35,457 bases of DNA. It comes from Candidatus Nitrosopumilus sp. Its GTDB lineage: Archaea; Thermoproteota; Nitrososphaeria; Nitrososphaerales; Nitrosopumilaceae. Both the position numbers and the translations under genes were made by a program. The DNA lies in contig JAOKTA010000006.1 of NCBI GenBank assembly GCA_028335865.1, positions 1 to 35,457 of the forward strand. Reading direction: 5' to 3'. Below are positions 1 to 35,457 of the stretch, piece by piece (position 1 is the first letter of the stretch; each line of letters starts with the position of its first letter). The notes under the pieces are model-generated. The model saw nothing but the letters and a program-made list of their open reading frames with translations, was not told the origin of the DNA and ran no database searches.

Positions 1-167
1 TGAATTTCTTTACCTATACTTTTTGAAATAATTCCTATTTCACTTTGGGCGATGGCAGCGGCTCCTTCAATTTCTAACTGATAATCAATTTTCTTTTGTT
101 CACTAAAAATTTCCATCATTTCTTTGGTACCGTAACGACCATTATCAATAGGTAAAATTGCCAACAT
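1..167 (-). CDS. purB: Adenylosuccinate lyase, N-terminal part (runs off the window)
   Basis: The reading frame starts at the ATG on the minus strand at 167 and continues past base 1, so only about 55 residues are visible. The start MLAILPIDNGRYGTKEMMEI, followed by a segment rich in E-K-K-I-D-Y and an alanine-rich helix, matches the N-terminus of archaeal adenylosuccinate lyase (typically ...PID..YG..EM..I). The enzyme removes fumarate from adenylosuccinate and from SAICAR in purine synthesis. Its partner step, PurA, is encoded 16 kb away in this window. The catalytic domain lies outside the window, so the call rests on the N-terminal match alone. Confidence 0.75.
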   Translation of the reverse strand, partial: MLAILPIDNGRYGTKEMMEIFSEQKKIDYQLEIEGAAAIAQSEIGIISKSIGKEI

Positions 168-278
168 TTTGCTATCTGTATATTAGAAAATAAATCTACT
201 TGTTTTTCTATCTATTTTTGCGATCATTATACGGTTGAACTCTATTACTGGGTGTGTTTTTTGATTGAAATTTTTAAG

Positions 279-434
279 TTATTTTTGTTTTATCCCTGTA
301 TCTGATAATACCCATTCTAGTGCTTTCAAATAACCTTGTTTGAAATTTTTTTCATCAATTGCCCAATCTGGATTTCCTCTTAATTCTGCAAGTAATTGAT
401 TTGCTTTTTCTGTAATTATTGCTTTATCTAACAT
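279..434 (-). CDS. Small conserved-looking hypothetical protein (51 aa)
   Basis: The frame stays open up to 539, but the upstream part is low-complexity and overlaps the divergent rtcB start. The ATG at 434 gives a compact protein beginning MLDKAIITEKANQLLAELRG and containing a W-A-I-D-E-K-N-F-K-Q-G-Y-L-K-A-L-E-W helix. It is soluble, mostly helical and has no Cys or membrane segment. It lies head to head with rtcB, so the 100 bases between them probably carry both promoters. I do not recognise the family. Balanced composition suggests a real gene. Confidence 0.55.
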   Translation of the reverse strand: MLDKAIITEKANQLLAELRGNPDWAIDEKNFKQGYLKALEWVLSDTGIKQK

Positions 435-525
435 ATTTTTGAAGTAAATTCTTCTTGATTTAAAATTATTCTTAGAATATCTATGATGATTTAAATTGGA
501 TTGAAAGAAAATCCTACCAATACTT

Positions 526-1974
526 ATGTCATCAAGCATGCCAAAAAAAATTGGAGAAAACCAATACCAAATAGACGCTGATCCAAATCTTGGAATGAAA
601 GTTCCTGTGAGGATTTATGCAGATGAGCCACTATTACAAAAAATGCTATCTGATAGAACTATCATGCAGGCTCGAAACGTTGCTTCTATTCCTGGTATTG
701 TTAGCCATAGTGTAGTTTTACCTGATGGTCATGAGGGATATGGTTTTCCTGTAGGTGGAGTTGCAGCTATGGATGCTGAAGAAGGAATGATTAGTCCGGG
801 TGGTGTTGGTTATGACATTAATTGTGGAGTACGATTACTTCGTTCAAATTTAACTGAACAAACAGTTCGTTCAAAATTAAAAGATTTAGTTAATGATTTG
901 TTTAGTTCTATTCCTTCTGGAGTTGGTTCTAAAGGTGCAGTTCGACTTACTAATTCAGAACTTGATGAAGTTTTAGTAAATGGTGTTAATTGGGCAATTG
1001 ATCATGGGTATGGTTCATCAGATGATTCTGATGTTTGTGAAGAAAATGGTAAAATACATGGTGCTGATCCAAACAAAGTTTCTGACAAAGCAAGAAAAAG
1101 AGGAGCACCTCAACTTGGAAGTCTTGGTTCTGGAAACCATTTTCTTGAAATTCAAAAAGTTGCAGAAATACATGATGAAGAAGCTGCAAATAGAATGGGA
1201 ATTAAAGAAGGAACAATTACAGTTTTAATTCATTGCGGGTCTAGGGGATTTGGTCATCAAGTTTGCAGTGACTATCTTCGAGTTGCAGAACAGGCTATGG
1301 AAAAATATAATATCAATTTACCTGATAGAGAACTTGCATGTGTTCCAAATAATTCCGAAGAGGGCGAATCTTATAGAAAAGCAATGTTTGCAGCACTAAA
1401 TTATGCATGGAGTAATAGACAAATGATTACTCATTGGACTCGAAAATCTTTTGAACGTGTATTTAATCAAACAGAATCTGATCTTGATATGAAATTAGTT
1501 TATGATGTTGCACATAATATTGCAAAGGTGGAGAAGCACAAGGTTGGTGGCGAAGAACGAAAATTAGTTGTTCACAGAAAAGGTGCAACTAGAGCATTTC
1601 CGTCAAATCGTGATGAAATTCCATCCAGATACCGAGATTTAGGTCAACCTGTTTTAGTTCCTGGTTCCATGGGCACCTCAAGTTGGATTTTACTTGGAAA
1701 ACCTAATTCTATGGATTTGAGTTTTGGTTCTACTGCTCATGGTGCTGGAAGAACTATGTCTAGATCAAAGGCTAGACGAAATTATACTGAAGATTATGTG
1801 AAAAAATCTCTTAATGATAAAGGGATATTCATCAAAGCTTTGACTCGAGATGGAGTTGTAGAAGAGACACCTGAGGCTTACAAGGATGTTGATGCTGTAG
1901 TTAATGTTTCACATAATTTGGGAATTGCTAGCAAAGTTGCAAAATTAGTACCTATAGGAGTGATTAAAGGTTGA
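526..1974 (+). CDS. rtcB: RNA-splicing ligase RtcB
   Basis: This GTP-dependent ligase joins RNA 2',3'-cyclic-phosphate (or 3'-phosphate) ends to 5'-OH ends, as in joining tRNA halves after intron removal. The family landmarks appear in order: DGHEGYGFPVGG, GGVGYDINCG with the metal-binding Asp and Cys, GSGNHF, HCGSRG, DVAHN, HRKGATRAFP, GSMGTSS and the HGAGR segment whose His is the guanylylated nucleophile in Pyrococcus RtcB. All expected metal-ligand histidines are present. At 482 aa it matches the usual archaeal length, with no intein. ATG 526 lies about 25 bases after a TTTAAAT-like box. ATG 538 (MPKKIGENQYQ) is an alternative. The stop overlaps the next start by 4 bases. Confidence 0.96.
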   Translation: MSSSMPKKIGENQYQIDADPNLGMKVPVRIYADEPLLQKMLSDRTIMQARNVASIPGIVSHSVVLPDGHEGYGFPVGGVAAMDAEEGMISPGGVGYDINCGVRLLRSNLTEQTVRSKLKDLVNDLFSSIPSGVGSKGAVRLTNSELDEVLVNGVNWAIDHGYGSSDDSDVCEENGKIHGADPNKVSDKARKRGAPQLGSLGSGNHFLEIQKVAEIHDEEAANRMGIKEGTITVLIHCGSRGFGHQVCSDYLRVAEQAMEKYNINLPDRELACVPNNSEEGESYRKAMFAALNYAWSNRQMITHWTRKSFERVFNQTESDLDMKLVYDVAHNIAKVEKHKVGGEERKLVVHRKGATRAFPSNRDEIPSRYRDLGQPVLVPGSMGTSSWILLGKPNSMDLSFGSTAHGAGRTMSRSKARRNYTEDYVKKSLNDKGIFIKALTRDGVVEETPEAYKDVDAVVNVSHNLGIASKVAKLVPIGVIKG

Positions 1975-2396
1975 GTGAAGATGATTCTGAACTTCAAAGG
2001 TTACAGGCTAAACGCTTAGCTGAAATGCAAAAAAATATTTCTTCACGAGAAACTGTTGAAAATACTGTTGAGGACACTGTTGAACCAACTAAAGAAAAAA
2101 TTGTTAATCCTAGAGATGTATTGATTAAACAACTGGGGTTTAGGGGCCTGGAAGTTTTAACAAATGCTGAATCTCAATTTCCAAATGAAACTAAAACTGT
2201 AATTGATAAATTACATGAATTAATTACCACTGGTGAAATTACTGAAGTTCTTGATGGCGGTAAACTATTGGGATTATTTCGTTCAATTGGATTAAGTGTA
2301 CGGATGGATACAAAAATTAACATTCAGCAAGATGGAAAATTTGTCTCTTTAACTGATAAGCTTAGTAATGCATCTGATGAAGATGATGATGCATAA
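1971..2396 (+). CDS. PDCD5 / TFAR19-family nucleic-acid-binding protein
   Basis: Starts at a TTG that shares TTGA with the rtcB stop, so translation is probably coupled. The N-terminal 45 residues are charged and begin with S-E-D-D-S-E-L-Q-R-L-Q-A-K-R. The core (about 50-125) has the PDCD5 three-helix pattern: D-V-L-I-K-Q-L, a helix with E-S-Q-F-P-N-E, a T-G-E-I-T segment and a closing L-F-R-S-I-G helix. The C-terminus is acidic (D-E-D-D-D-A). Archaeal PDCD5 proteins are small DNA-binding or chaperone-associated proteins of uncertain role. The tail after residue 105 is longer than usual, but the family call is fairly good. Co-transcription with an RNA ligase is notable. Confidence 0.78.
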   Translation: MSEDDSELQRLQAKRLAEMQKNISSRETVENTVEDTVEPTKEKIVNPRDVLIKQLGFRGLEVLTNAESQFPNETKTVIDKLHELITTGEITEVLDGGKLLGLFRSIGLSVRMDTKINIQQDGKFVSLTDKLSNASDEDDDA

Positions 2397-2707
2397 TGAA
2401 TATTACTTTAGAAATTGGAACTAAAAATTATCTTGATGACTTACTCTGCATAAAAAAACATCTTTCTCATATGGAGAGTCTTTTGAATTGCTATGCAAGC
2501 TATACTCTTAGTCAACCATCTTCAAAATTTGGTTGGACTTTTTTCAAATTAGAATTTAAATCTAATTTTCAAATTAGTATTTCTGAAAAATTTTCTGATA
2601 TCCTTGTAAAATATCAATTAGATGATGAGGCAGGAAAATTTACCAAATTTATGAGTGATTACTTTGTTGCACGAGGTTGTAATGTGAAAATAAATCCAGT
2701 TAACTAG
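2396..2707 (+). CDS. Hypothetical protein (103 aa), third gene of the rtcB run
   Basis: Its ATG shares the final A of the previous TAA stop, so it is probably translated from the same mRNA as rtcB and the PDCD5 gene. It begins [21 protein letters not shown] and continues with alternating strand-like and helical segments. It has two Cys that do not form a metal-site pattern, plus one more near the end (R-G-C-N-V), and no membrane helix. The stop overlaps the convergent rps11 stop by 4 bases. I do not recognise the family. Position suggests a role near RNA repair or ribosome biology, but that is inference. Confidence 0.6.
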
Positions 2708-3234
2708 ACTCTTCTTCCTCGTTTTCCACCTTTCTTTCTAGTGGTGTCATGAGGGATAGGTGTTACATCATCAATTCTTCCAATTTTAAATCCACCTCTT
2801 GCTAATGCTCTGATGGCTGCTTGTGCACCTGGGCCTGGAACTCTTGAACCAACTCCTCCAACTGCACGAACTCTAATGTGAAATCCTGTGAATCCTTTTG
2901 TTCTTGTAGCTTCTACTACCGCATTTGCAGCTTTCATTGCAGCAAATGGTGATGATTCGTATCTATCTGCAGTAACATGAATTCCACCGGAACTGATGGA
3001 AACCGTTTCAGCACCTGTAAGATCTGTCATGTGAATAATTGTATTGTTGAAAGTACTGAAAATATGTGCAATGCCCCATTTCTCTGGGCCTTCTTTTTTA
3101 GTTTCTGGTTGATTTTTTGTCTCTACTACTGCCTCAGTTTCTTGATCCTCTACTACTGCCTCAGTTTCTTGATCCTCTACTACTGCCTCAGTTTCCTCTA
3201 CTGGTGCTTCTACTTGGGCTTCAATTTCTGACAA
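2704..3234 (-). CDS. rps11: 30S ribosomal protein S11 with acidic N-terminal repeat extension
   Basis: The S11 core (from K-W-G-I-A-H-I-F near residue 53) is complete: [10 protein letters not shown], the basic [14 protein letters not shown] segment, [10 protein letters not shown] and the C-terminal [11 protein letters not shown] that contacts 16S rRNA. I chose the TTG at 3234 ([11 protein letters not shown], 176 aa) because a TATA-like box sits 26 bases upstream. The frame remains open to an ATG at 3267, but that reading adds hydrophobic residues atypical of S11. The first 51 residues are a Glu-rich extension with three near-identical nine-residue repeats. Archaeal rps11 usually sits with rps13, rps4 and rpoD; here it stands alone. 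Confidence 0.93.
3121..3198 (-). repeat. 27-bp tandem repeat encoding the acidic repeats of S11
   Basis: About three copies of a 27-bp unit (ctctactactgcctcagttt plus cttgatc on the + strand) run head to tail at 3121-3147, 3148-3174 and 3175-3198. The first two are identical and the last is truncated and diverged. On the minus strand they encode repeats of E-T-E-A-V-V-E-D-Q. Identity at the DNA level points to recent slippage or unequal exchange, always in multiples of three bases. Confidence 0.9.
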
Positions 3235-3254
3235 TGCATACCAGATCTTAAAGG

Positions 3255-3264
3255 GCTTAAAAAA
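3255..3264 (-). promoter_or_regulatory. Probable TATA box for rps11
   Basis: Read on the minus strand this is TTTTTTAAGC, centred about 26 bases before the TTG at 3234. That spacing fits an archaeal box A feeding a leaderless mRNA and supports the TTG start. It is a motif-only call. Confidence 0.4.
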
Positions 3265-3350
3265 CATTGATTTTTTAAAATTGTTTTAATTTGGTCACTT
3301 GGGTTAAAATTCTTTATTATTGATATACTTCAATTTAGTGAATAACTTTG

Positions 3351-3671
3351 ATGGCTTCAATTATTTTGTTGGCAATTGTAGTTGCTGTTGCTACTGCGTT
3401 ATTGGGTTCTGTACTGATTCAATCTTTAACTCCGATCAGTAATGTGATTTTATCTCCAGTAGAAAAAAAATGTCAAGAAATTGCTAATGAGGGATACAAA
3501 ATCCATACACTTTACCCCACTTCTAATCCTGATGAACTTCTTGAAAATGATATGAAAAGATTATTGTATATTGATGACTTGTGGATGAAAGAATGTGTCT
3601 CTGTTTTACCTGCTGAATCTATTTTTAATATTATAAATAATGTTGACAGAAATTTTTCTTACGGGGAATAA
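3351..3671 (+). CDS. Membrane-anchored hypothetical protein (106 aa)
   Basis: The ATG at 3351 (MASIILLAIVVAVATALLGS) opens directly into a hydrophobic helix of about 22 residues, either a signal anchor or an uncleaved signal. The remainder is a soluble outer domain with two Cys (K-K-C-Q-E-I and K-E-C-V-S-V) that could form a disulfide, and a helix rich in D, E and K. An in-frame TTG lies three bases upstream. It is divergent from rps11 and converges with thiL. The family is not recognised. Confidence 0.6.
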   Translation: MASIILLAIVVAVATALLGSVLIQSLTPISNVILSPVEKKCQEIANEGYKIHTLYPTSNPDELLENDMKRLLYIDDLWMKECVSVLPAESIFNIINNVDRNFSYGE

Positions 3672-4622
3672 TTATTTAAAATGTTTCCAACCTAGATCTT
3701 TTACAATAATATTTTTATTATTATTTTTTAAAAAAACCCCTTTACCTGATGTAACATAGCCAATTTCTATAATTGGAGTTTTTAATAATTTTGCATTTTT
3801 AATTATATTTTTTCTATATTTGACAGGTACTGTAAATACAAATTCATATTCTTCGCCTCCGTTAAATATTATTGAATTTAGATTAAGATTTTTCTTCTTC
3901 ACATAATCTTCTAAATCTTTGTTTGAAGGCATCTGGTCAACAATAAATTTTTTCCCACTTTGTTTTGCCATTTCATTTAATGTAGTTGATAACCCATCAC
4001 TGGAATCCATTGACGATGAAAAATATTTTTTATTTTTTAACCCAAAACTAAGTTTTGGTTTTGGATTTATTACTGATTTAATGGATTTTTTAACAAAGTT
4101 ATTTTTTTCTTTTTTATTATTTAGCAATATGTTTAGTCCTATGGATGTGTATCCAAATGGCCCTGTCACAAATATCAAATCATCTTTCTTTGATCCTTTT
4201 CGAGTAACTATGTTGTTTGAATTTCCAAAAATGCATACATTAAAGACAATTTCTTTACCTGCATTTGTATCCCCTCCAATTATTGAAATTCCATATTCCT
4301 TGCATGCTTTTTTAAATCCATTTGCAATATTGTCAATTTTTACACGTGAAATTCTTTTTGGTAAATTTATTGAAATAATTCCGTATTCTGGTTTTACTCC
4401 TTTTGCAGCAAAATCACTCACACAAGCAATTACACTTTTTCTTGCAGCATCTGATAATTTCATTTTTTTGGGAATGTCTGTACTTTCTACCATTGTATCT
4501 ATTTTTGCAATAATCTTGGTTTTTCCTAAGGTAAATGTCTCTACATCTTCTGAAATAAATTTTTTATTTCCTAATTTTGTTTGAAAAATTTTAATTATTT
4601 TATCTTCACTTAATTTTGTCAT
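3672..4622 (-). CDS. thiL: Thiamine-monophosphate kinase (ThiL-like)
   Basis: ThiL phosphorylates thiamine monophosphate to thiamine diphosphate and belongs to the PurM/AIR-synthase ATP-binding superfamily. Signs are D-T-M-V-E-S-T-D (the substrate/metal strand), V-S-D-F-A-A-K-G-V-K-P (usually SDlaAmGa.P), I-I-G-G-D-T-N, V-T-G-P-F-G-Y-T-S-I-G-L, D-S-S-D-G-L-S-T-T and N-G-G-E-E-Y-E-F-V-F. At 316 aa it has the family length. The usual N-terminal GDDAA motif appears only as S-E-D-V-E-T, which is divergent. Its start lies 17 bases inside the upstream phosphomutase gene, so the two are probably co-transcribed. Another PurM-like kinase is possible but less likely. Confidence 0.85.
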   Translation of the reverse strand: MTKLSEDKIIKIFQTKLGNKKFISEDVETFTLGKTKIIAKIDTMVESTDIPKKMKLSDAARKSVIACVSDFAAKGVKPEYGIISINLPKRISRVKIDNIANGFKKACKEYGISIIGGDTNAGKEIVFNVCIFGNSNNIVTRKGSKKDDLIFVTGPFGYTSIGLNILLNNKKEKNNFVKKSIKSVINPKPKLSFGLKNKKYFSSSMDSSDGLSTTLNEMAKQSGKKFIVDQMPSNKDLEDYVKKKNLNLNSIIFNGGEEYEFVFTVPVKYRKNIIKNAKLLKTPIIEIGYVTSGKGVFLKNNNKNIIVKDLGWKHFK

Positions 4623-5904
4623 ATCTTTCTTTTACCATTTCTTTTATGTTGTTAATTATAATTTTACATTTCTCTTCATTATTTGATTCTGCTGAAATTC
4701 TTATGATATCTTCTGTATTTGATTTTCTAATTAAAATCCATGTGTTTTCATCTATGATTGCTTTAATCCCATCTAGTGTGATTACTTTTGAATATTTTTT
4801 TGCTAAATTATTTTTTACATGCTCAATTATTTTATCGTGATGATTTGAATCCATTTCAATTTTCTCTCTAATTTGAACATAGTTTTTCATATAGTTTAAA
4901 ATTTCTAGAAATATTTTATTTTCTAACATTGATGCGATTAAACCACTTGTGAGAATACCTTCTCTACAATAATTAAATTCTGGTAAAATGAATCCTCCAC
5001 TACTTCCTTCTCCACCAGCTTCGGAATTATTTTTTAGCATTTCCTCTATTACGTTTGCTTCTCCTACTTTTGATCTTACACTGGTTCCACCTTTTTCTTT
5101 GATGAATTTTTCAATTGATACACTTGTATCCATACTTAAGACAAATTTTTTGTATCCTAATTCTAATGATTTTGCAATTCCTAAACCTAGTGTTATATCT
5201 GGACTCAATTTTTTTCCTTTTCTTACAACTACTAAGCGATCTCCATCTAGATCAAATGCAAATCCAATTTCTTTGTTATTTGATGTGCTGATTAATTCTG
5301 TTAACTCATCTGATGTAGGATCTGGCCCTCTTGAACAATCTAAAAGTTCTTCATTTATGACTTCTACATCACATCCAATATTTTTTAATAAATTTAATGC
5401 AAAATCTTTTGCAGCTCCTCCCCCGTTATCTATTACAATTTCAGGTTTATTTTCTATATTGCCTATAATTTTTCTTGCATCTTCTATGTATGTTGATTTT
5501 ATTTTTTTAATTTTGCCTATTTTTGACTTCAAAATTTCTTGATGATTTATTATTTGAGGAAGTTCTTTTTCATTAATCCCCCTTCCATCCAAAATGAATT
5601 TCATTCCATTCCATTCTATTGGATTATGTGATGACGAAACTACAATTCCTGCACCATATTTTCTTGACTCCCTAAATATTACTGGAGTTGGTACCATCCC
5701 TAAATCAAAAACATCTATTCCATTTTTCATTAGGATTGCACTGATTGTTTCTTGTATCATTATTCCTGACGGTCTTGTATCTCTTCCAATTACACATTTT
5801 TTTGATTTAATTAATGATGAAAAATTGTTAGAAAATTCTATTACTTCTTTTAGATTAAGATCTTTTCCAAACACTCCTCTAATTCCTGAGATTGTCTTTT
5901 TCAA
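4606..5904 (-). CDS. Phosphoglucosamine mutase / phosphomannomutase family protein
   Basis: An alpha-D-phosphohexomutase of 432 aa that moves phosphate between C1 and C6 of a hexose or hexosamine phosphate through a phosphoserine. The four family landmarks are present: G-R-D-T-R-P-S-G (about 40-47), the catalytic S-S-S-H-N-P with Ser92, the metal loop D-L-D-G-D-R, and the sugar loop G-E-G-S-S-G-G. The C-terminal phosphate-binding region is present but weaker (R-I-S-A-E-S). The GEGSSG loop and the short C-terminal domain fit archaeal GlmM-like enzymes, which supply UDP-GlcNAc precursors. Substrate cannot be settled by reading. It overlaps thiL by 17 bases. Confidence 0.88.
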   Translation of the reverse strand: MKKTISGIRGVFGKDLNLKEVIEFSNNFSSLIKSKKCVIGRDTRPSGIMIQETISAILMKNGIDVFDLGMVPTPVIFRESRKYGAGIVVSSSHNPIEWNGMKFILDGRGINEKELPQIINHQEILKSKIGKIKKIKSTYIEDARKIIGNIENKPEIVIDNGGGAAKDFALNLLKNIGCDVEVINEELLDCSRGPDPTSDELTELISTSNNKEIGFAFDLDGDRLVVVRKGKKLSPDITLGLGIAKSLELGYKKFVLSMDTSVSIEKFIKEKGGTSVRSKVGEANVIEEMLKNNSEAGGEGSSGGFILPEFNYCREGILTSGLIASMLENKIFLEILNYMKNYVQIREKIEMDSNHHDKIIEHVKNNLAKKYSKVITLDGIKAIIDENTWILIRKSNTEDIIRISAESNNEEKCKIIINNIKEMVKERYDKIK

Positions 5905-5924
5905 TTACACAAATTCTGTAAGGC

Positions 5925-5934
5925 TTTTTATTAA
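5925..5934 (+). promoter_or_regulatory. Probable TATA box for tRNA-Thr
   Basis: TTTTTATTAA lies 24-33 bases before the first base of the tRNA, the usual archaeal box A distance. It sits in the divergent gap shared with the phosphomutase start. Confidence 0.4.
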
Positions 5935-5957
5935 CTCTGATGGATTTATTTAATCGT

Positions 5958-6031
5958 GCCTTGGTAGCTCAGCCCGGTAGAGCACCTGATTCGTAATCAG
6001 TAGGTCGCGGGTTCAGATCCCGTTCAAGGCT
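5958..6031 (+). tRNA. tRNA-Thr (anticodon CGT)
   Basis: All arms fold. The acceptor GCCTTGG pairs with TCAAGGC (one G-U). The D-arm is GCTC/GAGC. The anticodon loop is T-T-C-G-T-A-A with CGT in the anticodon place, on a stem with C-T at the outermost pair. The T-arm GCGGG/CCCGT has loop TTCAGAT. No CCA is encoded, as usual in archaea, and no intron is present. A T-rich run follows directly and probably ends transcription. Confidence 0.95.
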
Positions 6032-6073
6032 TTTATTTTATATTTTAAAATTATTTAGAAATTTCTTGTGGTT

Positions 6074-6151
6074 TTATTCGACAACAGTTTCAATATCTGT
6101 TTCTAACTCTTTACCCAAACCTATCCACCATTGTTTTGTTTGTTCTGCCAT
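6074..6151 (-). CDS. Possible 25-residue peptide gene
   Basis: An ATG at 6151 opens a frame of 25 codons ending in TAA at 6074. It starts MAEQTKQWWIGLG and continues with a charged stretch to the end. Composition (two adjacent Trp, Glu-rich amphipathic end, no low-complexity Phe/Leu runs) differs from random AT-rich frames. An AAAGG stretch lies 3-8 bases before the ATG. It sits downstream of a small membrane-protein gene on the same strand, in a gap otherwise empty apart from the tRNA. I know no family for it, so this is a candidate only. Confidence 0.4.
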   Translation of the reverse strand: MAEQTKQWWIGLGKELETDIETVVE

Positions 6152-6192
6152 GATCCTTTTACTTTTTTATTGTCCTTAATAGATCTGTTGGT

Positions 6193-6209
6193 TGATCAAT
6201 AATTGATCA
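6193..6209. repeat. Perfect 8+1+8 inverted repeat TGATCAAT-A-ATTGATCA
   Basis: Two eight-base arms flank one base, between the stop of the 61-aa membrane protein and the start of the 25-residue frame. It could be a dimeric regulator site or part of a 3' end. In DNA this AT-rich, a palindrome of this size can occur by chance. Confidence 0.3.
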
Positions 6210-6235
6210 TTTCATAATTTTTTATCCAATTATTT

Positions 6236-6421
6236 TTATTCTAGTCCTGCTTGTTTTCTTTTTCTTTTTCTATACATGATTATAATTAAAGTTCCACCTG
6301 CACATCCCCAAAAGAGTGGAGTTAATCCACTTTCTATGCCGAATGTCTCTAATGCTCCAACAAACCCTAAAATCATAACTGATACAAGTACTAACCCTAT
6401 TATTTCTAACATTTTTGCCAT
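6236..6421 (-). CDS. Small two-helix membrane protein (61 aa)
   Basis: It begins MAKMLEIIGLVLVSVMILGF, a first transmembrane helix. A short loop (E-T-F-G-I-E-S-G-L-T) follows, then a second helix starting P-L-F-W-G-C-A-G-G and ending in a very basic tail K-R-K-R-K-Q. The basic tail predicts a cytoplasmic C-terminus. The second helix and tail resemble the divergent neighbour at 6482 (shared L-F-aromatic-G-x-x-G-G and I-M-aromatic), so the two may be paralogues. Function is unknown. Confidence 0.6.
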   Translation of the reverse strand: MAKMLEIIGLVLVSVMILGFVGALETFGIESGLTPLFWGCAGGTLIIIMYRKRKRKQAGLE

Positions 6422-6481
6422 TGTTTTCTATTTTCTTCTCTAGAATCAAAAAGATATATGGTTTTGTAAAATAGGTAATGT

Positions 6482-6697
6482 GTGGATAAGTATCTTACAG
6501 TTCTTTTAATTTTCATGGTTGTTGGAATGCCTATTGCTTTTATTTCACCAACTACTGGAGAAATGCGTGAACCTCCTATCTATGTGCTATTTTATGGTTC
6601 TATAGGTGGCATAATTGTAATCATGTTCTATGGTGGTTACAAAGATAAACAGGAAAGACAAAAAATTAATGCAAAACGAAAAAGATCTAAAAAATAA
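6482..6697 (+). CDS. Small two-helix membrane protein (71 aa), look-alike of the divergent neighbour
   Basis: GTG start at 6482, with a GATATAT box about 25 bases upstream. Helix 1 is in M-D-K-Y-L-T-V-L-L-I-F-M-V-V-G. The loop is T-T-G-E-M-R-E-P-P, and helix 2 begins Y-V-L-F-Y-G-S-I-G-G. The tail is strongly basic (K-D-K-Q-E-R-Q-K ending K-R-S-K-K). Topology matches the 6236-6421 product. Family unknown. It is followed by a convergent winged-helix regulator gene three bases away. Confidence 0.6.
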   Translation: MDKYLTVLLIFMVVGMPIAFISPTTGEMREPPIYVLFYGSIGGIIVIMFYGGYKDKQERQKINAKRKRSKK

Positions 6698-6700
6698 AAT

Positions 6701-6982
6701 CTAAAGTTCTAATCCAAATGATTCTGCAATACTTGAAAAATTCATGTATGAATCCAAGTATTGTCTTCCTTTAGAAGTAATGACAAAAGTATTTCTTCCA
6801 TCATATTCAATTTTGTTTATCAAACCTGCGCCTGTTAAATTACTTAAAAATTTAGATAATCTTGAATGTGATAAGTTTGCCTTTGTTAGAAGTGATGTAG
6901 TTTTGATACCTTCTTGACCTGATAATTGGGTAACAGTCAATAGATCTGCAACAATTTGCATACTTGTTCTATAAACTACCAT
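6701..6982 (-). CDS. Winged-helix DNA-binding regulator (paralogue 1)
   Basis: I chose ATG 6982 (MVVYRTSMQIVADLLTVTQ, 93 aa) because the paralogue at 13934-14221 starts at the equivalent place. The ATG at 7051 would add low-complexity sequence. Winged-helix pattern: helix 1 (M-Q-I-V-A-D-L-L), a recognition region T-K-A-N-L-S-H-S-R-L-S-K-F-L-S-N-L, a Gly turn with L-I, then the wing Y-D-G-R-N-T-F-V-I-T-S-K-G and a terminal helix. Such short archaeal wHTH proteins are usually DNA-binding repressors. The adjacent divergent gene at 7067 may be a target, which is inference. Confidence 0.78.
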   Translation of the reverse strand: MVVYRTSMQIVADLLTVTQLSGQEGIKTTSLLTKANLSHSRLSKFLSNLTGAGLINKIEYDGRNTFVITSKGRQYLDSYMNFSSIAESFGLEL

Positions 6983-7066
6983 GTGGTGTATAGTTTCAAA
7001 CTCAGATATAAGGGTATTAGAATAAATCCAGATCAAATAAATAAGATTCAACTATTTTTTGGTACA

Positions 7067-7651
7067 GTGTCTTCTCAATCCCCAATTCCATGGTTTGATG
7101 ACTTTGTAGGTGTTGCGTATCGATATTATGATCTTAGAATGAATGTTGTTCCGTTAATTGCTGATAGAAAACAATCTGCCTCTCTTTGGCATGACACTAT
7201 TCATTGGTGGTTGGACTCGTCAATTAAAATTAGATTTGTAGAAATGGATGATGATTACTGGTTCATAATGGGTGCTGATTCCCAAAAACCTGATAGTAAT
7301 TTAGCTTTTTTTAAAATATTGCCAAAATCTGAACACTATGAGAGATTTAAAAAAGGTCATGGAGGTGAAGCATATCTTAGATTGGGTGTATATGCAAAAA
7401 AATCCCTTGACGATGTGAAAAAAGGTGCTTTGTGCACTTGCGGTCATGAATCTCAAGATCATGATGAAGGTGATGACGATGTTTGTTTATTCAATGATTG
7501 CAGCTGTAAAGAATTTTCCAGTTTTCAGGTGAATCTTTTAAAAAGAAAAAAAACAATCACTGATATTAAATTTTTAGAAGAAAAGAATGTTAAGGACGAT
7601 GCTCTTGCATGGAATTGTTTTAATGTAAATAAATATTCAAAAGCAAAATAA
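7067..7651 (+). CDS. Unknown protein with C-terminal CxCGH zinc module (194 aa)
   Basis: The frame is open from 6956, but the first 37 codons overlap the divergent regulator. GTG 7067 (MSSQSPIPWFDDFVGVAYRY) is the best start. The N-terminal half resembles, weakly, the opening of primase-polymerase-like domains (a Y-x2-L-x2-N-V-V-P-L strand followed by W-H-D), but no D-x-D is seen, so I do not assign that activity. Residues about 121-152 carry C-T-C-G-H...H...C...C-S-C-K-E-F, a recurrent small zinc-binding motif. The C-terminus is basic (L-K-R-K-K). Function unknown. Confidence 0.7.
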   Translation: MSSQSPIPWFDDFVGVAYRYYDLRMNVVPLIADRKQSASLWHDTIHWWLDSSIKIRFVEMDDDYWFIMGADSQKPDSNLAFFKILPKSEHYERFKKGHGGEAYLRLGVYAKKSLDDVKKGALCTCGHESQDHDEGDDDVCLFNDCSCKEFSSFQVNLLKRKKTITDIKFLEEKNVKDDALAWNCFNVNKYSKAK

Positions 7652-7819
7652 TTAATCTAAATCTAAATTCACTCTGATATGTTCACCTGGATAGTGTGTA
7701 TGAGCTTTTTTTGAATAACATGTTCCGCATATTGTTCCTTCAACATTCCATTCTTTCATTGGTTTGTAACGTAATTCAATTTTTCCGTTACAAATTGAAC
7801 ATTTTTCTTTTAATCCCAA
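7652..7819 (-). CDS. Small zinc-ribbon protein (55 aa)
   Basis: Two CxxC knuckles (Cys7/Cys10 and Cys31/Cys34, counted from the TTG at 7819) are separated by about 20 residues including K-P-M-K-E-W-N, followed by Y-S-K-K and H-Y-P-G-E-H-I-R-V-N. I prefer the TTG because the ATG at 7855 adds a poorly conserved-looking F-I-L-I-K-N-R-K stretch. It probably binds one zinc ion and may act in nucleic-acid or protein contacts. Specific role unknown. It converges with the gene at 7067, with adjacent stops. Confidence 0.7.
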   Translation of the reverse strand: MGLKEKCSICNGKIELRYKPMKEWNVEGTICGTCYSKKAHTHYPGEHIRVNLDLD

Positions 7820-7884
7820 AGTATTTTTTCTATTTTTTATCAATATAAAAAACAATTGAATTAATAATAATTAAGAAAATTATG

Positions 7885-7894
7885 TTAAATAATA
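7885..7894 (+). promoter_or_regulatory. Possible TATA box for the hairpin RNA
   Basis: TTAAATAATA is centred about 25 bases before 7914, where the 5' arm of the large hairpin begins. The spacing fits an archaeal promoter for a + strand RNA. AT-rich surroundings make chance matches easy. Confidence 0.3.
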
Positions 7895-7912
7895 CTTAAT
7901 TGTGATAAAATT

Positions 7913-7974
7913 AGGTAGATAGTTTAACCAATGTAAACCTCCTGCAAGATTTTTACTTGGTTAGACTACTGCCT
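7913..7974 (+). ncRNA. Candidate structured RNA: 23-bp hairpin with a 14-base loop
   Basis: Arm 7913-7937 pairs with arm 7952-7974 through 23 base pairs with two single-base bulges (A7919 and T7932). The loop (7938-7951) is cctcctgcaagatt. Two pairs, 7916-7971 and 7924-7964, are G-U when read on the + strand but become A-C mismatches on the minus strand, so a + strand RNA is the better fit. TTTT follows at once (7974-7977) and a TATA-like box lies about 25 bases before. It begins 7 bases beyond the stop of the minus-strand AIPR gene. Alternatives: a 3' structure of that gene's mRNA, or the fused ends of a small mobile element. Confidence 0.55.
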
Positions 7975-7980
7975 TTTAAA

Positions 7981-9732
7981 TTAAAATAAACTATTTGCTA
8001 TCTTTTTTAATGACATAATTTCATCCTCCTCCTGCCTAATTTTCTTATCTATTACTCGAAGCATTGAATCATTCCAAACATGCTGGGAGAAAAAATTATG
8101 TTTTGTATTTGCTAATTCAATCTCATCATCAACTACTGTATCCTCTAAAAATTTAGTCACGATTACATCTGTAATTTTTAAAATTCTATTGTTAAGTTTA
8201 AAGCTATGAAAAATTGGCTCTAATTTTCTAATGTCCAGTTTAAAATCTCCTTTTGATTCTAAAATTTTCTTATGTAATATTCTGAAATAAACTGCCACAA
8301 AAAATAACGTTGCATATCTTTTTGTTTTATGTCCTCCTTGCTTTCCATACTTTAGTGATTTTTTTGCAAATTCTTTTACAAGATATGGGTATAGTATTAT
8401 TCTGTAATCATCTTTAAGATTATCATTAAAAATATGATCATATTTGCTACCTCTTGGAAGAAATTGCGATGGTGAACTATATGCTTCTGTTGGCCTTTGT
8501 TCAATTCCAGCTACCAGTGATTGGATTGCATCTTTGGCAACAATGACTTTTTTATGATTGTCTGGAAGATAGTTGTTATACGCTGTATCTCCATTGTATT
8601 CTGATTGTTTTGATTTTGATTTTGTATCAAATGAACCGGCTTGAATTTCATAAAAATATCCGCAGTTTTTTAATTGTGATTTAATTGACTTGTGAAAATC
8701 CATTAATGACACTAAATCTTTTCCTCTTACTGAATTTTGAGAATTTCTATATTTTGTAATGTTGTTTTGTTCTTGTTCGTCATCTGCTTTGATTATTGTA
8801 ACTGTCATTGAACCGTCCATGTTTTTTGTTCTTTTTGAATGATCTAAAATTGAGTTTGATGTTTGTGCACCGTTGACAATCTGTGGTGCAAAAAGTTCAA
8901 TCATGTTTTCTCCTAACTCTGTAAAATCACTAACTACTATTGTAATTCCGTTATTATAAAAAAAGAACTTTCCTGGATTTGTTTGTAATGTTTCTCGTAA
9001 CCCCTTATTCACTGTAGTTTTAAATTGCATCCATTGCCTGATGTTTGATTCAAAAACATACTCTTTGTTTTTACTTACAAACTCTGTTAATTCTCGTAGT
9101 TTTAAAATACCTAGTATGGTGTTTTCATGTCTTAGCATTCTTTCTAATTTAATAGATGATTTTTTTCCCGCAGCTGGTTTTTTAATTCTGTCCCATAAAT
9201 TTTGGATTATCTTTTCTTCGTCTATGATATCTACTAATTCGTCTTGATAGTCCACTTTTTGATCCGTAACATAACAGCATTTTATTTTTAGATTTTTTTC
9301 TTTAATTTTTGTAACTAGTTGAGCTAACTCTGGTCTCATTTTTGTTACATCCTTTGAAAGCAATCTTTTTGCATCTTCTTTGAATTTAGCAATTGCTTCT
9401 AGTGAATGCGATGTGCCATATTTTGACTGAAATAATCTAACTGTATTATCTGAAAAATCTACTGGAAGATATGCGTCTATTCCTAGATCGTTTGCTCCAT
9501 CTACAATTGCATCTGCTGCATCATCTTCTGTAGCCTCAAAAACTCTTGTTAAAATCCATTGAAGGAAATTTTTCCCTTTTTCAACCTCATTTTTTGAATC
9601 CTCTGCATACTCGTGAATATTATCTCTGATATTTTCTGCAAACCCTTCTAGTGGCGGGCTCAAATTTTTTTGTATTAGTAACTTTTCTGAACCTGGTATG
9701 TATTCTAATAGACCACTTGAATTCTGTGACAT
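7981..9732 (-). CDS. AIPR-family protein with nuclease-like N-terminal domain
   Basis: Residues about 250-420 carry AIPR (abortive infection phage resistance) landmarks: F-F-Y-N-N-G-I-T-I (NNG at 260-262), P-Q-I-V-N-G-A-Q-T-S (285-291) and E-Q-N-N-I-T-K-Y-R-N-S-Q-N. Upstream, G-I-D (Asp86) and F-Q-S-K-Y (Gln102, Lys104) have the spacing of an Mrr-like PD-(D/E/Q)xK nuclease core, preceded by an Asp/Glu-rich helix. Relatives are found among phage-defence and restriction-linked genes. Here no methyltransferase or phage gene is adjacent, so a defence role is inference. At 583 aa it looks intact. A TATATA box lies about 20 bases before the ATG. The cupredoxin gene diverges from it. Confidence 0.82.
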   Translation of the reverse strand: MSQNSSGLLEYIPGSEKLLIQKNLSPPLEGFAENIRDNIHEYAEDSKNEVEKGKNFLQWILTRVFEATEDDAADAIVDGANDLGIDAYLPVDFSDNTVRLFQSKYGTSHSLEAIAKFKEDAKRLLSKDVTKMRPELAQLVTKIKEKNLKIKCCYVTDQKVDYQDELVDIIDEEKIIQNLWDRIKKPAAGKKSSIKLERMLRHENTILGILKLRELTEFVSKNKEYVFESNIRQWMQFKTTVNKGLRETLQTNPGKFFFYNNGITIVVSDFTELGENMIELFAPQIVNGAQTSNSILDHSKRTKNMDGSMTVTIIKADDEQEQNNITKYRNSQNSVRGKDLVSLMDFHKSIKSQLKNCGYFYEIQAGSFDTKSKSKQSEYNGDTAYNNYLPDNHKKVIVAKDAIQSLVAGIEQRPTEAYSSPSQFLPRGSKYDHIFNDNLKDDYRIILYPYLVKEFAKKSLKYGKQGGHKTKRYATLFFVAVYFRILHKKILESKGDFKLDIRKLEPIFHSFKLNNRILKITDVIVTKFLEDTVVDDEIELANTKHNFFSQHVWNDSMLRVIDKKIRQEEDEIMSLKKIANSLF

Positions 9733-9806
9733 TAATTTTTGTAATGCATTATATATTTAGAAGATTAGGTAATTGTGTAATACCTCTTTGATGACTGTGA
9801 AATAAA

Positions 9807-10250
9807 TTGATTAAAAAAATAATTACTCTGACAATAATTTTGGGAATATCTGTGTCAATTATTGGTTTAATTTATTATTCTGGTATGGTTTTTGAAATAT
9901 CAAATCCTGATGAAGCAAATTCTGAAGAATTTAATTTGCAAAATGATTTCCTCATTCCACCTGATGTTGTAATACCCATGAAAGTATCCCGCCCAGGATG
10001 TGATATTGAGGACATTTGTTATATTCCATCCAATGTTATTGTTGAAAAAGGAAAATCTGTCACGTGGTTGAATGAAGATTCTTCTTTTCACAGTGTTACT
10101 TCTGGATTTTATCCTGAACCTAGTGGACTTTTTGATAGTGGTCATTTAGATCCGTATCAGTCCTACACATTATCTTTTGATGAAATTGGTACATACGATT
10201 ACTTTTGCACATTACATCCTTGGATGTTCGCTCAGGTAATTGTAGAATAA
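9807..10250 (+). CDS. Membrane-anchored cupredoxin (plastocyanin-like type I copper protein)
   Basis: TTG start. An N-terminal hydrophobic segment (about residues 5-28) anchors it outside the membrane. The cupredoxin domain has V-E-K-G-K-S-V-T-W-L-N and a full type I copper ligand set: His95 (F-H-S-V), then Cys134, His137 and Met140 in F-C-T-L-H-P-W-M. Cys65 and Cys71 may form a disulfide. Such proteins are abundant in ammonia-oxidising archaea, where copper proteins are thought to carry electrons in place of cytochrome c. Partners are not visible here. The stop lies two bases from the end of the tRNA-Cys gene on the opposite strand. Confidence 0.93.
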   Translation: MIKKIITLTIILGISVSIIGLIYYSGMVFEISNPDEANSEEFNLQNDFLIPPDVVIPMKVSRPGCDIEDICYIPSNVIVEKGKSVTWLNEDSSFHSVTSGFYPEPSGLFDSGHLDPYQSYTLSFDEIGTYDYFCTLHPWMFAQVIVE

Positions 10251-10251
10251 A

Positions 10252-10323
10252 AGGTACCCGAGGGAGTCGAACCCCCTTGTATAAGCTTTGCAGGCTCACG
10301 CATAACCGTTCTGCCAGAGTACC
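10252..10323 (-). tRNA. tRNA-Cys (anticodon GCA)
   Basis: On the minus strand the acceptor GGTACTC pairs with GGGTACC (one G-U). The anticodon loop is C-T-G-C-A-A-A on stem TGAGC/GCTTA. The T-arm GGGGG/CCCTC has loop TTCGACT, and the D-arm GCAG has a GG in its loop. No CCA is encoded (discriminator T at 10252) and no intron is present. Confidence 0.94.
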
Positions 10324-10345
10324 GTTTTGAAAAACATGAATTGAA

Positions 10346-10354
10346 CAATTAAAC
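10346..10354 (-). promoter_or_regulatory. Probable TATA box for tRNA-Cys
   Basis: GTTTAATTG on the minus strand lies 23-31 bases before the tRNA 5' end, in the gap after the histone stop codon. Confidence 0.4.
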
Positions 10355-10372
10355 TCTTTAGATTGAAATTTC

Positions 10373-10627
10373 TTAAATCACTTTAAAACGATCCATGTTG
10401 GATTGTTTTTCTTTTTGTAACCATGAATTTCTTACATCTTCACCCGTTATGGTTACTCGTTTTGGCTTTGTTTGAGCAACTAAGTCTACTGCACTTTTTG
10501 CAATTTCTTCTGCAATTTCTTCTATTGTTCTTCTTAATTCATCTGCTGATTCATCACTAACTCTATTTGCTCCTGCTTTTTTTAAAATTCTATACATTGC
10601 AGATAATCCTAATTCTGATGATTTCAT
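10373..10627 (-). CDS. Archaeal histone (HMf-type)
   Basis: A single histone fold of 84 aa. Helix 1 is in L-S-A-M-Y-R-I-L-K-K-A-G-A, followed by the loop N-R-V-S. The long helix 2 is rich in Glu (E-L-R-R-T-I-E-E-I-A). Loop 2 is K-P-K-R-V-T-I-T and helix 3 starts G-E-D-V-R. The basic loop residues and the K-R-V-T segment are those that contact DNA in HMfB. About 12 residues extend beyond the minimal fold. It forms dimers or longer stacks that wrap DNA. The gene is monocistronic, divergent from tatD. Small for a transcript and probably well expressed. Confidence 0.93.
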   Translation of the reverse strand: MKSSELGLSAMYRILKKAGANRVSDESADELRRTIEEIAEEIAKSAVDLVAQTKPKRVTITGEDVRNSWLQKEKQSNMDRFKVI

Positions 10628-10690
10628 AATTTTTAATTTATTTTTTTAGGAAAAAACTTAACGAGTGAAAAAATGTCACTAAGGAATCGA

Positions 10691-10697
10691 TTTATAC
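10691..10697 (+). promoter_or_regulatory. Probable TATA box for the TatD-family gene
   Basis: TTTATAC sits 27-33 bases before the ATG at 10724, fitting a nearly leaderless transcript. Confidence 0.45.
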
Positions 10698-10723
10698 AGA
10701 CTATATTCAGAATTAATTAGAAA

Positions 10724-11479
10724 ATGACTTGGCTTTTTGATTCTCACATACATCTCTCTGATTCTGCATACCTTCCTGAAATTAATTTAATTTTAAAACA
10801 AATGGAATTTCTTAAAATTAAAGCATGTTGTGTTTCAACGGATGTCAAAAATTCTTTAGAAACCCTCTCTCTATCAAAACAAAGTAAACTTGTTTTACCT
10901 TTCATTGGAATTCATCCTGAATTTGCAAATGATGATCTTCAAAAAATTACTGATTTGATAGAATTAAACCAAAATAGTATTTCTGGAATAGGTGAAATTG
11001 GATTAGATCCTACATATGTGAAAAATAAAGATGACACTAGAAGACAAGTCCAAGTTTTTGAATCATTACTTTCATCTGCAGAAAAATTACATAAGCCTGT
11101 ATCTATTCATTCACGAAAAAGTCTCGATGATGTTTTTGAAATTATGACTTCCTATAATGCAAAAAATGCTTTATTACACTGGTTTGATGGCAGTAAAAAA
11201 CAACTTCAAAAAGCCATGGATATGGATTTTTTTGTATCTTTTGGACCTGTAACGATTTATGCCAATGATAAACAAACTTTGTTATCTAAAACTAATCCCT
11301 CAAAACTTCTTGTTGAAACTGATGGACCTGTTAGGTTTTCTAGATGTTTTGAAATGAAATCTGGACAGATTAGTTTTATCCCTAGCGTTATATTTTGTGC
11401 TTCCAAAATTCTTGAAAAAACATTTGACGAGATGGCATTTTTGTTAGAATGCAATACAAAACGTTTTCTTGGAATATAG
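10724..11479 (+). CDS. TatD-family metal-dependent hydrolase (probable DNase)
   Basis: A TIM-barrel metallohydrolase of 251 aa with the full TatD metal site: D-S-H-I-H-L (His8, His10), G-E-I-G-L-D (Glu91), I-H-S-R (His129), L-H-W-F-D-G (His152) and E-T-D-G-P (Asp200). TatD enzymes are 3'-5' exonucleases acting on DNA (and RNA) in repair or turnover, and the substrate of archaeal members is less certain. Its stop is followed directly by the S17e promoter, so the two genes are adjacent but probably separate transcripts. Confidence 0.9.
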   Translation: MTWLFDSHIHLSDSAYLPEINLILKQMEFLKIKACCVSTDVKNSLETLSLSKQSKLVLPFIGIHPEFANDDLQKITDLIELNQNSISGIGEIGLDPTYVKNKDDTRRQVQVFESLLSSAEKLHKPVSIHSRKSLDDVFEIMTSYNAKNALLHWFDGSKKQLQKAMDMDFFVSFGPVTIYANDKQTLLSKTNPSKLLVETDGPVRFSRCFEMKSGQISFIPSVIFCASKILEKTFDEMAFLLECNTKRFLGI

Positions 11480-11480
11480 G

Positions 11481-11488
11481 TATAAAAT
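11481..11488 (+). promoter_or_regulatory. TATA box for ribosomal protein S17e
   Basis: TATAAAAT begins two bases after the tatD stop and lies 22-29 bases before the GTG at 11510. One of the clearest promoters in the window, implying a leaderless GTG-start mRNA. Confidence 0.55.
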
Positions 11489-11509
11489 ACCCCTTTCGTT
11501 AATTTATTC

Positions 11510-11866
11510 GTGGATAGGATAAAACGTATTTCTTTTGAAGTATTAGAGGCACATAAATCTAAATTCGGTGAAGATTTTGTTGAAAATAAAAAAGCATTAA
11601 ATGAAATTGCTATTGTTCGCTCTAAAGGTCTAAAAAATAAGGTCGCTGGTTATATTACAAGATTTCTCAAAAAACAAATTCGTGAAGATAAAATTAAACA
11701 TGATCGTAGTGGTATGGATTATTCTAATGTTGAAGAACAAGAATCTACATTAGACATTACAGAGTCTGGTGAAATTGATGAATCTGGTGAAGAAATTACT
11801 CTAACCAACGAAGAAGTTGAAACAATTACATCTACAACTCCACCTGTAGATGAAAAAACTGAATAA
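11510..11866 (+). CDS. rps17e: 30S ribosomal protein S17e with acidic C-terminal tail
   Basis: GTG start. Residues 1-60 match the eukaryote/archaea-specific S17e: M-D-R-I-K-R, a helix, F-x-x-N-K-K-A-L-N-E, S-K-G-L-K-N-K-V-A-G-Y-I-T-R. Archaeal S17e is usually only about 60-70 aa, whereas this one continues for some 55 more residues of acidic, Ser/Thr-rich sequence (E-S-G-E-I-D-E-S-G-E-E-I-T and similar) that looks disordered. The S11 of this genome also has an acidic extension. The core call is strong. The role of the tail is unknown. Confidence 0.87.
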   Translation: MDRIKRISFEVLEAHKSKFGEDFVENKKALNEIAIVRSKGLKNKVAGYITRFLKKQIREDKIKHDRSGMDYSNVEEQESTLDITESGEIDESGEEITLTNEEVETITSTTPPVDEKTE

Positions 11867-11903
11867 TTAATTAAATATTCATTTCTAAATTAGATGTATA
11901 CTT

Positions 11904-12677
11904 ATGATTGTTATAAAATTTCTTGGTGGCGCAAAAAAGTCTTTTAATTCTGAAAAATTAGAAATTAGTGAATCTGATATTTCTATTCAAGATTTGCTTG
12001 ACTTATTATTTAAATTAAAACCTAAAGACACTTCTGATTTTGATTTTGAAAATATTTTGATTGCTGTTAATGGTTCTGATTCTTCTGCAATGGAAGGAAA
12101 ATCTACCACTGTTCATGATGGGGACGTTGTAAGTATTATACCTGTGATTCATGGAGGTTCATCAAAAAAATCTTGTTTTGAAATTGAAAAAAAACAAATT
12201 TGTATTTTTGAAATATGCGGCAAAAAAACTGTCGATATTAAATTCATTGACAATTTGAGAAAAACATACCCTAAAATTAAATTTCAGGCTGTATCTACTA
12301 ATTTTATACTTAGTGCATCACATTTAAAAAAAATTTTATCTCTTTCAATTAACGCTGAAAAAAATAATATTTTACTTTCTAATAAAATTGAAACTGATAT
12401 TTTAATGCGTTTTGCGTTGACATTGCAAATTTCTAATGCTATATCTTCTGCTGGAATAAAACCTTCTGTTAATTTTATTTTAATTACAATTGGAAATAAA
12501 ATTTTTCCTGATTCTTTAAGTCATGAATTATCTTTAATTTCTTCAGATTTATTTTCAAAAAATAATTCTACATTTATAAAAAAGCAATTCAATATTTCAA
12601 AAAAACATGTTGATAGTGTTTATTCAAAAACTCCATTAGAAGATATCTTAGTTGAAAAAGCTTCTATTTTATTCTGA
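11904..12677 (+). CDS. Fusion of ubiquitin-like (ThiS/MoaD/Urm1 fold) domain and KEOPS subunit Cgi121
   Basis: Residues 1-86 look like a beta-grasp protein of the ThiS/MoaD/Urm1 kind: a V-I-K-F-L-G-G-A-K-K strand, an I-Q-D-L-L-D-L-L helix, I-L-I-A-V-N-G, then H-D-G-D-V-V-S-I-I-P-V-I-H-G-G, ending in the Gly84-Gly85 that free family members use for activation. From about residue 95 the protein resembles Cgi121: an A-V-S-T...H-L segment, D-I-L-M-R-F-A-L-T-L-Q-I-S-N-A-I, G-I-K-P-S-V-N-F-I-L-I, and a closing helix. Cgi121 binds Bud32 and tRNA in the KEOPS complex that makes t6A. tsaC, which makes the t6A precursor, is 500 bases away. The stop overlaps the convergent THUMP gene by 9 bases. Confidence 0.75.
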   Translation: MIVIKFLGGAKKSFNSEKLEISESDISIQDLLDLLFKLKPKDTSDFDFENILIAVNGSDSSAMEGKSTTVHDGDVVSIIPVIHGGSSKKSCFEIEKKQICIFEICGKKTVDIKFIDNLRKTYPKIKFQAVSTNFILSASHLKKILSLSINAEKNNILLSNKIETDILMRFALTLQISNAISSAGIKPSVNFILITIGNKIFPDSLSHELSLISSDLFSKNNSTFIKKQFNISKKHVDSVYSKTPLEDILVEKASILF

Positions 12678-13193
12678 CATACTACGTTTTGTTTTTTCAA
12701 TACTTAGTATATCTGCCTCTTTTAATATAGAAATTCCTGTCATACCGCCCAACACTTCAATCAAAATTATTTTATCTGGAAAATCTAATGAAACTTTATT
12801 TTTTATTTCATGTGCTATTTTTGTAATGATCTCTTTGCTTGATATGTCTGAGTTTCTTTTTTCAATCAAAATTCTATATGTTTCTCCATCTAGAATTTGA
12901 TTTGAGATGTTGGAAATTGCCCTTTCTATTAATTCTATTTTTGTTTCAATTACTTTTTGAATGGGTATTATTCTAAGGCAATATCTTATGCTCCAAGGTT
13001 GATCCAGTAGTATTTCTTTCATTTTTTTAACAACTTCAATTGGTTCTAATTTTGTTTGTGCCGTTAAAATTCCCGACATATCACTTATTGACACTTCTAT
13101 CTCTGAATCTCCTAATTCATCTAAAATATCTCTTAATTCTTCTTCAGTGTCTTCTTCAAGATGTCTGGCACAAGTAATAATCAGGTTCATCAT
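12669..13193 (-). CDS. THUMP-domain RNA-binding protein (Tan1-like)
   Basis: A 174-aa protein made essentially of a THUMP domain: an N-terminal ferredoxin-like part (L-I-I-T-C-A-R-H-L-E-E-D then E-E-L-R-D-I-L) and a THUMP core (W-S-I-R-Y-C-L-R-I-I-P, S-N-I-S-N, E-T-Y-R-I-L-I-E-K-R-N, I-L-I-E-V-L-G-G-M-T-G-I-S-I-L). No methyltransferase or thiouridylase domain is attached, as in Tan1, which helps acetylate cytidine in tRNA. It starts within the tsaC stop (ATGATGA), so it is translationally coupled to tsaC. Binding to tRNA acceptor regions is known for THUMP. The exact partner is inference. Confidence 0.83.
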   Translation of the reverse strand: MMNLIITCARHLEEDTEEELRDILDELGDSEIEVSISDMSGILTAQTKLEPIEVVKKMKEILLDQPWSIRYCLRIIPIQKVIETKIELIERAISNISNQILDGETYRILIEKRNSDISSKEIITKIAHEIKNKVSLDFPDKIILIEVLGGMTGISILKEADILSIEKTKRSMSE

Positions 13194-13789
13194 ATCATAA
13201 TTTCCTCTTTTTTCAATACTCCTTCTCTAATGATTTTAATTTCTTCATTTTCTATTTCAATAATTGTTGATTCTCCTTTACTTGTAATTGTTCCTCCGTT
13301 TAGAAAAATATCGTAATTTATAATATTTTTGAGACATTCTTTTGGATCTGTAGATGATGGATTTCCCGAAATATTTGAACTAGTTCCTACTAACAATCCA
13401 CATTTTTTTAATAATTTTAGAGTACATTTGGAGTCTGGAATTCTTACTGCGATTTTATTATCTAATTTTAGTGATTTCTTCAATTTTTTATCTGTTAATT
13501 CTAAAATTAATGTTAATGGGCCCGGCCAATATTTCTTTATAATTTTTTCAGTGAATGTATCGATACGTGCTATTTGTTTTACAGTATCTAATGAGTATGC
13601 TAATACTGGTAGTGGTTTTATTTTCTCTCTGGATTTTATCTCATAGATTTTTTCTACTGCATTTACATTATATGGATTACATCCCATTCCGTATACTGTA
13701 TCTGTTGGAAATATTACAATTCCTCCATTTTCAATTACTTGAAATGTTTTTCCAATGCCTTCATCATTACAATCTACTTTCAATATCAT
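13190..13789 (-). CDS. tsaC: L-threonylcarbamoyladenylate synthase (TsaC/Sua5/YrdC family)
   Basis: It makes threonylcarbamoyl-AMP from Thr, bicarbonate and ATP, the first step of t6A37 formation in ANN-decoding tRNAs. Visible: F-P-T-D-T-V-Y-G-M-G-C-N (about 27-38), the K-S-R-x-K-x-x-P-L nucleotide motif, Y-W-P-G-P-L-T-L-I, V-R-I-P-D and T-S-S-N-I-S-G. At 199 aa it is the short TsaC form without the Sua5 C-terminal domain. Coupled to the THUMP gene downstream. A Cgi121 fusion gene ends beside that one, so two steps of the t6A pathway are clustered. Confidence 0.93.
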   Translation of the reverse strand: MILKVDCNDEGIGKTFQVIENGGIVIFPTDTVYGMGCNPYNVNAVEKIYEIKSREKIKPLPVLAYSLDTVKQIARIDTFTEKIIKKYWPGPLTLILELTDKKLKKSLKLDNKIAVRIPDSKCTLKLLKKCGLLVGTSSNISGNPSSTDPKECLKNIINYDIFLNGGTITSKGESTIIEIENEEIKIIREGVLKKEEIMI

Positions 13790-13937
13790 TTGTATTCTAT
13801 TTTCTTTAATTATTATTTGCTTTAACTATTTTTTTATCTATGTTTTACTTGATCTATATGCTATTTCTTTTACTGTTAATTACTATGATGATCTACTCGA
13901 AAATAGTTTTGAAGAATTTGGTAATGTTAAAAATTAA
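13755..13937 (+). CDS. Doubtful single-helix membrane protein
   Basis: The frame ends with a hydrophobic helix (I-L-F-S-L-I-I-I-C-F-N-Y and on) followed by a plausible charged tail (Y-Y-D-D-L-L-E-N-S-F-E-E-F-G). Its stop overlaps the convergent regulator stop, a common arrangement in this window. Against it, the only ATG (13755) lies inside tsaC, and no good TTG or GTG is seen later in frame. It may be a real small protein with a rare start, or chance. Listed because the tail reads like coding sequence. Confidence 0.25.
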   Translation: MPSSLQSTFNIICILFSLIIICFNYFFIYVLLDLYAISFTVNYYDDLLENSFEEFGNVKN

Positions 13938-14221
13938 ATATTTAAACCAAAATTATCTGCAAACTTTGTAAATGAATTATATGCTTGCAGAAATTCTCTA
14001 CCTGATTGACTAATTTTGTATCTGTTTGAACCTTGAGAATCTCCGCGTTCTAACAATCCCTGTGATACTAGTGTTTTTAAAATTGTAGAAATTCTTGAAT
14101 GTGAAATATTTGCTTTTCTAATTAGATATGTGACTGTTGCCCCATCTTCATCTTGAAGATCATCTCGTGTCGTTGATAATATATCCCCGATAATCTTCAT
14201 TTGTGTTCTATATTCGCCCAT
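13934..14221 (-). CDS. Winged-helix DNA-binding regulator (paralogue 2)
   Basis: Starts MGEYRTQMKIIGDILSTT and has the same architecture as the 6701-6982 product: helix 1, R-K-A-N-I-S-H-S-R-I-S-T-I-L-K-T-L recognition region, G-L-L-E-R, wing ending Y-K-I-S-Q-S-G-R-E-F-L, and a last helix A-D-N-F-G-L. The shared A-N-(L/I)-S-H-S-R-(L/I)-S and F-G-L ends mark them as paralogues. It likely binds DNA as a dimer. Targets unknown. The sequence TAGGTAAT at 14254 upstream also occurs before other genes here. Confidence 0.8.
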   Translation of the reverse strand: MGEYRTQMKIIGDILSTTRDDLQDEDGATVTYLIRKANISHSRISTILKTLVSQGLLERGDSQGSNRYKISQSGREFLQAYNSFTKFADNFGLNI

Positions 14222-14324
14222 TTTCTTACTTTTTTATTCTTAAATGTGTATGATAGGTAATTGCTATTTTGATATGTACTAAAAAGATAAAAGAATTTGA
14301 CTATTTTTTATTTTTGAGCCTATT

Positions 14325-14972
14325 TTAGATTTTATCCAAGTCATCATCAAATTTTATTCTCTTTAGTGGAATTTTACTTACTGGTATAAACAATGCGATT
14401 AATCCTCCAATTTTGATGACCATTGATATTGTATACAAAATTGATTCTGGAAATACAAAAGAATACCATCCTAAAAATTCTCCAAATGCTAAAAGTGTTA
14501 ATCCTATCGCTACTGAAATTGCTCCTTTATTTTTATTATCTCTATATGACAACATTGTTTCAATTGCACCGTATACCAACAAGATAAATGATATTGATCT
14601 GAAAATATGTTCTAATTGAACAGTTGATACTAGAAAAAGTGGTAAAATTCCTACTGATCTAAAGTAATTAGATTTTGGAAAAAATGATTTTATGCTGTGA
14701 GAAAATGCAATGAAAAAATATCCTATAGTTTGAATTACAATACCTACAGTCTGAATCCCTCTTTCAATTGTACCTGATTTTATTACAAAGTCTTCTAGCA
14801 TGTATCCTGACCATATTACAAAAAATCCTAAACTTATTGAAGAAAATGCAATGGTTAATCTAAATAATGTTGGACTACCTGTATTTCTAAATCCAATATA
14901 TGCCATTATTCCTATGGCAAGTCCTACCAAAAAACCAACTAGATTAAGTATATTTTCTAATAAAAATTCCAA
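14325..14972 (-). CDS. Seven-helix membrane protein of unknown function
   Basis: TTG start (MEFLLENILNLVGFLVGL). Hydrophobicity gives about seven transmembrane helices, roughly at residues 9-27, 38-57, 73-93, 107-120, 127-145, 152-174 and 178-200. The C-terminus is charged and probably cytoplasmic (K-R-I-K-F-D-D-D-L-D). No transport, redox or protease motif is seen, and no His or Asp clusters inside the helices. Such compact 7-TM proteins are common in archaea without assigned role. Gene order suggests only loose association with the zinc-ribbon gene upstream on the same strand. Confidence 0.65.
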   Translation of the reverse strand: MEFLLENILNLVGFLVGLAIGIMAYIGFRNTGSPTLFRLTIAFSSISLGFFVIWSGYMLEDFVIKSGTIERGIQTVGIVIQTIGYFFIAFSHSIKSFFPKSNYFRSVGILPLFLVSTVQLEHIFRSISFILLVYGAIETMLSYRDNKNKGAISVAIGLTLLAFGEFLGWYSFVFPESILYTISMVIKIGGLIALFIPVSKIPLKRIKFDDDLDKI

Positions 14973-15032
14973 TTATGTTTAGTGATTTGTTGAAGTAATT
15001 ATTTTAATCTGATGAATTATTTTACTATGTTG

Positions 15033-15248
15033 TTAATCCCATTCATCCAATGAACCTGCTGTTTGACCTTCTGTACTTCCACCAGATGCGTAATCTCCTA
15101 GAATATCTGAATATTTGGGTTGATTATGTGCAATGAATTTCACATATTCTCCGTAACTCATATCCAAATCACATGAACCGCATTTCACCATTGAATAATC
15201 TAGAGGCATTTCTGCATTTTTATTACATTTTGGACATTTTATCTTCAT
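15033..15248 (-). CDS. Zinc-ribbon protein with disordered tail (71 aa)
   Basis: Cys5/Cys8 and Cys23/Cys26 form a compact zinc ribbon in the first 30 residues (M-K-I-K-C-P-K-C, then V-K-C-G-S-C). A short helix follows (Y-G-E-Y-V-K-F-I), then a Gly/Ser/Thr-rich acidic tail ending S-L-D-E-W-D. It is divergent from the YggX-like gene, which also has a zinc ribbon. The function is unknown. A role in transcription or translation is often guessed for such proteins but nothing here shows it. Confidence 0.7.
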   Translation of the reverse strand: MKIKCPKCNKNAEMPLDYSMVKCGSCDLDMSYGEYVKFIAHNQPKYSDILGDYASGGSTEGQTAGSLDEWD

Positions 15249-15325
15249 ACTTTATTTTACTCTTCATGAATTATTATTACTTTACATCAAAAAAAGATAA
15301 AAGGAGTTGTTTCTTGTTGTTTTTT

Positions 15326-15607
15326 ATGAGCCTAACATGCACTAAATGTAAAAATTCAATTCCAGATACTGAACAACTAGGACCTGTTAATGTAAAATAT
15401 CCTACCTGTACCAAATGTTGGGCTGAATGGAAAGAATACCAAATAATGGTAATGAATGAAATGAAACTTGATATGTCTATGGCTGATCATAGAAAATTAT
15501 TAAAAAAACATGAAAAAATATTTGTAGGTGTGTTATCTGCTGAAGGGGAAATCATTGATTATTCAAATGAAGATAATCGAAAACCTGATGAACCGCAAAC
15601 TAACTAA
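15326..15607 (+). CDS. Zinc ribbon fused to YggX-like Fe(II)-trafficking domain
   Basis: I chose ATG 15326 (MSLTCTKCKNSIPDTEQLGP, 93 aa). The longer frame from 15173 begins in the divergent gene. Cys5/Cys8 and Cys28/Cys31 form a zinc or iron site. The rest, W-A-E-W-K-E-Y-Q-I-M-V-M-N-E-M-K-L-D then R-K-L-L-K-K-H-E-K-I-F-V-G, follows the YggX pattern W..W...Q.MLINE.RL...., L...M..F. Bacterial YggX protects iron-sulfur proteins from oxidation. The single YggX Cys near the N-terminus is here replaced by a four-Cys module. The Fe-S protection role is by analogy. Confidence 0.72.
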   Translation: MSLTCTKCKNSIPDTEQLGPVNVKYPTCTKCWAEWKEYQIMVMNEMKLDMSMADHRKLLKKHEKIFVGVLSAEGEIIDYSNEDNRKPDEPQTN

Positions 15608-16065
15608 ATTTTTAAATGATTTTTAGCATTATTTGGTATCATAATTAGAATTTTCTTTCTTTCCTCATCATTAAGATTTTTAATAATTTTTTTAATTGTA
15701 TTTGAAATGGTCTCTTTTTCATTTTCTTCTAATTGTAAAAATATTTCTAAAATTCCATCTAAATTAAATGCAATTAATTTTTCTGGTGATAGCAATGATT
15801 GTGTGATATATGCCAAAAACATTCCTTCTCTATGTTCTTCTGAGATGTTTGCTATGATTTTCAGCCAAGATTTAAAGAGTTTAGAAAAATTGAGAAATGG
15901 AATACTGGGACCTGCTTCTAACGCATTGTTTATGATTTCAGTTTTTTCTGATTCTGATTTTGAATCAAATTCAATCATTCTTTTTTTTAAAATTGGTGTT
16001 CTCAAAAAATCTGGTAAACTAGCTAAATTGACTATTATATTTCCTGCAAAATTCTCTTCTGACAT
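15604..16065 (-). CDS. Hypothetical helical protein (153 aa)
   Basis: It begins MSEENFAGNIIVNLASLPDF and is predicted almost wholly helical, with F-L-R-T-P-I-L-K-K-R, an E-E-H-R-E-G-M-F-L-A-Y-I segment and a Lys/Glu-rich C-terminal half resembling a coiled coil or helical repeat. No Cys, no membrane helix, no catalytic motif. The stop overlaps that of the convergent YggX-like gene by 4 bases. The purA promoter lies just upstream on the other strand. Family not recognised. Confidence 0.6.
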   Translation of the reverse strand: MSEENFAGNIIVNLASLPDFLRTPILKKRMIEFDSKSESEKTEIINNALEAGPSIPFLNFSKLFKSWLKIIANISEEHREGMFLAYITQSLLSPEKLIAFNLDGILEIFLQLEENEKETISNTIKKIIKNLNDEERKKILIMIPNNAKNHLKI

Positions 16066-16115
16066 CGATCTAAACTAATTTTTCCTGAATATAAAATCAT
16101 ACAGTGACACTTTAG

Positions 16116-16125
16116 CTTAAATAAA
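16116..16125 (+). promoter_or_regulatory. Probable TATA box for purA
   Basis: CTTAAATAAA lies 20-29 bases before the ATG at 16145, consistent with a leaderless purA mRNA. Confidence 0.45.
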
Positions 16126-16144
16126 CCAAATAGATTTTCCAAAT

Positions 16145-17146
16145 ATGGCCTGTACTGTTGTTGTTGGAGGGTTCTTTGGTGATGAAGGTAAGGGAAAGAT
16201 TATTTCATACTTGGCAATTAAAGATAATCCAAAAATTATAGTTCGTGGTGGTGCTGGTCCTAATGCTGGTCATACCATAATGGATGGTGATAAAGTATAC
16301 AAAGTTAGAATGCTTCCAAGTGGATTTTTAAATAAAAATGCTAAAGTTATGATTGGACCTGGTGTTGTAATTAATCCCAAAGTTCTTGATAAAGAAATTC
16401 AAGAGTTTGGTGCATCTGGTCGTGTATTTATTGATAAACACTGTGGGGTAATTGAAGAATCTCATTTGATGAGAGATTCTAAAGGTGAATTAAAAGAAAA
16501 AATCGGTAGTACTGGTTCTGGAACTGGTCCTGCTAATGCCGATAGAGCAATGCGTACTCTAAAAATGGCAAAAGATTTTGATTCACTATCTTCTCTAATT
16601 ACTGATGTTTCTAAGGAAATTAATTCCGCATTAGATTCACATCAAAATGTTCTAGTTGAAGGAACTCAAGGTACGTTTCTTTCTTTATGGCATGGAACTT
16701 ATCCATTTGTAACTTCAAAGGATGTAACTGCTTCTGGAATTTGTGCTGATGTTGGATTGGGGCCAACAAAAGTTGATGAAGTAATTGTTGTTTTCAAATC
16801 TTATGTTACTCGTGTTGGAACTGGTCCTTTAGATAAAGAATTATCCTTAGAGGATGCAGAAAAGAAAAATTGGTCTGAATTTGGTACTGTTACTGGTCGT
16901 CAAAGACGTGCTGCTGATTTTGATTTTGATTTGGCAAGACGTGCAATTATGCTTAATGGTGCAACACAAATTTCAATTACAAAATTAGATGTTCTCTTTA
17001 CTGATTGTGCTGGTAAAACTTCTTACGCTGAATTATCTGAAGATGCAAAATCTTTTATCAAAAATATTGAAAATGAATTACACACGCCTGTAACAATTAT
17101 TGGAACCGGCCCTGCAATCAATGATGTTGTTGATAGAAGAAACTAG
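16145..17146 (+). CDS. purA: Adenylosuccinate synthetase
   Basis: It joins IMP and aspartate using GTP, the first committed step to AMP. The GTP/IMP motif G-D-E-G-K-G-K is at 12-18 with catalytic Asp13. G-P-N-A-G-H-T follows with catalytic His43, then G-S-T-G-S-G-T-G-P, E-G-T-Q-G-T and the G-T-V-T-G-R-Q-R-R segment that binds aspartate. At 333 aa it is the short archaeal type, lacking about 90 residues of the bacterial enzyme. The following reaction is catalysed by PurB, encoded at the left edge of the window. Monocistronic by appearance. Confidence 0.96.
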   Translation: MACTVVVGGFFGDEGKGKIISYLAIKDNPKIIVRGGAGPNAGHTIMDGDKVYKVRMLPSGFLNKNAKVMIGPGVVINPKVLDKEIQEFGASGRVFIDKHCGVIEESHLMRDSKGELKEKIGSTGSGTGPANADRAMRTLKMAKDFDSLSSLITDVSKEINSALDSHQNVLVEGTQGTFLSLWHGTYPFVTSKDVTASGICADVGLGPTKVDEVIVVFKSYVTRVGTGPLDKELSLEDAEKKNWSEFGTVTGRQRRAADFDFDLARRAIMLNGATQISITKLDVLFTDCAGKTSYAELSEDAKSFIKNIENELHTPVTIIGTGPAINDVVDRRN

Positions 17147-17195
17147 GCTCCAACTTTTTGGATAAGTTTAATTTGATAATCTCTAACAAATCCTT

Positions 17196-17882
17196 GTGGA
17201 TAAATTAGAGCCTAATATTGTTGATAAATTACCTCGTTACATACAACTCCACTCTACTTTAGAATTTACAAGATTAGTTTGTGCACTTGAGCGTGCACCT
17301 CGTGTATCATTTTCTCATAACTATGATGGAAAAAAAATTCTATCTGTACAAATGGATGTTTTAAAAGAAAAACCAATTGTTTACTATACTCCTTTAGATA
17401 CTGATGGTGATTATCTTTCCTATGGATTAAAATCTGGAAAAGAAGAATCTAGTATTGTAGATACTACTTCTGATTCTAGTAGACTCTATTCTCCAATTAT
17501 TCGAATTAAATCTCTTCCAAAAACACTACAACCTGGTAATGGAACTCTTGATAGATATCAGCCCATTGAATTAGAAGATCTATCTAGTCTTGCAAAACTC
17601 ACATGGGGTTTTGATGAATTTCCTTTTCCTCTATTTTTATTCCCACATAACGATAAGTGGCTTCTTGGTGTTTTTATGAATTTCAATGATGAGGGAACAT
17701 CCTACTTTTGCCATGTAGTCTTGGACAGTGATCCTGGAAATCCATTTATAAAATTTTCAACAACAAATGGAATAAGCCCTACTTTTGTTCAAAACCCCTC
17801 CGAACACGGCTATTCCTATATCAAAATAATAAAATTGAAGGACACTCATCCATTAGTTAACTATGACCACCTTCAAAACTAG
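17196..17882 (+). CDS. Conserved-looking unknown protein upstream of pyrF
   Basis: GTG start at 17196 (MDKLEPNIVDKLPRYIQLHS). A 228-aa soluble protein, mostly beta-strand by pattern, with several W-G-F and P-F-P-L-F-L-F-P-H stretches. No membrane helix and no recognised catalytic motif. Its last 20 bases overlap pyrF, so the two are very likely translated together. Linkage to pyrimidine synthesis is suggested only by position. Confidence 0.65.
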   Translation: MDKLEPNIVDKLPRYIQLHSTLEFTRLVCALERAPRVSFSHNYDGKKILSVQMDVLKEKPIVYYTPLDTDGDYLSYGLKSGKEESSIVDTTSDSSRLYSPIIRIKSLPKTLQPGNGTLDRYQPIELEDLSSLAKLTWGFDEFPFPLFLFPHNDKWLLGVFMNFNDEGTSYFCHVVLDSDPGNPFIKFSTTNGISPTFVQNPSEHGYSYIKIIKLKDTHPLVNYDHLQN

Positions 17883-18597
17883 ACTTTCACAGATCTCTAA
17901 AAGCAATGGGAAAGTGATACTTGCAAATGATTATGATTCATCTGTAAAAAATTTACAAAATAAAACTATTCAAAATATTAAAAAATTAAACCCGTATCTC
18001 TGTGGAGTTAAACTCAATTTTCATTTACTTCTCCCTCTTAGCGCTAAAGAAATTATTAAAATCAATAAAACTGCTCATGATTATGGATTACAGACTATTG
18101 CTGATATCAAACTTAATGATATTGGAAATACCAATCGCGTAACAACTGAACATTTATGGGATTTAGGATTTGATGCAGTAATAGCCAATCCTATCATGGG
18201 TTTGGATAGTTTAAAGAATTTAGTAAAATCATCTCATAAAGAACAGAAAGGCGTGATTACTTTGTGTCACATGAGTGCACCTGAGGCTAAATTATCTTAT
18301 GATATGGAAGTTAAAATGGGTAAAACACAGCAACTATACCAATTATTTCTAAATTGGGCATTAAGAGCAAAAGTTGATGGTATTGTTGTGGGTGCAACAT
18401 TTCCAAAAATTATTCAATATTGTTCTAAGCAAGCAGGAAAAAATCTAAGTATATTTTCACCTGGTGTTGGTACTCAAGGTGGAAATGCATCAGAAGTAAT
18501 TTCATCTGGAACTAATTATTTAATTGTAGGTAGAACTATTTTGAATGCTAAAAATTCTGTTGCCGTAGCAAAAGAATTACATTTACAAAGTATTTGA
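17863..18597 (+). CDS. pyrF: Orotidine 5'-phosphate decarboxylase
   Basis: The last step of UMP synthesis. The barrel motifs are present: L-A-N-D-Y-D at strand 1, G-V-K-L-N at strand 2, the catalytic A-D-I-K-L-N-D-I (Asp-Lys-x-x-Asp) and the phosphate-binding end S-P-G-V-G-T-Q-G-G with V-G-R-T-I. At 244 aa it is normal for the archaeal type. The first strand reads N-D-Y-D where many family members have A-L-D. Overlaps the unknown gene upstream by 20 bases and the convergent Nudix gene by 15. Confidence 0.92.
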   Translation: MTTFKTRLSQISKSNGKVILANDYDSSVKNLQNKTIQNIKKLNPYLCGVKLNFHLLLPLSAKEIIKINKTAHDYGLQTIADIKLNDIGNTNRVTTEHLWDLGFDAVIANPIMGLDSLKNLVKSSHKEQKGVITLCHMSAPEAKLSYDMEVKMGKTQQLYQLFLNWALRAKVDGIVVGATFPKIIQYCSKQAGKNLSIFSPGVGTQGGNASEVISSGTNYLIVGRTILNAKNSVAVAKELHLQSI

Positions 18598-19002
18598 AAT
18601 TAATTTTTGTGCTTTTGTTAATACTGTTTTTGCATTATCAAATGTAGTTTTTTCCATAGATGTATTGTAATCCATCCATGTGTACCCACTATGTTCATGT
18701 GATATTTTAACTTCTTCAGTTTTTGTTTCAGCTAAAAAAAACACTACTTTTTTTTGAACTAATTCTCCTTTGTATTTAAAATTATATTCAATCCACTCTT
18801 CAAAATTTTCTACAAATGTAATATCTGTAATGCCTGTTTCCTCTCTTGTTTCTCTGATTGCAGTTTCATGAGTTGTTTCCCCTTTTTCCATTTTACCTTT
18901 TACAAAATCCCAATGACCTGATGGATAATGCAATAGTAAAAATAATTTTTTTGTTTCCTCTTTTCTAAATAGTACAATTCCTGCAGACGTTTCTTCTATC
19001 AT
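18583..19002 (-). CDS. Nudix hydrolase, probably diadenosine tetraphosphatase type
   Basis: A 139-aa protein with a perfect Nudix box at residues 36-58 (G-x5-E-x7-R-E-x-x-E-E-x-G-I), which holds the Mg2+ site. The start S-A-G-I-V-L-F-R and L-L-L-H-Y-P-S-G-H-W-D-F-V-K-G-K fit the Ap4A hydrolase branch more than other Nudix groups, and W-M-D-Y-N near the C-terminus agrees. It clears dinucleoside polyphosphates. Its ATG overlaps the stop of the prenyltransferase gene by 4 bases, so the two form an operon. Exact substrate is uncertain. Confidence 0.87.
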   Translation of the reverse strand: MIEETSAGIVLFRKEETKKLFLLLHYPSGHWDFVKGKMEKGETTHETAIRETREETGITDITFVENFEEWIEYNFKYKGELVQKKVVFFLAETKTEEVKISHEHSGYTWMDYNTSMEKTTFDNAKTVLTKAQKLISNTL

Positions 19003-19790
19003 TTTCCTAACCTTCTTTTCCTTTCCTGAAATGTTCTAATTGCTCTCATTAAATCAATCTTCCTAAATTCTGGCCAAAAAATGTCCATAAAAACTAGTTC
19101 ACTGTAAGCACTTTGCCATATTAGAAATCCACTTAGTCTTTTCTCTCCTGATGTACGTAAAATCATATCTGGTGATGATTGTGGTAGGTGTGAAGTGTAT
19201 AGATTTGACTCAATTTCCTCTTTTGTAATATCTTCTATCTGTAATTCACCTTCTTTGATTTTTTCGCCTATTTTTTTCACTGCATCTACTAATTCATACT
19301 GACCTCCATATGCCAGTGCAATATTTAGAAAATAATTATTATAATTTTTTGTCACATTATCTAATCTTGCTAATACTTCTCTAATTGATTCTGGCAGTAA
19401 TTCCATTCTTCCAATTCCTTTAACTCTCATTTCACATCTGTGTATTCTAGGATCATTGTATAATTTTTCTAATCTCATTCTAATTAGTTCATACAAGTCT
19501 TCTAATTCATTATCTTTTCTATCTAAATTTTCTGCTGAAAGTGCATATAATGTTACAATTTTAATATTAAATTCTTCACACCAGTCAAGTAAATTTTCAA
19601 CTGTATCTGCCCCTTCCCAATGGCCTTTTTTATTAATTTCTAAATTTAGTTTTGCCCATCGTCTATTTCCATCTAAAATTAATGCAATATGATTTGGAAT
19701 GTCTCCTGTTTTAATTTCAGTTTCTAGTTTTTTACCATATATTTTGTATAATCCTGATAATTGTAAAATTACGTCTTTAGTTTTGCCCAT
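18999..19790 (-). CDS. uppS: Cis-prenyltransferase (UppS / dolichyl diphosphate synthase family)
   Basis: It extends isoprenoid diphosphates in cis to make the polyprenyl carrier for protein glycosylation and surface polymers. Motifs: I-A-L-I-L-D-G-N-R-R-W-A with catalytic Asp40, A-L-S-A-E-N, A-L-A-Y-G-G-Q-Y-E-L, and the IPP-binding R-T-S-G-E-K-R-L-S-G-F with S-E-L-V-F near the C-terminus. At 263 aa it matches the archaeal family. Chain length cannot be read. Leads the Nudix gene. Confidence 0.93.
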   Translation of the reverse strand: MGKTKDVILQLSGLYKIYGKKLETEIKTGDIPNHIALILDGNRRWAKLNLEINKKGHWEGADTVENLLDWCEEFNIKIVTLYALSAENLDRKDNELEDLYELIRMRLEKLYNDPRIHRCEMRVKGIGRMELLPESIREVLARLDNVTKNYNNYFLNIALAYGGQYELVDAVKKIGEKIKEGELQIEDITKEEIESNLYTSHLPQSSPDMILRTSGEKRLSGFLIWQSAYSELVFMDIFWPEFRKIDLMRAIRTFQERKRRLGK

Positions 19791-19865
19791 TTCTATTTTT
19801 CTTTGAACCTTGATAGATATATGATGATATCTATATTTTTTATTTTTTTTTAAAATTAAATTGTG

Positions 19866-21011
19866 TTATTCTGAAATCATTTCTTGATCTTTTTGTTTTC
19901 TATATTTTTTGAAAAGAATTGTAGCTGAAACTAATGTTACTGCTAATCCTCCCAATAATGGTGGTATCAATGTAAATGAACTTTCATCAAATATCATTAT
20001 GTTTGTAAACTGTGCAATTATTGGATATAATGAAATTAAAACAATTATTCTTAGAATATCGCTAATTTGTCTAAGAATGCCTCCTATCCAATTACTTAGT
20101 AATATCCCTGCAAATATTGCACCTAAACCAATCCATAATATTGGTAATGATCCTCCAACAAATTGTCCTATTGCTATTTGATTTGACATACTTTCAATAA
20201 CCCCTCCATTTGTTTCAATTATTTTTGAATCTATCGTACTAATTCCAGCTGGCACTGATGATAGAATTAATAATATTCCTGTAACTGTTGTAAACATTTT
20301 GATAAAACCTATCGGTGTAGGTTTAGACCAACTTGACCATGCTCTGTCTATGTCAAATGCTCTGATCAAAAATGCTCCACCTAGAATACTTACAAGTACA
20401 GCAAATATTTCTGCGGTATATCCAAAAACAGTTGCTATTCCTCCAATTAATAAAAGAATTCCTGGAACTCCTAAAAAGAATTTTGAATATTTTGTATCAT
20501 AAGCCATCATTTTTAGATATTTTCCAAAAACTGCATAGGAATACTCTACACTTCTACTTACTTTCATTACCACTCGTTGTACTGATACAACTGGTAGAAC
20601 ATTTTGAATAACCGGAATTACGCTTTCATCATCTTCTCCATCTGAAACAATAACTGCCCCACTTGCTTGAAATTTTTCTAATACCATTTTTGCTTCACGT
20701 AGTATTTTTTCATCTGCTTGAACTCCTCTGTCCTTGACTCCTGTTATAATGGATACTTCAACTTGGTAACCTTTACTGATTAAATCTTCATATGTTTTAA
20801 TTGCTGCAAATATTGAATTAGAATCAGCATCTTCTGGATCTTCTAATGCTAATCTTTGTGCTGCTTCTATACATGCATCTCTTCCTATCACCGGTGTAGT
20901 AATTCCTGTTTTCTCCCCTACATCGTCGTCTCTATCTACACAAATTACTACTAATTTATTGACTGCTGATTTACTAACATCCTTTTCTACTCTAGTAGAT
21001 CTTTGTGACAT
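19866..21011 (-). CDS. DUF373 family membrane protein
   Basis: Residues 15-165 form the DUF373 soluble domain: L-V-V-I-C-V-D-R-D-D-D-V-G near its start, E-D-P-E-D-A-D-S-N-S, E-V-S-I-I-T-G and V-S-D-G-E-D-D-E. Beyond about residue 180 come roughly six to seven hydrophobic helices, separated by short loops. DUF373 is nearly universal in archaea and its function is unknown. The Asp-rich loops suggest metal or nucleotide binding, which is inference. The ATG at 21011 is the natural start. Confidence 0.88.
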   Translation of the reverse strand: MSQRSTRVEKDVSKSAVNKLVVICVDRDDDVGEKTGITTPVIGRDACIEAAQRLALEDPEDADSNSIFAAIKTYEDLISKGYQVEVSIITGVKDRGVQADEKILREAKMVLEKFQASGAVIVSDGEDDESVIPVIQNVLPVVSVQRVVMKVSRSVEYSYAVFGKYLKMMAYDTKYSKFFLGVPGILLLIGGIATVFGYTAEIFAVLVSILGGAFLIRAFDIDRAWSSWSKPTPIGFIKMFTTVTGILLILSSVPAGISTIDSKIIETNGGVIESMSNQIAIGQFVGGSLPILWIGLGAIFAGILLSNWIGGILRQISDILRIIVLISLYPIIAQFTNIMIFDESSFTLIPPLLGGLAVTLVSATILFKKYRKQKDQEMISE

Positions 21012-21082
21012 CGTATTTGATAATACATACTCAGTTTTTAATGATTTCCAACTATTATCATTAGTATAATTATGTCTTGAGA

Positions 21083-21580
21083 CTAGGGTCTTAATTCATT
21101 TGATTTCTTGATATGTTCTATAGATTCTAGTTTAATGGCTTCTATTTTGTTAACTGTCTCTAAAATTTTAGCATCTGTACTTTCATTTTCAATTTGATTT
21201 GCTAAGACTTTGGTTTCTATAATGTACTCATTAAATTTCTTCATTCCATTCATGTAACTGATGTAACTTTCTTGCCATTTTTCTGAGGGTTTTGATGTTA
21301 CAAATTCGCTTATCTGTGTAGTTACTTGCGATGATGTTACTTCCGTTATGATTATGTACTCACTTGGTGATATTTTTCCATCTTGAAGATTTCTATATTC
21401 TATATCTATTGATTCTTGTAACACTTCGTGGATATTTTTTACTCCGTCTAGATACCCTTCATAATCTGTAACTATGAATGTTGAATCATTTTCTTGCGGA
21501 ACTATCCATAACAAAAAACTGGCAGCTGTGATTGATGCTAAAATTATACCCGTAATCACAATTCCTTTTTTTGATGCCAT
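21083..21580 (-). CDS. Membrane-anchored hypothetical protein (165 aa)
   Basis: Starts MASKKGIVITGIILASITAA, a signal anchor running to about residue 27. The remainder is extracellular and strongly helical with a Lys/Glu coiled-coil pattern, and it lacks Cys. No family is recognised. The gene is on the same strand as the DUF373 gene with 71 bases between, possibly co-transcribed. Ammonia-oxidising archaea have many such anchored helical proteins without assigned role. Confidence 0.65.
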   Translation of the reverse strand: MASKKGIVITGIILASITAASFLLWIVPQENDSTFIVTDYEGYLDGVKNIHEVLQESIDIEYRNLQDGKISPSEYIIITEVTSSQVTTQISEFVTSKPSEKWQESYISYMNGMKKFNEYIIETKVLANQIENESTDAKILETVNKIEAIKLESIEHIKKSNELRP

Positions 21581-21831
21581 TTTCTATTTTTATGATTGAC
21601 TAGTTTATAATTGGTAATTTTTTTAAAAATTATATTTTATTTCATGAATATTAGGAAAAAACAGTATTATTTTATAATTTTAAAGATTTTTTCAAAAAAT
21701 ATCTTTATTTTATGTAATTTTTAAGTTTTTTTCTTTTTTTGATGCCTAAAAAAAAGTAAATACATCCAGTCTATAGTGAACTATTTTTCACAACTTCTTA
21801 CTAAATACCACTCAGTTCGATAAATTTCATA
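21581..21831. other. AT-rich divergent intergenic region
   Basis: About 250 bases with no credible gene, separating a minus-strand gene from the DUF5679 gene. It holds long A and T runs and one imperfect inverted repeat (aaagat...atcttt, 21682-21706) that is probably a by-product of AT richness. TATA-like sequences for both directions are likely within it. Confidence 0.5.
21799..21808 (+). promoter_or_regulatory. Possible TATA box for the DUF5679 gene
   Basis: TACTAAATAC lies 24-33 bases before the ATG at 21832. A similar sequence (AGTAAATACA near 21755) lies farther upstream, so the assignment is tentative. Confidence 0.35.
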
Positions 21832-21984
21832 ATGGTTCAAGCATACTGTGTAAAATGTAGAGCAAAAACGGATATCAAAGATCCTAAAGAGGTCAAACTA
21901 AAGAATGGACGTCCAGCCGTAAAAGGTACATGTCCAATCTGTACAACTAACGTATTCCGTATTGGCGCAATGCCAAAAGAATAA
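21832..21984 (+). CDS. DUF5679 zinc-ribbon protein (50 aa)
   Basis: A complete 50-codon gene: MVQAYCVKCRAKTDIKDPKE at the start, then a basic stretch G-R-P-A-V-K-G and a second pair T-C-P-I-C, ending R-I-G-A-M-P-K-E. The two CxxC knuckles form a zinc ribbon. The sequence reads like the archaeal DUF5679 family. Codons are less AT-biased than its neighbours (many GTC, ATC, CGT, GGC), which suggests high expression. It heads the + strand run of translation genes. Molecular role unknown. Confidence 0.85.
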   Translation: MVQAYCVKCRAKTDIKDPKEVKLKNGRPAVKGTCPICTTNVFRIGAMPKE

Positions 21985-22023
21985 TCTACAAACTAGTCCA
22001 AATTTATTCTTCTTTTTCAAAAA

Positions 22024-22030
22024 CAATATA
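22024..22030 (+). promoter_or_regulatory. Probable TATA box for aIF2-beta
   Basis: CAATATA lies 24-30 bases before the ATG at 22054, consistent with a leaderless or nearly leaderless mRNA. Confidence 0.35.
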
Positions 22031-22053
22031 GGGAATACTCTCCACGTTTTTTT

Positions 22054-22476
22054 ATGACTACAACAGATTATGAGCGTCTGCTTAAACGTATTGAGGATAA
22101 ACTAGGTAATTCAGATGAAGAATCTGGAAATAGATTTGAGCTTCCAATTGTAGATGTAATGTGGGAAGGCCAAAAAACATTTTTACGTAATTTTTCAGAA
22201 TTCCCTAAAATTCTTAGACGAGATCCTGATAAAGTGCTTCAATACCTTTCCAAAGAATTTGCTGTACCTGCAGAACGACTTGGTGATAAAGCCATGTTTG
22301 TTGGTCGTAGGGCCCCTGATGACTTTACTAGATTGTTTCAAATTTACGTAAAAGATTATCTTGAATGCACTACATGTAAAAGCCCTGATACAAAAGTTCT
22401 AAAAGAAAATCGTATTTCATTTTTAGTTTGTGAAGCATGTGGTGCAAAATCTACCTTGAAAGGTAAATATGCGTAA
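22054..22476 (+). CDS. eif2b: Translation initiation factor aIF2 subunit beta
   Basis: The beta subunit of the heterotrimer that brings Met-tRNAi to the small ribosomal subunit. Seen: an N-terminal helix, the conserved core with G-Q-K-T-F-L-R-N-F, R-D-P-D-K-V-L-Q-Y-L-S-K-E, then the C-terminal zinc ribbon Y-V-K-D-Y-L-E-C-T-T-C-K-S-P-D-T and V-C-E-A-C-G-A-K. All four zinc Cys are present, and 140 aa is normal for archaea. Its TAA shares one base with the following DUF424 start. The adjacent genes are also translation- and ribosome-related. Confidence 0.95.
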   Translation: MTTTDYERLLKRIEDKLGNSDEESGNRFELPIVDVMWEGQKTFLRNFSEFPKILRRDPDKVLQYLSKEFAVPAERLGDKAMFVGRRAPDDFTRLFQIYVKDYLECTTCKSPDTKVLKENRISFLVCEACGAKSTLKGKYA

Positions 22477-22772
22477 TGCAATTTTCAGTACGAACTAGCA
22501 ATTATGAAAAAAATACAATGGTAAACATGTGTGATGCTGAATTAATTGGAACTGATGTTATTGATGGCAAATTAAAAATTCACATTAGTGAAAACTACTA
22601 TGGTAAAGAATTAGTTGATAAAGATAAAGCCGTATCTTTGTTACAATCTGCATCTATTATGAATCTCGTAGGTAAGGAAACAATTTCTTTAGCTATTGAT
22701 CTTGGAATTGGTTCTGAGTCTGGAGTTAAAATAATTTCTAATATTCCATTTTTAATTATTTTCAATACATAA
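22476..22772 (+). CDS. DUF424 family protein
   Basis: Beginning M-Q-F-S-V-R-T-S-N-Y and with I-M-N-L-V-G-K-E-T-I-S-L-A-I-D-L-G-I, it has the DUF424 pattern. In archaea this small domain is often encoded with aIF2-beta, as here (1-base overlap). 98 aa, mixed alpha/beta, no metal site. The biochemical role is unknown. Position supports a part in translation or RNA binding. Confidence 0.83.
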   Translation: MQFSVRTSNYEKNTMVNMCDAELIGTDVIDGKLKIHISENYYGKELVDKDKAVSLLQSASIMNLVGKETISLAIDLGIGSESGVKIISNIPFLIIFNT

Positions 22773-22850
22773 AATAATTTTTAATTTTAATATCTTTTAT
22801 GTTTTAGTTGAAAAGCAATCTCTTTTATCTAGTATAAAAAATAATAACTG

Positions 22851-23636
22851 ATGGCTGACACTATTAGTAGAAAATTAGAATGGAAATTAGACAATAAATT
22901 AAATGCAAAATCTAAACGAAAAACTTTGCCTGATGGATTCAAAAAAGGAAAAGTGGTCAATGAAGTTTTAGACAAACCTACTGTGATGACTCTTTACAAA
23001 ATGATTACGGATCATATCATTGCATATGTCAATGGTTCTGTAAGTGCTGGAAAAGAATCTGTTGTTTTTTGGGGTGTAGCTGAAGATAATTCTAATGTTG
23101 CTTTAAAAATTTATTTGGTTTCTACTTCTAATTTTAAAAAACGTGAACCCTATCTCACAGGTGATCCTAGATTTCGACATGTCAAAAAAGGTACCAAAAA
23201 TTTGGTATATTTATGGGCAAAAAAAGAACATCGTAATTTGACTCAGTGTTATAATGCCGGTATACCTGTACCTCGACCTCTTTATGTTACAAATAATGTA
23301 CTTGCGATGGATTTTGTAGGTGTGAATGGTGCTCCTTGTCGTTCTTTACTAACTTCAGATGTTGATCAAAATGATTACGATCAAGCCATATCTATAATTA
23401 AAGATCTATATCATAAAGCAAAACTAGTTCATGGTGATTTTTCAGAATATAATATTTTTAAAACTGATGATGGTTTAGTTGTTTTTGATCTAGGATCTGC
23501 AGTTGATCTTAGACATCCAAATTCGAAAGAATTTCTTAAAAGAGACATTAATAACATTATACGATTCTTTAAAAAAAGAGGAATGATTGTTGATGATTCT
23601 AGTAGTATATTTGAGGATATTGTAAATGAGCTTTGA
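22851..23636 (+). CDS. rio1: RIO1-family serine protein kinase
   Basis: RIO kinases act in late maturation of the small ribosomal subunit. RIO1 signs are G-S-V-S-A-G-K-E-S-V-V-F as the P-loop-like ATP site (usually STGKEA), V-A-L-K-I-Y-L with the catalytic Lys, G-D-P-R-F-R, W-A-K-K-E-H-R-N-L, and V-H-G-D-F-S-E-Y-N-I-F as the catalytic loop, followed by V-F-D-L-G-S-A-V for the metal site. At 261 aa it is close to the archaeal size. Its last 11 bases overlap the KH-protein gene, the archaeal equivalent of the eukaryotic Pno1/Dim2 partner. Confidence 0.93.
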   Translation: MADTISRKLEWKLDNKLNAKSKRKTLPDGFKKGKVVNEVLDKPTVMTLYKMITDHIIAYVNGSVSAGKESVVFWGVAEDNSNVALKIYLVSTSNFKKREPYLTGDPRFRHVKKGTKNLVYLWAKKEHRNLTQCYNAGIPVPRPLYVTNNVLAMDFVGVNGAPCRSLLTSDVDQNDYDQAISIIKDLYHKAKLVHGDFSEYNIFKTDDGLVVFDLGSAVDLRHPNSKEFLKRDINNIIRFFKKRGMIVDDSSSIFEDIVNEL

Positions 23637-24198
23637 AAAATTAATTCGTATACCTAGTGATAGAATTGGTGCTTTAATTGGAAAATCTGGTAATGTTAAA
23701 TCCAAGATTGAGGCAGCATGCTATGTTTCAATTGATATTGACGGTGACACTGGAGAAGTTTTTATAAAATCGATTGGTTCTATTGAAAAAATGCAGCCAT
23801 TCAAAGCAATGGAAATTGTTAGTGCAATTGGACGCGGTTTTTCTCCTGACAATGCCATGACTTTGTTAGAAGATGAAAACATATTGCATATTATTGATCT
23901 TAGGGAGTTTGCTGGAAAATCCAATGCAAATGTTGAAAGGATAAAAGGGAGGATCATTGGAAATGCAGGTAGAGCGAGAATAAATATGGAAAATCTAACC
24001 AGTACGCATATTTCAGTTTATGGAAGAACTGTTTCAATTATTGGAAATTCAAATAAATTAAAATTAGCAGTTGATGCAATATGTGCTATTTCTAGTGGGG
24101 GAATGCATGGTGCAGTTTATGATAAATTAGAATCTGCAAACAGAAGAACAAAACAAGAAAAAATGCTATTGTGGGAAAATCAAGATGTCCTCTATTAA
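23626..24198 (+). CDS. KH-domain ribosome-assembly protein (Pno1/Dim2-like)
   Basis: Two KH domains: the first with R-I-G-A-L-I-G-K-S-G-N-V-K (GxxG at G-K-S-G), the second with K-G-R-I-I-G-N-A-G-R-A-R (GxxG at G-N-A-G) and T-H-I-S-V-Y-G. At 190 aa this matches archaeal Pno1/Dim2-like proteins that bind the 3' end of 16S rRNA precursor. Encoded just after RIO1, which acts on the same particle, and just before Top6B, with both junctions overlapping. Confidence 0.9.
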   Translation: MSFEKLIRIPSDRIGALIGKSGNVKSKIEAACYVSIDIDGDTGEVFIKSIGSIEKMQPFKAMEIVSAIGRGFSPDNAMTLLEDENILHIIDLREFAGKSNANVERIKGRIIGNAGRARINMENLTSTHISVYGRTVSIIGNSNKLKLAVDAICAISSGGMHGAVYDKLESANRRTKQEKMLLWENQDVLY

Positions 24199-26059
24199 GG
24201 AAAAATTTAATCAAATATCTCCTAGTGAGTTTTTTTATAGTAACCGTGATTTAGCTGGATTCAGTAACCCAACACGATCTCTGTATACTGCTGTTCGTGA
24301 ATTTGTTGAGAATGCATTAGATGCATGTGATCAAAAAGGAATACTTCCTGATGTTCATCTTACAATTAAAGCAGTCGAGCCTGACAAACCTGATCCTAAA
24401 CCCTATATTTTGACTGTCAAAGACAATGGCCCTGGAATAGATGCCGAACATATTCCACTTGCTTTTGGAACTGTACTGTATGGTTCTAAATTTGGACTTA
24501 AACAGGCTCGAGGGATGTTTGGATTGGGTGCGACAATGGCAATTCTATATGGACAAATTACAACAAATAAGCCTGTACTTGTAAAAAGTTCTTCTGATGG
24601 TAAAATTCAAAATCAATTTGAAATATTGTTGGACATTCAAAAAAATAAGCCTGTAATTGTAAAACACACAACCAAGGAAATTTCCAAAACAGGTCTTACT
24701 GTGAGTATTTGTTTAGAAGGTGATTATTCTAAAGCAGGAAATAAAATTCGAGACTATGTTTATGAAACTTCTTTGATCACACCATATGCTTCAATAACTT
24801 TTGATGATCCTAAAAATCAAAAATTTAGTCATCCTAGATTTGTAAAAGAAATTCCTGCACCGCCGACTATCATTAGACCGCATCCACATGGAATTGATGT
24901 TGAACGTATACGTAGAATGATTGTTGAATCTCAATTTGAAATTCCAACAATTGATGATGCAATGATTGAAAAAGTTAGAAAAGACTTGGGATTATCTGTA
25001 AAAAAACTTAGTTTTACATCCATAATGGATAAAGCAAAAAAGAAATGGAAAACACTTCCACGGCAAGTTAGAGTTGTAATAGCTTTGATGTCTTTTTTAA
25101 AAATGGATTTTGAGAAACTCAATAAAATTAAAATTGAGGATATTGACATGCCAAATAAAAAATTATTTTACTGGGACTTTGGAGATTCACAATCAAAATC
25201 TGTTGACATGGACCCTGAAAGTGAATATTATAAACAATTGACAAATACTGTTCAAGGAGAACCACTCACCACATTTTTGACAAAAAGATTTCAACGTATA
25301 GGGCCTACAACTGCCGTAAAGTTTGCAGAATTTGCAAAATTTAAGCCTGAAAAAAGAATGGGTACTTTGACTAATCAGGAACTTGTCAATCTTAGTGATG
25401 CACTTCAGAAATTTGAAGATTTCATGGCTCCTGACTCTAGTTGTTTGGCTCCTTTAGGTGCTGAACCATTGGAAAAAGGAATTAAGAAATTCTTTAATCC
25501 TGACTTTGTTGCTGTGGTTCAACGTCCAGCTTCTGCATATTCTGGATTTCCTTTCATTATTGAAATGGGCATAGCCTACGGTGGTGATATCAAATCTGGT
25601 GGTCCCCATGTTTACCGATATGCTAATAGAATTCCATTACTCTATGACGAGGGCAGTGATGTGGTTCTTAAAGTTGTCAATGACACTGATTGGGGTCGAT
25701 ACAAAGTAAAAGGGGAACCTCCATTCATCATTGTTTCTCACATATGCTCAACAAGAATTCCATACAAAACTGCAGGAAAAGAAAATGTTGCTGATAGACA
25801 AGAAATAGAACGAGAATTAAGATTGGCATTGCAATTTTTATCTAGAAAATTATCCTCTTTCATGTCTAAACGTGGTCAAGCTGAAATGGCAAAAAAGAGA
25901 GCTAATCTTTATGCAAAATATATTCCAATGATTGCTGAATTTTGTACCGAATTATCTGGAAAGAAAAAAGAACCTAATTATAAGAAAATGTTACAAACTG
26001 AAATTGAGTCTGAAAATAAAAAGGCAATAAAAGAGGAGAATGAAATTGAAAATAACTAA
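24185..26059 (+). CDS. top6B: DNA topoisomerase VI subunit B
   Basis: The ATPase subunit of the archaeal type IIB topoisomerase. GHKL motifs: R-E-F-V-E-N-A-L-D-A-C-D (N box), D-N-G-P-G-I (G1), G-M-F-G-L-G-A-T-M-A (G2 lid), followed by a transducer domain with S-A-Y-S-G-F-P-F and N-R-I-P-L-L-Y-D-E-G. At 624 aa it is somewhat longer than many homologues, with a Lys/Glu-rich C-terminus. ATG 24185 lies within the preceding gene (14-base overlap). Subunit A follows with a 20-base overlap, so the two are made in step. Confidence 0.97.
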   Translation: MSSIKEKFNQISPSEFFYSNRDLAGFSNPTRSLYTAVREFVENALDACDQKGILPDVHLTIKAVEPDKPDPKPYILTVKDNGPGIDAEHIPLAFGTVLYGSKFGLKQARGMFGLGATMAILYGQITTNKPVLVKSSSDGKIQNQFEILLDIQKNKPVIVKHTTKEISKTGLTVSICLEGDYSKAGNKIRDYVYETSLITPYASITFDDPKNQKFSHPRFVKEIPAPPTIIRPHPHGIDVERIRRMIVESQFEIPTIDDAMIEKVRKDLGLSVKKLSFTSIMDKAKKKWKTLPRQVRVVIALMSFLKMDFEKLNKIKIEDIDMPNKKLFYWDFGDSQSKSVDMDPESEYYKQLTNTVQGEPLTTFLTKRFQRIGPTTAVKFAEFAKFKPEKRMGTLTNQELVNLSDALQKFEDFMAPDSSCLAPLGAEPLEKGIKKFFNPDFVAVVQRPASAYSGFPFIIEMGIAYGGDIKSGGPHVYRYANRIPLLYDEGSDVVLKVVNDTDWGRYKVKGEPPFIIVSHICSTRIPYKTAGKENVADRQEIERELRLALQFLSRKLSSFMSKRGQAEMAKKRANLYAKYIPMIAEFCTELSGKKKEPNYKKMLQTEIESENKKAIKEENEIENN

Positions 26060-27170
26060 AAAAGAACAAGAAAAGAAAATTAAGTCTAGAAGTAAAAAAG
26101 CGGATGATAAACAAAAACTTATTCTTGAAATATTAAAAACTCATGGTGCAAAAATTTATGATGATTTAGATAATGGCCAATTTCCAAAATTTTCTATTCC
26201 TAGTAGGTCTGTTGGTAATATTGTATATGATAAACAACTTCGACAATACATTTTAGGTAATAATGCTGCTTTAAGAAGTTCTAGAAATTCTGCACAATTA
26301 AGATCATTTACGCAATTAATGTGGTTAGCATTTTTTGCAAATCGATTAACCACTGAACGGAAATCATCTACTTTGAGAGATGTCTATTATTCTTCACAGG
26401 CTTTTGCTGTTGAATTTGAGGATCAATCTGAATCTGATAACATTATTGTGGATTTAGAAGCTGTCACTTCTAGGGCTCGAGAAGATTTTCATATTTTCCC
26501 TGAAGAAAGAAGTTCTATTTTTGGTGATTTGAATATTGAATATACTATTCCTGGTTATGAGGGAAAAACTATGAATTTGGCTAATCATCCTGATGGATAT
26601 TCTATAGGTCCTAGTTTGACCACCGCAGAATTAGTTAGCACAAGTGCTGAAATTGTGATTGCAATTGAGAAGGGTGGTCTTTTTACAAGATTTGTTGAAG
26701 AACAAGTTGATAAAAAATTCAAATCAATTATTCTTAATACTGGAGGACAAGCTCCACGTTCTACTAGAACTTTATTGAAAAGACTTCATGATGAAATGAA
26801 ATTACCTGTCATCTGTCTTACTGATGGTGATGTGTATGGGGAACACATTGCAATGGTAATTAAATCCGGATCAGCTAACGCTGCACACCTTAGAGAATTA
26901 ACAGTTCCAGATGCAAAATGGGTTGGAGTATGGGCTACTGATATTGAAAAATACAAATTACCTACAATTCCTATGACTGAATCCGATATCAAGCGATGTT
27001 ATGATTTACAAAAAGATCCTAGATATCAAGATGGAATTTGGAAAAAGGAGCTTGATGTGTTTTTAAAATTAAAGAGAAAAGCTGAACTGGAGGCCTTTTC
27101 AAAATACGGTCTTACAAATATTACTGATAAGTATTTGCCTCAAAAATTAGAATTAGCAAAAAGTCTTTAG
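26040..27170 (+). CDS. top6A: DNA topoisomerase VI subunit A (Spo11 homologue)
   Basis: The DNA-cleaving subunit. The catalytic Tyr is in T-L-R-D-V-Y-Y-S-S-Q (Tyr116-Tyr117; the second aligns with Spo11 Tyr135). The TOPRIM site has I-A-I-E-K-G-G and L-T-D-G-D-V-Y-G. The N-terminus is very basic (K-I-T-K-K-E-Q-E-K-K). GAGGAG at 26033-26038 is only one base from the ATG at 26040 but seven from an in-frame TTG at 26046, so the TTG may be the true start. It ends where the convergent Hsp20-like gene ends. Confidence 0.96.
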   Translation: MKLKITKKEQEKKIKSRSKKADDKQKLILEILKTHGAKIYDDLDNGQFPKFSIPSRSVGNIVYDKQLRQYILGNNAALRSSRNSAQLRSFTQLMWLAFFANRLTTERKSSTLRDVYYSSQAFAVEFEDQSESDNIIVDLEAVTSRAREDFHIFPEERSSIFGDLNIEYTIPGYEGKTMNLANHPDGYSIGPSLTTAELVSTSAEIVIAIEKGGLFTRFVEEQVDKKFKSIILNTGGQAPRSTRTLLKRLHDEMKLPVICLTDGDVYGEHIAMVIKSGSANAAHLRELTVPDAKWVGVWATDIEKYKLPTIPMTESDIKRCYDLQKDPRYQDGIWKKELDVFLKLKRKAELEAFSKYGLTNITDKYLPQKLELAKSL

Positions 27171-27632
27171 TTATTTTATTCTTAATGTTAATACGCCGTT
27201 TCTATATTTGAAATCCTGTATTTGCATTTCATTTACGCCTTCAATTGGTACCTCTTTTGAAAATCCATTTGTTCCACGAACATATAGTGTACCATCTACC
27301 AATCTTACTGAAATTTTATCTTCAGGACCTGGAACTTCTGCTACGAATACATACTCCCCTTCTCCTTTGATTAGATCATAAACCCAATTCTTTGTTTCTT
27401 GTTCTTTTGATTGCTCATACGTTACAGGTTTTTGATCGTTTGCCATTTTTTTAATAATTTTAATCCAGTAGATCATTGTAATTGCTGCTCCACCAATTAA
27501 AATAAAACTCACATATCCTGAATCTGCTCTTTGAGTCATTGTGTATATTATTCCTAAAAATAAAATAACAATTATTGGTATGACAAAATTTAATGACTGC
27601 TCATTTGAATATGTTTTTTTGTAACTTGACAA
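27171..27632 (-). CDS. Membrane-anchored Hsp20-like (alpha-crystallin/CS fold) protein
   Basis: The frame runs from 27719 but the best start is the TTG at 27632 (MSSYKKTYSNEQSLNFVIPI, 153 aa), leaving space for a divergent promoter. Two transmembrane helices (about 14-31 and 41-62) precede a linker. A C-terminal domain of about 70 residues follows with F-V-A-E-V-P-G-P-E-D-K-I-S-V-R, G-T-L-Y-V-R-G and R-N-G-V-L-T-L-R-I, the strand pattern of the alpha-crystallin/p23 fold. Hsp20 proteins are normally soluble, so membrane anchoring is unusual. It may hold membrane-associated clients, but that is inference. Confidence 0.7.
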   Translation of the reverse strand: MSSYKKTYSNEQSLNFVIPIIVILFLGIIYTMTQRADSGYVSFILIGGAAITMIYWIKIIKKMANDQKPVTYEQSKEQETKNWVYDLIKGEGEYVFVAEVPGPEDKISVRLVDGTLYVRGTNGFSKEVPIEGVNEMQIQDFKYRNGVLTLRIK

Positions 27633-27703
27633 ACAATACAAATTCACGTTTACCAAATATAAAGTATCTTTGATTTTTATTACCATTTTTGAAAATAACC
27701 CTG

Positions 27704-27922
27704 TTGTCTGATACGACAAAATCTAAACTTAACATCCGTGAAATTGCCTTGAGAGGAACTATTATGGCTGTAATTCTAACTGTCCCATCAATTATTGCAT
27801 TTTTAGTAAGTTGGGTTATTCTTGATAATTTGATGACTGCTGCCATTGTAGGTGGTGTTGTACATTTTATTGCTATGGGATTTGCTTTGAAAATCTCAAA
27901 AAAGATTTTGGTTAAAAAATAA
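27704..27922 (+). CDS. Small two-helix membrane protein (72 aa)
   Basis: TTG start at 27704 (another TTG in frame at 27689). M-S-D-T-T-K-S-K-L-N-I-R-E-I-A-L-R is followed by helix 1 (T-I-M-A-V-I-L-T-V-P-S-I-I-A-F) and, after an N-L-M-T turn, helix 2 (A-I-V-G-G-V-V-H-F-I-A-M-G-F-A). The tail is basic (K-I-S-K-K-I-L-V-K-K). Divergent from the anchored Hsp20-like gene with 71 bases between. Not recognised. Confidence 0.6.
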   Translation: MSDTTKSKLNIREIALRGTIMAVILTVPSIIAFLVSWVILDNLMTAAIVGGVVHFIAMGFALKISKKILVKK

Positions 27923-27970
27923 CTCATTTACTCATATGTTTTATGTAGTTGTTATTTTCTTTAAAAAATA

Positions 27971-28324
27971 ATGGATTCTTCTAAACTTGAAAATGATCTA
28001 ATTTCTGAAATAAGGTTAACCCCAATTCAAGCTAAAACCTTTTTGTTAGTTACTTGGTATGGAAAAATGTCTGCTATTAAAATTGCAGAAAAATTAAAAA
28101 TCTCATCTACAACTGCTGAAAAAACTGCTACTGATCTTATGACTCTTGGTGGTTTTATTGATATTTCTGAAACTGAATTTGAGGCAATGCATCCTAGGTT
28201 TACTGCAGTCAACATGTATCGAAAAATGTGTGAACGTGAGCATATTGAATTTAAGCGAAATAAAATTGTTGACAGTATCGGCGTAGTTTTAGAACAACCG
28301 TATGATGATGCAAGAACTAAATAA
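27971..28324 (+). CDS. HTH protein resembling TrmB-type regulators
   Basis: A 117-aa protein whose residues about 15-65 (L-T-P-I-Q-A-K-T-F-L-L-V...K-M-S-A-I-K-I-A-E-K-L-K-I-S...A-T-D-L-M-T-L-G-G-F-I) have the winged-helix layout of TrmB N-terminal domains. The sugar-binding TrmB part is absent. The remainder is helical with R-K-M-C-E-R-E. It may be a DNA-binding regulator, though its short size fits a general DNA-associated factor as well. Leads two small unknown genes on the same strand. Confidence 0.6.
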   Translation: MDSSKLENDLISEIRLTPIQAKTFLLVTWYGKMSAIKIAEKLKISSTTAEKTATDLMTLGGFIDISETEFEAMHPRFTAVNMYRKMCEREHIEFKRNKIVDSIGVVLEQPYDDARTK

Positions 28325-28346
28325 TGCTAATAATTGGTGAACAACA

Positions 28347-28832
28347 TTGAGCAATTCTGAAACATCTTCAGCAAAACCTCCGAGTGATACTGAAAAAACT
28401 CTAGGTAAATCTGATGAAGAGCAACCAAAAACTCCTGAAGTTTACAAATGCTGTAATAATCCTCAGATTACATATTTTGGTGTTATAAACATCAACGTGG
28501 ATGAAAGAACTATTGGTTCCGTTGATGTATGGCGATGTGCTGTTTGTAAGAAACAATTTTGTGAAGAAAAACAACTTGGTATTGAAGAAATTGCTGAAGT
28601 TGTAGGTATGCCTAGAATTGATTCTGATGCAAAATGGGCAGTTTGTGTATGTAAATTACAAAAGACTAGATACAGATGGAAATTAGTGAAATTAAAAGAA
28701 AATGGTTCAATTCAACATGAATGTCTTGAAGAAAAAGTAATTTCACTTAACAGTAAAAATTTTAAAATTGAAGATGAACAGCATTGGAGCTTTTTAGTTG
28801 AAGACAATGTTAACAAGGCTGTAGAAATTTAA
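28347..28832 (+). CDS. Cys-rich hypothetical protein (161 aa)
   Basis: TTG start. The first 30 residues are acidic and Pro/Ser-rich. A possible metal site follows: Y-K-C-C-N-N-P and W-R-C-A-V-C-K-K-Q-F-C, later W-A-V-C-V-C-K-L. The C-terminal part is basic then acidic with W-S-F-L-V-E-D. The family is not recognised. The Cys pairs resemble a zinc ribbon with a large insertion. It is followed 8 bases later by another small unknown gene. Confidence 0.6.
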   Translation: MSNSETSSAKPPSDTEKTLGKSDEEQPKTPEVYKCCNNPQITYFGVININVDERTIGSVDVWRCAVCKKQFCEEKQLGIEEIAEVVGMPRIDSDAKWAVCVCKLQKTRYRWKLVKLKENGSIQHECLEEKVISLNSKNFKIEDEQHWSFLVEDNVNKAVEI

Positions 28833-28840
28833 TCTATCTA

Positions 28841-29125
28841 ATGGATCTTAAAGTTCACATTAATAATATTCATGGTAGCCAGATGGCTGCAAAAATTAAT
28901 GGTGTTTGTACTTTGAATGATCATGAATTTCATTTTACTGCGATAGCATTTGGTAGAATTGGTGGACAAAATGTTGGCGCAAAACTTTCTAAAAATACTG
29001 AAACTGAATTAGAAAAATTGGGTTATGATGTTGAAGAAGTAATTATGACACTTCAACAAAATCTACTTCAAGGTGATTTGACACTACCTGAAGGGCTCAA
29101 AAAAGATTCTTTTGTGGATGATTAA
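28841..29125 (+). CDS. Hypothetical protein (94 aa)
   Basis: Starts [14 protein letters not shown] and carries a beta-rich part ([13 protein letters not shown]) followed by a helix [14 protein letters not shown] and an acidic C-terminus. No metal site or membrane helix. Probably co-transcribed with the Cys-rich gene before it. Overlaps the convergent mtnP stop by 4 bases. Not recognised. Confidence 0.58.
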
Positions 29126-29913
29126 AATTGTGCTTCTTCTAGTGCTTTAGCACATGAACAACTTCTAGTTGCTGGTATTTTATCAATTAATTCTGTTAGT
29201 ATTTTCTTTGTAATCTCTACATTTTTTGAAAGTGTTTCTAATACTTCTTTTGCTGTAACTGGTTTATCTGCCCAAACATCATAATCTGTAACTGTTGAAA
29301 TTGATGCATAGCACATTTGTGCTTCTCTTGCTAGTTGACATTCTGGAACTAAAGTCATTCCAATAATGTCTGCTCCTGTTGTCCTATAGAATTTTGATTC
29401 TGCTCTTGTTGAAAATCGTGGACCTTCAATACAAACATAGGTACAATCTTTATGAATTCCAATATTTTGTTCATCTGTTACTTTTAGAATTGAAGATTGT
29501 AATTCTGGACAAAATGGATCTGCAACTGATATGTGGATGACTTTTCCATTTTCTGAAAATGAACCTTCCCTTGATTTTGTAAAATCTAAAAATTGTGTTG
29601 GCAACGCAAAGTGCCCCGGTGCTAATTCTTCTTTTAAACTTCCTACTGCTGACGGTGCTATTATTCTTGTAATTCCTAATTCCTTGAATGCCCAGATATT
29701 TGCTCTAAAATTAATCATGTGTGGTGGAATTGTATGTTTTTTTCCATGCCTTGGAAGGAATGCAATTTTTCGTCCTTTGAATGTCCCAACTGTTATTGTA
29801 TCTGATGTCTTACCATATGGTGTGTCTATTTCTATCTCTTGTGCATTTTCAAGTAATCCTGAATCATAAATTCCAGTCCCTCCAAAAATTCCAATCTCTA
29901 CATCTTTTTCCAT
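29122..29913 (-). CDS. mtnP: S-methyl-5'-thioadenosine phosphorylase
   Basis: It splits methylthioadenosine to adenine and methylthioribose-1-phosphate. Motifs: F-G-G-T-G-I-Y at the start, [39 protein letters not shown] and G-A-D-I-I-G-M-T. These fit the MTAP branch rather than other nucleoside phosphorylases. 263 aa. The C-terminal C-S-C motif is typical of thermostable archaeal MTAPs. Its ATG shares the last base of the apt stop, and the adenine it releases is the substrate of Apt: a neat salvage pair. Confidence 0.92.
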
Positions 29914-30425
29914 TAATATTTCACCAATGATTTACAATTGTATTTACTAAGTCCTTTAATTCCATTCAATCCTGTTAATTCTATGATGAATGCAAATCCT
30001 GTGATTTTTCCACCTACTTTTTCAATTAATTTTGCAGATGCCTTTGCTGTTCCACCTGTTGCAAGTAAATCATCACAAATTACAATTTTTTGACCCTCGT
30101 CTATGATATCTTTTTGAATTTCTATTGTATCTTTTCCATATTCAATTGTATATGCTAATTTTGCAGTCTTTCCGGGTAGTTTTCCTGCCTTTCTAATCAT
30201 AACTATTCCTTTGTTGTATTTTAATGCCAAAATTGTTGCTAGTAGAAATCCCCTTGACTCGATTCCTGCAAACACATCTACGTCTTTTGGATGAAAATGT
30301 TTTGAAAATTCATCTGCAATATATGATAACGATGACGGATCTTTTAGGATTGGACTAAAATCTCTAAATAATATACCTTTTTTTGGAAAATTTGGGTATT
30401 CTGTAATTTTGTCTTTAAGATTCAT
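29913..30425 (-). CDS. apt: Adenine phosphoribosyltransferase
   Basis: It converts adenine and PRPP to AMP. At 170 aa it has [13 protein letters not shown] near the N-terminus, F-A-G-I-E-S-R-G-F, the A-Y-T-I-E-Y-G-K-D hood and the PRPP-binding [13 protein letters not shown]. First gene of the apt-mtnP pair. A GAGG stretch lies about 9 bases before the ATG. Note that AMP is also made by the PurA/PurB pathway elsewhere in the window. Confidence 0.94.
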
Positions 30426-30459
30426 TATGAATCCTCTAATTAACTAAGATAAAATTGTT

Positions 30460-32625
30460 TTATTTCATTATAATTTCAAATGTATCTTCAGTTGAATTAA
30501 TTGCATCGTATGCTTTGATTTCATATGTTCCTGGAATTGTATCTTTTGGAATAGACCAAAATGTTTCACATTTGAATTCTTTTGTTGTATTGCATGTTAG
30601 TTGCTGTACCTCGTTTCCATCCATATCTGATATCATTATTATTATGGATGTTTTATGAGATGTTACAATATCCATCTTAAATAATTCTCCTGTTGCAACT
30701 TTTTCAGGTATTTTCATATTCAGTCCTTCTTGATTTTTGGTAAGTACTTCAAACTCTATTGTATTCGTATTGGAACCGCTCTTAATGAAAATTTTCCAAA
30801 ATCCTGTTTCTCCTTTTTCAGGGATTTTTAATCTTTCTTCAGAAAACATCCTTTCACTATTTGACGCCATTTCTAAAGATTTTATCTTTTTTCCATTAGG
30901 ATCTATTAAATCTACATACATTAACGAATTGCCATTTGCTGTATTACCCAATAATAATATCCGTTCTCCTTGTTCGTATTCTGTTTGTGTGATGTTAGCC
31001 TCAATTGCCCCCGAACCTGCTATTAGTCCTACTGAAAAGTTTTCACTACTTTGTGTACCTCCTTTTTTAATTACTGCTGTATATATTCCTGATAGATAAC
31101 CCGATAAATCTAACATATGTTCTGCCTTACCGTCTGCTTTTAATTCAATGTTTATAGTTGAACCTACAACATTTCCAGATGGTGTTATGATTATCATTGA
31201 TATTTTTTCTGATGGTTTACCTGCTAAACTAATTATTGGTTTTTCTATATTTTTATAACTTGATTTATCAAATTTTATGTTCACTGGAATTGTTGGTACT
31301 ACATCGTATCCTACATAGATAAATTCTTTATTATTTTCTTGAGTTGCAATTAAAGTCCATGTTCCTTCAATATCTTCATTTTCTGTTGTTTGATATTCAA
31401 AGTTTATTATTCCCGAATCTGCAACCTGGATGATATCTGAGCTCATTTCATCTCCTAGATTATTTTGTAAAATTAATTCTAATGGACTATTTGGTATGGC
31501 TGTTCCGGTAAATATAATTAATTCACCTGGATCAAATTTTATTTTTTCTGGATTAATTGTAATCATTTTATTTGTTTCAACATTCCACTTTTTACTGATC
31601 TGATTTTCTTTATTTGAGGATGTATCTGAAATTATTATAGTATTTTCTCCAAATACAGCATCTAATGGTATGTTAATTGGTTCTAATAATTTCCAAATTC
31701 CAGTCTCAGCAACTTTTACTATTTTGATACCTGTTAGTATTTCGTTTGAATTAATAATTTTTATCACAACTGAACTTCCTGGAGTGCCTTTTCCCTCCAT
31801 CTTGATTAACTCTCCTTGATACACTACTTGTGGAATTTCTTTTATTTCAAGTTTAATATTTTCATGTTTTAAAATCCTATTTTCATTTTCTCCTAATTCT
31901 GAACTTATTTTTCTCTCTATTCCGTCATACCCTATAATTTTAAAATCAAGTTTTTCCTTCCCTTCCATATCTGGAATCTGCATCGTTGTAACAAAATTAC
32001 CATTTCCATCCGTTACGAAATCTCCTATTTTCTTAGTATTGATATAAAAATCAAATTTTTGTGATTCAGCAAATTGATCCCCTGTAATCCTGATTGTAGA
32101 TCCTGGATTTGGCTTATCTGGTATTACTCTGAATGTTGATTCAGAAAATATACTTATTCCATTATTATTATAACGTTGATCTAATTCTATGTTTGAATTT
32201 TGATTAACTTTTGATAATTTAGATACTTTAATTATTCCTGTATCTATTATTTTATTTTCTTGATCTAGTGCTTTCCAATTAATTATTGGATTTATTTTAT
32301 CTGTTTTAAGTCCAAATTTTACTAGTTCATTTAATTTGACTGTTTCAGATGATGTAAAAATAATTACTCCTTGTTGATTTTTTTCACCCGTCCATCCTTT
32401 TTCTGTTTTAAATGATTTAAAATTAAATTCATCTCCTAACCATACTCTGAAAGTTTTAATCTCATTATCTGAATTATTTGTTGCTGTAATTATTGCTGTT
32501 TCATCTAATCCAATACTTGCAACATTAACCTCATCTGCATAGACTTCCAATGGAATTAGGATTAAAGATGTTGAAAATAATATTATAATTGAAATGGACA
32601 TTTCTCTATTTATTGATTTATTCAT
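30460..32625 (-). CDS. Large secreted modular beta-sandwich protein
   Basis: The N-terminal hydrophobic stretch I-S-I-I-I-L-F-S-T-S-L-I-L-I-P-L-E-V-Y-A-D-E reads as a signal peptide cut near residue 30 (after Y-A). The remaining about 690 residues consist of several beta-rich modules of 85-110 residues, many opening with a turn such as P-x-x-P-G-S-x-I-x-I-x-G or Y-x-x-G-E-x-I-x-x-x-G and containing D-G-N-G or E-T-G-x-W turns. No C-terminal anchor or enzyme motif is seen. It probably acts at the cell surface or in adhesion. It is not clearly an S-layer protein. Strand shared with apt-mtnP. Confidence 0.8.
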   Translation of the reverse strand: MNKSINREMSISIIILFSTSLILIPLEVYADEVNVASIGLDETAIITATNNSDNEIKTFRVWLGDEFNFKSFKTEKGWTGEKNQQGVIIFTSSETVKLNELVKFGLKTDKINPIINWKALDQENKIIDTGIIKVSKLSKVNQNSNIELDQRYNNNGISIFSESTFRVIPDKPNPGSTIRITGDQFAESQKFDFYINTKKIGDFVTDGNGNFVTTMQIPDMEGKEKLDFKIIGYDGIERKISSELGENENRILKHENIKLEIKEIPQVVYQGELIKMEGKGTPGSSVVIKIINSNEILTGIKIVKVAETGIWKLLEPINIPLDAVFGENTIIISDTSSNKENQISKKWNVETNKMITINPEKIKFDPGELIIFTGTAIPNSPLELILQNNLGDEMSSDIIQVADSGIINFEYQTTENEDIEGTWTLIATQENNKEFIYVGYDVVPTIPVNIKFDKSSYKNIEKPIISLAGKPSEKISMIIITPSGNVVGSTINIELKADGKAEHMLDLSGYLSGIYTAVIKKGGTQSSENFSVGLIAGSGAIEANITQTEYEQGERILLLGNTANGNSLMYVDLIDPNGKKIKSLEMASNSERMFSEERLKIPEKGETGFWKIFIKSGSNTNTIEFEVLTKNQEGLNMKIPEKVATGELFKMDIVTSHKTSIIIMISDMDGNEVQQLTCNTTKEFKCETFWSIPKDTIPGTYEIKAYDAINSTEDTFEIIMK

Positions 32626-32691
32626 ATTCCATCCTCCATTTTATGACTAGAACCGTAAACTCCTGCATTAAAAATATCTGGTTTGACATAA

Positions 32692-34791
32692 TTATTCTTG
32701 TTTTCCTCCTTTTTGAAATTTATTTAATTCTGACTTTATAGATGTATTTTGATACTGTCTGATTCTTTCAGCAATTAGTCTGTATAATGTTCTAAATTGA
32801 TCTTTAGTTTTATCTGATAAGAAATCTGTTTGTTCTAATGCAATTTTTTCACAAATATATCGTGTAATTTCTTCATTGTTGAATTTACCCCAATCATCAT
32901 CTCTATGTTCTTCCCATATTTTTTTCAATTTTTCTAAAACACCTTTACCTTCTTTCGAATTTATGTTTTCATGTGTAAGATGTGAATACCCTTCTTGCCT
33001 TAATTTAATTTCATAAGTTTGATTTACTGCGTGTAAGTAATCCTCAATTACAACATAATCTTCTATGGATTCTATTTTTTTACCTTCCCTTTCAAAAAAT
33101 ATTGTTTGAATTGCTGAAAATTGATTTGATTCTAATTGTGCTGAAATTTGTTTAGATTCTTCCGTGTTATCTAATAAAACAAATGTTTTGTAACCGTGAT
33201 TTCTATAAAAAATTGCTAAAGGTAATACTGCATTTTTATTATATGCTGCAATTACATTCAGCGGGTTCATTGAAATATTTGGATCTTGTAAAAATTTGTC
33301 AAATGCATTTAGATACATTGAGTCTGACATTGTTTCAACGATAATTACTGGTCTGGAGTTTGTACCTATCTCTCTGTCTACAATTGCTTCTACTTGACCT
33401 CTGCATAATCCGTATAGAATCGGTGTTAATGTTTTATCATCTGCATTCCAATAATCATAAAATATTCTACTAAGATGTTTTCTCTTATCTAATTCTACAA
33501 CTAGTAGATTACCTGGTGTGTAATCAAATATCATAAATGGTGAATGTGTTGCATATAGGACTTGATTTGAACCTGCTAAATTTTTCAATAAATCTGAAAT
33601 TCCCATTTGTTGTGTTGGATGAAGATTTCTTGCAGGCTCATCTAAAAGTAATATTGCTTCTTTTAATTCTGATCTTTGTGTTTCAGCTGCAAAGTTTACA
33701 ATAAATGAAAATGTCCATTTAAAGCCCTCAGCACGTCGGTTTAACAATCCTGTGTTTGTAATTGTTCCGTCTTTGTGTACATCTGAAATTACTACGCTCA
33801 TGATGTTCCCTGGATTGTATCTCAAGTCAACATGGATGGGATCTCCCTTCCATGCTGGATTTAATTTTTTGGTTAATCTGTTACTTGCTGTATTTAGTAA
33901 TTTAATACATTTAGATGGTTGCCCTTTTACTTCATCTAATTCCTTAATATCTAATTCTGCTAAATAAAATAAGTTTCTGACTGTTTCTGCTTTGTCAAAT
34001 TCTTCTACAAACTCAATCGAATTTTCTCTTTCTTCGTTCTCTTTTCGTAAATACTCATTAAGATTGATGTTGCCGTAGATTTTTTTATAATCTGAAAAAT
34101 AAACAAATCTTGGATGTAATTCTGCTGAAATAAAATTTTGTAAAGCTACTTTTTGACTTTCACCACTTAGTAAATTTGAAAATTGATTTTCTGATTTATG
34201 GTAAATCTTTTCCCATTCTTCAATTACTTTTGGTTCTTGAATTGCTATTACATGAAATTCATTGCTAAATTCTGCCATTCCACTATCAAATGACTCTTGA
34301 TTTTTAGGAACTGAACCATCAAATAATTTGGTGTTAATCTGTATTCTTATATGATTTGGAAGTGTATCTAAAAATTCAAGAATTTCTTTTGTAAAATTCT
34401 CCCATGAATTAAGTCCTTGATCTTTGATTTCACTGATTTCTATATCTTCAAATTCATATTGGACTTTTTGATTTCTATTTGTTCTAAATAATTTAATTTT
34501 TTTAATTTTTGGTAATCCTGGAAATTTCTCTTTTAATATCCCTATTTCATGTTCATTCATTTCAAATTCACCTTCAGCCAGCTTGATTTCATCTTTGAGC
34601 TCCTCTGACATTTCATCACAAAGATCTAACTCTGAAATCTGCTCATCTCTGTTCAATAATGTTAAAGCCTGTAAGATGGTAGTTTTCCCACTTTCGTTTC
34701 TTCCCACAAAAGCTGCTAAATCTCCTACTGTGATTTCACCTGAATCATGAATACAACGGTATGCTCTAACTCTAAATTTTCTAAGTCGCAT
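32692..34791 (-). CDS. OLD-like ATPase with TOPRIM domain
   Basis: A 699-aa protein: RecF/SMC-type ATPase head split by a helical insert, then a TOPRIM domain. Walker A is G-R-N-E-S-G-K-T at 30-37. Walker B is A-I-L-L-L-D-E-P near residue 384, with the H-switch A-T-H-S-P-F near 415. The TOPRIM has I-I-V-E-T near 483 and V-L-L-D-N-T-E-E near 540, where the usual D-x-D is altered. OLD proteins are nucleases with roles in phage defence and in GajA of Gabija. No GajB-like helicase is seen here, so neither defence nor activity is shown. The ATG is at 34791, and the gene diverges from a secreted-protein gene. Confidence 0.83.
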   Translation of the reverse strand: MRLRKFRVRAYRCIHDSGEITVGDLAAFVGRNESGKTTILQALTLLNRDEQISELDLCDEMSEELKDEIKLAEGEFEMNEHEIGILKEKFPGLPKIKKIKLFRTNRNQKVQYEFEDIEISEIKDQGLNSWENFTKEILEFLDTLPNHIRIQINTKLFDGSVPKNQESFDSGMAEFSNEFHVIAIQEPKVIEEWEKIYHKSENQFSNLLSGESQKVALQNFISAELHPRFVYFSDYKKIYGNINLNEYLRKENEERENSIEFVEEFDKAETVRNLFYLAELDIKELDEVKGQPSKCIKLLNTASNRLTKKLNPAWKGDPIHVDLRYNPGNIMSVVISDVHKDGTITNTGLLNRRAEGFKWTFSFIVNFAAETQRSELKEAILLLDEPARNLHPTQQMGISDLLKNLAGSNQVLYATHSPFMIFDYTPGNLLVVELDKRKHLSRIFYDYWNADDKTLTPILYGLCRGQVEAIVDREIGTNSRPVIIVETMSDSMYLNAFDKFLQDPNISMNPLNVIAAYNKNAVLPLAIFYRNHGYKTFVLLDNTEESKQISAQLESNQFSAIQTIFFEREGKKIESIEDYVVIEDYLHAVNQTYEIKLRQEGYSHLTHENINSKEGKGVLEKLKKIWEEHRDDDWGKFNNEEITRYICEKIALEQTDFLSDKTKDQFRTLYRLIAERIRQYQNTSIKSELNKFQKGGKQE

Positions 34792-34863
34792 ATAGCGATA
34801 TTACATGGATACGATTTAACTTATTCGTCACATTCAGTTTTCATGCTAAATTTTTGCTAAATA

Positions 34864-34871
34864 GATATAAG
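34864..34871 (+). promoter_or_regulatory. Possible TATA box for the gene at 34895
   Basis: GATATAAG lies 24-31 bases before the ATG at 34895, fitting a nearly leaderless transcript. Confidence 0.35.
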
Positions 34872-34894
34872 GGAATTCATTAATTTATAACAAA

Positions 34895-35353
34895 ATGGTA
34901 TCCACAAGACTATTTGTTGTATTTATTTTACCTATAATTTTCTCTGTAATTGTTGGCTCTATAGTTATGGCTGATACCCTTCAAAAACCTGATAGGGAAC
35001 TAAACATGTGGCCTATGTCTAACTCTGAAACATCTCATGGTTCATCCATACAGATAATTGGCCTTTCAGCTGAATATTCCCTTTCAGAATCTATAGAAAT
35101 TAAAGTCAAAGTTAGTGACTCTTCTTTTAATTGCGGGGATCTGTACATCACAATTCACAATTCTGAAAAAAGTAATGTAGTCACTCAGGGTGCATTTTTT
35201 GAACAGTGTTTTAGCAGTGAATCTAACCTCCTTCCTATCAACGATAAATTTTCTAAAGTGATTAACACACCTGGCTCATATGACTTAGTCGTAGATATGA
35301 TCTCAAAAGATTTATCCAATATCTCTACTAGTGGAATATTTACTGTTAAATAG
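34895..35353 (+). CDS. Secreted hypothetical protein (152 aa)
   Basis: Starts with M-V-S-T-R-L-F-V-V-F-I-L-P-I-I-F-S-V-I-V, a signal peptide likely cut after V-M-A (about residue 26). The mature part is a single beta-sandwich-like domain with S-L-S-E-S-I-E-I-K-V-K-V-S and two Cys that may pair (F-N-C-G-D-L and E-Q-C-F-S-S). Such extracellular single-domain proteins are common in ammonia-oxidising archaea. Not recognised. Confidence 0.65.
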   Translation: MVSTRLFVVFILPIIFSVIVGSIVMADTLQKPDRELNMWPMSNSETSHGSSIQIIGLSAEYSLSESIEIKVKVSDSSFNCGDLYITIHNSEKSNVVTQGAFFEQCFSSESNLLPINDKFSKVINTPGSYDLVVDMISKDLSNISTSGIFTVK

Positions 35354-35408
35354 GAATGATTTATTGTATGATAAGTGACAAATTTAATTTAAAAAAAATG
35401 GTGATTAT

Positions 35409-35457
35409 ATGACAAAAATTGATGAAGCAAATAAAATTAAAAAGGAAATTGAAGAGT
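35409..35457 (+). CDS. Start of an unidentified gene (cut by window end)
   Basis: ATG at 35409 with GGTGAT just upstream, a good ribosome-binding site. The 16 visible residues, M-T-K-I-D-E-A-N-K-I-K-K-E-I-E-E, are charged and helical. Too short to identify. Confidence 0.5.
   Translation, partial: MTKIDEANKIKKEIEE

Follow-up and report, generated by a model that had tools for sequence, protein, structure and literature searches.

The gene at positions 11904-12677 of the window (the whole stretch of 35,457 nucleotides of DNA analysed here) encodes, as one protein, a ubiquitin-like (Ubl) domain with a Gly-Gly motif at its end and the Cgi121 subunit of the tRNA-modifying KEOPS complex. This raises the question of whether the product is a precursor, cut after the Gly-Gly to release an active modifier, or a fixed module whose two domains stay joined, two alternatives that an earlier reading made from the letters alone (hereafter the sequence-only reading) had rightly framed. 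The gene is a single frame on the + strand that starts with ATG and, including its stop codon, fills the whole interval; it codes for 257 amino acids with no stop inside, as that reading had stated. The opposite strand is rich in stops in the same frame, and the open reading frame listing of the window contains no reverse frame of 70 amino acids or more inside 11904-12677.

Residues 1-85 (positions 11904-12158, + strand) correspond to a beta-grasp domain of the ThiS/MoaD/Urm1 type ending in His83-Gly84-Gly85, an assignment based on the Pfam ThiS profile, structural matches and a phylogenetic tree. Pfam ThiS (PF02597) matches residues 6-85 with an E-value of 4.5e-10 and a score of 40.4 bits (cut-off 22.5). 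Residues 89-257 (12168-12674, + strand) correspond to a Cgi121 domain, which passes the Pfam CGI-121 threshold only barely (PF08617, residues 116-234, E-value 1.3e-5, 25.7 bits for a cut-off of 25) and also exceeds that of the NCBIfam model NF011465, 'KEOPS complex subunit Cgi121' (139.9 bits for a cut-off of 40). Scanned singly, each half again matches significantly, with E-values of 4.3e-11 for ThiS and 6.9e-6 for CGI-121. The named Ubl subfamilies remain below their NCBIfam cut-offs (Urm1_like 23.1 of 70 bits, SAMP1 23.2 of 60, moaD_arch 30.1 of 49.5), and Pfam Urm1, whose cut-off is 21.8 bits, scores 20.2 for the whole protein and 24.7 for residues 1-85 alone. Because the named Urm1, SAMP1 and archaeal MoaD models fall under their cut-offs, we file the domain in the ThiS superfamily as Urm1-like, and not as Urm1 or SAMP1 proper. 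The Gly-Gly is internal, and the primary product thus carries no free C-terminal Gly-Gly.

An AlphaFold2 model built from the window protein and 76 relatives (mean pLDDT 89.7, pTM 0.65) matches the expected fold in both domains; its modest pTM would be as expected for two domains on a hinge. Residues 1-84 of the model resemble Urm1 and MoaD (VIA Z up to 11.4) and SAMP1 (Z 10.1), and residues 88-257 resemble human TPRKB (6wqx_A, Z up to 17.5), yeast Cgi121 (Z about 17) and the Cgi121 subunit of an archaeal KEOPS-tRNA structure (8up5_C, Z 14.8). The segment Ile82-His83-Gly84-Gly85 (12147-12158, + strand), after which we propose the cut, is the sole one with a pLDDT below 50, although a low value is frequent at any inter-domain hinge and is no proof of disorder. 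Residues 86-88 (12159-12167, + strand), which column counts mark as variable, form a joint to which the model assigns neither strand nor helix. With two curated profiles and fold matches at hand, and not a mere short motif, we set aside a chance match as the origin of the domain calls. The architecture, namely a Ubl (1-85), a three-residue joint and Cgi121 (about 89-257) in one gene, is confirmed. The sequence-only reading had placed the ThiS/MoaD/Urm1-type domain at residues 1-86, the Gly-Gly at positions 84-85 and a Cgi121-like domain behind them; it had proposed profile searches of both halves and a structure prediction, and both agree with it.

The S17e ribosomal protein gene lies directly upstream (11510-11866, + strand; Pfam Ribosomal_S17e, 4.4e-17) and precedes the fusion, co-oriented with it, in 121 of 122 fused loci, some of which come from the same strains; TatD also lies upstream on the strand of the fusion gene. 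On the other side, a THUMP-domain protein is encoded convergently (12669-13193, - strand; Pfam THUMP, 2.1e-6), as it is in all 122 fused loci, partly from the same strains. It is followed by the L-threonylcarbamoyladenylate synthase Sua5/TsaC (13190-13789, - strand; TIGR00057, 8.1e-50, over the cut-off), the maker of the KEOPS substrate, which is convergent in 110 of the 122 loci, the other 12 having no match within the stretch fetched. The S17e protein of the window has an acidic tail, rich in Thr and Glu, of about 50 residues past the S17e domain match (residues 4-66), and the S17e frame of locus L041 has an acidic tail as well. The window also encodes, near the tRNA-modification genes, a protein of the AIPR family, whose name links it to abortive infection (7981-9732, - strand; Pfam AIPR, 1.9e-58), and an archaeal histone-fold protein (10373-10627, - strand; Pfam CBFD_NFYB_HMF, 2.8e-9).

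Among 300 genomes drawn across the phylum, with 118 that lack a match outside the listing, the window's family contributed 44 matching genomes, 43 of which encode both domains as one uninterrupted frame. An unbroken frame is likewise present in all of the best 80 of 180 relatives from named genomes, which are mostly records of Nitrosopumilus, Nitrosarchaeum and other Nitrosopumilaceae; two of the 80, both MAGs, are named otherwise (L103 'Proteobacteria bacterium' and L133 'Nitrososphaeraceae archaeon'). Some strains occur both in the genome set and among the named loci (L063/G068 and L080, which have a contig of equal length, seem to be a single strain), and the counts of 43, 80 and 122 are therefore not independent. 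An assembly accident was set aside as the origin of the fusion, given that the frame is kept in 43/44 matching family members and 80/80 named loci. From this distribution, the fusion appears to mark one family, the Nitrosopumilaceae to judge by its named relatives.

The same genes are found unfused outside this family. In six genomes from two sister families of the same order, by inference the Nitrososphaeraceae and the Nitrosocaldaceae, S17e always lies upstream of a separate Ubl gene, which is followed by a Cgi121 gene in five of them; none was found beside the Ubl in L048. The separate Ubl ends exactly with GG in L046 and L048, one residue later in L047, and with GGCL or somewhat later in L049-L051. 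A Ubl frame also adjoins a Cgi121 match in more distant families, f11 (4 of the 5 loci read), f32 and f30. In a tree of 39 selected rows and 91 columns, the fused Ubls group with the separate ones of the sister families in a single clade (99/99) that does not include the E1-joined Ubls; 14 of 36 inner branches of this tree are open, long-branch warnings concern, among others, the E1-type rows, and L060 was left out because its hit was too short. On the simplest history, the gene order S17e-Ubl-Cgi121 is old, and the ancestor of the Nitrosopumilaceae lost the stop codon of the Ubl.

In genome G061 (L041:2419-3189), a TGA codon follows one codon after the GG, at the end of an 89-residue Ubl frame; directly behind it come a TTG and the Cgi121 frame, which is intact, and GGAGGT lies just upstream of the TGA-TTG. 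This stop, present in one genome, could be a natural split or a sequencing error. The idea of a single gene put forward in the sequence-only reading therefore holds for the Nitrosopumilaceae at large, but not for the sister families, nor for G061. In G228 (L060:1494-2405, family f30), the Ubl is fused via GG-S to a phosphoribosyltransferase domain directly upstream of the Cgi121 gene, a second, different Ubl fusion within the same gene neighbourhood. By eye, a convergent THUMP-like frame follows the Cgi121 gene of L060, and a frame of another genome of family f30 (G076, L059:1889-2821) resembles the Ubl-phosphoribosyltransferase of L060 by its look.

The Gly-Gly, whose conservation the sequence-only reading had proposed to check, turned out to be invariant in the homologues aligned; as both halves also match significantly and form one gene in this family, none of the refuting outcomes named by that reading came about. 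All 44 aligned sequences and all 80 named loci carry His83-Gly84-Gly85 unchanged, the figure for the loci being partly built in for His83 and Gly84, since the retrieval patterns for these loci include one ending in HG; the 44-sequence set, drawn from the phylum-wide genome search, is free of this bias. Directly after the motif, residue 86 is Ser or Ala in 36 of the 44 sequences. We counted changes along a tree of 110 non-redundant fusions, obtained from 123 by removal of sequences more than 97% identical, with L041 and the separate-gene families excluded. Gly84 and Gly85 underwent no amino-acid change, against at least 46 and at least 36 codon changes, respectively, and the mean number of amino-acid changes per column was 3.2 at positions 76-85 versus 23.9 at positions 86-95. 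This pattern of codon changes indicates that selection is acting on the Gly-Gly. Since IHGG has a pLDDT below 50 in an otherwise confident model, the Gly-Gly is unlikely to be kept for folding. Chemistry at Gly85, of the kind that free Ubls undergo, best accounts for a segment whose conservation ranks among the highest and whose fold is modelled with the lowest confidence.

These data bear on the possibility that the Ubl is a relic, fused by loss of a stop codon, with a Gly-Gly kept by the fold or by common ancestry and with only Cgi121 of importance. The restriction of the fusion to one family, for which a single event may suffice, is compatible with such a relic. However, the fusion sequences range down to about 42% identity with the window protein, and dozens of silent changes in the Gly codons have occurred without a single replacement in 110 sequences; the Gly-Gly is not confidently folded in the model, and the Ubl half does not evolve faster than the Cgi121 half (medians of 14 and 15 changes per column in the 110 fusions). 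We thus consider a relic very unlikely. The codons of the Gly-Gly can also spell GGAGGT, as they do in the window and in G061, where TTG follows the stop, and an internal translation start just after the Gly-Gly could in principle yield free Cgi121, the long form supplying the Ubl. A comparison of 43 genes, though, shows variable Gly codons and variable residues behind them, and neither a start codon nor a Shine-Dalgarno-like run is kept; we set this explanation aside and give it hardly any chance of being correct. With neither of these signals conserved at the joint, Cgi121 could become a separate protein only through cutting.

The repertoire of Ubls was then considered in 61 genomes of the family, 58 of which contain ThiS matches. 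A ThiS match lies in frame with Cgi121 in 53 genomes, 52 by Pfam and one, G312, by a profile derived from the fusions, which finds Cgi121 in the same frame in spite of the lack of a Pfam CGI-121 match. Altogether, 54 of the 61 genomes have a ThiS match linked to Cgi121, the two sharing one frame in 53 of the 54. Genome G311 has no ThiS match, and its Cgi121 match lies in a frame of 179 residues. The remaining ThiS matches correspond to E1-joined frames of 411-498 residues (one of 814), except in G061 (frame of 89 residues), G318 (92 residues) and G305 (300 residues, also holding an E1 match). Across the 61 genomes, only two of the ThiS-family domains matched are not part of a longer frame that also encodes Cgi121 or E1. 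With nearly all ThiS-type domains fused, the family would be almost devoid of a free ThiS-type Ubl if no cutting took place, the count covering ThiS-family domains only. The free Ubl of G318 (L064:2034-2312) is of the E1 type; its 92 residues end exactly with GG, it lies behind a threonine-synthase-like gene, and the E1 match is on another contig, which suggests a split of the Ubl-E1 fusion at its GG.

At L062:191-2735, L064 and L074, the Ubl-E1 gene (or that of its Ubl) begins no more than one base from where a threonine-synthase-like gene, identified by eye, ends. Since this neighbour had only distant matches in 8 of 10 genomes without a strong E1, the two genes may form a unit, conceivably one of sulfur metabolism. 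The E1-type joint, searched for with a strict pattern at eight loci, was found in five (L062, L067, L074, L156 and L157) and not in L075, L189 and L190.

The single frame itself, kept in 43 of 44 matching family members and, within the sample of 61, in 53 of the 54 that link a ThiS match to Cgi121, would also fit a protein that remains uncut. The Ubl would then be an arm of KEOPS that docks a partner, such as E1 or the thiolase, and so coordinates the making of t6A with other steps in tRNA biology or in translation, with the Gly-Gly in the docking face. The joint has just three residues, both domains are modelled with high confidence, and Makarova and Koonin had suggested a coordinated functioning (PMC2948915). 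Cgi121 binds the CCA end of tRNA (PMC7718258), which would bring a tethered carrier near the substrate. The M. jannaschii residues mutated for this contact are F21, K56, M60, Q71, I72 and G80 (PMC7718258). By hand count, Q71, I72 and G80 align with Q175, I176 and G184 of the window protein, which show no amino-acid change in 110 sequences, whereas K56 and M60, aligned with N160 and T164, are not kept, and F21 falls outside the printed alignment. The kept CCA-contact residues favour, although not conclusively, a working tRNA-binding subunit in the Cgi121 half. A permanently joined protein is rather unlikely in our view: an invariant Gly-Gly of low model confidence, with variation setting in at once behind it, resembles a C-terminal tail in use and not a packed interface, the sister families have a separate Ubl ending at or just after the Gly-Gly, and almost no free ThiS-type Ubl would be left.

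Enzymes that could cut, activate and employ a Ubl are widespread in the family. Prok-JAB (JAMM) proteins occur in 59 of the 61 genomes, usually in two copies, and in 6 of 6 close relatives; the metal motif HxHxxxxxxxSxxD is present in all eight loci read, which are all among the best matches. E1 matches above 200 bits are found in 43 of the 61 genomes and in all 13 single-contig genomes, each of which has JAMM too. TIGR00269, the TtuA/Ncs6-type thiolase family, is present in 55 of 61 family genomes, in 12 of 13 single-contig genomes and in the window's own assembly. A role of the Ubl in molybdopterin synthesis was set aside, since MoaE was found in none of the 61 family genomes, against 11 of 14 named genomes in a control search. 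Neither E1 nor JAMM was found in the window's own assembly (727 kb, 56% complete); strain AH-541-E13, whose fusion is 97% identical, encodes a Ubl-E1 protein with an internal GG and two JAMM proteins.

No strong E1 was found in 18 of the 61 family genomes, nor in 4 of the 6 close relatives searched by locus, and the Gly-Gly is kept there. In the near-complete genome G068, the flanks of Ubl-E1 lie at two contig ends (C11, position 48301 of 48561; C5, position 40501 of 40518), so that the E1 region falls between contigs and its absence is unreadable. Ten genomes without strong E1 (7 of the 18 and 3 of the 4 close relatives) were searched for the threonine-synthase-like neighbour of E1, which gave distant matches only in eight and, in two, a close match that extends to a contig edge. 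A missing E1 as the sign of an idle Gly-Gly was set aside, the absence in G068 being unreadable, while a real loss is possible in some of the other genomes.

The best reading of these data, to which we give a probability of slightly less than 0.6, is that of a precursor cut after the Gly-Gly into a Urm1/SAMP-like sulfur carrier or modifier and the KEOPS subunit Cgi121. We infer the cutting, the activation and the choice of client as follows. The fusion gene would give rise to a single precursor, from which a JAMM metalloprotease, cutting behind Gly85, would release one Cgi121 and one Ubl with a free GG at its C-terminus. E1, which itself carries a second Ubl in these genomes, would adenylate the freed Ubl at Gly85; this Ubl could then carry sulfur to the TtuA/Ncs6-type enzyme for tRNA thiolation, modify proteins, or do both, while the freed Cgi121 would join KEOPS and present tRNA for t6A formation. 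Cutting after the Gly-Gly is indirectly supported by the invariance and low model confidence of this motif, by the scarcity of free ThiS-type Ubls and by the presence of JAMM and E1.

Such reactions have precedents: the JAMM protease DR0402 of D. radiodurans is reported to cut a linear MoaD-MoaE fusion, leaving a C-terminal Gly (PMC8832034), and two Caldiarchaeum enzymes are reported to cut precursors, CsJAMM those of SAMPs and CsRpn11 that of ubiquitin, the latter exactly after the GG (PMC6043591). According to Hepowit 2012, as cited in PMC8832034, H. volcanii JAMM1 can do without the GG when it acts on linear fusions; cutting by the protease alone would hence leave the invariant Gly-Gly unexplained, and its use by E1 would explain it. 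Further points also speak against the proposed precursor. The presence of JAMM, E1 and thiolase equally fits the second, E1-joined Ubl as the working carrier, and a benefit of staying joined is conceivable for a protein encoded in one frame in nearly all family members. The Ubl might also remain attached to Cgi121 until needed, with cutting, or re-attachment to KEOPS by SAMPylation, acting as a switch of t6A formation. Covalent linkage is reported to inhibit molybdopterin synthase in the SAMP1/HvJAMM1 system (PMC4443979), and regulation of KEOPS by SAMPylation was proposed by Makarova and Koonin (PMC2948915), but we regard this self-regulation as improbable.

The sequence-only reading knew of no description of the fusion, which is at odds with the published record. 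Makarova and Koonin (2010; PMC2948915, section 3.2) reported a Ubl-Cgi121 fusion beside S17 as conserved throughout the thaumarchaeal genomes accessible at that time, and the window, with the same two domains and the same S17 neighbour, holds a member of this group; the Ubl-E1 fusion also appears in that article. Relative to its text on the fusion, the separate genes in sister families, the invariance and low model confidence of the Gly-Gly, the near-absence of free ThiS-type Ubls and the splits at the joint are new, and the reading as a cut precursor is sharper than the published wording. Among the matches listed in a full-text literature search, PMC2948915 was the only article to describe the fusion, with no later one and no experiment on it. 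The main texts of PMC9889334 and PMC10989989 contain no thaumarchaeal term, and neither KEOPS nor Cgi121 is mentioned in the part of PMC7203096 that was covered.

Three known systems resemble the proposed cut precursor. In the MoaD-MoaE protein of D. radiodurans, a carrier of the ThiS/MoaD type likewise lies ahead of its partner, and the JAMM protease DR0402 leaves a C-terminal Gly; there the partner is MoaE and cutting has been demonstrated (PMC8832034), whereas the partner is here a KEOPS subunit and the cutting is what we infer. In the same archaea as the Cgi121 fusion, the Ubl-E1 (ThiS-ThiF) protein is a second case of a Ubl with an internal GG ahead of its partner, split exactly at the GG in G318, but its Ubl belongs to a different branch and is joined to an activating enzyme. 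In eukaryotes, ubiquitin is fused to ribosomal proteins in Ub-eS31 and Ub-eL40, which are cut by deubiquitinases of other classes. These fusions likewise place a modifier with an internal GG ahead of a translation-related protein, with a possible equal supply of both; the partner is a ribosomal protein in eukaryotes and a subunit of a tRNA-modifying complex in the window.

On a wider reading, for which we see a little less than an even chance, both ThiS-type Ubls of the Nitrosopumilaceae would be born fused, one to a KEOPS subunit and the other to E1, and JAMM would cut after an invariant, flexible Gly-Gly. This would be the archaeal counterpart of the ubiquitin-ribosomal protein precursor and would tie a tRNA-thiolating or protein-tagging modifier one to one to a t6A subunit, within an S17e-Ubl-Cgi121 gene order older than the fusion. 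Taken as a series, the separate genes, the fusion and the fresh split suggest how an operon, by losing one stop codon, may give rise to a modifier precursor. If the protein is indeed a cut precursor, it would directly link two tRNA modifications and archaeal ubiquitin-like tagging in widespread marine archaea.
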